Below, piece by piece: positions 1 to 64,000 of a DNA stretch of 64,000 nt. The position numbers were made by a program, and so were the translations under genes. Positions within the stretch are counted from its first letter, which is position 1; every line of letters begins with the position of its first letter. The notes beneath the pieces were generated by a model. That model saw nothing but the letters and a program-made list of their open reading frames with translations, was not told the origin of the DNA and ran no database searches. The DNA comes from Rhypophila decipiens (taxonomy: Eukaryota; Ascomycota; Sordariomycetes; Sordariales; Naviculisporaceae): the NCBI GenBank assembly GCA_033297075.1, contig MU858047.1, forward strand, positions 558,001-622,000, in the 5' to 3' direction.

Positions 1-638
1 TCCATCACTCTCGGCCATAGCATCGGGAGCTCTCTTCTCGGGACTGGCGCGATACCTCCATGTCAAGCCATTCCAGAGCAGTTCGGCCTCGTCTTCTGTT
101 TCGACCGCGTCAACCTCGGCCATAACAGCGGGAGCTCTCTTGTCAACGTGAACGACATTATCCCGGCGCTCGGGACTGGCACGATATCTCCATGTCAAGC
201 CATTCCAGAGAAGCTCGGCCTCGTCTTCCGTTTCGACGGCCGAAGTGTCCCGCTTGTTTTCTATCGAATAAAAGGCGGAGTGTTAGTGAGTCGTAAGATA
301 CATGTAGTCGGTAAGCTCCTGCAAGAGAAAATGGGAACAGAACAAATAGCGTGAAAGGCAAGATGAGAATTTCCACATAGACCAGGTAGCACAAAGACAG
401 GCAACAGTAATTACTAGCCTTGGTGTGTATCGGGATGTGCAACAGCTCTTGCGGAAAGGGGAAGGGGCCTCCAAGCAACATTGGTGTACCCTTCCATGCC
501 CTCGAAGCAGATCCACCCAGGCCTTGAACATAATTTCATGGGTGGTTGCTTACCGGGCTTGGCTGGATTTCCAGCTGGGGCGGCCAAGACGACTGCTGAG
601 AGGAAGCTCAGGGATAGGATGGAGAGTTGCCACTTCAT
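1..638 (-). CDS. Kex2-processed repeat precursor peptide, candidate dikaritin RiPP precursor (3' end beyond the window)
   Basis: Exon 1 (638-554) starts with a clear signal peptide, MKWQLSILSLSFLSAVVLA, then APAGNPAKP. A GTAAGC donor at 553 and a CTAAC branch plus ATAG acceptor at 262-261 define a 293-nt intron; the phases agree. Exon 2 (260 to base 1) opens with NKR and reads without a stop to the edge. It holds two 44-residue (132-bp) repeats, each with an identical 23-residue block ending LLWNGLTWRYRASPE, followed by RR or KR. KR dipeptides also precede and separate the repeats. This architecture (secretion signal, dibasic-flanked repeats, UstYa genes next door) is that of UstA/PhomA-type precursors, which Kex2 cuts in the Golgi before cyclisation. 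Which residues form the core is not known; the W/Y-rich stretch is the inferred candidate. If the intron is retained, translation stops at 414, giving a 74-residue secreted peptide. A strong TTGCAG acceptor near 330 could mean a further small exon, but it breaks frame in the simplest model. Confidence 0.8.
37..237 (-). repeat. Two copies of the 132-bp precursor repeat core
   Basis: The conserved 69-bp blocks are at 237-169 and 105-37. They differ at five positions, all third-codon and all synonymous (ACG/ACA, GAG/GAA, CTT/CTG, AGA/AGG, CGT/CGC), so the encoded 23 residues are identical. The spacers between blocks differ in sequence and length of the basic-site arrangement. Confidence 0.9.
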
Positions 639-877
639 TTTTCTTGCGGTAAACGGGAGGTGCTTCTTTAACTGGTTGTATTTGCGTTTTTGTGGGGTGC
701 TTGTCGACAACGTTTGACTCCTTCTGATGTGACTAGGAGACTAAATACAAAGAGTTCAAAACAAACAGGACTCTGACTTCAATTTTATAGGACAGCGCCT
801 ACTATGTTGCTTCGCCAAGATGATGCTTGGGGTATCCTATCTTCGGTGTTACCAGTAGAGAGCGGGGCAAGGTTCCT

Positions 878-892
878 TACCCGGGCCGGATA
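878..892. promoter_or_regulatory. CGG inverted repeat, imperfect copy
   Basis: TACCCGG-G-CCGGATA, one mismatch from the perfect copy at 1064-1078. Paired CGG/CCG triplets are the usual type of Zn2Cys6 regulator target; binding here is inferred. Confidence 0.4.
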
Positions 893-1000
893 ACGGGGTT
901 CATTCGGCGGTTCCGGTGATGAAAACTGAGACCGCCCCGCTCCGGGCCGCCGCTTTCCTATCGCACAGCTGTCCCGCCATAAACGTTGCGGGTAATCGTG

Positions 1001-1011
1001 CATAGCCTATC
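1001..1011. promoter_or_regulatory. CATAG-N-CTATG motif, site 1
   Basis: CATAGCCTATC, one mismatch from the perfect palindrome, and preceded by G as at most other sites. It lies between the precursor gene and UstYa-1. Confidence 0.55.
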
Positions 1012-1063
1012 CACGGCAAGAGTCGGCAACCCATCAGAATCCCGGACACACAATGGCATTCCC

Positions 1064-1078
1064 TATCCGGGCCGGATA
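1064..1078. promoter_or_regulatory. CGG inverted repeat, perfect copy
   Basis: TATCCGG-G-CCGGATA is a perfect 7-bp inverted repeat with one central base. The first 14 bases from CCGG onward also occur at 881-894. Confidence 0.45.
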
Positions 1079-1116
1079 ACTCCCGGGAACCAGGTAGGCA
1101 CCTGCGCCGGTACTTG

Positions 1117-1127
1117 CATAGCCTATC
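1117..1127. promoter_or_regulatory. CATAG-N-CTATG motif, site 2
   Basis: CATAGCCTATC preceded by TTG, 116 bp from site 1 in the same orientation and with the same single mismatch. Confidence 0.55.
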
Positions 1128-1299
1128 TCCATTTTACATGGCGTGGACCACAATTCAGATGGCCCATTGTTTAACCCCGAGACACTCAAATGCCCACCTT
1201 GACAGCAGAACATCCTCATGTGGGCCTACCATTATCTCTTCGTCCTATTTTTCCGGTTCCTTTCATCCCGTTCTTACCAAGTCCGTGTATCACTGAAAG

Positions 1300-2321
1300 A
1301 TGATGGCCAAAGTCTTCAAGTTTCCACGTTGGGGAAAGACTGCCCGCTACCAGAAGGTTGAGGATGACGACGAGGAATCCAGAGGCAGGAGCGGAATACT
1401 ACCAGACTCTGAGAGCGACAGCCCCATAATTTCAGAAGAGACAATAAACGCCCATCGGTCCTCATTCCCAGCCGGCTCAAGACAACGAACAACCTACACT
1501 ACTGGTTTCACTATATCACTTATTATTACCAACCTTGTTACCTTAGCCCTTTGGCTATCGTCTCTTCACCGAATCGACCGATGGCTCCGAGATACTACCA
1601 ACTTTGACGATAAGCGAGCGTTTCTGGTAGGCCCAGCCCAAGTACCCGTCAGCTACGAGACTCGCAGATTCTCGCATATCCCGCTGGAGCGAGGTCCCGG
1701 AGGAGCCCATGCGGCCGACGAGTTTTGGCACAAAGTGGTCTCGGTTGGTTTGACACGCTTGACTGCAGAGCAGGCTGCCCTCGGCGGCTTGGGCGATGGC
1801 AAGACGTCAAGGGAGTGGAACACGACTGATTCATACGTCGGCGTGATGGGGACCTTCCACCAGCTACACTGTCTCGCTCGGTCTCGATACGCCATACTGT
1901 TTCCCGGAAGAATGAAGGAATTTGACGGAGATAAGACTGCACAAATCCATTTAGGTATGTCATATCATCAGCCCGGTCATTTTAATTTTAGCGATGTCTA
2001 TTTCTTTGAAGCTAACTACCTTCTCTACCTCATTTTGCGATAAACAAAGCCCACTGCTTGGACTACCTCCGCCAGATAATCATGTGCCACGGCGACGTGA
2101 CGATTGAGCCGGTGGGATGGGACGACAAGACTCTTACGTACATTGCTGAGCCCGAGAAGATGCAGGTAGTCCGACAATGCAGGAACTTTGATGAAATCTA
2201 CGAGTGGGCCGTGGACGATGTCCATCAGGTCCCGCAGGCTCCCGGGAACGCAAAGGGTTGGGAGGAGTTGAGGGAGTTTGAGAAAGAGCATCCTCGCCAT
2301 AGTAACAAGCAGCCAAAGTAG
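1300..2321 (+). CDS. UstYa-family oxidase 1 (formerly DUF3328)
   Basis: Exons 1300-1954 and 2050-2321 give 308 aa. A single membrane segment is at about residues 69-88 after a polar cytosolic tail. The two family motifs are HQLHC (187-191) and HLAHC (217-221); the intron splits the alanine codon of the second motif in phase 1. UstYa proteins are type II membrane proteins that act on Kex2-released peptides in dikaritin biosynthesis (ether-bridge formation in ustiloxin, phomopsin, asperipin), probably using the His/Cys motifs to bind metal. The start could be either of two adjacent ATGs (1300 or 1303). It is transcribed divergently from the precursor gene, and its C-terminal half most resembles the gene at 9429-10324. 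Confidence 0.9.
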
Positions 2322-2879
2322 ACAAATCAGTACTTGATAATACTCCAGAAATTGGTTTAGTTCATTTACCTACGATAAGATGATAAGTGACAATCAACAC
2401 AAGTATAACTGAAAGACATTGATGAGATCGTGACAGGGTCACAGGAACTCATGCCTCTCTTTGTGCCATCTCGAGTACCCTCGAAGGGTGTCAAGACCAG
2501 GACAAAAACTACACAATCAACGGTGAGATGATGTATGTCTGCTCATTCACAAGGTATGTCCTTTCCAAACTGCTGCCGAAATGGATGTTGGTCATTGCCG
2601 TGGCTCCAGAATCTATGCTGCATCGCAGTTATTGGGAACAGAAGGATCAAGGCTTACACATGGCTAACGTAATACCCAGCTAGAAGCCAACCGGAAGTTG
2701 GGTAGGCATGCACCAAGTCCAAGACGACATACATAGCCTATGCGGTCCAGGGGTACTTGCATGTGAATACCACAGGAAATACTTGCAAGTAGAGAGTCTC
2801 CAAGTAAAAGGCCAGTGCAACAAGGAGCCAGATCCATCAACAACAACATCTCTCCTCATTGTTTTTTCTCGAATTAATC
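2322..2879. other. Intergenic, upstream of UstYa-2
   Basis: No gene recognised. It holds one perfect CATAG palindrome (2732-2742), 138 bp before the chosen ATG of the next gene. Confidence 0.6.
2732..2742. promoter_or_regulatory. CATAG-N-CTATG motif, site 3 (perfect)
   Basis: CATAGCCTATG followed by CGG: the same 14 bases, CATAGCCTATGCGG, occur at 10740-10753, 8 kb away in front of other UstYa genes. Confidence 0.65.
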
Positions 2880-3719
2880 ATGGCGATGCACAGTATTTAC
2901 ACTCTTCACCAGCGCTGCTGCTCAAAGACCTCCATCGTCGTCGTAGTGGCGCTGCTTACATCATGCCTCTTTGTTCTTTTTCTTTTCGAGCTCAACGTCG
3001 TCGACAGTTCAAGGATTCCATACCGTCACTGTCGGGTTGGTGAATGGCCACCACCACTCGAGAATGGTCGTCCAAGTCATGATGACATTTCCCAGAAAAA
3101 TGACAATAATAACCAGCCGCACAGTCATTCCTCCGCTAAGTGGAATGATGACATTCACCACCACCAAGAAGAAAGCCGTCTAACCAAAAAGACCCTCTTC
3201 GCAACGACGACAAACAGCCATCAAGTCCTCTTTCTCAACTTCTCCCACGCCAAAGACCAAGAAATACAAGATACTCTTCGCCCCAACGGAGCAGGTGTCC
3301 TTTGGAAACAAGAAAAAGGAGAAAACCTACCCGTGGGAATATCCGTCTTTCACGCTATGCATTGCCTGATTTATCTGCGGGGGATACTCCAGGGTGCCCT
3401 TCTCACTCCTTCTCCTCCTTTTGAACAAGAAGAAGAAGGGAACAAGAAACATGGCCATGACCCAAAGACACATATCCCGCCCTGTTGGTCGTACATCACG
3501 CAGCAGGTCATGTGTCTGGGGGATACGACGCTGGAGCCGGCCCGGGTGGTGGATGACAAGGTGGGCATCGATGGGGATGGCGTAGGGCATATGTGTAAAG
3601 ATCTTGGAGGGATCTTGTCGGTTCATGGGCTTCTTGGGAGGATGGCTAGGGGCGAAGTGTTTGAGGATTTGGGCCCTTGGAGGGATGGTCAGCGGCTTGA
3701 GGATTTGTTTAATTTTTGA
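2880..3719 (+). CDS. UstYa-family protein 2 with a degenerate second motif
   Basis: Intronless, 279 aa from the ATG at 2880 (an upstream in-frame ATG at 2859 would add seven residues; the later one puts the membrane segment at the usual distance). Membrane segment at about 18-37, then a long Asn/His-rich linker. The first motif is intact, HAMHC (158-162). The second reads HIPPC (198-202), with Pro in place of the second His. It is followed by the usual MCLGDTTLEP-like segment, which supports family membership. The missing His may mean loss of catalysis, a partner role, or another substrate. Converges on the regulator gene. Confidence 0.85.
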   Translation: MAMHSIYTLHQRCCSKTSIVVVVALLTSCLFVLFLFELNVVDSSRIPYRHCRVGEWPPPLENGRPSHDDISQKNDNNNQPHSHSSAKWNDDIHHHQEESRLTKKTLFATTTNSHQVLFLNFSHAKDQEIQDTLRPNGAGVLWKQEKGENLPVGISVFHAMHCLIYLRGILQGALLTPSPPFEQEEEGNKKHGHDPKTHIPPCWSYITQQVMCLGDTTLEPARVVDDKVGIDGDGVGHMCKDLGGILSVHGLLGRMARGEVFEDLGPWRDGQRLEDLFNF

Positions 3720-4213
3720 GTTGGCGTTTTGTTTGTTTCTTTTTGGCTGCTTCCGAATTTCGGGGGGGGGGGGGGGGGGGTTCTTTTTTTGTTATGGGTA
3801 GGGCCGTCACGTCACCGGGATACGTTTGCCTTGTGAAAAGTTCAAGGTTAGTGTTGGATCAAACGCTGTAAGCGAAGGTTCGGGCAGTGGCCAGAACCAT
3901 GTATTTGTAATAAGTTGCCACAGCCGCGTAAACTGACGCGTAATGGCTTGCCACCATTCACACACAGCTATAAGAGGCTCTCTGGCAGGGCCAGAGAACA
4001 GAGATAGAAAAAGTAAGAACAACAGACCTGATCACAACGCATAACAGCCTGCCGCAGCAGTAGGCCTCGTGCAACGTGATCTGGGTCCGTGACTTCACCA
4101 CTTCAGACGTCTTTACATTAAATTGCAACCAACAGTTAGCTAGACCCCGGCTATACAATCAAGATCCCTCGTACGAAATGGCTAGTTTTTGTTGATAATT
4201 GACATGATATTAT
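3720..4213. other. Convergent 3' intergenic region
   Basis: Lies between the stop codons of UstYa-2 (+) and the regulator (-). It contains a run of 19 G (3762-3780). Nothing else recognised. Confidence 0.6.
3762..3780. repeat. G19 homopolymer
   Basis: Nineteen consecutive G 43 bp after the UstYa-2 stop. The length in the assembly may not be exact. Confidence 0.8.
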
Positions 4214-6781
4214 TTATTCCCAAAACCTCAATCCATCGTCCATGTCGTCGCCACTATACCCGTCACTTGGGTCAAGGTGAGCATAGTCGTAGGACCCTTG
4301 TGGGAAAGAAGGTGAGGAAGGAAAAAGGTGGTCCACCATTGAGTTACTACTACTTGTGCCATGACAACTGGATTCAAGCAAATGAAAGCCCGCAGTGGTG
4401 ATGCTGTTGGAGCTCAGTGAATCACTGACATGGTGACTGGCACCATTACCCTTGGGGGTGCCCCTATGATGGGGTTGCTGATTGCTGCCGTCGTTCTGAT
4501 CTTGATCATGATGGTCGCTCAAGGTTGCAAATGTGGAATGGCTAAAATGGCCAAAACTCGGGTTTGTGCTTAGGCTTCTTTGTCTTCCTGTTCTGGTTGA
4601 AGTTGTTGTCCCCGGCGCTGGCTGTACTGGGATTGCAGCTTCTGAAATTTGATGTGGCCGAGAGAGAACTGTAGGGCCAACTCTGACAGAGCGAGCTGGG
4701 GAAGAAGGAGAGTAATACTCTCGAGCAAGGGTCCTGAGCTGCTTTGACTCGGTTTGGGCAAGTTTCCATCTTGTGCTGGCTTGCCTCAAGGCGCCAAGTG
4801 CGAGGCGCAGGTTGTCTCGTGCAAAGTCATAATCGTCGAAACTGAATGTGTCGTCTCGGGAGACTCGGTAGCTCCGTAAGCTTGCCATGGCACATCGTGA
4901 TAGGAATGCGATGCTGAGAGGACTCGAGATCAATAGCCGTGGATAGACGGTGACGAGACTAATTCCTGCCCCAGAGGCTTCCAGTCCTGAATTTTCGTGC
5001 AAGAGGTTCATAACGTCGTCATGGTTGGTTTTACATGCATCGTTGATGTTTTCATGAAGCAACACCCGGAGGCTGTGGAACAAAAGATGAGACTGGAGCA
5101 TGATGTGATCCATCTCACCCGTCTTGGCGACCTGTAGTCGTTGGTGCTTTTGGGGAAGACGCAGCTTCCAGTTGGCGAGTAAAGCATCGGCTCGCATCAG
5201 CGAGCCCATATCGAAGAAGCCTGTACCCAGCTCACATGCCGAGTTCACGTTCTTTACCGACAACAGGCGCCTGGTCGACTTGCTGATTCGGACAAGATCG
5301 ATGAGGTATACCAGTGACGAAAATTCGGGCCCGTAATGATCTTCGAGATCAGCAAAGTCAAACACTGAGAGGGTTGGCGTCATGTCGTTATTCCCGTTGT
5401 AGCTCGGAAGCGGGAAATCAGGTGATGGAAGGTCCAGTCTTGGACGTAGCCAAGTTAATACAAGTCTTTTGCGAGGCACTTTGAGGGTAAACGTACCGAA
5501 ATTTCCGTTTGGAAGCATCCTGGGAACGGGTATTCTGTAGAGCTTCATCCATAATATGCAAATACCAATAAGTTCTTGTCCAGAGCCCGAAATGGTGTTG
5601 ATCCCGGGCCTTCATGCTCGTCACCAGCCCGACACGGTTCATGCCCATCTCGGCAGCCACTGAGACTGCTTTGTCCAGGTAGTCCCCTGCGTCTTTCATG
5701 TTGCCTTGGCCAAAGGTTACTATGGAGACCAACAAAAGCGCCGCAACATAATATACGACTTGGGGATCACAGCCCGAAGGAGGGATCAAAGGCCGATGGA
5801 TAGATTCTTCCAGAACGTGGATAGATGGCAGCGCCTGGGAAGAATCTTCTGGCTGTGTATAAATACCGCCTACATAACTCATGACCGCATACATGGAGGC
5901 TGCGGATGAATTATTCTGCTGGATTTGACATCTCATGTAGGCCTTGGGGGGCGCAAATGGATGGGCTTTGTGGAAGAATCTGCGAGTATGTGCCACAGGA
6001 TCAATTCTCGTCTGGTCCAAGACTGGGGAAATATTAAGCTGAACTCACTGGTAATATGAGTCGACGCCCCTAGACGCACCGTGATCTTGAACCCGTTCAA
6101 GTGGATCCAGCAAATCAATTCTGGCTGTATTGTCGTGGTGCAGTGGTTGGCCCGGCAACGGCTCAGGGGCTGGCGGGGTCGCCCTAACCCTAACCCTGCC
6201 CACGTCCGCCGTAACGTCCATAACTGTCGAAGCGGCAGGATTTCCGAGTGTGTGCATATCGTTAGGGGTTGGAATTCCAAATGCATCAACGACGCCATGG
6301 TTTTGGGAAACATTACTAATACCATGGCTCGAGTTATCTATAAAAGAAAACACGCTGGATGGGCTCGGTAAGGGGGGTCGAGCCGTGGAGACTGAGAGCG
6401 CACTACTGCGTCTCCTGCGAGACTTGGGATAGTAGCAAACCCGCTGTTCTTCCTCGCACCGGTTGCACGTTGGCCTTCTCCCGTCACACCGAGCGTGGAG
6501 TGACCGGCACTAGCATCGGTGAAGTGAGAGGCTGGTGAGCTTGTAGTTGACCAACGCAAGCATCAAGTTAAGACGGGACAGAGAAGTGGGAGGGTACCTA
6601 CAGCATGACAGGCCACCGTTGCCCGGTGTCGTACGTTGGTAGTGAAAGGACCGGACCGCCTCTCTCGAGCGTCCCCTCGAGCATCCTGAACTTGAGTAGG
6701 GAGCCCTCCGGGGTTTAGTGTGGCTGACACGCTGTCATTACTGAAACTCAGTTGGGAGGTCTGGTGCAATACCGCCATCAT
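4214..6781 (-). CDS. Zn2Cys6 fungal transcription factor, likely cluster regulator
   Basis: Exons 6781-6602, 6509-6049, 5979-5497 and 5438-4214 sum to 2349 nt, 782 aa; every junction is in phase. The binuclear zinc cluster is rebuilt across intron 1: Cys 58, 61, 68, 75, 78 and 85, spacing CX2CX6CX6CX2CX6C, followed by a basic SRRRRSS linker. Residues from about 215 match the fungal-specific (MHR) domain, including FFHKAHPFAPP and, across intron 3, SKRKFRLDLPSPDFPLP. The tail is Ser/Pro/Gln-rich. It sits inside the UstYa array, as UstR-type regulators do in ustiloxin-like clusters, so it is inferred to activate these genes. Starts at one of two adjacent ATGs (6781 or 6778). Confidence 0.9.
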
Positions 6782-8146
6782 AACTTCCGAGACCGGTGTT
6801 TAAATGCAGTGGCCAGTCAGCTCGTAAAGAACTGACCATTATTCTTTATAATTTATACAAGACATGGTCAATCAATATTTACTTAAGAAGAAACAGGTAC
6901 AGGACATTCTCGGACTTACAGTTAAAAGTGACAGCCTGACAGTCGGGTTTAACCTCTCTTACCCATATCTCCTCTCCAACCTTCCAGATCAGGACCGGTT
7001 TTTTATCCCCTTTCGAACAGTTCTGCTTTATCCAAAGCAAGTTCGTCATTTTGAAGCCTTCCGTCCTCCCCCATCGTAAAAGACTGGGACGTAGGAAACT
7101 GAAAGCAGCTTAATCGCCGAAGGCCCACAGCTGGAGCCGCGGGATGATAGCATCGGCCACCTTAACAGCTGCTTGGCACCTTTCCATAACGTCGTTGAGT
7201 CCCAAGAAACCCGGGAATTGATCAGGGCTCAAGAGTAGCATGAAACATCACTGAAGGCAACTCGAAACTGCAAACCGAGCCTCACTGCCAGTGTTCCGAA
7301 CAAGCCAATCCAAGTCAAGTGGGGCCGGTATTTTGACTTGTATTTGGGATATCCCCGGCCAATTGAGCTGCGCAATCAGAGTCGGCCACTTACACCGACA
7401 GCTGGGAACGTACCGCTTACGTAAGTTAGCCAACATGAGCTCTGAGTTCAGAGGTCACTGGTGGCTGAGATAAACCAAACCAAGGATTGCCTTAAGATCA
7501 CCTAGGTGAACATGAAGCTATTTGCAGATCTAGCTGCCTTTTGGACTGGCCCAATAAGCAGTGTGACTGGAAGCTAACATATATGTCCACCAGATCCAAG
7601 TACTTCAAGTAGGTCAATTCAAGTCGGCTGGCCGAGTTGGGTCGAAATTGCCTGTACTTTTGACTGCTCTAGATTTGATAACGTCAGTTTGGGTTGGATT
7701 GCTTTGAGCTGGATTGGATTGTTCGGGGCAGTGAATGCTCAAAAAGGCAGGTGCATTCAATGGTACATTAGTAAGAGAGGCCGACTAAGGTACTCCTGTA
7801 TCAAGAATCACCGGCATACTAGGTCACGCGGCAGGATAAAATTTTGTACAAGGAATAGTTATATGATCGACAATTGGGGTGAGATTTCTTAGGCTATGCA
7901 GTCGATAAATCCTTGTATCCAGGAAATACTTTTGCCTTCAAGCTTATCAAGACATGGATCTGATCATGATGCCGTGATGGCTGTTGGATGGAACAGATGA
8001 CTTGTTCCATGAGCAGAGCAGCAACCATGGTGCTTATCAACTTGAACCTGCCAACATTTTGCCGTCCAACTAAACACCACCCAACCAGCCGAGCCCTCTG
8101 TCAATCTCCATTATCTCTCACTCTCTTCGATGTGTCTGCCCTGAAA
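6782..8146. promoter_or_regulatory. Divergent promoter region between the regulator and UstYa-3
   Basis: 1365 bp with no recognised gene; small ORFs here have no family features. An AT-rich stretch lies near 6841-6860. One CATAG-type motif is at 7888-7898. Confidence 0.55.
7888..7898. promoter_or_regulatory. CATAG-N-CTATG motif, site 4
   Basis: On the minus strand it reads CATAGCCTAAG preceded by TG, one mismatch from the palindrome. It is 249 bp before the UstYa-3 ATG. Confidence 0.5.
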
Positions 8147-8884
8147 ATGGACGACACCAAGTACGAAAGACTTTCTGTCGATGACCACTCAGAACCAGAC
8201 AACGGAACCAAGCCCTTGCTGGATCCCTCTTTGAACCCAAAGGTCACAAGTTGGCAAACGAAAACCGTTACCCGTCTCCGGCGTCTCGTCCCACCACCGA
8301 CGAGGCCAATCCTCTCACAGACCGTGATCATCAGCTACTGCGCCTTCACAACCACCATCCTAGTCATCCTTACAGCCATCATTCTCTCCCAACAACAACT
8401 ACTAATATCGTCACATCAACCAAAAGAAATCTTCCAGGCTACTTTTGGTGCCGACCCATTCTACATGTCGCTAGACCACAAGTACGACCACCTATGGGAG
8501 GACCTCGGCTCCAAAGGCCTGATAATCAAGCTACCAGACGCCGACAGTGACAATGGAAAGCCGACGCCGGCGTCCATATCCATGTTCCACCAGCTCCATT
8601 GCCTATCTTCTCTCCGCAATGCACTCCAGCAGAGCCGGGAGGGTGTAGATCCCGGCTTGGACTGGAGGGATAACGACCATTGGCCGCATTGTCTGGATTA
8701 TCTTCGCAAGACGCTTCTTTGCAGGGCAGACGATGTTGTCGAGCGCCGTCTTGTGTTTGACAATGGGACTGTTTCGCGGTTTATTGACGGGTCGCAGGAT
8801 TTGAGGCAGTGTGGGGATAGTCGGCGCCTTATCCGGATTATGCGGGAACATGGCAGGCTTGTAAACACGGTTCCGTTTCCTTGA
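8147..8884 (+). CDS. UstYa-family oxidase 3
   Basis: Intronless, 245 aa from the ATG at 8147 (MDDTKYERLSVDD, a typical UstYa N-terminus). The frame is open upstream to an ATG at 7988, but that 53-residue extension lacks family similarity and would bury the membrane segment. Membrane segment at about 60-80. Both motifs are intact: HQLHC (148-152) and HWPHC (178-182), followed by LDYLRKTLLCRADD, the usual segment after motif 2. Like UstYa-2 it has no introns. Expected to act with the other UstYa proteins on the secreted precursor. Confidence 0.9.
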   Translation: MDDTKYERLSVDDHSEPDNGTKPLLDPSLNPKVTSWQTKTVTRLRRLVPPPTRPILSQTVIISYCAFTTTILVILTAIILSQQQLLISSHQPKEIFQATFGADPFYMSLDHKYDHLWEDLGSKGLIIKLPDADSDNGKPTPASISMFHQLHCLSSLRNALQQSREGVDPGLDWRDNDHWPHCLDYLRKTLLCRADDVVERRLVFDNGTVSRFIDGSQDLRQCGDSRRLIRIMREHGRLVNTVPFP

Positions 8885-9428
8885 GCATGCGCCAGAAATG
8901 GGGAATGTATTTGGTTACTTCTTATTTAGTTTAAAACATTGTGGTGATAAGAAATTTGATATTTGGTACTCATCTCATCCGACTGAAACGTGAAGCAGAC
9001 AGGACAGTGACTGGATTCAACGAATGAAGAAGTCATAAAAGGCGAAGAGAATAATTCTGGGTTCGAATAGAAGTAATACGAGAAACCAGGTTCACCCAGT
9101 AATGGGAAACCGCAGATTAGGAGCAATTGATTACTGAGCAAAATTATTTACGTTATGTAAACTTTTTTAACTCTTTTCTTTTGTTCTCTGGAGCCCTTAT
9201 CTGGACCAACGACCATGAACCCTGATCTTGTATTTATGACATACACCATACCGAGCTTTTCACCATTAGAGAGTCCATTTGACTTCCTCCAAATGTACAA
9301 TAGAATATTGAATTATTATCATGTATACCCTCTATTGGGCATCTACCAAGCATTAGATGACTTTCTCCCTCTGCTAAAATCACAACCTGATGACTTTTAT
9401 GGACCCTAAATCCGAAGATACCACTTAC
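8885..9428. other. Convergent AT-rich intergenic region
   Basis: Lies between the stops of UstYa-3 (+) and UstYa-4 (-). No motif or gene recognised. Confidence 0.6.
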
Positions 9429-10324
9429 TTAAATATCCTCAGACTCGTGGCGCACAGGATCAAGCACCCACTCGTGGATCTTGCCAAAAGACCGGCACTG
9501 CCGAACGGTATCATCTCGAATGCCGTAGGCTTGCAGTCTCGAGTCCCAACCGATCGGCGCGATTTCCACGTCGGCCAGGCATGTGAGGGTCTGCCGCAGG
9601 TATTCGATGCAGTGGTCTGCATGTCCCGGATTCTTCATTCGTTCGGCGGTCGGGTCCGCGGCGTAGATGAGAGTTCGCAGATGACCCAGGCAGTGTAGTT
9701 GATGGAAGACCTCGACGATGCCCACGTACATTGAGGGATCGTGCCGGCTCCACGTCGTCGGGGCGCTGAGGCTGTCGGCTTGGGCTTTGGTAATTCTTAT
9801 TAGGCCCGCTGCATACTTTGATGGTATTCCATTAATATCAGCAGCTTTGTCAAAGAGGAGAGAATAAGTAACCAAGGGACCAACGTACCGTTGAGTATGC
9901 TATCCCAAGCAGCATCGGTGGTCGCATTTCGGGGACCGAAAAAGGCAGTATACTGCTTTCGAACACCTGTCTGGAATCGAAAAGACTCCATTGTGACGGG
10001 GATTTGGGCTTGTCCAATGAGGTGAACTCCACCGTCCGAGTCTTGCTCCTGGCAACTGCTGATGGCGCCAGTGCCCCTGGTGATGCAGACTAGTAGGAGG
10101 GTGGCCGACAGAAGAATGTTTATTGCTACCAGTACCCCAACGGCATGGATTCTGAGCCAATATCTCAGCCCGTACGAGGTTTCATCGGAGCTGTCTGGAC
10201 CATGACCGTCGCCAGTGTCGCCTTCGCGTTTTGACCTTGGTTCGGAGATTCTGTGATAGTCCCCCCAACGACGGGCTCGGTCTTGCTCAAGCTTCTTGCC
10301 AGGTAAAGTAAACATCTGGACCAC
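9429..10324 (-). CDS. UstYa-family oxidase 4
   Basis: Exons 10324-9889 and 9844-9429 give 283 aa. The 44-nt intron is short but has a GTACGT donor, ends AAAG, and joins AWDSILN to AADINGIPSKY in phase 1. Membrane segment at about 58-81. Motifs are HQLHC (193-197) and HADHC (220-224), then LRQTLTCLADVEIAP-I-GWDS. The region after motif 2 closely parallels UstYa-1 (GWD..., VRQCR.F..I.EW), making these the most similar pair in the cluster. The ATG at 10324 is chosen; one three codons later (MFTLPGKK) is possible. Confidence 0.88.
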
Positions 10325-10693
10325 AATGACTGAGCTTCCGGGGGTTGACCCAGCCTCTCATTCAGGCCAAAGTAAGTAGTGCCGGTTGTACTAGGTGCGG
10401 TTAAAAATTCGAAAAGATTGCCAAGATCATGAAAGGCCCGGAAATATTTGTGACTTCTTGAAGGGCAGAATTCACCAATGCAATAAAGAAAAGAGGTTAT
10501 AGTGCCACCCAAAAGTCCCAGAGACTCGGTTTTCCATCTCGACCCAATGACCCAAATCTTTCGTTCCAGGCTCAGTGTGGAGGGGGATGGAGTGTTGGCA
10601 GGTCCGGCAGGATCACCCGAGGGAACTGGAATCCGAAGCTGGCTTAAGTGGGCCTATGGCCTGGCATCCCGGATTGCTACAAGTATGCAGGCG

Positions 10694-10704
10694 CATAGGC
10701 TGCC
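10694..10704. promoter_or_regulatory. CATAG-N-CTATG motif, degenerate site
   Basis: CATAGGCTGCC: one full half-site preceded by GCG, the other half degenerate. 46 bp from the perfect site. Confidence 0.35.
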
Positions 10705-10739
10705 TACCTTGATCCGAGAACATGTCCGCCCGCGCCCGG

Positions 10740-10750
10740 CATAGCCTATG
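10740..10750. promoter_or_regulatory. CATAG-N-CTATG motif, site 5 (perfect)
   Basis: CATAGCCTATG followed by CGG and preceded by G, identical over 14 bases to the site at 2732. Confidence 0.65.
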
Positions 10751-11010
10751 CGGTATGGTGCGGGTGCATGCCACGGAGAATCCGGATCCCTTGGATTTCC
10801 ACTCTGTACCCGTTGAGGCTAGATGGATTTCCGTCTCGAGACCTCCTTATTCATCGCCTGTGCAACAAAAGAGTTGCAAATTCAACCCCTGTGGGCCGCT
10901 GCGCTCTTGGTTCCGCGTTTCTTCTTTTTATCTTTCAGTCTCCTTAAAAAAACAATACCAAATCTGGACCGGCAAGTCATTTCCTACCATTTTCGTCGAC
11001 AACTCTAGTC

Positions 11011-12286
11011 ATGTCCACTTGTGGCCCAACCCACGAGCAGGTCAACCACAAGAATGAAGCCCAGCCCATGATAGCACGAGAACGAAGTTCTGAAAGCTCC
11101 TCCGCCGAAATGAAACCTTTTGAGGATTGGGAACAAGACAATGATGATCTTGACAATCCATCGACAAAACAAGCGAGTCTCAAAGGTGGTCGTTGTATTA
11201 GCATCCTCCCTTGGATACCACACCTGCTCCTCCTCCTTACTTATTGCGGCGTCTTGATCACCTGGTCTGGATTTCTGCCTCACTTGAGAGGTCTGTCACA
11301 TCTCTCCTTGCCTCCATGATCTATCATTACATCGCCCCTCATATTGACCAACCATGAGGTTCATTGGCACTCACGAGATGATTATAGCACCCCTAGAACC
11401 GGAGAGCTCCTCCTCATATTGCAGAGCATCCGAGCAGCAGCCCACCAAAGTCTCCCCAAAACACAACAACTTGAACTGGGAGGCAGCCTTTACAGGAACC
11501 TTGGCCGAGATAGGGGACTTCTTCAACGTCTCGGATATCATTCCCAACCCAATTACTTCACCCGGTGCGGAAGCAGCTTGGGAGCGGGTTCAAAAAGGTA
11601 GGTAAAAAAAATTATTTCTCTCTCTTGCCAATGTCTCATTAATGGACAAATGAGTTTCCAAGTCTACTAGTTCACACGTTCTTTGCATAAAACAGCCGAT
11701 AAAGAAAACGTCATCCACAGAAGCAAGACCAATTTCGTCAGGATCAACCGGGCAGAGATACTCAGTTCCCAGGAGGGTGACAAAACGGCTTTGACCCGCA
11801 TCCACAGGTTACATTGTCTTGTAAGTCCTTGTTTGTTGGTGTCGTTATTGGAAACTATTCCCATTCTCATTTACCAACAACCGACAAATGTTAGCATGTC
11901 CTCTGGCGCCGTTGGCACAACCAGATGACCGACTTTGAGAAACAAACAAGCATAGTTACCCAGCCTCATGACGGTATGTATACTTATCCTGATACTTATT
12001 CCATAGCCGTCTTCTTCTTATTCTTATTCTTCTTCTTCTTCTTCTTCTTCTTGACCCCGAGACCTAATTCTGGGAAACTAAAAACAATTCCCTTACTGAT
12101 ACAACAACAGACCACTGCTTCGCAGTCCTCCGCTACGCTCTCATGTGCGACAATCAGGATTTCATCATCAGACGGGTAGGGTGGACGGCAAAGAAGAACA
12201 TGCGCGAAGGGTGGATAGATGTCGCCCGGTTTTGTAACGGATTAGACCCCGACACGAATGGTGGGGAGGATAATGCGAACGCCTAG
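11011..12286 (+). CDS. UstYa-family oxidase 5, five exons
   Basis: Exons 11011-11290, 11388-11597, 11696-11820, 11895-11973 and 12111-12286 sum to 870 nt, 289 aa. Membrane segment at about 68-86. The first motif HRLHC (200-204) ends exon 3 and runs into HVLWRRWHNQM, a family-typical continuation. The second motif HDDHC (230-234) is created by joining exons 4 and 5, then FAVLRYALMC. Intron 2 sits after AWERVQK in the same position and phase as the UstYa-4 intron; intron 4 splits the middle codon of motif 2 exactly as in UstYa-1. The first donor (GTCTGT) is weak, so exon 1's end is the least certain part. Confidence 0.85.
12011..12053 (+). repeat. TTC-rich microsatellite in a UstYa-5 intron
   Basis: A run of CTT/TTC units inside intron 4, making that intron (137 nt) longer than the others. 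Confidence 0.8.
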
Positions 12287-12401
12287 AACTAGGTTCCGTC
12301 CGATTCGGCCCGGAGCCGGCCCGGCTGCTCAAGCATGTAACCCAGTTCCATTTCTCCACTACAGTGGGCCTTGATATACCGCAGGTTGGGGCTATACTAG
12401 C

Positions 12402-12521
12402 ACATACGACCATAGGCGCTGGAAAACTCGGGATCCCGTCCGCTCTCCCATAGATAAGCCAGCGACCGCCGGACTAGTACTCAGGTGGGTGACCACTGGG
12501 GAATCCCCGGTGTTGTATGTT
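12402..12521 (+). rRNA. 5S ribosomal RNA
   Basis: About 120 nt starting ACATACGACC and ending GTTGTATGT followed by TTTT, the Pol III stop. The first and last nine bases pair completely (one G-T pair), forming helix I. Internal segments CCCGTCCGCTCTCCC and GGTGGGTGACCAC are the conserved loop and arm sequences of fungal 5S. Filamentous ascomycetes carry dispersed single 5S genes of this type. It lies 116 bp after the last UstYa gene. A 5S pseudogene cannot be fully excluded, but the stems look intact. Confidence 0.92.
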
Positions 12522-12692
12522 TTTGGCCCATTTTTGTCTTGACCCTCTAACCCTTGACTTCCTCTCCCTTGTTTTCCTCCATTTTTTTTATATTTTGTAT
12601 TCTTATATCGGCATCTTTAATAAAACTAGACGAGTCGACTCAATCCTAAATAAAACTGTCCTTTCCCACATTTTCACCTAGAAACTCGGAAC

Positions 12693-15600
12693 TCACATGT
12701 CTTCTTCGCTGTCTTCCTCTTCCACAATCGGCTCGACTTCGACGTCATCATCATCAGTATCCTCATCTCGCAAATAGCCGCTTTCTTGATCCGAGTCACT
12801 TGCAGCACGGGCCAGTCCGTATTCGTCCGCTCCAATCTGTCTGAATTGGAAGGCGTGCTCTGCATCGTGTACTTTCTCGCGGCTGTTGAAGCATTTGAAG
12901 CACAGGCTGTAGGCGTACACCTGGCAGGCCATGCACGCGTACCATATTCCTACTAGGTCCTTTGTTTTATTACAGGTTGTTAGTCTTGAGAATGAATGTG
13001 GTTTTGTTTATTTATGTTTCTTGTTGACCAGGCAATGTGCAAGGAGGGAGTGATTGTGGACTGGGATACCGGCGTGAAGGTGGGGGGGTTTGAAAGCCGA
13101 CAAGAAGAACATAACTTAGGGGGGGCAGAGGGGGAGTAGTACTTACTACCAAACAGACGTCGCAGAAGCCGCTGGATTCCAAGTCCACTGGGGAATTGAC
13201 AGCCGTATTATCTTCAGTCTCACTAGTACTCTTCCAGAATGTCCTGGTGGCTTCATCGCTCTGCGCGATATCCTCCTCGGACGGGGTGAGCAGGTCTATG
13301 AGTTCCTCCTCCATGGCGTACTGCTTGGCCAGCTTCAGCGCGGTCCATCTTGTTTCCGGGGCCCCGCTCGGCCCGCTTTCTTCCTGTGGCTCCCCAATGG
13401 CGACATGGAGTTTCTGTTCAGCTGCGTGGGCAGAGTCGTGGTGCGAGAGTAACGTCCGAACAATTGGCAGGATATCAGGCTTATCATCCTCGGTCCCGTG
13501 CCATGATGTGCACGGCCGGATGGACCACATGAGGGGGATCCAGCCATCGACGTCTTTGGCTTGAAGTTGTTCGGGATGTTTGTCCAGAACATATTCCACA
13601 ACGTCTGGTCGCCGGCTAAGCCCGGCGCAGTGAAGGGCTGTTCGACCTAGCGCATCTGTCGAGGTGAGAACAGCTCCGTACTTGCAGAGCAGCTGGACAT
13701 GTTCTTTACGATTGTAGAGGGCGAGATGGATTGGTTGTCGGAGGACATGGTCGCATGCCTGCACGTCCGCCTCGTGCTCGAGTAAGAACTGGACGCTGTC
13801 CAGCGGGCAATTAAGGCACGCAATAAAGAGGGCACCGCCCCACCAGTCACTGGCCTTGTTGATATCGGCTGCCTGTGTTTCGACAAGATACGAGATGAAT
13901 TCTGTAACCTCTGTGTTGTCTTCCCGTCGGCAGGCTGCTTGCAAAGGTGTCCCAGCCGAGCTCGGGTCGGCGAGGTTTACATCGGCGCCCTTTTCACAAA
14001 GGAGCTTGACCATGCTGAGAGACGCAAATCGACAAGCTCGATGGAGAGGACCACCACGTTGGCCCGCTTTAATGTTTAGCTGGACGCCCCGAGAGATGAG
14101 AAATTCGGCCGCTTTGAGGTTTTCTTCCATGACCGCGACGCAGAGCGGTGTTTGCTCCCAGTCGTTGGTGTTGTCAATCGGTGTACCGCGGTTGACCAAG
14201 AGCCGGAGTAACAAGACGTCGGTCTCAGAGTCGATACAGTGCAAGGCCGTACCGCCTTGAGCATCTTTTGCGGCAATATCCACGTCGAGGAGTAACAAGG
14301 CCTTGAGAGACTCGGCATCGTTGTTTGACACGCACCTGTGGAGGGTGTCATCCTCGAGCTGGTGCTTCGACACGCACGCCCCCGCTTGAATAAATAGCGC
14401 CAGGACAGCGGAATGTCCATACTCAAGTGCTATCTCCAGCGCTGTTTTCTCACTTCCCGATTCCACAGAGCGGTGTTCCAGCTCGGCCCCAGCGCCGAGC
14501 AGCTCCTTTACCACATCAACTTTGTTCCACTTGGAAGCGTAGTAAAGTACAGTTCCCCCCTCCGAGTCCGGCGTGTTGAGGTCAAGCTTCTCATGCTTCA
14601 TCAACGCCCGTACCACGACTGCCGAATCGTACGCAGCATGTGCTGCGGTCCATTGTCCTTCCGTACATGGAATATTAGGGTCTGCGCCACAGCTCAAGAG
14701 ATATTCCACGTGTTTGGCTCTGTCACAGTAGGCAGCGTCGTAGATGGGCGTCTTGTCCGAGTCGTATCCCTCAACCTTTTTCGCGTTGATATTGGCCCCG
14801 TTCTGGATTAAGCACGAAAGGTGTCCTTCGTTAAGAGTGCGCAGTTCTGCCGCATTCCAGAAGGCACCATCAGTAACACGGCTGTAGCCTTCTTCCGATA
14901 GAGCCTGCCCTGCCTTGTCACAAAGATGTTGGGTGATGGCTATCAATGTGTCCTCGGATGCCTCAGTCCAATTGTTGTTCACCGCGGCAAATATGGTTTT
15001 GAAGTCAGCTTCGTCGGGCGATATATCTGCTTCGTCAAGCAACACCTGCAGACCAGGAAAATCCAAACGCTCAATGGCGACCCGTATCTCAGAAGCCAGA
15101 CTGCGTGGCTCTTCGTCTTTTGTGGTTTTGAGCGACGCAAGAGTTTGCCTGAGGCAATTGACCCGACCTTGTACCACAGCCTTGGAGATCAGACGGTATC
15201 GGTCGAGTTTTCCAGACTGCCTTTCCATGGCGCTGGTCAAAATCTCAAGAATACGTGGTTGGCCGTGGCTAGTAGCCAACTTTATGGCTCCCTCTACAGC
15301 TTCCAAGCCGCCGTCAACTTTATCGGCATTGCTTTGGTCTGGCTTGGGTTTCGGAAGCGCTTGTTCGACCAGATAACTGACAACGGCCGCATTATCATAC
15401 AAACAGGCAGTCTGCAGGGGAGTATACTGACAATGCGGGTCACCCAAAAACTCAATGTCGTGGCCCTTCTCAATAAGCAGCTTTACAACATCGGCATGGC
15501 TGCCCAGACATGCATCGTGGAGCAGTGTTCTGCCATTTTGTCTACCGACATCCATTATGTCGGTTTGGGATCCAGTCTCAAGCAGGAGCTTGACCACGTC

Positions 15601-16611
15601 GAGGGCCCCACGAAGTGCGGCGCAATGGAGTATCTCATCTCGTTGCTCGTTGGCTGGTTTGAAACCTCCTTCGTCTTCCAATGCCTTGTTGACTATTTTC
15701 TCAGCTATCGATGCATTCCCGCCCTCAAGCGCCGCCAGAATCGCAAATTGAAGACTTTCGGTTTGATGAAGAGAGGAATCTTGAGCCTCGCTAAGGCACG
15801 TTAACCGCTTCTCGACAACAGGGAGGCATCGGGACTCGGGGACGCCAGATCCTACGGCAGCCTCCAGACCTAATAAGCACTCTTTTCGGAAGCAAGGCAA
15901 CCCTTTGAGAGCCTCGATGGCTCGGTTGAGCATATCAGAGACGCCGTACCTAGCAAAAAGAGTGAGACTCGAGACCGGTGACTCAGCCGCTGGGAGGGGT
16001 CGTATCCAATGCGCCTTGGCCCAGAGGCGGAGCGGCAACTCTTCTGTATGAACTTCTGACATTACTTGTCCCCAGCTAGTCTCACACATCTCTAGATGCA
16101 TAGGGAGGTACTTGAGGGCATACGAGGCAAAGTCGAGCCGCAGCCCTGTGTAAGGCAGAGCCGAATCCAGGCACCTCAGCATCGCAGCGCGGCCCTTGGT
16201 GGAATATCCGTAGGCAAGACAGAGCCGTGCGATTTTCTCGTGCGCCATCTTCTGAGTCGCTTCGTTTGGCTTCTGAGTAGCGGAATTGTGTGCGAGAAAC
16301 CGACGGAGCTGAGGGTGACCAAATACGATCCTGTTCCCATCAACGTGGATCAAAGGACCGAACCAAGTTCTTATTCGCTCCTCCAGGTTCTCCAAGGTTC
16401 GGCCAGATGCGAATGGGGTGACAGGTCCCAGTAGCTGTCTGTCAACCAGGTCCTGCAGTTCGGATATATGTATCTCTCTGAAGGAATGCGTCAACAGTTG
16501 TAGAATGTCCTGGGTAGCTGGTGTTGATATAGTGGGTACAGAAAACAGAGCTTGCCGAAACACCCGCTTTGGTGTTGGTGGCGAGAGCCTGGATATTTCA
16601 TAGCAACCCAT
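12693..16611 (-). CDS. Ankyrin-repeat protein with C-terminal ZZ zinc finger, 5'-truncated NLR
   Basis: Exons 16611-13147 and 12959-12693 give 1243 aa (the frame is open to 16659). Residues up to about 110, with SFREIHISELQDLV and IVFGHPQLRRFL, are the winged-helix-like region that follows NACHT in fungal NLR proteins; no P-loop NTPase precedes it. About 20 ankyrin repeats fill residues 300-1050. Across the intron, CDVC...WYACMAC...LCFKCF...H...H makes a ZZ-type zinc finger, ending in an acidic tail. Fungal NLRs act in non-self recognition. Upstream DNA is the body of another gene on the opposite strand, so the NACHT half was probably lost by rearrangement; whether this piece is expressed is unknown. 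Confidence 0.75.
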
Positions 16612-18513
16612 CTGGTGTGAAGGTTGTCCAGGCTCTTCTCGATCGGGGCGACGCTGCACTCGACGTGGAGGCTGCCGACGGGTTTTCGGTCTATCGTCAT
16701 CACATACGGTCTGTCAACAGGGGGAAGGAACAAAGGCAGCGAGGGAGTGAAATGCCCACACCAACCAAGAGAAGGGTCAGGCCAAAACAGAAAGACAAAA
16801 CTCCTTCTAGCGCAAAAGGGGGAGGACAGGGCGCCAACGAGCCGAATCCAAAACGGAAAGTGCAACAAGTTAATGGAGCCCAAGATGCCGTCTTGAAGGG
16901 CAAGGTCGACAAGGGCGAGAAGGGCGACAAGGGCGACAAGGGTGACAAGGGCGACAAGGGCGACAAGGGTGATAAGGGCGGCGAGAAGGCCAGACCATCA
17001 CGATCCGAGTCAAATTCGTCTACTCCAACGACGTCCTCTCGACGCAAGTCCTTGGCAGAAGCCGTGACTCTCCCTGCCCCATCTGGTCAGCCACTCACTC
17101 CGGTTAGCGAAAGCCCGGTCAATGCAGCAGCATCCACGGAGGAAAGGGAAGAACAGGCGAACACGAAAAGAACACGGAAATCTGCTTCGGCCGCGACACC
17201 CAAGCGGCCATCGCTTGCTCTGCATCGGTCGACTGCTTCAGGGACTCGAAAGATCCCCGCTCCGGATGATTCGTTCTCAGAGGATGATGCCAACAAAATA
17301 TCCAAGATGCTAAAGCTCCATTATCTGCGGAGTATATTCGACCCTGAGAGAATTAAGAGTAACCAGTCGAAGAGAAACATTAACTCGGCCGTCAGATTCC
17401 TCTATGGTGATAACAGTAAATGCAAGTTCCCTCAGCCTTCACCTCGGTAGTGCTGATAGCATCATACGGTCGACGAAATACCCTTTCTGGCTTTGTGCTG
17501 CACAAGATATACAGCTTTCACTCGATTTGTTGGAAGGAGGGACGACTGGCGGATCCATCGACATTGATGACTTTATGAATGCATACCAAATGTTCCAGTA
17601 CGACGAGGTTCTTCACTACGCTGCATTCCGAAAACTTGACGCCACCGGGTATAAACCTGAAGAGCAGTCAGACTGGGGGACCGCTCACCTGGTAGGAGAC
17701 TCTTGACCAACTGGTCGAATGGACATGGTTTTCTTCTTTCGCTGGTTGTACCACGTCAAGCTCATCCGCAACATCATCAAGGTCGTAGTAGTTGATGACC
17801 ATAACGACAATCGTCACAGTGATGAAGCGATGGAAGCAGCACTCAAGGGCATTGATGTCGAGATCCTAGACTGGAGGAAGTTGGACATCTGCCCCAGAGC
17901 CATCTAACGAGCGTGTGAAGGTTCCAACTTCCGAGAGCTTCATCTTCAATGGAGCGAAAATAACCTCGCATTACGAGCCTGGAGCGAGCCTGAAGGATTA
18001 GCCAAAATTGCAACTCTGGAACGAGTTTACCTTTATCCACCCATGAAGGTATGTGATCTCGCCTGACTGATTGTGTCTGCCAAGTGACTGACCAAAACTC
18101 GTTTACTGGTTTCAGCCGCTTGACTCAAGTATGGCAACAAACCTACTCCCACAGCAGCCAACATCAAGATTGATAACACGACGGACATTGCGCGCACTGC
18201 CGGTGCTAATACGGCGAACCACTTTTCATGTGGACCAACGACGCCGGTGGACGCGAGGGGCGGTGCTTCATTCCCACTATTCATGCCGACCCATCGCTCC
18301 GCACACCATAACTTCCTTGACGCCAATAGCGTCAAAAAGGTCAAGGAGTACAAGACGATGGAAGCGGTATTCAAGAACAAGGACAAGCATCGAAACGAAT
18401 TCGATAAAATCGGAAAGCTCATTAGCGTTGAAAATAAGTCCAAGTCGGTGAGCAAGGAGGAGAAAATGTTTGCGATTGCCGAGTTGGCGATGTTGTTCAA
18501 GAATGCAGCATGA
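16611..18513 (+). pseudogene. Decayed ankyrin-subtilisin (S8) gene, catalytic domain missing
   Basis: It starts abruptly in the last ankyrin repeat (VVQALLDRGDAALDV, then GFSVYRHH), the typical end of the ankyrin block in fungal ankyrin-S8 proteins. A basic linker with a GDK repeat and the KLHYLRSIF segment follow. Then, in one frame, comes the conserved pre-protease region: FFFRWLYHVK, VVVDDHNDNRHSDEA, and later ALRAWSEPEGLAK. This frame is cut by TGA at 17704-17706 and TAA at 17905-17907, both one C-to-T change from sense codons. The Asp/His/Ser subtilisin core is absent. The sequence passes into a family-like C-terminal tail (KKVKEYKTMEAVF, IAELAMLFKNAA) in another arrangement. The 5' ankyrin part is also missing. 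Judged a pseudogene from truncation, stops and internal deletion; some introns are guessed. Confidence 0.7.
16911..16980 (+). repeat. 9-bp tandem repeat encoding GDK
   Basis: About eight near-perfect copies of GGCGACAAG, a collagen-like G-x-y pattern within the linker of the decayed S8 gene. Confidence 0.85.
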
Positions 18514-19082
18514 GGCAGTGTGCAGTTAGCGGCTCTTTCTGCTGTCCTTCCTTCTGTTTTTCTTCACCGGTGTTCCACTGGTTTCATACCGTACCGTACC
18601 ATGAGGGAACCGGTATTTCGTGGCAGAGATAAAACCAACCTGGAAGACGTCGTTCAAAGTGAAAATGTATGTACATTATCTTCCTATTTTCTCCTCCTCC
18701 TTCTTTACTTATCATATCGTTCTTTGGATTGCTACGGAAGGATAAAGCTTACACATGGACAAAACACGTTTAGATTGCAGAGGCTGGCAGATTTGAAATT
18801 TTTCGTTTCAACACCGTCAAGAACAACACTGCCCGTCTTACTGCCCCTATCGGTATCCGTATGATACATCAGCTGACACTTTTAAGACGCTATAAGCCTA
18901 ACTCTGCCTCTTGTAATTGTTCCTTAACGCCGATTAGATACGCTATCGACGATGTACTGTACTGTACCGTACTATACAAATTCTCCCATCACTGCATTCA
19001 GGATGTGGTTGATAGCGTAACTTTCTCTCACGAAACTGCCCGGGCAGTTCCCGTCCTTCTTGTATTGTAGCACCCCAAAAGT
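18514..19082. other. Intergenic
   Basis: Contains a GTACTGTACTGTACCGTACT low-complexity stretch near 18955. No gene recognised. Confidence 0.5.
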
Positions 19083-20206
19083 CTAAGACCAAAACATCAA
19101 CTTGGGCTTCCCACCAGTGACTTCGGCCGGCAAAAGCCCAATAAAACTAGCCATCGCCATCCTCGGCACGAAATTCTGCTGCTGAGCATCCTGAACCTTG
19201 CCTTCTCCATTGAGAGTATTAACTTCCTCCAACGGAGCAACAGTGTGCATATTCCTCGAATTAAAGAAATACAGATCTCCCATCTCAGGCTGGAAGGTAG
19301 TCTGTTTCTGGCCCTTGACTAATTCCTCGAAATACCCATACGACGATGGATCCCGGTATTGAAGAGCATCGGGCGACCATTGGACGTCAAAGACTGTTGT
19401 GCTTCCTCCGCGGGTGAAGGGGCTTAGGTAGAGGTTGAAGACGGCTTGGTGGGTGATTTTGCTGAGGATCCAGGACTCGGTGAGCGTGTCGTAGGGGGCC
19501 CAGTCGCAGTGGATGGGTACGCCGGCGTTGATTTTGCGGATTATGCCGGAGAAGTATTCGGTTTCTTGGAGGTTGGTGGTGGATGATGGGGAGGGTGAAG
19601 AGAAGGCTTCATTGGCGAGACAGACGTCCCATTCTGGCACCAGGGGCTGGATGGCGGCGATTACCTTTTTCCAGATGTTTTCGCCGTTGAGACCTGGCAC
19701 GGTAGTGGCGAGCTCGTCGTGGAGGGAGCGGACTTTGGCTACTTCGTTGAAGTAGCGTTGTTTTTCTGAATGACTTGTTAATTAGGACTTGGCAGCAATA
19801 TTTGGGAAAGGGGGATAGGGGTACCATTTCCGCTCCTGTTCTTGAAGTCTTCTTGAGATTGAGCCTGAAACTCAAACTGCGCAACACCAACCTTGGACAC
19901 TGGCGGTCCTGTGGCATGCAAGTAAGGTGAGAATCGGGGTCCTAGGTGCTCATATACTGCCTGGGATTGGTCTTTGGAGATGAATTGGGCTTCTTTGATC
20001 AGGGGCGTTCGGCCGTAGATGAGGTCGAGGAAAGACTCCCGGGTAAGTGAGACAGGATTCGTAGTCTTCCATTTGGATTCGTATGGCGGTGTCTCTGAAG
20101 ATGACGACGAGGCATGTGAACAGCCACATGCTGTTGTGCTGGGAGTGTCCTTGGGAGCAGGACCTAGGCCCATGGCGCTAGTGGGAATCTGCGATGTTGC
20201 GAGCAT
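19083..20206 (-). CDS. 2-oxoglutarate/Fe(II)-dependent oxygenase-like protein
   Basis: Exons 20206-19825 and 19765-19083 give 354 aa; the phase-1 junction reads NRSGNEKQRYFNEV. The C-terminal half has the pattern of a double-stranded beta-helix oxygenase: HCDWAPYD supplies an HxD pair and NMHTVAP a distal His about 80 residues later, with RMAMASFIG as a closing strand. The N-terminus is Ser/Thr/Pro-rich without a clear signal. The family is only recognised at the fold-motif level, so substrate and pathway are unknown. It could be a tailoring enzyme, but its upstream region lacks the CATAG motif and the NLR relics separate it from the RiPP genes. Confidence 0.6.
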
Positions 20207-21039
20207 TTTCTGGTGGTAGTTCCAATCTGCCGGGACGCGAGGGGAGCTCGATAGGGAAGACCGTTGTGAAGGTGTGACCGTATCACAGCAGTTGTATTTC
20301 TCGGCTGTTTTTGTGGCCAGATGGTTTGGAGAAGTTGTCTTTGAGATTCAGGCTTGAGATGGAGATGAGAGGAAAGTACTCGAGATCATCATAAATCTCG
20401 TAAGAATGGCCTTGTGGTTTTATCTACATATAATCTACGCATCTACCGCAATCATTTTTAAGGAATCTTTAACATCAATTCGTTACCTTTTTCCGAGCCT
20501 CAACATCGGTTTCATTGAGCAGGTGGGTCTGTAAGGCCAAACAAGGTGACGGTGAAGTGGTGATGCACCCTCATCCGCATCTGCCCATGTAAGCTTACAC
20601 TTTGACAATGAGGATCCGATAGCTCTGGACCAATAGTACCGCCACACATTTACTGACATTTATGATACCTTCCCGAAAGGACTCTTAGCTGTAGGCAGGC
20701 TACGGAGTAGTGAAACCGAATCTGTTGACTTGATGGGCTGCATGCAGGTCGCAGAGGTCATATGCGAAGAATTCTTACTTCGATGAATATCAACATCCGT
20801 GGACCTTGGCGATATCTTACCCCTGAGTTTGGAAACTAAAGACACAGCAGCCTTACAATTTCCAGGATTAAACTGCACGTGTTCTTCGTTGTAATCAACC
20901 CTGTTGATATAGACCAAAAAGAGTAGCCATCACATTTCTTCACTTTAATAAGCTTTTGAGAGATCCAGAATGAATTGAAAATTCTCAACGGCCAACTGAT
21001 CATTGATCACTAATTATTATCGTTCATATCAACTTCAGA
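20207..21039. promoter_or_regulatory. Divergent intergenic region
   Basis: Lies between the divergent oxygenase and AspRS-like genes, AT-rich toward 21,000. No gene or CATAG motif seen. Confidence 0.5.
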
Positions 21040-22841
21040 ATGGGTTCTGTAGAAACCCCAAGCTCCGACTTGGTTCAGAGTGGTTTGGCTGATCAAAATG
21101 AGGAGGACAGCTGTTTCTTGGATGCCCGAGTTCACTCCATCATTGCCAAATCAAGAGAACCTGGCGAGGAGGAGATCGAATTTTTGCTCCGACGAGCGGG
21201 AGAATTCTTCACGGCCGTCATCACCTCAAGCTCGGTTAATACCGCCAGTTTCAAGATAGCCGAGACTCTGACCATTGAGTCTCTCGTGCGGGTGACAACG
21301 CGGGCCGATCCTCAAGAAGACTTGGAGCGGCCTGCAAAAAGGAGAAGGTCTACATCGAACCATAAGCTACTTCAGGTATACAACATCAAAGTCCTTTCAA
21401 GAGCAAAATCTACCCTTCCAGAGGACAGGATAGTCACCCATGGAGCTTCTGGAGAAAGTGACCCATTATCATCAGAACCATACAAAGGGTTAATCGAGGA
21501 CCGCCTCGACAACAGGCTCCTTGACGCCCGGGTATCATCAACAGCGGCAATCTTCAAAATATTCTCCGGCATCCATGAGCTAGCAGTTCAGTTCCTACGA
21601 GATGCCGACTTCTATCACATAGCCACCCCGGCATTGGTCAGTTATATGTGGCCGGGCGAAGAGGATGATCATTTTTCGGTGCCTTACTTGGATGGTAAGA
21701 CGGCCTGGCTTGCGCCCACGAGCGAGGTTCACCTGTCCATGGCGCTGGCTGCCGACATGCAGAGGGTCTACGATATACATACTGTTTTCCGGAGAGAGCC
21801 CAAATCTGATGGGCGGCATTTGACCGAGGTAGGACTGCCCCGTTCACTCGTTCCCCTTTATACAGCAAACAATGTTTGAGAATATACAATGCTAACTACT
21901 CCATTAATGGGGCACCAAAATGAAGTTCACAATGCTAGAGCTGGTCTTTGCCCTGAAAGACAGCTGGACCGAGATCTTGGACCTGGCAGATGACCTGCTG
22001 GTCTACATCATCCGTTCGCTCAAAGAAAAAGAAAGATACAAATCTCTCACGCAAATGGCAGAACGGTTATACCCACTCGCAGGTTCCTTCCAGCTGGGAC
22101 TGGACCCAAAGACAGGGAGACTTCCCCGGATCACATTTCGAAAGGCCAAGTCCCTTCTCAGGGACTCGTTGGGGCTAGATGCGCGAGATGAGGATGACTT
22201 GTCGTATGAACCCACCTCCGCGCCCCTTTAAGCTTTGAATTGACGAAAAGAGCAAGACTAACCAAGAATCACCTTTTGTCTTGTCACATTAAAGTCGAGA
22301 AGAAGAAGCAGCGCTAGGAAAGCTCCTCTCAAGCCCGTCTTCACCAATCCAGCCTCCGACGGATATCTTTATCATAACCCACTACCCGCGACACATCCGC
22401 GCCTGCAACGTTTACCCTTCGTCGCCACAACACTCACCAGATCCTTCTCCCGTCGACGACGACAAAGCCAACACAACCCACTCGTTCGACATCATCCTCG
22501 CCGGACAGGAAATCGTAACAGGATGCCAACTCCTCCACTCGTATCAAGACCTCCGAGAAGCCTTTCTCAAGAGGACACCGCCTATATATCCCGACTCGCC
22601 CGAGTGGAGGACTTATATGGCTGCTCACGAGCTTGGGATGCCGCCTTGGGGTGGGTTTGGGTGTAAGTTATTTTTATCCATCTCCCGATCGTTCCAAAGT
22701 GGCAAAACCGAAGAAGGCAGGAAATTGACAAAATGCAATAATACAGTAGGGATCAACCGCCTCGTCCAGGGATTCCTCGGGTTGGCAGATATCCGCGAGA
22801 CGGTCCTCTTTCCGCGGGATGCTAGTCGACTTGCCCCTTAG
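21040..22841 (+). CDS. Divergent aspartyl-tRNA synthetase-like protein (class IIb)
   Basis: Exons 21040-21828, 21926-22203, 22295-22662 and 22747-22841 sum to 1530 nt, 509 aa. It has a degenerate OB-fold N-domain (about 25-140), LLDARVSSTAAIF leading into the catalytic core, motif 2 as FRREPKSDGRHLTEF (rebuilt across intron 1), SFDIILAGQEIVTG, and motif 3 as GFGLGINRLVQGFLGL...LFPRD (rebuilt across intron 3). All three class II signatures are therefore present. Differences from standard cytosolic AspRS include REPKSDG where the family usually has AENSNTH, and CQLLH where it usually has AQRIH. A second AspRS-type gene besides the housekeeping enzyme suggests a paralogue with a special role, but the standard copy is not in the window, so paralogy is inferred. 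Confidence 0.8.
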
Positions 22842-23038
22842 GACAAACAAACAACAGGCCGGAACAATCTGATAGATAGGTTGGCTGATATGTTTCAGTT
22901 GGGCTATATACATCATGTATGCAGCTCAGAAAGCTCGGGTGGGAAGAAAAGGCTGAAAAGGGGCTCCATTGTTTTTACAGACCTTCATGAATGGTGGAGA
23001 AAAGAATAGTGAATATACAAAGCACGCCTTTGCGTCGC
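22842..23038. other. Convergent 3' intergenic region
   Basis: Short spacer between the AspRS-like gene (+) and the small membrane protein gene (-); nothing recognised. Confidence 0.5.
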
Positions 23039-23511
23039 TCAATCATCCTCATCCTTTCCATATCTCTCCTCAAAATCCCTCCATAAAGCCTGGTCCCGCT
23101 GAAGCCGGCGTTGCATGCGAATGGTCTTTTCGTACTCTCGTAACCTGTGGTCCGCCTCGATCATGCTGCCAAGTACCATGCCTGACATTTGGATATACCT
23201 GGATCAACCTAAGGCATCAGTAACTAATCATTTTTGTTCATTCCCTTGTCGATGATTTTTGCTATGATGAGAATCATTGTACTGCACGTATCCCACGCTT
23301 CAGGACAGGAGCTTATGAGCAAGACCTACACTTTAAACTGGATAGTCAACCCCCTATACACCGGCGACGCAGCATACGCTATCCCACCGAGCAGCGCCGT
23401 CGCGGCACCCCATGTTGCAGCTCCGTAGACAGCTCCCCGGGTGGCGGCCCATGAAGCGTCGACGGCTTCGTCGTGCTTTTGCTGGTTGGCCGAGGTATGC
23501 GTGGTGGGCAT
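23039..23511 (-). CDS. Small membrane protein, possibly mitochondrial (Rcf2/HIG1-like pattern)
   Basis: Exons 23511-23330 and 23198-23039 give 113 aa; the phase-2 junction reads QFKVYIQMSG. A small-residue-rich segment, ATRGAVYGAATWGAATALLG, is followed by a second hydrophobic stretch, then SPVYRGLT and a charged helical tail (RLREYEKTIRMQRRL). The G/A-rich helix, PxYRxLT and the following conserved Ala-Asp resemble the N-domain of yeast Rcf2 and related mitochondrial hypoxia-response proteins. That likeness is by eye only. The ATG at 23511 (MPTTHTSANQQKHDE) is preferred over one eight codons upstream. Confidence 0.6.
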
Positions 23512-24464
23512 TGCGTTCGGCCTCTTGATCTTCACTGATCGGTAGTTTTGAGTTGTGAATTGAAGGTCGGAAGGGTGGGGGGAACGAAAGATTGGCCAGT
23601 CCCTTATGAAATCGAACTTCGGTCGTTGGGATGCCGTGATTTGGTGAGATTTTCGACGTTGATGTGAACGAATGTGATGAGATCGTCAGATGAGATGAGG
23701 AAGTATTCGTAAAACTTGGCGAGTTATCTCCGAGGAGTGACTTATCCTGCCCTTGTCGGTAACCAATGCCTTTTGGTCTTGATATAATCTTGGGATTCGA
23801 ATTTCTGATGTCAATTGGAAAAGACCAGTCTTGGTACAGCTTCGATAGATGGTATTGATGGTGTTGGTGTTGACTCGTTGAGGAACTCATTCGATGTGAG
23901 GTCGTCATACGATCGTTAGCCTTACATGGCCGTTACGGATCGGTATGCAGTGCAGCGGCTATAGCGGGTCCGGCATCCACTTCGGCACCGTCCCGAGTAG
24001 GCATTAGTTGACGCCGGTGAGAACTCAATTGAGACGGCGTGCTTTTAATATCATTCTTATGCTTATTCCTAGTCCCTAATTGCTTTCGTCTTATATTGTT
24101 TATAATTCGTAAGTGGCTTGTTGAAGCTGTGCACTCCAGGTACCTGATACCTTTGAGTACAGTCTATGATGTAATCTGTATGAGTCTGTATTGTGCTCTG
24201 TATACGGACATCACAACTGAATCCAGGAGCACAGCTGTATAAGATGAAATGTCCTTATGTCGGAATTTTGTATGTCAACTTAAACTCCCCTGAGATGAAT
24301 GGTATTCGGTTGTCAAGAAACTCATTTCAACACCGAACATCGGCATTGTCTCTTCGCTGCCTAAAACGGTATGTAGAACCACCAACTATGTGCAAATATC
24401 TAATTTTCTCAAGTCCACAAGATATTCCATTGTCTTTATATACCAGACCTCTTCTCCATATCGC
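23512..24464. other. Intergenic
   Basis: A 184-codon antisense-frame ORF overlaps the previous gene and continues to 23908, but it lacks family features. AT-rich around 24,040-24,120. Nothing else recognised. Confidence 0.5.
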
Positions 24465-25224
24465 TTATACACTCAAAGTACCCTTCGTACTAGGAACCTC
24501 CCCTTCACGCCCGGCAACTCGACTCGTAGCCTGCCGTATCGCGACGGCCAGCGCCTTGAATGCACTCTCGGCGCGGTGGTGGTCATTATCACCCCTAAGA
24601 CAATCCACATGGAGAGTAACTCTCGCCGCCTGCGCAAAGCTCTGCAAACAGTGAGGAATCATTTCCGTGCTGAGGTCACCGATCTTCTCTCGCTTCAGGC
24701 CGAGGTCGATCACGCTATAAGGTCTGTTGGAGAGGTCGACGACTGCCCGGCTGAGGGCCTCGTCAAGCGGGGCGTAGGCGTATCCGAACCGGGCAAGCCC
24801 CGTGGCGGATCCGAGGGCTTGGGCAAAGGCGTAGCCCAGGGTTATGCAAACATCCTCGGCTGTGTGGTGATCGTCGACTATATAAAAGTAAAATGAGTCA
24901 GACTCTGGTACGCAAGTGGATTGATTAAATGGAGTTTCGGGAGAACTGACTGTGCAAATCACCCTTGCAGTTCAGGACTAAACTCCAACCTGCATGTTTC
25001 GCCAGAGCGTGCAACATGTGGTCGAGGAACCCAATGCCAGTATTTAAGCTGATTGTTTGCGACTTGGTTGATTGTGCTGCATGGCTCTCGCCATTGACGT
25101 TGAGTCGGGAGTCGGTATCAGGAGGGAATGCGCCGCCATCAAGGTTGATGGCCATCTGGATCTTGGTCTCGTTGGTATCGCGCGCAATCGCCGCCCACCG
25201 GGTCGCAGGTGTTGTCGAAGCCAT
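24465..25224 (-). CDS. HIS3: Imidazoleglycerol-phosphate dehydratase
   Basis: Exons 25224-24951 and 24877-24465 give 228 aa. It catalyses the dehydration of imidazoleglycerol phosphate to imidazoleacetol phosphate in histidine synthesis. Metal-binding signatures are plain: [29 protein letters not shown] (the isoleucine codon is rebuilt across the intron), and in the C-terminal half the second repeat, [15 protein letters not shown]. The length matches fungal HIS3. Intron of 73 nt with a GTCAGT donor and ATATAG acceptor. Confidence 0.97.
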
Positions 25225-25655
25225 TTTTTCTGTGTATGAGTGTTCTTAAACTCGAATTCGTTACTAGTGGCAAGTACTGTCTTGTCGTTGCGCTGCGCTT
25301 TCAGTCGTCCGGCTGTTGACTTGGTCGAGAAATTTAAGGGACCCGGAGCGTTATCGGCGACGATAAACTTGCCCCGCGACTTGGCTTCCCGCCCACTAAG
25401 AAAATTGCCTGCCGAAAACTGCCAAGCGGTCCAGCCACCACTGGACCCCTGTAAACTGAAGCTTCAAACCTTTTATCGGCCCCACCACAGAATCGATAAG
25501 AACTTTATCTCGAATTTTTTCCCAATGCCCATCACAGAGCTGCAGGTTGCTAGAAGAGGCTCGGCGGATCAAAGCACAGAATTGCATCACCTACCACCAC
25601 TCACATACATCACGACCCAGCAAACTGCAACAATTCCGCACACAATAAATCCACA
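25225..25655. promoter_or_regulatory. Divergent promoter of HIS3 and LOC1
   Basis: 431 bp between divergent starts. No Gcn4-type TGACTC site was noted. Nothing else recognised. Confidence 0.5.
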
Positions 25656-26359
25656 ATGGGAATAACCAAAACAATAAAAAACAAACATGCGGCCAACAAA
25701 TCCGGCATCAAGGGCAGCAAGGCGGCGAGAGGCGAGCGCGGGGGAGTCGCAGACGGCGTGATCAAGGCCAAAAAGAACGGAACCAAGTCCAAAACGCCCA
25801 TCAACACCAAAGGCAGGCCCAACATCGCAGACATTCTCAAGAAGCGCAAGCAGAGGACATACACAGAGAAAGAGCTGGGCATCCCAGAAGTCAACAAGAT
25901 CACACCCGTGGGTGTCGCAAAACCCAAGGGCAAGAAGAAGGGCAAGGTGTTTGTTGATGATCGGGTAGGTGTTCATCCTCTACACATGGTTTTTATGACC
26001 ACACGTTACTGACAAGGAGGGGGTATTAAACACACAAACAGGAGAGCATGACCACAATCCTAGCGATAGTCCAAGCAGAAAAGGAAGGCCAGATCGAGTC
26101 CAAGATGATCAGGGCGCGACAGATGGAGGAGATCCGCGAGGCGCGCAAGGCCGAGGCGGAAGCGAAAGAAGCCGAGCGCAAAGCACGACTGGACGAGACC
26201 AAAGACTCCCTGAGGAAAAAGCGAAAGAGGCCCAATACCGGACGCGACAAGGATGGCGATGGCGATGCGGATGTCAGGTCCCTCGCTTCCACGGGAAGCA
26301 AGGCTACCAAGCCCAAGAACGGGAAGAAGAGGGTTTCGTTTGCCGCTCCGGATGAGTAG
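25656..26359 (+). CDS. LOC1: LOC1-like 60S ribosome assembly/export protein
   Basis: Exons 25656-25964 and 26042-26359 give 208 aa. A small, very basic nuclear protein. The conserved centre is [36 protein letters not shown] and, directly across the intron, [20 protein letters not shown], followed by a helical [20 protein letters not shown] segment, as in fungal Loc1 proteins. Yeast Loc1 works in 60S subunit maturation and ASH1 mRNA localisation. It ends in a basic tail with [11 protein letters not shown]. Confidence 0.85.
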
Positions 26360-26809
26360 AGGAAGCCGATGGGGGGGCAGTATCGCATAGCAAGTACTTG
26401 TTGCTGCTCAAGAGAGGAAAAAAAGGAATGCATTCGCATGCGTTGGCGTTCAGGAGTTCAGTGGTGTATATATTATCTGATTTACAGGAGGAACCATCAG
26501 GCGGATATAACTGTTGCTCTCGGCGGGGATTTCAAGCCGAACAGATACCATCATTATCAAACAATTCGACCATTATACCTGAGAAGGACGGCCGATGTGA
26601 AATCTTGAATTAAAGTCTATGAGATGGGAGGTCTAGTTGGTCTTGAAAAGAATCTGTCTATATGGTGGGCGCCAGAGCGATGTGAAAAGTAAGCTGGATG
26701 ATGAATCGTGGGCCAGATCTGCCGGAAAGGAAATTGGGAGAAGAAATCCCGGTATTAATACTCCGTTCGAAGTGAAAATAGGAAATGTCGTGTCTCGTAT
26801 CCCTGTGCC
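26360..26809. other. Convergent 3' intergenic region
   Basis: Between the LOC1 stop and the stop of the hydrolase gene on the other strand. No gene recognised. Confidence 0.5.
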
Positions 26810-28520
26810 TTAATTCTCTAGAATCTCCAGCTTCCTGCGGACGGGGTAGAAGTGTGTGTGTTTAGTCTCATCGGCTACGCCATTGGCCAGGGTGGGTTTG
26901 ATGGCGTCGAGGTTGATTTCGGACGCCATGACCTTGAGAAAATTGCAAATCTAAAAACGAAGACAATGGTCAGACGATACTCACGAATGCGAACACAAAA
27001 TAAACAATATGAATGGAACCTACAGGATGGGCATGCCATCTTCCACCACCAAGTTCAAACCACGAGAGGTGTCCGCCCAAAGAGCTGGTGACAAGAACTG
27101 TGTAAGGATTCTGCTTGAACTCCTCATAGGGAATCGCTTCCCGGACCGCAATCTACATACTTGAGTTAGCTGTTGTGTTGTCATTCACCAGAAAGCAGAC
27201 AGGAATAAGTAGTACCGGGTCATCCTCAGCATGCACGGCAAAGAATGGAATTCGGATACCGAGAATGGCGTCCGCAGAGGAGGCGTCACGGTAATAAGCA
27301 GTCTCGGTCGGGTAGCCCCAAGTTACAGTCCTGGACAAAAACCATTAGCATATGGTCAAAAGTGACGGATCCAACCTCGTAACATACTGGACAGCTCTAT
27401 CGAACTCATAGAGATAGGTTAAGCGGTCGATTGCATCAAAGTCAAGCTTGGTCTTACCAACCAGTGACTCTTTGTGGCAGTTGATGAGCTTCTTCATGTT
27501 TGCTGTGAGAGTATGTTAGCTCAAACAGTAGCAAGAGGTACGCCAGTGGTGAACGCTCAATACTTACAACCCATGACTCGCTGATAGACCTCCTTGCCCA
27601 AGAACGTCCTCTGAAGCGCTTTGTTCGTAACATCGAGCTCAAAGGGGTTCGAGACGGAGATGGCACCTTTGAGAGGGCAATCGGCACCCTCCTCACCGAC
27701 ATACTGTCAAGATTTAGTGAGCCTCCACTCTTTATTGTCGCAAGTTCAGGGCACCTTACGTTGGTCAAGATGTTTGCGCCGAGCGAGAAGCCAACGGCAA
27801 ACAGCGGACGGTTGGGAAACGTCTCCCGAAGCCACTTTACCAACTGTTTCGGGTTTACAGTGTTAGCCGCACGTAGTGAGAAGGCTAGCAAGATACGTGA
27901 CGCACCTGACGGACGTCCCATGTAGCCCTGGCATTGAACAAGACACCACTTGTAATGGCACTGTTGGCACATCCACGGGCATTGATGACACAAACCTCCC
28001 AGTCGCCGCTCTCAACAAGCGGGAGGATGGCATGGCGGAGATAGACCTCGTGTGAGCCGCCCGACAGCCCATGGAGACATACGAGCATGGGTCTGTCATC
28101 GTCGGAGGCCATGTTGTTGAATTCCTCTTCTGCAAAATAGGCCGTACGTGGCGGGAGAGCGGCATCAACATCCTGGTGTGGCTTGACCACAAAGTCAACA
28201 GCATAAGTGCCATGATAAGTCTTGTGGTCGGCGTCAAAGATTCTTCGGCGGTAGTAGACATGAGGGCCGTGCTCCTTAACCGCGGTCCACATAGTCTGAA
28301 TGTGTCCATTGAAGAGAAGAGGGTTCATCTGGCAGCGAGGAGTGGCTGCCTCGCAGACCTTGAGAAGGTCAGTAGTCGTGCCATCCTTCCTTTGCAGCGG
28401 CAACGGCGACGGGGAGTGAGTGAAGCCAATTCTGGCACGGCCGAACCAGTCCATGATTCTGAGGCGACGAGAACTAAAACGAGCGACTTGAAGAAGAGAA
28501 AGAGAGTGAATTATGGGCAC
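26810..28520 (-). CDS. Alpha/beta hydrolase, YheT/EHT1-type acyltransferase-esterase
   Basis: Seven exons: 28520-27906, 27843-27760, 27703-27568, 27502-27388, 27330-27216, 27152-27024 and 26950-26810, summing to 1335 nt, 444 aa. Markers of the YheT/EMB8 family (yeast Eht1, Eeb1, Mgl2) are NPLLFNGHIQTMW, LVCLHGLSGGSHEVYLRH and the nucleophile elbow GFSLGANILTNYVGEEG. The triad is completed by Asp in HAEDDP and His in SSLGGHLSWFE. These enzymes make and hydrolyse medium-chain fatty acid ethyl esters or monoacylglycerol. A start at 28454 (MDWFGRARIGF) is possible, since the first 22 residues could be a leader. Confidence 0.9.
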
Positions 28521-29145
28521 CGAGGAGAAAGGTTTTGTCTACCGTGTAGCCACCAAGATCAAGTTTATGAAGCCGAGGCAGATTCTTGAACTTGTTTCAG
28601 TATAATTCGCTTGAACACTGGCTCCGGATGGCAGAAACCCCCTCGAGAGGCAAAAGTTCGGATTCTGAAGTTTGTACGAACCCTGGAGAGAACTAGCGCC
28701 GGGACTGCTACCGCCTCCATTATAGACTGGCATGGCCGTGACGTTCCTTGGGAAGGGGCGGATCGTCCATCTGCGCTCATCGGCCGAGGTAAGTCCCAAC
28801 GGCCGGGACTAGCCAAGGCACGATGGTGGGGTATCCCGCACCCTTGAGATGACAATGTGGCGCTCTTTTCAAGCCACACTTCCGGATCAGATTTCCAGTT
28901 CAGATCATTCCCGTCTCCACCAAAGACCCCAGCCATTGTCCTGCACGTGCGATGCAAGGACGCCCTTGTCAGCCTTTGTGCTGTTGGTCTTGCAAATCGA
29001 CTCCACTGATTGAACCCCCAAAGTTGCAACTTTAGCGCGTTCAGGTGGTAGCCGACAGTACAACAGACAAGTCACGATCGCGACGAACACCAACCCGAGA
29101 CCATATCGATACCTTATAGCCCCTTCTGGCTCCTGCATTCAGTTC
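28521..29145. promoter_or_regulatory. Divergent promoter of the hydrolase and MAU2 genes
   Basis: 625 bp between divergent starts. Small ORFs here have no family features. Confidence 0.5.
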
Positions 29146-31999
29146 TTGTTCGCACACAGCCGGTCGGGCCCGGAGGAGGAGGAAGGGACAACAAATGCCA
29201 TGATATATCGAGAGACGATGCCCTCAGGGCAGGCCCAAGGACAACCCTACAACGGGCAGCACCCAAATCATCCGAATCAGCGTTACGCCAATAATATCCA
29301 GACCCAGCATCCTCAACCTCAACCTCCAATATCATACCCCCAGTATGCGAACGCGGATGCGAACGGCCTGAACGGCTTTGCGATGAATGGTTTCGCCGCA
29401 CAGTATCAACAGCCACCCCAGTACTCTCAGCCGACGTATCCCCAACCACCACCGCAGCAGCAGCAGCAGCAACCTCAACCTCAACCTCAACTGCAACCGC
29501 AACCGCAACAACAACACCAGCCTCCGTCGTCCTACTCAAACGATGCGGCCCATTTGACCAACTACAGTACTCCCTTCAGCCATCCTCGGCCCGCCGACAC
29601 CACTCCTCCCGTCGAATTCGTCAACCCGTCGTTCCTACAGAGCAATGTACCCCCTCGACCAGTCGCCCCCAGCCAACCGGCCCTAGCACAAGTAAAGGTG
29701 GAAAGCAGCATGTCCCCACAACTCGCACAAATAACATCTGCAAGAGCCAGTCCCAAGAACAGTCCCACTCTGAGCGAGAGGAGGCTTCAATCTGCTGGAT
29801 CAACTCCAAATACGTCGGTGAAGGATCCGAGACGGGTATCCGGTGGAGGGGTCACCAAGTCACCGGTGTTGTCGCCGCCTTCGAATCATGTCGAGACGCT
29901 ACCTATATTGCTCTGCATCGCGGAGGATTGTTTCTCGCAAGCAAGCTTGGGTGCCCAGAACGTGGCCAAGTCCATGTCTGGTCCGGAGGTTGACCAGCAT
30001 CATAAGCTTCTATCAACGGGTTTGGGCTGTCTAGAAATAGCCTTGAAATCCAACAAGCTCCCTCCTCGTCTCGAGGCCAGGCTGTGTCTGCGGTACGCTA
30101 GCATTCTGACAGAGGAGACTACGAACTTGATGGAAGCGGAAACGGCTTTGACGCGTGGTATTGCCCTGTGTGAAAAGGTATGTTCTTCGGGGGTTCGCTT
30201 TTATATGGACAGCCAGACTAACTTGCCTTCAGCATCGTTTTCTCGACCTCCAGTACAGCTCCCAGTTTCTTCTCATGAAGACTCTCTTCCAGAGAAACCC
30301 AAAGGCGGCCTTCAAGTCGATCGATGGCCACATCAGTGACTGCACTACGTACGAGAAACCTGCCGTCTCCTTGCTTCCGCTCATTAAACTGACATTTTCA
30401 ACAGATTCAGGGCTAACCATTGGGTTTACGCCTTTCGTTTCCTCAAGGCTTCTTTCCACCTCCAGTCTGGCACTCCTGCCGACATACACGCTATTGACAA
30501 CCTGAGGAAGATAACATCTTTGGCTCTAAGTCGAGATGACAAGGCCATCTTTGTCATGGCCACTGTTCTAGAAGGCCTTGCCCACCTCAGTACTACGAAG
30601 GACGATTGGGCCACTCGTGTACAGACTTGCATCGCGCAGGCTTCGAAACTCCAACTCGACTCCTCGGTTCATATTCCACAAATCGACATACTCCTATTAC
30701 TACTCGATCTGGCCTGCAGTCTTCGCCAAAAGACGCATCTCATATCTTTCCAGAAGCTTAGTGCACTGCAAAAGAGATTAGACGAGTTACGAGACTCTAC
30801 CGAGTGGACATCGGAATCCAACGAGCTTTTGCTGCCCATCAGGCAGTCAAGTATCGGACCATCCTCAATCAGCAAAGATACAGGCGCAATCCTTCGTCCT
30901 GGACAGAACGTCGACTACTTGGTTTTGTCAGCACTGGGCAAACAAGAAACATACGCTTTAGCGTAAGCTAATCCATTCTGTCAACATTTCAGACCATAAT
31001 CCTAACTATTTGTGCCAGGTTCGTCTTTAACGGCATTGTCGCCCTTGCCCGGGCTACAACACTTGGCAGGAGTTCCTCTTTCTGGACCGAAGCAGTCAGG
31101 ATGCTTCAGGGTAAGATCTGGTTCTATCCCGTCGTCCTCGAGCTCTCGTTAACAAACCATAAATAGACAGCAAATCTGTTACACCATGGCAGTCTCTCCC
31201 CGAGGCGCTCAAAAACTCGGACTGGGCAAAAGAACTTGCTTGTTATTCCCATGTCCTAATCGGCCTGCAGTCAGCGACACTATGCGACTGGGCCAAAGTA
31301 AAGTCCTGCCTAAAAGCGATAGAGGAGGCACAACCGTCGTCCAACGACTTTCTGGACATCGTCACACTTTACCTGTCAGGTATCTTTTATCAGGGCACCG
31401 CGAACCTCCGCAAGGCGCTAGAAATATGGAAGGACGAACGGTTCGATCTGGAGGGCAACATGGGCGCCAGGAACCACGTGTCGAGCACTGTGCGAACGGA
31501 ACTCTCTATCCTGTCAACCCTAAACAGGATCTGGATCATGCAAGACCCTTCGTGTACGGACGACGCCGAGACGGACCGGCTCGTGGACTTGCTGAAGCCG
31601 CTATGCGAGGACCACCCTGATTCTGAAATACGAACGGCCTATCACCTTGTTCTGGCGTCGTGTAGGTTTGACCCGCCATTTTCGATCAACCAGATCAAGA
31701 GCCATATACAGCATTCCTTGGCGGGCGCACAGCCCACGTCCAATACGCAATGTCTGTCGATAGCGTTAAATACGATGAGATGTCGGCTGTTTGAGAATGT
31801 TGTTGGGGAGCAGGCGCTCAAGAGCGCAAAGGCTGGTTCGGCACAGGCCAAGAAGAGTGGGAATTTGTTGTGGATGAGTGTTGCCGAGGGGATGCTTGCC
31901 CAGTCGTATGAGATGCAGGGTGCGCTGATTGATGCGCAGTCGTCGAGGGAGCTGGGGGTCAAATTGGCGAATGAGGCACGGTTGAAGACCTTGGTGTGA
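29146..31999 (+). CDS. Cohesin loading factor (MAU2/SCC4 family)
   Basis: Exons 29146-30177, 30233-30348, 30405-30962, 31019-31110 and 31167-31999 sum to 2631 nt, 876 aa. The first 240 residues are Pro/Gln-rich, including a CAG-coded polyglutamine and PQPQPQ runs. The rest is a helical TPR-like array, from ILLCIAEDCFSQASLGAQNV through HWVYAFRFLKASFHLQSG to the C-terminal SSRELGVKLANEARLKTLV, as in the Cohesin_load family. With Scc2/NIPBL it loads cohesin on chromatin. The 29146 ATG is the first in frame; ATGs at 29200 and 29218 are alternatives. Confidence 0.88.
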
Positions 32000-32816
32000 T
32001 TCTTTGTTATGAACCCGGGGTTTGTTTTCCTTTTTTCTCGGGTTGTGTTTCTTGGGTCTAGTGTATCCTTGTGGCATTGTCTGGCGTCTCGGGATGGATG
32101 GAAAGGGATCGTAATGATGTACGGCAAGGCAACAGGTTTGATGGAGTCGAGGTCGAAAAAACGTGTCTATCTTGATGCTTTTTGGGTTGGTTTGTGCTTG
32201 GGACGGTGTGGTAAAATACGTGGTGGTGAATTTGGAAGTTGGGAGGATCCATGATGTGAGGAAGGCCGAGAACTGTATTCTTCGCCTCCTTGTTCTTATC
32301 AACTAGGAAGGCAGCGAGATGGAGCGTGTGTTTGTGGCATATATACCCATTTTTGCTCAATTTAGCTTGTCATTTTCCGTCTTCAGACATCTCGCCGCCC
32401 ATGTCAATGAGTGTTGTCTTTGATCATTGAGATTGGGAGATGGTTAACGCTGATCATGGGGCTGATCACGTAGGAATGGTTCTTGGAATGTTCCAATAGA
32501 TAAGATCTTTTGTCCGTAATATGATGTTTCTTTCTTGTCCTGTGTTCCATTGTCTACAAGTACCCCTGTGCTATGCTATGCTAAAACTAGAAAAGACAAC
32601 GCCACGCTGAAAATACCAAAGAGTATACCACCGGTTGCGCAGAGTGAAGGTGGTAACCTTGAGCCATAATTACCTAAGTAGGAGGTACCTAGAAGTATCT
32701 GTAACCGTTGTAAAGATGAAAAAAGAAAATGCAAGGTCTTGTGATCCCAAAAAAACAGAGCGACAATTCTCGCAAACCCGTCTCCAGCATCTCTCAAGTC
32801 CCCTGCCTGGCCAGCC
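32000..32816. other. Convergent 3' intergenic region
   Basis: Lies between the stops of MAU2 (+) and REX3 (-). No gene recognised. Confidence 0.5.
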
Positions 32817-35150
32817 TCAACTTTCGAGGAACGCCTCGCTCAAAATACCGCTCAAACCAACCCCAAGACCACCACCACCACGTTTCTTCTCCACCTGCAC
32901 CATCGCAGGATCATACTTGTCTTTCTCCTCAACCTGGCCATCCTCCTTTTCCTCTATATTCTTCTTCTTATATTCTTCCACCTTTTTCATCCTCTCCTCC
33001 TCGGCCTCCTCAAGCGAGGCAGTCCCCTCGGGCGGGACAAACTTGCCATCGACAAGTTTCCACCCGAATCTCTGCAATCGCCTCCACTCCATCATGAGAC
33101 GATAGCGAACCAACTCCCCGGCTGCTCTAGCATCCTCGGCAGAATCATGTCCCAAAGTCTCACTGCCCGGCTCCGGGTCCGCCTGGATGATTTTATTCAA
33201 GTGATTCGCCATGAGTTGTTTCAGCCCGTGACGGACTGGTAGTCCTACTCGGTGGGGGAATAACAAGACTGTGTCGATCAATGTCGGGTGGATTACTCGT
33301 AGTGCGTTGAGGTCGTTCTCTAGACCGTGGCCGATGAGTGGTGTGTCGGGGGATATGAGCTTGAATAGCAGGTCGCGGGCTACTACCGGGGAGGGGACGA
33401 TTGGGAGTCTCTTTCTACTTTTCTGTGACTGGGGCTTGTCGCCCTTTATTTCGCCGTCTTCTTGGTCCTCACCTGCAGCTTTAGGGTCTTCGGTAGCGAC
33501 TGTCTCTCCCTCAACCAAAGCTTCGTAATCAAAGTCCTCAGTCCACGGCACGGCATTGACAAGATCCTCGGGCCAAACACCCGAGTACCGCGAGTTGAGA
33601 TCAATAATCTCACCAACAGGATACACCAGAACATCCAGCAGGACCTTCCCATCAGGCCAGCTCGTAGCAGTCAGTCGGAGTAGCTCCAATCCATGGACTG
33701 TATACCCCATCTCGCAGTCAAAGCACACAGCACGATCCTTGGGCACTGTCGGGTTAGGCGGTGTCTCCATAAACGGCACCAAGGCCGCCAGTCTTGCCGG
33801 GGCACCTGCTTTAAAGACGTGCGACTCCCCCGTGATACACCCGCTAGACTGGCCCGCAGCCTGACCGCAGCATTTGTACTTCTTTTTGTTGACGTTATCG
33901 CTCGCTGCTCGCTCGGGGTACCAGAGCTTGCCCCAGTGGTAGGTACACTTGCCGCCTGTGGTGAGAGCCCCGTCCTCTTCGCGGCGGCCGGGGAATACCT
34001 GGAACCGGGTCTGGCATCTGTCGCACTTTTCCCAGCCGAGCGAAGCTTCCTGGCCTGCTCGTGCTTTGGCGATTGCCTCTTCGGTGGGTAATGTCGGCAC
34101 GTAGTTGTAAATGGAGAGCTCCGTGATTGGTGTGAAGAGGCGGGAGAGCAGAGTGACTTCCTGCTGGGGCGTCAGTTCCGTGGTAATCTCCTTAGGTACT
34201 CCAGGCTTGAGCCTAGAAGGAGGCTTCTTAGGCGTCGAAGCAGCCACCTTCTTCTTATACTCGGTTAGCCGCTCGTCCCTCCACTGGCCTGGAGTCATGC
34301 GCTTGTAGTGCATGATGCGGTTCTTGATGATGTTCTCGTAGATGGATGCTTTCTCGGTGGCTAGCTTTTCTTCCTCGTCGAGTGCCATCCAGATCAGTTC
34401 TTGGACGGAGAGGACGAGGTTTTTCTCGTCATCTTTGGCGTCCTTTTTTAGTTCATTGTTGAGGCGCGTGTATTGGTCGTGCAGCATCTTAAGCGCCTTG
34501 TACCGGAAGTCATGAGGGGCCGGGGCAGCTGACTTGAGGTGACGAGGGTTGAGTGCTTCTATCTTTCGGGGCGCAGGTGGCTTCGTGACTGCCGGCGCTG
34601 GGGGTGTGACTGTGGCAGCTGCCGGTGTTGGGGTTGCGACCGAGGCCGATCCTGGGCGGATGGTCGTGGCAGCTGAGCTGGTTTTGAGCGGCGTCGAGGC
34701 GGTTTGGGGAAGCGTTTTGGAAGCAGAATTAACGGATGATTTTGTGGCAGGAGATGAAGCGCTCGGAGATGGCCGAGGAGAGTGGTTCAGGTTCCGTCTC
34801 AGAGGAGGGGGAGACACGGGCTTCTTGGCCGTCGAAATCTCAATGTTTGTCTGTTTGAGCTCTGAAGCATCCGGCGACAGCTTCAACCGCTTGCGTGAGC
34901 TGTCTTGGTCCCGGGATCCGTCTTCGCTGCCATCCAGCCCGGCTCCAGCACGCCGCTTCTCCCGGTTATGCTGCAAAGGACATGAAGTCTTCTTGCAATT
35001 GTCTCCCTCCGGACAGGCAATTGACCCGAGGTTGCTCAATACCGTATCCATTCTGGACCTGGCGGTGCTGAGCCGCCGCGAGAGGTTATCCTGTTCTCTG
35101 TCTCGTCCTCCGCCTTGTGGCACAATTTGCAGACTTCTGCGGAAGGGCAA
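32817..35150 (-). CDS. REX3: RNA exonuclease 3, DEDDh type
   Basis: A single exon, 777 aa. An N-terminal CCCH-like cluster (CPEGDNCKKTSCPLQH) is followed by a Ser/Pro/Ala-rich linker. At about 395 a Cys-rich element begins (CDRC...C...H, later CCG). The exonuclease domain starts near 470, with Exo I AVCFDCEMG, Exo II PLIGHGLENDL and Exo III HDSAEDARAAGEL, which supply the four acidic residues and the His. Rex3 trims the 3' end of RNase MRP RNA and other small RNAs. The ATG at 35150 could be replaced by one 33 codons later (MDTVLSNLG), immediately before the Cys cluster. Confidence 0.93.
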   Translation of the reverse strand: MPFRRSLQIVPQGGGRDREQDNLSRRLSTARSRMDTVLSNLGSIACPEGDNCKKTSCPLQHNREKRRAGAGLDGSEDGSRDQDSSRKRLKLSPDASELKQTNIEISTAKKPVSPPPLRRNLNHSPRPSPSASSPATKSSVNSASKTLPQTASTPLKTSSAATTIRPGSASVATPTPAAATVTPPAPAVTKPPAPRKIEALNPRHLKSAAPAPHDFRYKALKMLHDQYTRLNNELKKDAKDDEKNLVLSVQELIWMALDEEEKLATEKASIYENIIKNRIMHYKRMTPGQWRDERLTEYKKKVAASTPKKPPSRLKPGVPKEITTELTPQQEVTLLSRLFTPITELSIYNYVPTLPTEEAIAKARAGQEASLGWEKCDRCQTRFQVFPGRREEDGALTTGGKCTYHWGKLWYPERAASDNVNKKKYKCCGQAAGQSSGCITGESHVFKAGAPARLAALVPFMETPPNPTVPKDRAVCFDCEMGYTVHGLELLRLTATSWPDGKVLLDVLVYPVGEIIDLNSRYSGVWPEDLVNAVPWTEDFDYEALVEGETVATEDPKAAGEDQEDGEIKGDKPQSQKSRKRLPIVPSPVVARDLLFKLISPDTPLIGHGLENDLNALRVIHPTLIDTVLLFPHRVGLPVRHGLKQLMANHLNKIIQADPEPGSETLGHDSAEDARAAGELVRYRLMMEWRRLQRFGWKLVDGKFVPPEGTASLEEAEEERMKKVEEYKKKNIEEKEDGQVEEKDKYDPAMVQVEKKRGGGGLGVGLSGILSEAFLES

Positions 35151-36148
35151 ACAGTATGAGACTGCAAACTTTAGACCAAGTCGAGCCGTAGTCCTGCGAC
35201 TTTAGCGATCAAATGAGAGTCCACCGTCGTACCAAACACGTGCGGGCGAGTCTTCATGAGTCGGGCGTGGGTGAGAAGGGCACAGTGAATTGAGGAGAAA
35301 GCGAGTTGGTCCTTTTTCATTCAGTGGTGGCGGGTTTGGCTTGCTGTAATGGTATACGTAAAATGGTTGGCAAGACGGGATGAAATCTTGTCTCTGTGTA
35401 TATTGCAGGACTAACCCTCTTGAAGTAAACAGCAGATGGGTTCGAACAAGCTTTCCGGCAGCCGTTCAGGGGTTGGAAATTCAAGTTAAAGCCGTGAGTG
35501 GAGACCAAACATAAATCGAACATGAAAGACAGCTTCCGTGCGTCGCCTATGTTAGATGGTTAAGGCAATCACAGCTTCGAAACACGGGACGCAGTCATGA
35601 CTTTGAACCGGCTGGTGACTGAGGCAACGGCTGTGTCCTTGTAAGCACTGGGATGGGATGGATCTTGATAACTTGATATTGGGGGAGCTGAGTGCTGGTG
35701 GATGGTATGAGATGGGTTTACGGAGTCCGGGTAAGGCGGCCCCAAAAGTAAGGCGCTCGCTGTGGAGGCAGCTGAGGCTCCAGCCACTTGAACCTTACAA
35801 GTCACTTTGTACCACTGAGCCACCAAAAACGTCTTTGTTCTGTACAAATAGTACTCTGTTCATCGCTTACATTAGACACTGAAAAGAGATAGAAGGGAGT
35901 CTGTAAATCATTTACTTAAGAATATTTCTTTTTTCAATTCACCACATACGCTTTTTACTATGAATGAGAGGAGGCAAACGGTTCATGCCGCTGGATGGCT
36001 ATCAGACCCAAAACAACACCACTACAAGGTAGTAGGTACTCGGCCACTCGGGAAGAAAAATATCATGGCGAAAGAGATAAAAATACAAAGTTCTGATGTG
36101 GTGATTGTCCTCATTTCCCTAATTCAACATCGTACATGCATCTCTCCT
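35151..36148. other. Intergenic
   Basis: No gene recognised. A tRNA A-box-like sequence at 35788-35825 (minus) was examined and rejected. Confidence 0.5.
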
Positions 36149-37036
36149 TTATGGCCTGCCTACGTTCATCAACAGGCTCGATCCCTTTCCACCTGGAAGA
36201 TAGGCCACATTCGGGTTGCTTGCAAGTGTTGTCGCAATCTCACGACTGGCCTCGATCTTACGGATCTGAATCAAGCCATCACCGCTCTTGGCGATAGCCC
36301 GCCCGATGGTGTCGGCGCTCTCGGCTTCGCCCTCAGCACGGATAACGTTGGCCTGGCGCTCCTGCTCGGCCCGCTCGACAATGAAGCGCGCACGCTCGGC
36401 ATCCTGCTGCGCAATCTGCTTCTGCTCTACCGCCTTGGTGAACTCCTTGCCGAATGTCATGTGTGTGATGGATACGTCTTCGAGGGCGATGTTGAACTCT
36501 GCAGCTCTCTTCATGAGGTCTTGTCGGATGCGTTGGGAAACAGCCTCACGTTGTGTGATGAGCTCGGCCGCATCGAACTGGGCAACAATAGACTTGAGCA
36601 CTTCGTTTCCGATGGAGGGGAGAACACGTTCATCGTAGTCGCGGCCGAGAGTCTTTGTGTTTACATGTCAGCGTTTCTGTTCTGTCATCGAAGAGAACAA
36701 GATGGGACGTACCTGGTATATCTTGGGCAATGCCTTCACTTCCGGTCGGTGCAGCACTCTCAGCGTCAAGCTGACCATTTGCAGATCCTTGCTTCCGGTC
36801 GTGGTTCCGATGGTCCTGGGCTTCGTCCGCACATCGAAGATAATGGGTTTTTGAATCCAGGGAATCAGGAAATGTGTTCCCTCGTTAACCACCTGCTCCT
36901 TGACTCCAGAAAACCGATCGAAGATAACTGCGCGAGATCCGCCGCGGACATCGTATATCGCATTCGACGCCAGGGAGACAGCGATGGCTCCCGGAACGAC
37001 GAACTTGTAAAGCGAGCTAAGTCCTTGAGCCGCCAT
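36149..37036 (-). CDS. PHB1: Prohibitin 1
   Basis: Exons 37036-36713 and 36652-36149 give 275 aa, the usual length. An N-terminal anchor (KFVVPGAIAVSLASNAIY) is followed by the SPFH/PHB domain with GGSRAVIFDRFSGV, GTHFLIPWIQKPIIFDVRTKP and, across the intron, KIYQTLGRDYDERVLPSI. The coiled coil QRIRQDLMKRAAEFNI...AEQERQANVIRAEGEAESA and the tail follow. It forms ring complexes with Phb2 in the inner mitochondrial membrane. The intron ends AAAG, an acceptor type seen repeatedly in this window. Divergent from QCR8. Confidence 0.97.
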
Positions 37037-37425
37037 TGTGATCGATTTGACCGTGTCTTCTGTGGATCAAATCTGTCGTCGATCGGTAGCGGAGCTCAAT
37101 GTCGTCGACTGAGATGATGTTGAAGCTTTTCGAGGCTGACTGAGCTTGTTGCTTGCCGGGAGCTTTCACGTTTGACTGGGATGGATGGTTTAATGGTGAA
37201 GTGGGTCCGAGCTTTCGCGGTCAACTTTTCTGGGAGCTGTGGGGCCGTGCACACAAAGCTCAAGGAGCTTAACCCAATTCGCGCTAACCGCTCTGGGGCC
37301 GGTCATTCTCGGATCTGTCGTCGACGATTTGCAAGACAAACCTCCATTATTCGACCGACCCCACGACGTCGACGGCAATCAATTGACTCAACCCAGACAC
37401 GCTTTCCCCGGAAACACAGACAAAA
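37037..37425. promoter_or_regulatory. Bidirectional promoter of PHB1 and QCR8
   Basis: 389 bp shared by two nuclear genes for inner-membrane mitochondrial proteins. Confidence 0.6.
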
Positions 37426-38085
37426 ATGCGCCCTACTCAGTCTATGATGGGAGGCGGCGGAGGAGCTCCCGTTGGCAAGCACAACCAGTCAGTCCACCCT
37501 CAATCACAGTCCGACCTCACCCGATGAGTCTTTTGCTGCGACGCCAGCTAGGACACAAGCTTCGATACACATTGCGCCCTCCAGACACTTGCGAATGATG
37601 GCTAACTCTGGTTCTCTTCTAGCTACCTCGGAGGATGGGGTGCCTTTGGTGAGTTCGAGTCGACCTTGATCAGCGCGACGAGCCGCTACGTCCCGATGTG
37701 AAAACCGTCAACCGCACCGACGAAGATGCGGCACAGTGTCTCGACGATTTAATCAATGGAGGAATATATAACTGACCTTGTCTTTCCTGGACAGGTGGCA
37801 TGAAGCAAAAGGGCATCATCTCTTACGGTATCGCCAACAACCGCCAGAACCCCATCGCCGGTGCCTTCCATGACGCCATCTTCAACACCTGGAGACGGTT
37901 CTACGGCCAGGTCTTTTACTGGGCACCTCCTGCGATTGGCGCCTACTACATCCTGAACTGGGCAATTGAGAGGTAGGTGGAAGGATGAAGATAACCTCAG
38001 GCTCGAGGCTGGTTCTGACACTTATCACAGGAACGAGTACCTCAACTCAAAGGCAGGTCGCGCTGAGTTTGCCGATTCGGAGTAA
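37426..38085 (+). CDS. QCR8: Cytochrome bc1 complex subunit 8
   Basis: Exons 37426-37487, 37623-37648, 37795-37972 and 38031-38085 sum to 321 nt, 106 aa. The 26-nt second exon encodes HYLGGWGAFG together with its neighbours, and exon 3 continues GMKQKGIISYGIANNRQNP. The order 'H-Y-x-G-W-G, K-Q-K-G-I' is diagnostic for subunit VIII. A single membrane helix, VFYWAPPAIGAYYILNWAIE, sits near residues 66-86. It is part of the Q-binding side of complex III. Exon 1 is glycine-rich (GGGGGAPVG). Confidence 0.95.
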
Positions 38086-40119
38086 TTCTGGGATTTTGGA
38101 GAGCGTGTGCCGAATTAAAACGAACCTGTACATCATCATCCGACCGTTAGGGCCGAGCCGGGCTCTATTATAGATTTCATTGCCGTCCGAACGCTTCACC
38201 ATTTGTTTTGATCTTTGCGGTTGCGTGTCTGCACTCGTCCTCTTTTGCTGTTGGGCGTCTTCTCGCTATTCCTCGTCATTTGCCTTTGGTTACGACGAAC
38301 AATCGACTGGGGCCGAGATGTGTCATAATTGTCGAACCTCTGGCAGTCTTCCGTGGCCGCACAAGTACCCGGAGATCAATATTGGGAGGCATGTTTCGCA
38401 ATCACGACCTGACCATTGTTCTTGTTCAAATCACTATAAGCAAATTGCCAACCAATCTTGTTTGTGTGTTTGGGTTGCTGACCAACCGTCCCAACAGCCA
38501 TATCTCCAACAGCACGCTGAATGAGACGAGGGATAAATTCTTCGCCATGTTTTCTTCATCAGTATCAAGATCTCATTGGCCTTGAAGGCGTAACTAAAGG
38601 AGTAGCACTGGCCATTTGAGGAGACAGTTCTCTCATAACTCGAGACCGGTATCCAGATGAAGGTTCAGCTCTAAGGTTGGATAGATTAAGATTGATAGTC
38701 CTGGAAATAGCTAAATGTTTGTATATGTACAGTACTACGAATCCCATAAATAACGTATCAACGCCTTCTTGTCATAAAGTAACGCCTGAATTCAGCGTAC
38801 TAGAACCCCTACTGACTGTAGTGAATTAAGGCATTAGAGGATCTTATTAATTCCTTTCTTACATCTTAAAACGTCTTGAGAGTGAAGGCCGAGTATTGCC
38901 GGGGAACATTAAACTCAGCACCACATTAACCATCAACCAACCTCTCATAACAGGCAAACCGAGCCCCGATCTCGCTGCATGGAAACCAAGCACTCAATAT
39001 TTCTCTCTTGACCCGCCCAGATCAATGACATGCAGGTGAATCCCATTATTACTTTGCAGGTCTTTTACCCCTCGCCAACAATTCTCAGTTGGAGGGACCA
39101 CGTGAAGGGAAAATTACGAGCTCCGAGCTGTACTAGTACCCCTCCCAGCCCGAATGCGACATGATTGACATGGGTCATTCAACCACGGGGATGCGTTTGT
39201 TGAGCCCAGTGGATTGACAAGAAAAGAAACGAAAGCCGTTGTTGTTGAACCTGTTCTCTCGTTCTTGAGGTCCCCACTATCGCCGGATCTGGGTTGGTAA
39301 TAGTCGGCTTGTCTAGTGCGGTTTCCCCCGAACTTAAACACATGCCGCAAGGCGTACGCAAAACAGATTCATAGAAAAGAACAAGTTAAAGATATATCCA
39401 TTTTCCTCCGGACTAGCTGTCCGTGGCTTCATTCTTTCCCCAGGCACCAAAAGGGGATTCTGAGACAAACGCCGGCGCTGCAACTTGGCAGACTTCCGAA
39501 TTCTTTTTTTTTTAATTCCTTTGCTTTGTTTGGCTTCCCCCTGTGCAAGCCCGACGCCTCAGTTTTGGAACTTGCAGCCATTCTCGGCTCGACAGAGTTT
39601 AAAAAAAGGCCAACGCGACGACAACATCATACCTCACCAAAAGACCCATCGGGCTGTAATTCAGAAATTCATTACCACGTGTAAGGTACAGAAAGGCGCC
39701 GAGGCTGACGACATTGACCAACTGTTGCTCCCGGGAAGGAGAGAAGTCGTCTGGTCCGTTCTTTGAACCCCCCCAGTCCGTGCCGTCGCCCAGCGCCCGC
39801 GTTCACCACCCTCGCTCTCGGCAATCTTCCTCAACAACCGAGCGAGACGCTCCCACTCTGACGCTGTTTTGCTTCTTGCACCAAAACACCCCATTTTCCA
39901 CTCCAAGCGACAATTGTTACTCGGCACAGACCTTGAATACTGAGATACCTCCAGTTGCATGTTAAAAGAGCTACAACGGTTTGCTCCAAATTTCGTATAT
40001 CGACGAGTCGTACTCAACGCCAGAGCTCGCGGCTCTCCGGACTCCTGAAACTCAGCTGGTTCCCTCCCTCGCCGGCGTCGCACCTCGACCTTGATGGCGT
40101 CCTCCATGACGACAACACG
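38086..40119. other. Long intergenic region and NEM1 leader
   Basis: About 2 kb without a recognised gene. T-rich runs near 39500-39515. The last 165 bp are open in frame with NEM1 but lack an ATG, so they are read as 5' leader. Confidence 0.45.
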
Positions 40120-41803
40120 ATGAACTCCCTCAACATAATCTCGGCCCGAGTGTCCCCCACGTCGAGTCCGGCACCGACACGAACGAATTCCCTGAGCGCA
40201 TTAGGGTTGGCCGTCAGCCAGGATGATGACGAGGATAGGCCACGGGACACCGATCCCGCCCCATTGGGCCTGAACAACGAGAAGGATAGGCTTTCGTCCG
40301 AGCCCGACGACCTGATGATTCAGGAACAAAACCAAAAAGATGACAGCTATATTATGCCCGACGAGGATACTCCTCTCTTGTCTCACGGCCAAGCGAAAGA
40401 AATGAGTTCAAACGGGTCTCGGTGGGCGATGCTCCCCAAACGCATCACGGCGGCATTCATCACGTCGGTTCGCTGGGTCCTCTCTACTCTGGCAGCCCCA
40501 GGTGTTTACTTAATAGCCTGCCTCTACGATGAGAATGGAAACTTCTCCCCGTTATTACAGCTCAAAAGGTTATTTGGCCTCTACGGGGGCGATGCGACAA
40601 AGATGGCGGAGGACTACCAGAAACGGATAGCGGAAAAGGACGGGCAGGCCATGATGGACGGGAATACAGACAACAAGCCTAGCCGGTTTGGTTCTGTAAG
40701 ATCTCGGTTTCTAGGGTCAAGCGGGTCTTCGTCATCCGGCTTGTCTTCCGACTCGGAGTCGGAGGCAGTCACGGGCAAGGAACGTGGGAGCAGTAGACGG
40801 GGCTCGGGAGCAACGGTCGATAAGAGACACCTGCGCTCCAAGTCGCTACAGGACTCGGAAGAAATAGCGCCAGCCCGACGCTCGATCCGAATCAAGCTCC
40901 ATTCTGACGCCGACCCTGCACGACAGCGCAAACACCGAAAGGTCCAGTCCGCGAGTGCTAGGTCCTCCACCCCCGACTCGAACTCTACCACCACCTCTAC
41001 CCCACCGTCGAAAGACATCTCAGCCCAGCTCAAATCCCCGACCTCTCCCATCGGCGCTCTCACGAAATACCCCAAGACCCCGGCCCCTCCGAGGCCGTTA
41101 ATACCCCGACGACAGCCCTCGTATATCAACATTGATGCGGCCAATGTAAAACACCAAAAGACACTAATCCTCGACCTGGACGAGACCCTCATCCACAGCA
41201 TGTCCAAGGGAGGCAGGATGAACAGCGGGCACATGGTGGAGGTGCGCCTGCACACGACGTACGTGGGCGTGGGCGGGCAGGCGAGCATCGGCCCGCAACA
41301 CCCCATCTTGTACTATGTGCACAAGAGGCCGCACTGCGATGAATTCTTGCGGCGCGTGAGCCGCTGGTTCAATCTCGTTGTGTTTACGGCCAGCGTGCAA
41401 GAGTACGCCGACCCGGTGATTGACTGGCTCGAGTCGGACCGGAAATACTTTTCGGCGAGGTACTATCGGCAGCATTGCACGTTTCGGCATGGGGCGTTTA
41501 TCAAGGATTTGAGCTCGGTCGAGCCGGATCTTAGTAAAGTGATGATATTGGATAATAGTCCTTTGAGTTATATGTTTCATCAGGGTCAGTTTTTTGTTTA
41601 CTTTCTCGATTGTTGTTTGTGTTTCCGGTTGACTAACTTTATGAATAATAGACAATGCGATCCCGATACAAGGCTGGATCAGCGACCCCACGGATGGCGA
41701 CCTGATGTATTTGATACCCTTCCTCGAAGGACTGCAGTACGTGTCTGATGTACGGGCTTTGTTGGCCCTTAGGGGCGGCGAGGATGGACAACATATGGCA
41801 TAA
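40120..41803 (+). CDS. NEM1: NEM1-type protein phosphatase (HAD/FCP family)
   Basis: Exons 40120-41584 and 41652-41803 give 538 aa. Two hydrophobic stretches around 108-135 (AAFITSVRWVL, APGVYLIACLY) anchor it in the ER/nuclear envelope. A Ser-rich linker with basic clusters follows. The catalytic domain starts with ILDLDETLIHS (nucleophile Asp352), then VHKRPHCDEFL, VVFTASVQEYADPV, and the end, rebuilt across the intron, VMILDNSPLSYMFHQDNAIPI and WISDPTDGDLMYLIPFLEGL. With Spo7 it dephosphorylates the Pah1 lipin, controlling lipid synthesis and nuclear membrane growth. The ATG at 40120 is the first good start. Confidence 0.92.
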
Positions 41804-43822
41804 ATATAAACACTGGGGTTTGTCTTACTTGAGTCGATATTTGTGTGAGATTGGCCGTTTGTCTTATTGGTTTTCTTGTTGTTTGTCTTTTCGATTGTTT
41901 ATTCTTTTCACTCATAGCATTATCATATTGTACGTGTTGTTATTATAATCCGATTTCTGTCCTTCTATCATTCCAGACCATCTATCCGTCCTATCCATCT
42001 TGCTTTTAGTTCAGAAGAAAAGTGACATTTAGCCAGCCTTGTCTGAGCGTGAGTTTTTTCTTTGCTCTTTTCTATTCTTACTCTTTCGAAGCCTTGCGCC
42101 AATGGGTAATCTGGAAGGCGCAAAGAGTCGAAGAGGTTATGGTAGCAGCGGGAGAGGTAAAATACATATAAGAAGGAATAATGGGGGAGATATAGCGGTA
42201 TATACGTAGAAGAGAGGTATTGGGTTGGTCTTCCGGTTAGGCGCTTCCAGCCTCGGAACGCAGTAGAGGTTAGATACTGTTTGGAATATTATTTTGGCCC
42301 CTGGAGTTATCACTGATTATTTTCGGCTTCCCCTTTTTTTTCCTCACTGGGGCAAACAGAGGTTGGAGGATCCAGCAGGACGGAATCAGGATATTCGCAG
42401 GGTGTGTCAGGAATCTTTACAATGTCCCATCCTCGATTACTCTGGAGAAGGCATAGAGGCTGGAGAGGTCATTCTGCTATAGTGTATTAATCCATCAAGC
42501 TTGAATCAGGTCTCAATATGCAAGAATATCCATCTACCGGCAGTATCAGTAGCAACAGCAACCTGGCCCTACTCTGAGGGTGCAGGCGGCTAAGAAGGAT
42601 TCAGGGGAAATTCCCCTCAAAGCTTGTATCGTATCCATCCACGGGAAGGCCGGGGTAGTGTCGGCTTCTGATGTTTGTCCTTGTTCCTGTCGTTCGAGTT
42701 CGTGAAAGGGGTTGGCAGGTAGGCGGGCAAGGCCACCTCCACAGCCCACTGCACCGGGGGGTTTACACCTACGTCACACAACTCAACCCTGGTAAGCGGG
42801 AAGGCGGGCGCAGTGGAAACACCGCGATCTTTTTCTCCAGGGAAGTTTCTCCTCGGGAGGGCACTTCAATGCCGAGGCGAATATAGATAACACGCTAAGT
42901 CTCAGTTCATTGAATTATGTCTTTTTTAATATTCTAAGCATAAATGGTACAGTTATTTCGCAGATTTCTCCTGGTTAATGTATGTAACCAATGGACTGAA
43001 TGCAGGCCCCGAGGAAGCGCCAGCCGCCGCCAGTGTTAAGTTAGCCGTTGCGTTAAGTCCAAGTAGTTTCAACATGGATATCTGCAAAATCACAAAGCGG
43101 ACAACAACAACTTTGGGATACGTTTCAGATCTCCATTACCAGGTCAATGGATGTCCCGGAATCGGATCAGACCGTTCGAGATTGAAAACAACCGAATACC
43201 GAAATGGTGAGGTTGAGAACAGCGAAAGTGTGCCAAGGAAGGTTATGAATGTCAAGTGGGGCGGGGAACCAGGCTGGCCAGGGTCCGCATCGGGAAGTCA
43301 TGGTGGTGACGTCATGGCGCAGCTTTAGAAAGATGGCGATTGCCCGGGCAAGCTACGATGCGATGATGTTATTGCCTTGCCTTCCATGCTGAACCACGAG
43401 GAATACGGTATTGTTACTCTCTGGCCCGCCTGTCAATCGCGTGATCTTCTGAAACCCGCCAATTAACGTAGTAGTCCGTACTGTATCGGTATTCTGTTGC
43501 TTCCAGTGTGGACCGAGACAGGTCATCAAACTGGTCTCCAGGAGGTCCGTCCCTGCTGCTTGGAATTTGGCCGGTGGTACTTGCTGTGAACCAGTGACGC
43601 ACAAAGAAGCAAGCTACCCCAGCTCGTCCCCTCCCCTCTCTCGATTTTAAAAGCCATCGTCTGTCCCTCCCCAAGTGCAATTCCTCTACACTCTACATCC
43701 TCCAATTATAATAAACAAAGAAAACTTGAACGTCCTCGAGACAAACCACGATTTTAACTCTACCCTCGAACATCCAACAAACAAACCTCTTCAAAATCAT
43801 CACCAACCCACATACCGACATC
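41804..43822. other. Long intergenic region
   Basis: About 2 kb. A 116-codon ORF at 42978-43328 has no recognisable feature. No RNA gene or transposon seen. The last 130 bp before the next ATG form a pyrimidine/AAC-rich leader. Confidence 0.45.
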
Positions 43823-44751
43823 ATGTCTCTTCAATGTAAGTTGGCTCCTCATCCTCATGGCAACATCCGGGAGAGCAGTTGGGTCCATACTCCTCCGATC
43901 CATTGTCCGCCGTCTTGACGTCAGACACGCATCTCCAATGTCGTCGAATCTCCCTCCTCGTTTCAGATCAAATGATTGGGTCTGGCTATCGCTATTGAAG
44001 TCTCAATTTCCGAACCGGGCGAATGAGTTGATTCAGGGGATTGGAGTTTCGGGGTCATCGGAACACTACCATGCCAGGAACTGCCTGAGATCACAGCATC
44101 AATACTGACCTCCATTCTCATCACAGACTTCCCCGCTGTCAAGCCTTCGGCCATTGCCCTCGGCACCGTCTTCAACCATGCCACCGAGCTCGCTGTCATG
44201 ACACCGCTCTTCGGAGCCACCTACAAGAAGGCCAAGGCCTCCAACTCGAAGGAGGAGTTCCTCAAGTCCCAGGAGGCCACCAGCACCGCCATTGCATGGG
44301 GTTCCGCTCTCGTCGGCTCCGCCCTTCAGTCATATGGTGTCGGTGCTCTCATCAACGCCACGGGAACTCTCAGCTATAAGGGATCTGCTTACCTCGGTGC
44401 TTTGATCTTTGCCGCCACTTCTGCCCCAGGAGTAAGCCCACACCCATCCATGGTCCTACCTGAGTTTGGCTAGTAACGGAAACTAACATGCCTCTCTAGT
44501 TCATCAACTCTCTCTTCGTCGAGAAGCAAACGCTCGAGGTTATTGGTGTTGGCGCCCTTGCCAAGCTGGTCGAGACTGTCGGTCTTTCCGTCGTCCTGAC
44601 CTGGTGGGGAACACGCACCGGTCCCTTCGACTAGTAAGTGCAATCATCGATCGAAGGGCAAGAAGGTCTCTCGGATACTAACATTCTTCGCTTTAGTGTT
44701 AACACCAGCCGTGGAACCCCTCTTAGCCGCAACTCTTTCCGAGCAGAGTAA
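43823..44751 (+). CDS. DUF1761 family membrane protein
   Basis: Exons 43823-43835, 44127-44431, 44500-44633 and 44697-44751 sum to 507 nt, 168 aa. The first exon encodes only MSLQ plus one base; the junction gives MSLQYFPAVKPSAIALGTVF. Four hydrophobic helices are visible (15-35, 60-85, 90-110, 130-150), with FNHATELAVMTPLFGATYK and LTWWGTRTGPFDYVNTSRGT as conserved parts. The family is known only as DUF1761 integral membrane proteins; function is unknown. Two introns carry clear CTAAC branch sites. The strong leader and tight splicing suggest an expressed gene. Confidence 0.8.
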
Positions 44752-45678
44752 AACGATCAAACGATAGCATGACGAATAATGGAGGCTGGCGATGTTGATT
44801 TGGCGTTTTTCATTTGTCAGGAGCAGTCGACGCACCGGCATAGAGTGATATCGGGATGCCTCGAGGAAACGGTTTTCTTTTTGTTCATTGGGCCCTGATT
44901 TCTTGCTCCTCTGTAATTGTAGTAGCAGTATTGGCTGGTTATTAGCATTCCCGCGGCTGCGGGAGAAAATTTAGTCGCCTCTCATGGTTAAAATCTGCGT
45001 CTTTTGTCCTAGAATCGCAGTGAGGTTAGAAGCTTGATCGTGTGACTAATTGATGTGTCGCAACCGCATATTCAGTCTTGTCTGTCCCTAACAAGGTAAA
45101 GAGGTTGGTGATCACCATGACCGACTGTAGGTTCTCAGAGGAATGATGGGGTTCATTTTGCTTCTATAAACCTACAAAAAAGGGGAGGTCCTTGTCCCCT
45201 TTGGTACCCATTCATGCACAGAAATGCCAAAGAAACCATTTTCAACGCCACCACCCAGATATAGACATAGCGAGAAAAAAGAGGACCATACTGAGAAGAA
45301 GAACAGGAAGCAAAAAAAGAGATTTGAAAGCCAAAGTTGTCAACTTGAAACGTGGTACCAAGTAAGACAGCATCGATAGATGGGTATTGTATATGACCCT
45401 CCCCTACATTCAGGAAACCTCTTGTTAAATCGTTACCAGATGAGACACATTGGTAAGATGAATTTTCGAATCATTACCAGATGAGACATGTTTGGTAAGA
45501 TGATTGGGATAGTCGACTAATTCTCCCCGTATCGACTTCCCACTGGAGATGCAAAGAGCGGCGCCGGTTTGGGTTCGAATGAGGGTGCAATGAGGGACAA
45601 CAGCTCTCGTGGGTTCTCTTTCTCGCTCGAAAAGAAATGTGATTATTATTTCATCATGGCGAAGTGCAGCCAGTCACC
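44752..45678. other. Convergent intergenic region with a short direct repeat
   Basis: Between convergent DUF1761 and NHP2 genes. It holds the direct repeat at 45433-45503; nothing else recognised. Confidence 0.5.
45433..45503. repeat. Two-copy ~30-bp direct repeat
   Basis: TTACCAGATGAGACA followed by a short variable part and TTGGTAAGATGA, at 45433-45461 and 45474-45503. Confidence 0.8.
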
Positions 45679-46542
45679 TTAACGACCCGCCGTAGCAGCG
45701 GCGATCTGGATGGGGTGGACACCTTTCACCCAGGGCTCGACCTGGGCAGTCCACTGCTTTTGCGCAGTCTTGACGAGCTCTTTCCACGCCTCGAGGTACT
45801 CTTCGGGGCTGACCTTCTTGTCTTCGTCCATCTCTTCGTCGGCCTTCTTCCCGGCGGCGGGTTTCTTGCCTTCGGACTTGAGCATGACAACGCTAGTGGC
45901 ACGCTTGGTGCAGGCTGCTACGCCTAGGTCGGCGCGCGACTTGACGTAGAGGTAGGGCACGCCGTGTTCCTCGCAGAGCATGGGGAAGTGCATGATTACG
46001 TCCATGGGGGAGATGTCACCCGCGATGATGACTAGGCCGGGGACGTCGGTCGAGCTGGAGGAGGCTTTCTTGAGGGGAGATTTCTTGATGGCCTTTTCGC
46101 ATTCCTTGACGCCACGGTGGATGGCCTTCAATTTTGCGCCTGTTTAGGAGAGTGAAACTGTTAGCAAGAATGTTTTGCAGAGAGGTTTTGCGCATAGGTA
46201 GGTTGAGTGATCCGTACCCTTCTTGATGGCCTTGTAGATCTTCTTGTGAATCTTGTCGTCCGCAAGGGGAATAGCAAAGGGTACAAGGTTCTCCGCCTTG
46301 GTGATGATATCCTCGGGGTCGACGGTGGCATCGACTGGCTCAGCGACTGCTGCTGTCGCCGCTTCGTTCAGAATCTGATCGTCGACGAGTTTCGCAATCT
46401 TCTCCTGCTTGGCCTTCTCCTTCTTCTTGTCCTTCTTCTCCTTGGAGATGCCGTCCGTCTCGCTGCGCTTCTTCTCCTTCTTGAGCCCGGCCTCCTTCTT
46501 CTCCTTCTTCGACTTCTTCTCTACATCCTTGCTGGAACCCAT
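45679..46542 (-). CDS. NHP2: H/ACA ribonucleoprotein subunit NHP2 (L7Ae family)
   Basis: Exons 46542-46218 and 46139-45679 give 261 aa. A long Lys/Glu-rich N-terminal extension (KKEKKEAGLKKEKKRSE) is followed by the L7Ae/L30e domain: ENLVPFAIPLADDKIHKKIYKAIKKGAKLKAIHRG (the Gly codon spans the intron), VIIAGDISPMDVIMHFPMLCEE and PYLYVKSRADLGVAACTKRATSVVML. It guides pseudouridylation as part of H/ACA snoRNPs. Yeast Nhp2 is about 156 aa, so the ~90-residue basic N-terminus and the C-terminal tail (EEYLEAWKELVKTAQ) are extra. The ATG at 46542 (MGSSKDVEKK) is chosen; the frame is open further up. Confidence 0.9.
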
Positions 46543-47392
46543 CTTGGGCGATGGTTCGGTCGTTCGGTAGTTTGCGAAAGGGTATCCTCGAGTTGAAAAA
46601 ATACTGTAGAAATCAATGCGGATCGGCAAGAATTCTACGCTTCTAAGGCTGTTGGAAATGCGCTTTAAGCTTTACAGAAAAGAGAATTTGAGAGTACGTG
46701 TGAACAATAAGGATGGTTCTCCCGTAGCCCTGTTGTCTAATCTCGAGTCCAGCAAGCTGCGAACTGCAAAAAAACTTCCCAGCTTGACCGCCCAAAATTT
46801 TGTCTATGTGCAGGACCAATTGCGCACTGCGCTTGGTTGAGCTGGACCCACTTGGTGGGGTTCCTAGCACTCATTCAGCTTTTGGTACAGATACGTTCTT
46901 GCCAAGATTCTTGGGTCTGAAAGAAAGGCAACGGTCATAAGAGAGAGGACGAAGATACAAAGTCCTTGATGAAGAAGTTCTGCCAAATGATTGAAGCATA
47001 TCATCTACTGTTAGTTCCAAATTGAACGTGATCATTCAAGATGGGGAAACCGTTGAACTTCTTATAGGCTTTGCTGGTGCAAACTACACGTGTAGGCAAC
47101 GTGGGGGAGTGCTTAGTCATCTCATATTGTCCCACCAATTTTAACCTTCACACATCCAGCAACCGTCCTTTGGGTGGCTCTTGTGTCTTGAGTCACAGCC
47201 ATCGCAATCACAAGACCCTCTACAAGTAGCAGGCCAATTGAAGCACGGTGAAACCAATATCAGTTCCCCATCTTGCAATCGCATCTTCGCCTCACATTTC
47301 TTCAATTTGGACAGCAGCAGCAGCATAACTGGACTTTTGCTTGTCTGAATTTGTCCTCTCATCGGATCCCTCCATTGGAGAGCCCGCCCACC
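46543..47392. promoter_or_regulatory. Divergent promoter region of NHP2 and eIF2B-beta
   Basis: 850 bp with no recognised gene; small ORFs have no family features. Confidence 0.5.
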
Positions 47393-48770
47393 ATGGCGCC
47401 AGTATCGACGCACACGCCGACACTCCAGAAGCTTCTGAAGTCTCTCAGGGACCAAGACTTGGAAACCTCGATAGAAGGCCTCATATTGTGAGAAACTTCG
47501 CCCGCTGCGAGTCCCTAAACAATCCCCCTACTAACACCCCGCCGTAGTCTCTTAAAGCGCAGACAAGTCAGAGGGGACCAATGTGCCAATGCGACGGCCC
47601 ACATCCTCCTTCAGGTGGTCGCAAAGTCAAAATGGCAAAGCGTTGATCGGCTTCTTGAACTCGTCACATCAGCCGGCTCAAGGCTGGTCCAAGCCGCGCC
47701 ACATGAACCTGTGATTGGCAACATCGTGCGTCGGGTTTTGGGCCTGATCCGGGACGAAGCTTCCGAGGACAGGAATGCCGATGAGCTGAGTGAATCCGTA
47801 TCCGACCTCCAGAGCCTAGCTCCGGTAGCGCCTCCTCCCACCTCGGCGCCCGCGAGACCTGGTCCTACCCCGATTACCCGAAGCCTTACGATGCCGGCAG
47901 CTGGCCTCCAGGTCTCAAAGTCCATGTTCAACTTGCTCTCGGTTGTGGACACTCTGGACTCATACTCTACGGGCGCCTCGACCCCGGTTTCCTTGGCGCA
48001 GAATAACAGCGTTCACGCCTTGAAATCCGAGATTATTGACGGCATAGGCGAGATCATAGACGAGGTGAACCAAGCCGATGATCAGATCGCCGGTTTCGCG
48101 GATATTCACATCTACCCCGGCGACTACATTCTAGCTGTTCTCCCCTCGCCAGCCGTTGAGAGATATCTTATCAAGGCCGCATCGAGAAGGCGGTTTACCG
48201 TGCTAGTAGCCAGCCCTCATTCACAGGGTTCCGGGGCCGAGCAGTATTCGGCGTTACGGAAAAAGCTCACCTCGGCCGGTGTCAAAATGATCAGCCTCTC
48301 TACCACGGGCTTGATGGCGTATATGCCAAAGGTCAGCAAGGTCATATTCGGAGCGAAGGCGGTCTTCCAGAACGGCGGCATGCTGGTAGATAGTGGCTGC
48401 TGTCTTGCCGCGCGTGCTGCCCAAGAATACAGCAAGCCCGTCATTGTCCTCTGTGGTGTCTACAAGTTCTGCCCCCAGGACACAGCAACGCACATCTCTT
48501 GGACTCAGCTCGAGAACCCGTCGTCTTATGTAGGTTATGACGACGGTGAGACAGTCGATACCATCGATATCGAAAACACCCTGGCTGAATACCTTCCTCC
48601 TGAGTTTGTGGATGTTTATGTGACAAACCTGTAAGTTGGCTCCTGCATTTGCGGTATATGATGATATATGCTGACTCTAGAACAGAGGACCCCAGACTCA
48701 AGACCATCTCGGCAGCATCATGGCTGACCACTACAAGCCTGAGGAGATGAGCGTGCAACTTGGAGCATAG
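47393..48770 (+). CDS. GCD7: Translation initiation factor eIF2B subunit beta
   Basis: Exons 47393-47487, 47548-48630 and 48686-48770 sum to 1263 nt, 420 aa. It belongs to the eIF2B alpha/beta/delta regulatory family. An N-terminal helical domain (LLKRRQVRGDQCANATAHILLQVV), a linker rich in Pro/Ala/Ser, then a Rossmann-like domain with EIIDEVNQADDQIAGFADIHIYPGD, ASRRRFTVLVASP, FGAKAVFQNGGMLVDSGCCLAARAA and KPVIVLCGVYKF follow. The ending FVDVYVTNL-GPQTQDHLGSIMADHYKPEE is that of the beta subunit rather than alpha. It is part of the guanine-nucleotide exchange factor for eIF2 and its stress control. Confidence 0.88.
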
Positions 48771-49682
48771 ACAGCGTGTCATAATACCCAAGCAGAGACC
48801 CCTAATGATATCCCATGATTACTCACATGACTTGCCTGCATGCTCTTTTCGAAGCAACTATAGAATATTACATCAAGGCTGGCCAGTCTTCGCTTGTACC
48901 CGACGACCAGAGAACGCGTTGGCTTACTCGTCTACCCCGAAAACTGACCAGTCAGAATCCTCAAGATCTCAGCCAGATAGATGTAAGTGAACAAAGAAGT
49001 TTGCACTTCGGTTGTCTCGGAGACCCTACCTCTGCCTGCCTCGCGAGTTGCAACCACATCGAGAAGGCCGCGTCAGCACCAGGGGATCTTTTGGGGCGGG
49101 ACCGGTCAGGGTTGTGCGGGGAAACGAATGAAAGGTGCTAGAATAGGTGTGGAGGGGCAGTGTTGGGCTTGTTCCCGTGAAGATTACGTCGCTAAAAAGC
49201 TTGACGACAGTCGCCTGCAGGTGGTGGGAGCCTTAGCCTACAGGGGCGTGGCGTGGTTTAAGCTATAACTGGCCATCCTGGTGTCGCCATCATCTCGCCG
49301 GACATCTGATAAAGCGAGGCTGAGACACCCTGCAGCGAGACATATGTTGTCGTTGCTGATGACTCTTCACTGCTTGAATTAAATCCTCTTCACATCCACC
49401 GGTTCTTTTGCTTTCCTATTGTCCGTTACTCAACTGTCAGTCGTTGTTTGCGTCTTGTCGACAATGGTGTGTCCTGAGATGAATTAGTGATATCTTGCGC
49501 TATCTCCGAGCTACCCCTCCAAAGCCGACTTACACCTGACCTCATCTTACAAAAGCTGTGAAGCAAGCAGGATCAGGAGATTCCACATCAACTCACACAG
49601 ATAAAGCCAATACCATCTAACCTACCAAAAACGAAGAACAATCCGGCCCAGAATCAACATAAAGTAGACAAACCACTTCAAC
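48771..49682. other. Intergenic, promoter of the following gene
   Basis: 912 bp; no gene recognised. AAC/ACA-rich leader before 49683. Confidence 0.5.
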
Positions 49683-52391
49683 ATGACGAACCGGCTGGAC
49701 GACATTCCGCCGCCTCCCTACAGCGAGACCGACATCTACTCGACTTCGGGTGGTGATCGATCCCCGGCGGTACCTCTCTCCCCATCCCACCACCGACGAG
49801 GCTCGCATAACAGGGATAACATCTCGCGATCTCCCACATCCACCGTGGACGGCGAGATAATCTACACACCGCCGTTGACCCCCCGCACAGGATCTCAACC
49901 ATCCATCAGCGGATCAAACTTCAACTATGCCGGGTCAAACAGCAACAGCAACAGCTTCTCGAATTATGTTGCTCCCACGCCCAATACAGCCAGCGTAACC
50001 GGTGACCACCTCACTACCGCATCTGCGCAGGCATACTTTGATACCCGTCCGGCACCACCTACCCGGACTACCTCGAACACAATATGCCCCATCACAGTAC
50101 GAGACGACAGCTCGCCGGATTCTTTCCCCTTTCCGGCGCGTCTGTTTCTCGACAAGGATGTTACGCCCACGGACTGGCAGACTTTTGTGAACTACCTGAT
50201 TCCTCACTTTCACGCCGAGAATAATGAGCGGGTTATTGATCGGAAGCTGAGGGCCGAAGGTATAATAGAGACGACCAATTCCAGTTCCAATTCCAATGAC
50301 GATGTCCACTCGACTGGCAGCGCTGGTGGTATTCGAAGCAATAATACCCACGCCGCCGAGGCAGAGGCCCAGCTTGATCAGATCCGCTCACCTTTGGTCG
50401 GGTCTTTTAATTCCACTACACAAGGAGGAGGAGGAGGAGGCGGGGGGCTATCGGAGTCTAGGCGTCAGGTAGTCGAGCAGACTGTGCGGGAGTGGAATGA
50501 AGGATTCTTTGGGCCCCGAGGTGTTTGTGTCCGGGCGAATACCTCCTCGGCTGCTGAAGATGTCTTGCATGTTGCGGGCGGCAGTGCCATGCCCGGCGGG
50601 TGGGATGCGTCGTTCGATAGTACCACCAACGCAAATGGAGCAGAGGCAAATGCTGCTGCTCCCGGGAACAATAACAACAATCCACGGTCCCGATTTGCTC
50701 GGTTCATGCCGCAATTTGGAGCCCCGCACAACTTCGGGCTGGGTATTGGCGGCGGCGGGCCTGGGAATACCTTCCGTCTTGGAGGCATTGCTGTAGACGG
50801 CGATAGGTTATCTATCGGAGACCGGTTTGTTGCAGACAGGAACGGACTGCGGATTGGTTCGTTTGTGGCGGATAATAATGGGATTAGTATGAATGGTCAG
50901 CCAATGTTTGCTGGGTGTCCGCCTGCTGGCGCTGGTCCTGGGCCAGGACCAGGTGGCCCAGGGATGCGCGGGATGGCTGGTACATGGGGACCAGGAGCAG
51001 GAGAAGGAGGATTTAGCGCCGGTGGAAGGGGTGGTTGTCGCGATGGTGGTGGTGGACCTTGGGGTAGAGGATGGGGCGGTCGTCATCGTGGGCACGGCTG
51101 GGGAGGTCGACATAGACATGGTAGCTTTGGACCTGGACCTTGCGCCAGCTTTGGGCCTGGACCTGGACCTGTCCAAGATAAACACCACGACGAGCACGAT
51201 CACGATCACGATCATGGCCATGGACACAGGGAACGTCGTGGTCGGAGGAGTGAACGACGCGGTCGCCATCGAAGCAGAAGCCGATCAGTCGACTCTGCAT
51301 CAAGCATCTCGTCCAGTTCATCTTCCTCGTCAGAGTCCTCTATCGGCTCGTTACCCGACTACGACGAGCTACGAGATTCTCAGCTCCCCGTGGCAAGAGA
51401 CCACCTCCTCGCCTGGCTACATGACCCCGAACAACCAATCAGCAAAGAAAAACTCAAGGAATTCAAACAAATGGTCAAGGAAGCCAAGAACTCCCCAGCC
51501 AATAATACCATCAACGAGCCAGTGAACATAAGACACGACCAAAAGGCCATGCGAAAGGAAGTAAAAGCCCTAATGAAAGAGTGGAAAGACCTCAAGAAAC
51601 AGCAGACCAAGCTCCGTCGACAGCTCCGCCGGGAACGTAAACAACAACGGCGGGCTGAGAAGCGCGAACGACGAAATACCAAGCGCGAGATGAAGCGTGC
51701 TGCGAAGGAGCAGAAACGAGCTGCTAGGCGGAATGGAGGCGGCGGCGGCGGCTCGTCGGCGTCCCTGCCGGATGTTGTTGACCCTCGTCTGCCCAGAATG
51801 CCTGGCGCCTTCTCGCCTCCAAACGTTCCTCCTATGCCCGGGGTACCAGGGCAGGCGAGACACCCTTGGCCTCCCAACATCAACGTGGGAGGACCATTCG
51901 GGAATGTAGGACCGAATTTTCCCCCCGGAGGACCCGGTGGTTTCTTCAGCCCATTCAATTTCTTCAGTGGAGTTGGAGGAGGAGGACAACCCCCCCAACC
52001 ACCATCTGAAGGAACCATCCACAGAGCCGCCGCCCAAGCCCCAGGCGCCTGGCCCAGCGGCGGTGACGAGAACGGAACCAATCACGTCTCATCACAAGAA
52101 AAATACAAAGTAGCAGACGAGCTCGAGGCACAACTCATAGAAAAGGAGACAGAGCTATTCAAGCTACACGAGGCGATAGCCTTGGCCGCTGATACCGATG
52201 TTGCTGCATCTTCTTCTTCCAGTAGAGGAGGAGAACCCACCATGTCTAGCGACGCCAGGGCAAGGAATGAGAAGCAGATGCTGGCTACGCGGGACTTGGA
52301 GATGGAAGTCGAGGATCTGGCCAAGCAGATGGCGCTCATGAGGACTGAGGCGGATGCCGAGTATGCGAAGGAGCTGGCTAGGATGGCCTGA
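49683..52391 (+). CDS. Low-complexity coiled-coil protein with PPPY motif, function unknown
   Basis: One exon, 902 aa. Segments are: PPPPYSETDIYS at 9-20, which contains a PPxY ligand for WW domains; a Ser/Thr/Pro/Asn-rich region; a more ordered part at about 130-195 with FPARLFLDKDVTPTDWQTFVNYLIPHF; a Gly-rich region at 240-500 with poly-Gly; a His/Asp block (DEHDHDHDHGHGH) near 505; an RS/basic patch; a highly charged coiled coil at about 580-690 (KEVKALMKEWKDLKKQQTKLRRQ); a Pro/Gly stretch; and a C-terminal coiled coil (DELEAQLIEKETELFKLHE). No enzyme domain is recognised. Similar PPPYSETD-type proteins are common in fungi without assigned function. A PPxY motif would fit recruitment by a Rsp5-type ligase; this is inference. 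Confidence 0.8.
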   Translation: MTNRLDDIPPPPYSETDIYSTSGGDRSPAVPLSPSHHRRGSHNRDNISRSPTSTVDGEIIYTPPLTPRTGSQPSISGSNFNYAGSNSNSNSFSNYVAPTPNTASVTGDHLTTASAQAYFDTRPAPPTRTTSNTICPITVRDDSSPDSFPFPARLFLDKDVTPTDWQTFVNYLIPHFHAENNERVIDRKLRAEGIIETTNSSSNSNDDVHSTGSAGGIRSNNTHAAEAEAQLDQIRSPLVGSFNSTTQGGGGGGGGLSESRRQVVEQTVREWNEGFFGPRGVCVRANTSSAAEDVLHVAGGSAMPGGWDASFDSTTNANGAEANAAAPGNNNNNPRSRFARFMPQFGAPHNFGLGIGGGGPGNTFRLGGIAVDGDRLSIGDRFVADRNGLRIGSFVADNNGISMNGQPMFAGCPPAGAGPGPGPGGPGMRGMAGTWGPGAGEGGFSAGGRGGCRDGGGGPWGRGWGGRHRGHGWGGRHRHGSFGPGPCASFGPGPGPVQDKHHDEHDHDHDHGHGHRERRGRRSERRGRHRSRSRSVDSASSISSSSSSSSESSIGSLPDYDELRDSQLPVARDHLLAWLHDPEQPISKEKLKEFKQMVKEAKNSPANNTINEPVNIRHDQKAMRKEVKALMKEWKDLKKQQTKLRRQLRRERKQQRRAEKRERRNTKREMKRAAKEQKRAARRNGGGGGGSSASLPDVVDPRLPRMPGAFSPPNVPPMPGVPGQARHPWPPNINVGGPFGNVGPNFPPGGPGGFFSPFNFFSGVGGGGQPPQPPSEGTIHRAAAQAPGAWPSGGDENGTNHVSSQEKYKVADELEAQLIEKETELFKLHEAIALAADTDVAASSSSSRGGEPTMSSDARARNEKQMLATRDLEMEVEDLAKQMALMRTEADAEYAKELARMA

Positions 52392-53072
52392 TAGGTACCA
52401 GTTTAGGGGTTTTTCTTTTATTCTTTTTTCCGGATATGATGTGGATGTATAGTTATATATCATGACTCTTGCTAGGTCTTTTTCAAGGGAATATTATAAT
52501 GTTAGCTGGCGAGTTGGAGCTTTCTGGTCCTCTTAATGGATGTGTGGCATGATATAATGATCGCTTTATGCCTAGGGAGATATTCTAGATAGCAAAATAA
52601 AACCTTGTAACGAAAAAGTTCGCCCGCCTTATTGATGATGGTGCTGATATGTGTTCAGCTGTTAAGAACACTTGGACCGATAGCCCCCTGAATTTCGTTT
52701 GATGGCGTTCTATCACCGGAGGCCCTCAAGACAGACAGAATGCACACTTGGTCATGATCAAGATCCGGTCCTATTCTCTAGAACAGATTTCGCTTTATTT
52801 TCGGACCGCCGTTCATCCTTCCCTGAACCTATTCATGCCGGGGTATAGAATACAAAAAGGGAGAAGACAAACATCCCCCTTGTCCTCGTATGCATCGACT
52901 CTACCATGCCTGATAGACCGCCCTGTTCGTTCTTTGTCTATAATCTATTGCGCTTCAAATTTTGGGCCTCTACTCATCCATCAAAATGGCAATCGCCCAA
53001 GCCCAAGCCGCCCGTCTTGTCCCAAAACGCTTTTTTTATAGAAAATAACCCGGTATTCTTTAGAACCCATGT
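52392..53072. other. Convergent 3' intergenic region
   Basis: No gene recognised. Confidence 0.5.
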
Positions 53073-53876
53073 TCACTGCTCTATCCTCGTACTCTCAACC
53101 CGCTCCACCAACTCCCCGACCCCCAACGCCCTCCCAACCTTGACCTTGACCTTCTTATCCTCGTCCTTCTTAGCATCGGGATCCCTTCCTACATCCCCTA
53201 CGGGCTCGCCCTCATCCTCGTAGCCCCCTTCGTCGTCGCCCTCGGCCTTCTTCTTTTTCCTTTCCTCCTTCTTCTCTTCCTCCAACTCCTCTCGCAGCTT
53301 CTCCCGGATGGACGACAGATCGAGCTTCATGCAGTACGCATCCTCGCCGTCGGCGTAGTACTTGAGCTCCGTCTTTTCCCTGTCGAAACCGAGCGTGTTC
53401 TGGTAGAGATGGATAGCGGCCTTGTTGCTAACGCGGACGTGGAGAGAGACGTAATGCGCCCCAAAGGTCTCGACCATGGCTAGCTCTAGATGATTGCAAA
53501 GGTAATGTCAGTCAATAAGTTCAGAAGTACACCTCCGAATGGGACGAGAGAGGGGGGACATACGTGACTGGCGCATAAGCTTCTCAGCAATGCCCAATCG
53601 CCTGTGGGTGCGCATCACCGAGAGACTGGTGATGTGGCCGTGCGGGACACCGTCGGTGGGCTCTTCCTCCATCTTAGCGAGAACGTAGCCGACAATCTTG
53701 GGCTGATCGTAGGGCGTCTTTTTTGGCCGCGAGACATCGACGGCCACGTACGAGAGCTGCGGCCATGAGAGCGCATGGTAGAGGTAGTACTTTAGCTGGT
53801 AGTTCTCGGGGAGGTTCTCGAGATTGGCATGCTGGACCAGCGGAATGTCGGACGGGCGCATGAGGCGGATATCCAT
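53073..53876 (-). CDS. ARD1: N-alpha-acetyltransferase NatA catalytic subunit
   Basis: Exons 53876-53564 and 53485-53073 give 241 aa. The GNAT fold starts at residue 1: [43 protein letters not shown], the acetyl-CoA loop [13 protein letters not shown] (R/Q-x-x-G-x-A type), and across the intron [28 protein letters not shown]. It acetylates N-termini exposed after Met removal, with Nat1/Naa15 at the ribosome. The last 80 residues are a Lys/Glu/Asp-rich tail, longer than in yeast-type family members. Confidence 0.95.
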
Positions 53877-54835
53877 TTTGTCTATCTGTCTGTAGTTTTG
53901 TGTTCTAGTCTATTGAATATGTCGAGCAAACAGAAATGCAGGCGTGGGTGGTGGGATGGTGATAATTGTCAAGGCCTGCGATTTCTTTTTCGTTAGCTGG
54001 GGACTGAGTCTGAACCTGGAATATTCAAAGAAAACTGTATTCAATGCATGACATACGAGAATTCGGGACGGCAGAATCAAACTTACAATAACAGTTGCTT
54101 CCCAGATCGACAAGGCTTGACGTATTCAGTCCAGGAAGGGCTCTGACAAGGTTCGTCAAAGATGAGTTGACCGTTGCGCCGCTTCCCGGGCCAATGTGGG
54201 GCCCTTCAGCCAAGCGCAAGGCTACCTTCCTCACCTGAGTGTTGCTTCCAGTGGGGCGGGAGGGACACAACACCCGGTCTGGCGGGTGATTTCCTTCCGC
54301 AGTGAGGTATTCTTAGCTTCGGATATGGGGGGGCTCTCCTTTCCTACTCTCAATGGCAGATTTAACCCAATCTTAACCTCTTCCGTGCTGTTGTGTTTGC
54401 AGACACTTAACCGCACAAATCGCGGGGCAAGATTCACCCAGCGCTAGACGGAGCTACAAGGCTTGAACTTGCCAAACCCCACGGGTGCGGGGAGAGGGGT
54501 CACCACCTTCATCTTCCCCAATTCATAAACAGCTTCAACGGCGGCTTTTTTCTGGTTAAAGGCGATTGAGTTCGGGGTCTTTTCGAGGCGAGGGTAGTAT
54601 TGGTAGCTGGGGACTACGTACATGAGGAGAGAGAGTATAAATACAAGAACTGTTGTTTTCCGTTGATCATTGCCCGGCCCTTTCCCTCCTTCTTCCCGCA
54701 CTTCACCTTCGATCATCAACAATCTTGCTGTGAGAAACCTGGCTGGTGAATACTTGCTACGGACCGATAATCTCATAATTAAACAAATCCCAACCCTCTC
54801 GTTATACTTCTGAAGCGGCATCGCGAGAAAATAAA
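53877..54835. promoter_or_regulatory. Divergent promoter region of ARD1 and the SDR gene
   Basis: 959 bp. A 125-codon minus-strand ORF at 54444-54821 has one hydrophobic stretch but no family features and is not called. Confidence 0.45.
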
Positions 54836-55897
54836 ATGTCTCGAACCCTCGAAGGAAAGCTTGGCATCATCACCGGAGGATCCAGAGGTTCGTCGCTGTG
54901 GTCGCCCCGACAATCCACTACTTTATTTACTTACCCCTATTCATCGCCTCAACCTACCTACCCATTATCCCAAAACCTCCATTCCTTCAATTGAATCATC
55001 ATGCGATCAGTTCAAGATCCTCCTCCCAGCTCATATCACCACCTCCCTCAAATATCATATACCAACAGCTAACAACCCCCCTAAAAAGGCATCGGCGCGT
55101 CCATAGCCGAAAACCTCGCCTCAAAGGGTTGCAACCTGCTCCTAAACTACACCTCATCCTCCTCCACCTCAACCGCAACCTCCCTCGCCTCGCACCTCTC
55201 CTCAACTCACCAAATCAAGTGCACAACCGTTCAAGGCGACGTAGGAACCCCCGAAGGCGCCCAATCCATCATCAGTGCCGCAAAATCCTTCTTCTCCGAA
55301 TACTCCCCCCAAAAAGAAGATGATTTCCGCATAGACATAATAGTCAACAACGCCGGCATAGCCCGCAACGCCTTGCTACCCGACGTCAAAGTCCAAGACT
55401 TCACCGAGACCTACCGCGTAAACGTCCTCGGCCCGCTCCTCCTCGTGCAGGCAGCCCAGCCTTTCCTGCCCAATGACCGCTCAGGCCGGGTGATCAACAT
55501 CTCGTCCGTCTCGAGCAGCACCGGCTTCGTGACACAGTCCGTCTACGGCGGGACCAAAGCTGCCCTAGAAGCCATGACGCGCACTTGGTCCCGCGAGCTA
55601 GCCGAAAACGCAACCGTCAACGCCATCAACCCCGGTCCGGTCGAAGGACCAATGTACAAGACTAATACTCCGGAATTTTTGGCGGGGATAAAAGGGTGGA
55701 TCATGCACACGCCTGGTATGGCTCCCCGGGAGGGGGTGGATGATCCCGAGGTTATTGCTGATGCGAAAGAGAACGGCGGACGGAATGCCTATACGGGAGA
55801 GGTTGCTGGTATTGTGGGCATGCTTTGCGGTCCTGATGCTCAGTGGTGTACTGGACAGGTTGTCTGTGCTAATGGTGGGATGGTCATGCTTCACTAG
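54836..55897 (+). CDS. Short-chain dehydrogenase/reductase
   Basis: Exons 54836-54887 and 55089-55897 give 286 aa. The Rossmann signature GGSRGIGAS is split by a 201-nt intron inside the second Gly; the junction is in phase, but the donor (GTTCGT) and AAAAAG acceptor are weak. Other hallmarks are VNNAG, the catalytic Ser in INISSVSSSTG, and YGGTK (YxxxK). The end MLCGPDAQWCTGQVVCANGG is the usual cofactor-side strand. It is close to 3-oxoacyl-ACP reductase-like SDRs; the substrate is unknown. Confidence 0.88.
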
Positions 55898-56113
55898 ATG
55901 TGAGTATGTATACAAGCCATGTGTTGTCTGTTTTGATGACTTTTCGTTGTCATATGTTCGTGTCGGACTAGAGTCTTGTTAAAAGGGGGCTTTATTCTAG
56001 AGTGGAGTGGTTTGAATTCATCACGTAGTTTCACAATGGGGATCTGAAAACATAAATATAAGAAGGGCAATACCAAGGTATTTCCAGATATCTACCAACT
56101 ACACTATAATCTA

Positions 56114-56534
56114 GGCCCCTAATATACAGGCACCAGTCCTCTTATATAGAGGCACTACTCTTGTTGGAATAAATGCCTTGACTGGACTTGAATAGAGGCC
56201 TTGACTAGCTAGAATAAATGCTTTAACTAGCTAGAATAAATACCTTAACTAGCTAGAGTAAATACCTTAACTAGCTAGAATAAATGCCTTAACTAGACTA
56301 GAATAGAGGCTTTAACTAGTTAGAATAAATGCCTTGACTAGCTAGAATAAATACCTTAACTAGACTAGAATAAATGCTTTGACTAGCTGGAATAAATGCC
56401 TTGATTGGCTGGAATAGAGGCCTCAACTACGTAGTTAGAATAAATACCCTGAGAAATTGAATTTGCAGTATTGGACAAGTGCCTGATATTGGAGTCTTTT
56501 AATCTAGATTATGGCGCCTAATATTCGGGCACCA
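56114..56534. repeat. Imperfect direct repeats flanking the minisatellite
   Basis: GGCCCCTAATATACAGGCACCA (56114-56135) and GGCGCCTAATATTCGGGCACCA (56513-56534) share 18 of 22 bases and both follow AATCTAG. They bracket the tandem array. Confidence 0.7.
56165..56450. repeat. AT-rich ~21-bp minisatellite
   Basis: About 12 imperfect units of the form CTAGCTAGAATAAATGCCTTGA, with TAAATACC, CTGGAATAAATG and ATAGAGGCC variants. The core CTAGCTAG is itself palindromic. Confidence 0.9.
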
Positions 56535-56604
56535 CTCAGGAATCCCAACCCAACCCAACCCAATCCATTTCATTTTCCTTGTTACACGACGCGCTGGATA
56601 TATC

Positions 56605-58857
56605 CTACTTCTCCAGGACCTGTGACTTCTCCCTGATCGGCAGAGTCTTGATCTCTTCAGTAGCTGCAGTGTGCGGAACCTCTTCCGCGGCCTTCTTAGC
56701 AGCCTTCCTCGCAGCCTTTCGCGCCTTATCCCGCTCTCTATCCTCCTGCTTCTTCTTCTTGGCCGCCTCTTCCGCCGCGCGAGTGGCCTGGGTGCCACCG
56801 AACTTGTCTCTCCACTCGGCAACCTTCTTGTCATCTATCCGTGTGAACAGGTACTCGGCCTTGCCAAGCTTGTGACCCGGCTTGATCACCTCGGCGTCCC
56901 AAGTATCCGGGATGGAGGCAAGCTCGGTATTCAGCTGACGGACAATCGCCTCACCTGTACCGGGCATATACGGAGAAGAAATGGATGCAAGCAGAGAAGC
57001 AAGGTTGAGAGCAAGACCAATCACTGTCTTGGTTCTCTCAGGGGCTGAAGCCAGGTTGGTGTTGTCCAGGCGATACTGGAGAAGCAAGTTGCCCTGCGAC
57101 GAAATTTCCATGAGCTTCTTGAGTGCTGCACGCAGATGGACAGCCTCCAGCTCTTTGTTGTACTCGGCAAGGAGAGTGTTGATGCTCGCAATCCAGCTGG
57201 GAAAGTCGAAGGTCTCGTCTGTGTACGAGGCTGAGAACTCCGGGACGGTGCCGTCCAGTTTGGCATTAACGAATTTGATGACACGGTTGACAAAATTGCC
57301 AAGGTTGGCCAGAAGTTCGTTATTGTTGGCAGCGGCAAATCCGCTCCATTCAAACTGAAAAGCGTGTCAGTCCCCAGTGTTCCAACTTGAGATGCCAGAT
57401 ATGCTTACCTGTGTGTCGCCACTCTCTGGTCGGTTGGACAAAAGATAGTACCGCCAGACCGAGGGACTAATTCCTGTGTCCTTCGCGCCATCGCCAAACA
57501 CGCCAACACCACGAGACTTGCTGAATTTTGTGTTCTCGTAGTTGAGATACTCCGACGTCGAGATGCAGTGAAGCATGGTCCAAACACCAGCCTCGGCGCC
57601 AATCAAAGAGCTGGGGAAAATGACCGTGTGGAAGGGAACCTGTGCTGCGAGTTAGACGGGTCCAATTTAGACTTGAGGGTCGAGTTGAGACTCACATTGT
57701 CCTTTCCCATAAATTGGTAGAGCTTGACCTCATCAGGATTCTTCCACCACTTCTCCCACTGGTCGGTATATGTCGCCGTGATCGATGGGTATCCGAAGCA
57801 AGCGTCAAACCACACATAAATGACCTTCTTCTCGTACCCGGGCAGCGGCACTGGGACGCCCCACTTCATATCGCGTGTGATGGATCGTCCCTCCAGGCCG
57901 CGATCTATCCAGCTCTTGGTAATGGCGATACCGTTCGACGACCAGTGCCCTTCCTTACTTGACTTTTCGAACCATTTTTGGACGTCGGATTGTAGCTTGT
58001 CGAGTCGGATGAAGATATGGGCGGTTTCCCGCGGTACGGGGGAGGCCCCATCAACCTTGCATTTGGGGTTGATGAGCTCAAAGGGATCTAGCAGGTTGCC
58101 ACATTTATCGCATCTATTGGCAAGTCAGTCTCGAGTCTGGCCATGCTTTTGCGTACACCTGAGGTATGGATCCAACCAGGAGAACCTCCTAGTCCACTGG
58201 GTATGCTTACTGGTCACCACGAGCGTCCTCATATCCGCATGCCTAAAAGACCGAAAGTCAGCAAACAAGTTTTATAGCCACATATTGAACAGAGCCAGCA
58301 GGATATACGCACAGGTTTGGGACATGTGCCCTCGACGAACCGATCGGCAAGGAAAGCCTCATGTTTCTCGCAGTACGGCTGCGTGGTGATTCTCTCCTCC
58401 AGGAAACCGGCCTTGTGGAGCTTGAGGAAGCAGTCCTGGACAATCTTTGTCTGCTCTGGGGTGGTAGTCCGTCCGAAATGGTCGAAGCCGATCTCGAACC
58501 AATCGTAGATGGCCTTGTGTTTGACATGAAACTCGTCGCAGAGGGCCTGGGGCGTGACTCCAGCTTCGAGAGCCCGAGTCTCGGTGGCTGTTCCGTACTC
58601 GTCTGTTCCGCATATGTACAGCGTCGGGCGGTTACGCAGCTTGCTGTATCCTGGGGTGAAAAATAAAGTATTAGTTTTCTAGCTAGCCTTTCTTAGACTT
58701 GGAACCACTTACGTGAAAAGACGTCGGCGCTAAGTGTCGAACCGATGATATTTCCGAGATGGGGCACGTTGTTGACATAAGGAAGAGCGGAGGTAATGAG
58801 GATGTTGTCCTTCCTGCCCGGCTCGGGGAGGATCACTGGTTTCGTTGAAGCAGTCAT
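56605..58857 (-). CDS. MES1: Methionyl-tRNA synthetase, cytosolic
   Basis: Six exons: 58857-58713, 58650-58313, 58242-58211, 58113-57696, 57639-57409 and 57354-56605, 1914 nt, 637 aa. The class I core has [17 protein letters not shown] (HIGH-type HLGN), [14 protein letters not shown], a zinc-binding pair [16 protein letters not shown] rebuilt over the 32-nt third exon, [16 protein letters not shown] and the [12 protein letters not shown] loop (KMSKS variant). The anticodon-binding helical domain has [12 protein letters not shown]. The C-terminal tail is Lys/Ala-rich coiled coil ([25 protein letters not shown]). It charges initiator and elongator tRNA-Met. The ATG at 58857 (MTASTKPVI) is chosen; an upstream in-frame ATG at 58902 is possible. 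Confidence 0.96.
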
Positions 58858-59563
58858 TGTCGCGATGGCCGATGGTGGGGTGAATACGGACGGTAGTTGC
58901 AATGCTAAAAGAAGAACTCTTGTCTGTTAGCCTCGACTTTAAAGGCTTGCAATTGCCCAAGTATTCACCTTCGAAAGATTGGTCAGAAAGGAGTCACTGC
59001 TGTGCTTGACTCATCCGCTTGTGCCTTCTGGAACTGCGTTTTATAGTGGCTGGAAAAGAAAAGTCAAAACAACAGAGGTGCTAGGCACCAACACTAGGAA
59101 AAAGTATAATATAAAAAACTAATATATCACCGCCGAATTTAACTTTAAATGACTGTATCGGCGAGAGTTATAGACCGACGAGTCACTGGCTGTTTTGACT
59201 TTAAAAATCCTAAACTTTATCGAGGGAAGCAGATATGTTCTGGAACTGCGACTTCCAACCACATTGGAATTGCGCCCGACCCCTTGGGTGACTGCGGGGT
59301 CCTGTCAGGGAAGTTCTTGCCCCGCGATTTTGCCCCACCAAATTTTCCATACGTCAGGTACCAAGGGGACCGGGACCATGCTGAAGGAAGCTTCTTTATG
59401 AACTTTCATAGTGACTTTTTCGACTTGTGCAATCTCATCCCATCTCTTCCAGGCGACCTTTCTTGTGTAATGAGATCCCGGTAGAATCTATCAGAAAAAT
59501 TGCGGGCCAAGATCTCTCCATCCTCCTATCTACAAGTCACTTCCAACATATTCTTCAACAGAA
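58858..59563. promoter_or_regulatory. Divergent promoter region of MES1 and LTO1
   Basis: 706 bp, AT-rich near 59,100. No gene recognised. Confidence 0.5.
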
Positions 59564-60094
59564 ATGGCCAACGATCCGTTCGAGGATATCCTCAACCTCG
59601 AGGAGCAATTTTACCAGGAAGGGTACAAGCAAGGCCAAGAGGATGGAGGTGCAGCCGGGCGATCTGAGGGACGCTCATTGGGACTTGAAAAGGGGTTTCA
59701 AAAGTTCGCAGAGGCCGGGATGCTCTATGGCAAGGCCATCGTCTGGGCCAATCGGCTACCAGCTGTCAAGTCGAGACATCAAGCTAGCGACACCTCTGTT
59801 GGAGAAGGGAAAGAGACCGAGATCAATAGGTCATCTTCCTTGGCACTCCCGAGTCTGCCAGACAATGGAAGGCTGGAGAAGCATGTTACAACTCTGTATG
59901 CGCTCGTGGAGGCCGAGACACTTTCGACCGAGAACAACGACGAGGCAGTGAACGACTTTGACGACAGAATAAAGCGAGCGCAAGGCAGAGCAAAGATGAT
60001 CGAGAGGATTGTGGGTGAAGGAGCGGCCGCAAAGACCAAGACGCAAGCACCAACAAGCCCAACGAAGACTGCAAGCCGTGGACTTGATATATGA
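59564..60094 (+). CDS. LTO1: LTO1/ORAOV1-like protein (deca-GX3)
   Basis: Single exon, 176 aa. The N-terminus MANDPFEDILNLEEQFYQEGY is followed by spaced glycines in GYKQGQEDGGAAGRSEGRSLG (the deca-GX3 pattern of Lto1 and Yae1). The Yae1-Lto1 complex links the cytosolic Fe-S targeting machinery to Rli1/ABCE1 maturation. The C-terminal half is helical and charged (FDDRIKRAQGRAKMIERIVGEG). Usually a C-terminal Trp aids binding to Cia2-Met18; this protein ends SRGLDI, without Trp. Confidence 0.88.
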   Translation: MANDPFEDILNLEEQFYQEGYKQGQEDGGAAGRSEGRSLGLEKGFQKFAEAGMLYGKAIVWANRLPAVKSRHQASDTSVGEGKETEINRSSSLALPSLPDNGRLEKHVTTLYALVEAETLSTENNDEAVNDFDDRIKRAQGRAKMIERIVGEGAAAKTKTQAPTSPTKTASRGLDI

Positions 60095-60506
60095 GCCATC
60101 CTCGATTTCTTTGCTAGCTGTGACCACTGAGCCCAGAAGGAGCTCAAAGAAATGCTTAAAGCAATGCTTGAAACCGATTGCACCTAGATGAGTCTCCACG
60201 ATAGGTCCAAGAGGAATTGGGACTCACATACTGGTGAACTATGAACCACGCTTTGTGAAGAGTGGAAGGGCCGTTGAAAGGAACACACACACACAGCAAG
60301 GGATTATTTGAGGTCGGGATAAATGAGAATTTGCAGGAGCATGCTATGTACAGCGGCAGGCGGGTTTCAACAAACTCGACCCTGCCACTTTGACTCTACG
60401 CCTCGGTCTCGATCATCAACAGGCCTTCTCATACAAACGATCTGCAGGGGTACCTATATAGATGTTAGCTCATATTCAAGTTGGAGAGAATGGAAAATTC
60501 TGTGAC
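60095..60506. other. Convergent 3' intergenic region
   Basis: Contains a short (AC)n run near 60284-60294. No gene recognised. Confidence 0.5.
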
Positions 60507-61211
60507 CTACTTCTCTGGGTACGAGTTCTCGTCAGCCAGTCCGTACTTGTGCACATCCCATTTTCCAGTCGCCAGGGTCTCGCCACTGGGTAATGGTGGC
60601 AAACCGCCAGTCTGTGCCAGCACGTATTTCGCAGTCTCTGCCCCAGTCTTCTCAAGATACGCAGCCAGGCCTGCCTCCTTTCCGGACTCCTCGGCCTCAA
60701 CGAGAGCCTTGCTACCTTCCTCGCCAATCAGCTCGACACGGGGCTGGGCAGCGCTGCCGACAGTTAGGAGAGCGACCTGCTGGGCCTGGCTGATGGTGCT
60801 GAAGCGGGGATAGTTGCGGCGGTGATCACGCGCCCAGTACCAGTTGTCGGCAATGTCGCCAGCGGGGATGGTGACGGGGTCATCGTACTTCATCGGGTCA
60901 AGGCTACCGGGGGAAGGATTGCGGTTGTAGGGGTTCAGGGGAACGCCATTGGATCGGTTGGGGTCGATGGCGAGGGCGCGACGGATGCGTTCCCAGATTC
61001 CTGTGGATTGGACGGTGTATTTCTGCAGTATAGTGTCGGTCAAACAGCACGACAAGACTTTCGGCGGGGAGACGGGCGAGCACCGAGGGCCGGGTTATAA
61101 GACAAGACGAGAGGAGGGAGCTCCGGGAGATTGAGGCAATTGAATGGTGCGACTTACCTGGCTGATGCTCACAGCATTGCCTGCAGCTTTCGCTACCACT
61201 TTGGAGGCCAT
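60507..61211 (-). CDS. Complex I 21.3 kDa subunit
   Basis: Exons 61211-61158 and 61022-60507 give 189 aa, about 21 kDa. Exon 1 encodes MASKVVAKAAGNAVSISQ, a basic amphipathic mitochondrial-type start; exon 2 goes on KYTVQSTGIWERIRRALAIDP and PSGSLDP-like segments, then IADNWYWARDHRRNYPR. It matches the fungal NADH:ubiquinone oxidoreductase 21.3 kDa subunit known in Neurospora. It is an accessory subunit of the respiratory complex. The end, DVHKYGLADENSYPEK, is followed at once by TAG. Confidence 0.85.
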
Positions 61212-62650
61212 CGTGCGCGGCAGGGGGCCAATGTGGGCAACAATTCGAAATATCGCGAGATGGGATTCCACTCAAGCTGGATTGACTGCTGATGACGGAC
61301 ACGAACAGTTGCGAGCTGAGCTATCCACCCGGAGTTTTGCCGAGCTATGCGGGAGCGGGCTGACGGGCAGGACGGAGAGGATCTGGAGCTTGCCGTTGGT
61401 CCAAGCTTAAGTCCTTAGCTGTTAGGGCCTTGGCAAGGGAACAGACCATCTTGATCCCGGATATGAACGAACCTCCATCTTTCTTTCAGTTTTCCTTCTC
61501 TCGCTTTCTTTTCCAGCCAAATCCTCACGGGTCAAAAGACCGTGCCATCAATGATTGCACCATCTCACATGACTTGCGGAGCACAATCAAAACACCGTGA
61601 TGCGTTGTTGTCCACAGACAAATATTTCTTTAAAAATCATGGAAAGGTTCCCGTTGAGAAGCGTCTTCAATCTCTAAGTGGTGTGGATGCAGAATCAGGA
61701 ACTAAAATGGTAGATATGATGGGAGGCTTTCTGCTGCTGGTTCAGCTCTCATGGCTACCTGTCCAACGCCATTCGGAATATTCTTCATATTGATAGTTTG
61801 CTGCTGCTGCTGCTGCTGACGACCGTCCGTGGTTTCATGCTCCCACAGCGGCAGTTTGCCCAATCCAAGCAGAGCATAGGTCGCCTGTGCTCTTTGGATG
61901 TTTGATATCTGCGCTGGTAGCCCCAGCAAACTGTTGCTTGAGCAATAATAACAGAAAATATAATTTGGTCTCCATTTACGTTGCAGGCGGCCCGGGGCCT
62001 GGTCTGTGTCTGTGTCTCTGTCTTTTTTCTCCTTCCTTTCCTTGCATTCTTTATGCTCACTCACACACAGCAACAAGCTGCATCGCCCACTCAGCCGACA
62101 TCATCTTTCCCCTTGACTACCCCGACTTTTACCTGGACAAATCTCCAACCTCCTCTTGCCCCCTCCTTGAGAACTCGATCCTGTCACCCATCCATCTGTC
62201 TCGCTTTCGTGCCGCAAACAACTTTCCAAGTACGTAGCCCTTCCAAGCCAGGCCAACCTAGCCAGAACATTCGTACCCCATATTGGCGGTCGTCCCCATA
62301 CCACCTGGCAACCCACCCCTGACCCGGCCTCGCCCCCCTTCTCATCGAACTCATCGCGCGCTCTGATTGGCCAGAAGCTTGCGCAACCACCTTCAACGTC
62401 CTGTTTACCTTGGCACCATCAGCCCAAACTCTCATAATTCCGTCTTTTCTTCATCCTCTTTTGTCATCCTCATCCATTCTCCAACACCAAGATTTTCACC
62501 TCATTGCAGTCGCATAACCTTTGCGACCCGGTCTAACACAACTTGAACCTCTGATAGGCGACTTTGTGTAAGCCAGACGGCCTCGCGCAACAAAACTCGC
62601 CTCATTCTTTAACACCTCTTATAGCTTTCCAATCTCCTCAACCTCTCACA
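61212..62650. promoter_or_regulatory. Divergent promoter region of complex I subunit and peroxiredoxin
   Basis: 1439 bp. A (GCT)n run is at 61799-61820. The stretch from about 62400 to the ATG at 62651 is CT-rich, typical of a fungal 5' leader. No gene recognised. Confidence 0.5.
61799..61820. repeat. GCT trinucleotide run
   Basis: Seven consecutive GCT units in an intergenic region. Confidence 0.85.
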
Positions 62651-63950
62651 ATGCCCGTTGAACTTCGCAAGCGCAAGGCCCCGGCCCCCCCTCCTGCGCC
62701 GCCAGCTCCCAAGAAGCAATCCAAGGTGGCCAAGACGGCTGCCAAGGTCAAGGAGGCCGTCACGGAAACGGCCAAGAAAGCTGCTTCAACCGCCAACGGC
62801 GCTGCCACCAAGGCGGCTGAGGCTCTCCCGGCTGCCCCGGCTGCCTTGACCGGTAAGCCCGCCGTCGGCGATGTCATCACTCTCGATGGCTTTGGAGGCG
62901 AGATCGAGACCAACGACGGCACCAAGACCACCCTGAAGGCCCTCGTCGATGAGAGCAAGGCCGGTGTCGTACTTTTCACCTACCCCAAGGCATCTACTCC
63001 GGGATGTAAGTACCTACCTTTTCTTCTTCTTCATTTTGAATGTTTGTGTTTGTGGGACGTGTTATTTTTTATCCAGTTCTCATTTTACTTGTCTTCTGCC
63101 AAACAATCAATCACATATCCATCATCCTCCATTTGCTCCAGATGTCAACAATTTCCCCCAGTTGATACCACTCCTAAAGGCGATAGCAAAGAATTAAAGA
63201 TCAATATCCTTGATATTATCATGTCACCTATCTTCCCCACGCCGCACATTGAGGACCCAGCCCCTAAGCATTTCGCCCCAAAATCCATCCACCTGAAGCA
63301 AAGAAAAGTGAACTAAATGACTAACATTCTCCCAAAAAAAAGGCACCAAACAAGCCTGCCTCTTCCGCGATAAATACACCCCCCTAACAGCATCCGGCCT
63401 CGCCATCTTTGGGCTATCAACCGACAGCCCCAAGGCAAACACCACCTTTAAAGAAAAGCAAAAGCTGCCCTACCCTTTGCTCTGTGATCCCTCGGCTTCC
63501 CTCATCTCGGCAATCGGTCTGAAAAAGGCCCCCAAGGGAACCACCCGCGGCGTGTTTGTAGTTGACAAGAGCGGCAAAGTCCTTGCGTCCGAGGCTGGCG
63601 GGCCGGATGGGACTGTTGCTGTTGTTGAGAAGATTGTGCAGGGTTTGAAGAAGGGTGATGATGCGCCTGCTGCTGCTGCTGATGAGGATGGAGATGCCAA
63701 GATGGAGGATGCCAAGGAGGATGAGGAGAAGAAGCCTGCTGATGAGCCTATTTCTGAGCCTGTTGCTGCTTCTGCTGTTGAAGCTGTGACTGAGGAGAAG
63801 CCTAAGCCTGCTGCTGTTGAGACTGTTCCGGGCACTGCGGACAAGGTTGATGAGCCTGTTGTACCTTCTGCTGTGGTTGCCGAGGAGAAGAAGGAGGAGG
63901 GGGTTAATGGTGAGGGTGAGACGAAGGAGGAGGGTGAGAAGAAGGAATAG
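62651..63950 (+). CDS. Bcp/PrxQ-type peroxiredoxin, nuclear thiol peroxidase-like
   Basis: Exons 62651-63005 and 63343-63950 give 320 aa. The intron (337 nt) falls in the peroxidatic Cys codon: PKASTPG-C-TKQACLFRD. The second Cys, five residues on, is the usual resolving Cys of PrxQ/Bcp enzymes. FGLSTDSPKANTTFKEK and LLCDPSASLISAIGLKK complete the thioredoxin fold. A basic N-terminus (RKRKAPAPPPAPPAPKK) looks like a nuclear localisation signal, as in yeast Dot5. The last 110 residues form an Ala/Pro/Glu/Asp/Lys-rich low-complexity tail, not part of the enzyme. It reduces hydroperoxides. Confidence 0.92.
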
Positions 63951-64000
63951 GCTGTGGAATAATGGGCGAGTTCTTGAATCTGGAGCTTGTGGATTGATTG

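Follow-up and report, generated by a model that had tools for sequence, protein, structure and literature searches.

Does the left end of this contig stretch in the dung fungus Rhypophila decipiens encode a ribosomal peptide pathway and, if so, where does the pathway end and what might it make? The locus lies on contig C3, at the left end of the window (the whole 64,000-nucleotide stretch analysed here), and holds a repeat precursor, five UstYa genes (A, B, D, E and F) and one Zn2Cys6 regulator. We hold with considerable confidence that it is a compact, co-regulated cluster whose ribosomal peptide is cross-linked by oxidation and belongs to the dikaritin or ust-RiPS class in the wide sense, and the product is very probably a cross-linked peptide. 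The cluster is apparently undescribed so far: no paper on it was found in the literature as judged by titles and abstract starts, and neither PMC7329392 nor PMC6339444 contains the strings 'WNG', 'LTW' or 'WRY' in its main text. An earlier note had placed a dikaritin-type cluster at window positions 1..12286; all five UstYa genes and the regulator do lie there, but the left edge falls 15 bases outside the window.

A repeat precursor with two identical cores

The precursor gene (C3:557986-558638, minus strand) encodes 119 aa in two exons. Exon 1 (window 638-554, minus) carries the start codon and the signal-like N-terminus, a GT..AG intron follows (window 553-261, minus), and exon 2, with both core repeats and the dibasic sites, runs through window 260..1 (minus) and onward to C3:557986, the stop codon ending 15 bases left of the window's first base. 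Extending the sequence leftward, as had been proposed, thus completed the reading frame, and the exon join is supported by annotated proteins of two related genomes, which cross the predicted splice with the same residues around it. The protein contains two identical 24-residue copies of AVETEDEAELLWNGLTWRYRASPE with a dibasic site after each, dibasic sites starting at residues 31 (KR), 60 (RR), 69 (KR) and 104 (KR), and no Cys. Its N-terminus, with the hydrophobic 15-mer LSILSLSFLSAVVLA, appears signal-like, as judged by reading and hydropathy only. The repeat precursor with dibasic flanks that the earlier note had described is confirmed, with two core copies, four dibasic sites and probable secretion.

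In a Kex2-repeat scan of C3:528001-622000 (94 kb) this gene was the sole match, and 40 triplet-shuffled versions of the same 94 kb gave none. The scan works, because it picked up one other precursor, on contig C306, in 66.6 kb from 12 other genome stretches; two further stretches of C3 gave 0 matches. The precursor matched its own genome at C3:557989-558261, and no second genomic copy was found, the two matches beyond its own exons being insignificant (E 1.05 and 9.15). Within the 24-residue stretch 6 of 72 bases distinguish one copy from the other, every change being synonymous, whereas the flanking codons include amino acid differences: when the repeat is widened by three codons to its left and two to its right, 7 codons differ synonymously and 4 non-synonymously. 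The p value of ~4e-4 for selection on the repeat carries a bias, the 24 codons having been picked for their identity, and we take the pattern as a sign only that the inner stretch may be held.

Five divergent UstYa-family proteins

All five predicted UstYa-family genes exceed the PF11807 cut-off of 25 bits, so the lack of such matches that had been named in advance as grounds for abandoning the cluster did not occur. They are gene A (1300..2321, plus strand, exons 1300-1954 and 2050-2321; 308 aa, FHQLHC and HLAHC, 111.9 bits), gene B (2880..3719, plus, one exon; 279 aa, FHAMHC and HIPPC, 58.2 bits), gene D (8147..8884, plus, one exon; 245 aa, FHQLHC and HWPHC, 59.7 bits), gene E (9429..10315, minus, exons 10315-9889 and 9844-9429; 280 aa, FHQLHC and HADHC, 117.5 bits) and gene F (11011..12286, plus, five exons; 289 aa, HRLHC and HDDHC, 48.4 bits). 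The second motif is rebuilt across the splice in A and across intron 4 in F. The model of F is identical to the deposited protein QBC37DRAFT_409543 at 289/289 residues.

Each protein has a hydrophobic N-terminal segment followed by a domain with HxxHC motifs, and pairwise identity among the five is 17-35%. The double HxxHC motif, a feature named for UstYa proteins in a passage of PMC12048977, is complete in A, D, E and F, while B retains the first motif only, its second reading HIPPC in this strain. A sequence search for solved relatives with E as query returned 0 matches at E up to 10, and the AlphaFold model of F is poor (mean pLDDT 46.4). Passages of a fungal survey describe DUF3328 proteins as indispensable for core cyclisation and give means of 3.09 genes between DUF3328 gene and precursor and of 1.7 DUF3328 genes per precursor (PMC7329392); here all five PF11807 genes lie at most a few genes away from the precursor. 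DUF3328 enzymes work through a dicopper site, according to a passage of PMC12186524 that cites such work.

A promoter motif confined to the cluster within 94 kb

The single Zn2Cys6 regulator expected among the cluster genes was recovered at 4217..6781 (minus strand; the extent is approximate and the model incomplete), with PF00172 at 28.6 bits, over its cut-off of 21, PF04082 at 16.2 bits, under its cut-off of 23, and the Cys6 motif joined across the first intron. A recurring string was first noticed by eye in the cluster's four upstream regions, and all 8-, 9- and 10-mers of these regions were then counted. The 9-mer CATAGCCTA makes up most of the palindrome CATAGSCTATG. It was counted five times in 94 kb against 0.7 expected, each time within these regions: twice in the divergent promoter of the precursor and A (1001..1009 and 1117..1125, both plus), once upstream of B (2732..2740, plus, within the perfect palindrome CATAGCCTATG), once upstream of D in the divergent region between the transcription factor and D (7890..7898, minus) and once in the divergent promoter of E and F (10740..10748, plus, again a perfect palindrome). 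Each of the six RiPP genes, the precursor and A, B, D, E and F, thus has the motif in its upstream region, which links the precursor with all five UstYa genes.

None of 2,000 random interval sets, drawn from the whole 94 kb with coding sequence included, had a 9-mer that each of its four intervals contained and that was absent outside them. Genome-wide, CATAGCCTATGCGG has two sites, both in the cluster (reversed control, 0), whereas the shorter GCATAGCCTA has 24 sites, 4 of them in the cluster, and its reversed control has 39; GCATAGCCTA is therefore not enriched genome-wide, and the clustering is the unusual part. Since CATAGCCTA is confined, within the 94 kb, to the cluster's upstream regions, it probably marks a co-regulated unit, and it likely marks the limits of the pathway.

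Relatives in other genomes and the state of the cluster

Precursor homologs were found by protein-database search in only two other Rhypophila genomes, at 93% and 91% identity (459 candidates, 2 matches at E up to 10). None was found outside Rhypophila among proteins of ~65-208 aa sharing exact query words, a scope from which many-repeat or unannotated relatives may escape. In Rhypophila sp. PSN 637, the precursor, B and F are each on an 81,774-bp contig, and the tags of the precursor (011949) and F (011955) are spaced as the gene order here predicts. In V8F06, F is on a 64,344-bp contig and the precursor and B are on a 29,278-bp contig, a separation due to either an assembly break or a rearrangement. 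F-type UstYa proteins from Xylaria (three) and Xylogone (one) share 44-48% identity with F over the alignment, and both HxxHC motifs are invariant in them.

Comparison with the two relatives brings up the alternative that the cluster is decaying or silent in this strain and that the altered metal motif of gene B leaves the pathway without a product. The second motif of B reads HIPHC in both relatives, and WNGL, WNGGL and WNDL are found as alternative forms of the second core copy across the genomes, both of which would fit decay. We nevertheless regard decay as unlikely: the modelled reading frames are all open, the 24-residue repeat copies differ at synonymous sites only, and the promoter motif is kept upstream of all six RiPP genes; moreover, B might be functional without both motifs intact.

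Limits of the cluster

To the left of the cluster, at C3:535-543 kb, lies a second UstYa group, comprising three frames (U1-U3) above the PF11807 cut-off and a 2OG-Fe(II) oxygenase, and an ABC transporter gene is found at C3 546-551 kb. These genes are just 7-23 kb leftward and could belong to a larger cluster serving the same pathway, a reading that we consider improbable because CATAGCCTA and its one-mismatch palindrome are missing across C3 528-558 kb, and because an F-box-like gene (just under Pfam cut-offs) and a gene for a Ser/Thr-rich secreted protein intervene between the U1-U3 group and the cluster. The motif distribution likely leaves out the left UstYa group, which is about 15-22 kb away.

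Other tailoring genes were not detected near the compact cluster. None of the 60 genome matches to PF00264 (tyrosinase) is on C3, and Pfam revealed no methyltransferase, P450 or peptidase in the open frames of at least 110 aa in C3:543-571 kb other than 547745-548398 (part of the ABC gene) and 554599-555021 (contains N). Since none was found on the contig or in the scanned frames, a tyrosinase, methyltransferase, P450 or peptidase step would need enzymes from elsewhere.

Comparison with known repeat precursors

Ascomycete alpha-pheromone repeats contain Cys and are of the W-C-R...C-W type. A rival reading, which we regard as very improbable, is that the precursor yields a signalling or pheromone-like peptide that Kex2 processes but no enzyme modifies, with the UstYa genes serving something else. 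In its favour, the precursor has two repeats only, and passages of PMC7329392 report that pheromone precursors share the Kex2-repeat architecture and that a DUF3328 neighbour is missing for 78% of the fungal Kex2-repeat proteins surveyed. An alpha-pheromone-type DNA pattern, which perhaps does not fit this species, has 0 genome sites; it did not locate the mating pheromone gene and so gives no ground against this reading. Against it, the precursor lacks Cys, the promoter motif is common to the precursor and five UstYa genes and absent elsewhere in 94 kb, and almost all pheromone-annotated KEPs (three exceptions) are without DUF3328 neighbours (PMC7329392, same passages).

Membership of the dikaritins depends on how the class is drawn. 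In the wide sense, a Kex2-repeat precursor together with DUF3328 proteins, the assignment made in the earlier note stands; in the narrow sense of ustiloxin and phomopsin it does not, because the core LLWNGLTWRYRASPE is without YxI and the cluster is without a tyrosinase gene. The core of asperipin-2a, FYYTGY, is aromatic like the core here, and its precursor has more repeats. The ustiloxin B cluster also has a Zn2Cys6 regulator. Asperigimycins from A. flavus are fungal RiPPs with Trp-derived benzofuranoindoline rings and would parallel the Trp/Tyr core, a likeness by ring type and not by precursor sequence.

The phomopsin cluster of Phomopsis/Diaporthe leptostromiformis, as described in part of PMC7329392, resembles the present one in combining a Kex2-type repeat precursor with five DUF3328/UstYa genes, but has a YVIP core and an indispensable tyrosinase, whereas here the core is rich in Trp and Tyr and C3 has no tyrosinase match. 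Ustiloxin B clusters (A. flavus and Ustilaginoidea virens) share the signal peptide, Kex2-flanked repeats and UstYa/UstYb oxidases but, according to the same part of that source, have a YAIG core, an indispensable tyrosinase and two UstYa-type genes in place of five (PMC7329392). The asperipin-2a cluster of Aspergillus flavus shares UstYa-type cyclisation, and tyrosinase is said to be unnecessary in such clusters in a passage of PMC12048977; it has one UstYa gene (PMC7329392, in part) in place of five and a different core, and its Tyr-O to Phe ether is formed by a dicopper DUF3328 enzyme according to a passage of PMC12186524.

A proposed pathway

We propose that the Zn2Cys6 factor would activate all six RiPP genes by binding CATAGSCTATG, and that the signal peptide read from the sequence would bring the 119-aa precursor into the secretory pathway. 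Kex2 cleavage after KR and RR would then yield two peptides ending in ETEDEAELLWNGLTWRYRASPE, in which the acidic N-terminal half may be the recognition part and the LLWNGLTWRYR segment is the likely core. By family resemblance, the five UstYa proteins would act in the lumen as copper oxidases and either cross-link side chains or desaturate them. Tyr and/or Trp are the residues most likely to be joined, perhaps several times over, and the trimmed cyclic peptide would then be secreted. If Trp/Tyr cross-linking holds, the core would be of a new type, distant from YAIG, YVIP and FYYTGY.

A more specific and tentative version of this pathway, which we rate as possible but doubtful, is that tailoring proceeds by UstYa-type copper oxidases alone, with five divergent enzymes modifying a short W..W.Y core one after another, each forming one different bond and together giving a polycyclic Trp-Tyr or Trp-aliphatic scaffold without tyrosinase, P450 or methyltransferase. 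If so, the second-repeat variants would lead to rings of differing make-up and size from one precursor. To our knowledge, the substrate has been established for few UstYa reactions, and how several UstYa proteins of one pathway share the work is largely open. The locus offers a small, defined system in which five enzymes face a single precursor with both its cores identical and a promoter motif marks the likely limits of the pathway, and natural variants of this system are available in the related Rhypophila genomes.

The precursor gene and its conservation

Leftward extension completed the precursor gene, described in the earlier note as encoding a dibasic-flanked repeat protein beside UstYa genes, as a minus-strand model of exon 1 (638-554), a GT..AG intron (553-261) and exon 2 (starting at 260 and running 15 bases past the window edge), with the whole gene at C3:557986-558638. 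The translated model bears that description out, being 119 residues long with two repeat copies and four dibasic sites (residues 31, 60, 69 and 104), at which predicted cuts give fragments of 30 (the signal region), 27, 7, 33 and 14 residues. The 27- and 33-residue fragments share the C-terminal end AVETEDEAELLWNGLTWRYRASPE, and each core holds one Tyr and two Trp. Over this 24-residue stretch the two copies encode exactly the same residues despite 6 base differences in 72, an identity with a chance of ~4e-4 under a simple model applied to a stretch that had been picked for identity, while four of the five flanking codons compared differ in amino acid between copies. A genome search revealed the precursor as single copy.

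Two homologues were recovered among 459 scored candidates in a protein-database search, from Rhypophila sp. PSN 637 (93% identical) and R. decipiens V8F06 (91% identical over 93% of the precursor), both deposited as hypothetical proteins. The own-strain precursor was absent from the deposited proteins in this search, so its gene may have been left unannotated. Across the three genomes, EDEAELLWNGLTWRYRASPE of the first repeat copy is unchanged; the second copy varies, reading WNGL in the own strain, WNGGL in PSN 637 and WNDL in V8F06. The PSN 637 precursor (V8F33_011949), B and F (V8F33_011955) all come from one 81,774-bp contig, and the five intervening tag numbers match, by number alone, UstYa genes A and B, the regulator gene TF, and UstYa genes D and E. 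The V8F06 precursor and B are carried on a 29,278-bp contig and F on a 64,344-bp contig, reflecting an assembly break or rearrangement.

UstYa enzymes and the regulator

The five UstYa (DUF3328/PF11807) genes reported previously all exceeded the PF11807 cut-off of 25 bits (A, 111.9; B, 58.2; D, 59.7; E, 117.5; F, 48.4), and the Zn2Cys6 regulator reported with them was likewise recovered: TF sits between B and D and has a Zn_clus match of 28.6 bits (cut-off 21), with a Fungal_trans match under its cut-off. The UstYa proteins are divergent (17-35% pairwise identity in a joint alignment), and each has a hydrophobic 19-mer in its first 90 residues. Two HxxHC motifs occur in A, D, E and F, the second in A and in F being formed only by splicing, whereas B has HIPPC in the own strain versus HIPHC in both relatives. 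Matches to B were confined to Rhypophila (3 of 920 candidates, counting the window's own B). The F product is identical to deposited R. decipiens QBC37DRAFT_409543 at 289/289 residues, with relatives in Xylaria and Xylogone (44-48% identity over the alignment) and two similar metagenome proteins (51-52% over the alignment). F was missed by the exon-wise PF11807 scan of the genome, probably because its domain is split over five exons.

A shared promoter motif probably delimits the cluster

After a recurring string was noticed by eye, all 9-mers of the four upstream regions were counted. The top-ranked 9-mer, CATAGCCTA, occurs five times in the 94 kb of C3:528001-622000 (0.7 expected), always within these upstream regions and at least once in each of the four. 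It is part of the palindrome CATAGSCTATG, for which the 94 kb yields the same five sites and no more with one mismatch allowed: two upstream of precursor/A, and the others upstream of B, of D (in the TF/D region, nearer D) and of E/F. None of 2000 random four-interval sets of the same lengths had a set-confined 9-mer in all four intervals (best, three). Genome-wide, CATAGCCTATGCGG has two sites, both in the cluster (reversed control, none), GCATAGCCTA has 24, four in the cluster (reversed control, 39), and the perfect palindrome has 12, two in the cluster (control, 17; every site is listed on both strands); thus, the motif is not enriched genome-wide, and what is unusual is its crowding into the cluster. 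We infer that TF binds the palindrome. Another exact repeat, CCGGGCCGGATAAC, is found just twice in the 94 kb, at 881-894 and 1067-1080, with both copies lying in the precursor/A promoter; it may be an additional regulator site.

No motif site lies across 528-558 kb of C3. This placement is the strongest argument for a pathway made up of the precursor with A, B, D, E and F, separate from an ABC transporter and from a further UstYa group, U1-U3, with its 2OG-Fe(II) oxygenase gene. In the U1-U3 group (C3:535189-542970), U2 seemingly lacks HxxHC motifs in the frame read, and a repeat scan found no Kex2-repeat precursor nearby. Farther left, C3:528003-529784, at the end of the stretch analysed, encodes an NRPS-type condensation domain and what may be a carrier domain, the latter scoring under its cut-off.

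The cluster is bordered on the left by genes for an F-box-like protein (just under Pfam cut-offs) and a Ser/Thr-rich secreted protein, and on the right by a 5S rRNA gene (12402-12521) just downstream of F and by a gene encoding ankyrin repeats (518 residues of frame scanned against Pfam). None of 60 genome matches to tyrosinase lies on C3, and no methyltransferase, P450 or peptidase was found in the further frames of at least 110 aa scanned around the cluster (most such frames). About 7 kb right of F, a minus-strand gene (19086-20347) has weak, sub-threshold matches to WelO5 halogenase/2OG-Fe(II) oxygenase models and no cluster promoter motif nearby. Roughly twelve 22-bp units repeated in tandem at 56167-56429 are unrelated to the cluster.

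Proposed chemistry and novelty

The sequence itself shows how the precursor is built, which family the enzymes belong to, their motifs, the promoter element that the genes share, and the conservation. The precursor would be cut by Kex2, and the Tyr and/or Trp of LLWNGLTWRYR would be cross-linked. DUF3328 proteins are indispensable in core cyclisation of ustiloxin, phomopsin and asperipin (PMC7329392) and work via a dicopper site with oxygen (PMC12186524). Among surveyed Kex2-repeat proteins, Tyr occurs in 65.6% of the repeats when DUF3328 neighbours are present versus 38.2% when they are absent, and Trp in 20.5% versus 24.5% (PMC7329392); we therefore consider attack at Tyr the more cautious assumption, with Trp as a potential cross-link partner. 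These frequencies lend no support to Trp as such. DUF3328 enzymes are also responsible for dehydroamino acids in phomopsin, according to a title cited in PMC12186524, so A, B, D, E and F need not all be cyclases.

The general kind of cluster is already known, and the same survey places DUF3328 neighbours at 1758 of 7878 Kex2-repeat proteins, with highly diverse cores (PMC7329392). This core, a five-UstYa cluster without tyrosinase and the regulatory element appear new; the cluster was not found described in the open-access literature, a scope outside which most subscription journals fall.

UstYa loci across the genome

Rhypophila belongs to the Naviculisporaceae, Sordariales, and R. decipiens strain PSN293 is homothallic and was isolated from donkey dung (PMC12734299). 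The genome analysed comprises 45.7 Mb in 408 contigs, the window being 558001-622000 of C3 (844,360 bp). A profile scan of the whole genome gave 67 PF11807 exon matches, which were merged by hand (within ~10 kb) into 34 UstYa loci, a rich repertoire. Precursor scanning covered a few of these loci and revealed one further Kex2-repeat precursor, carrying YNGDDEGADKK five times, amid UstYa matches (C306:3420-3719, minus strand), probably another ust-RiPS cluster in the same genome.
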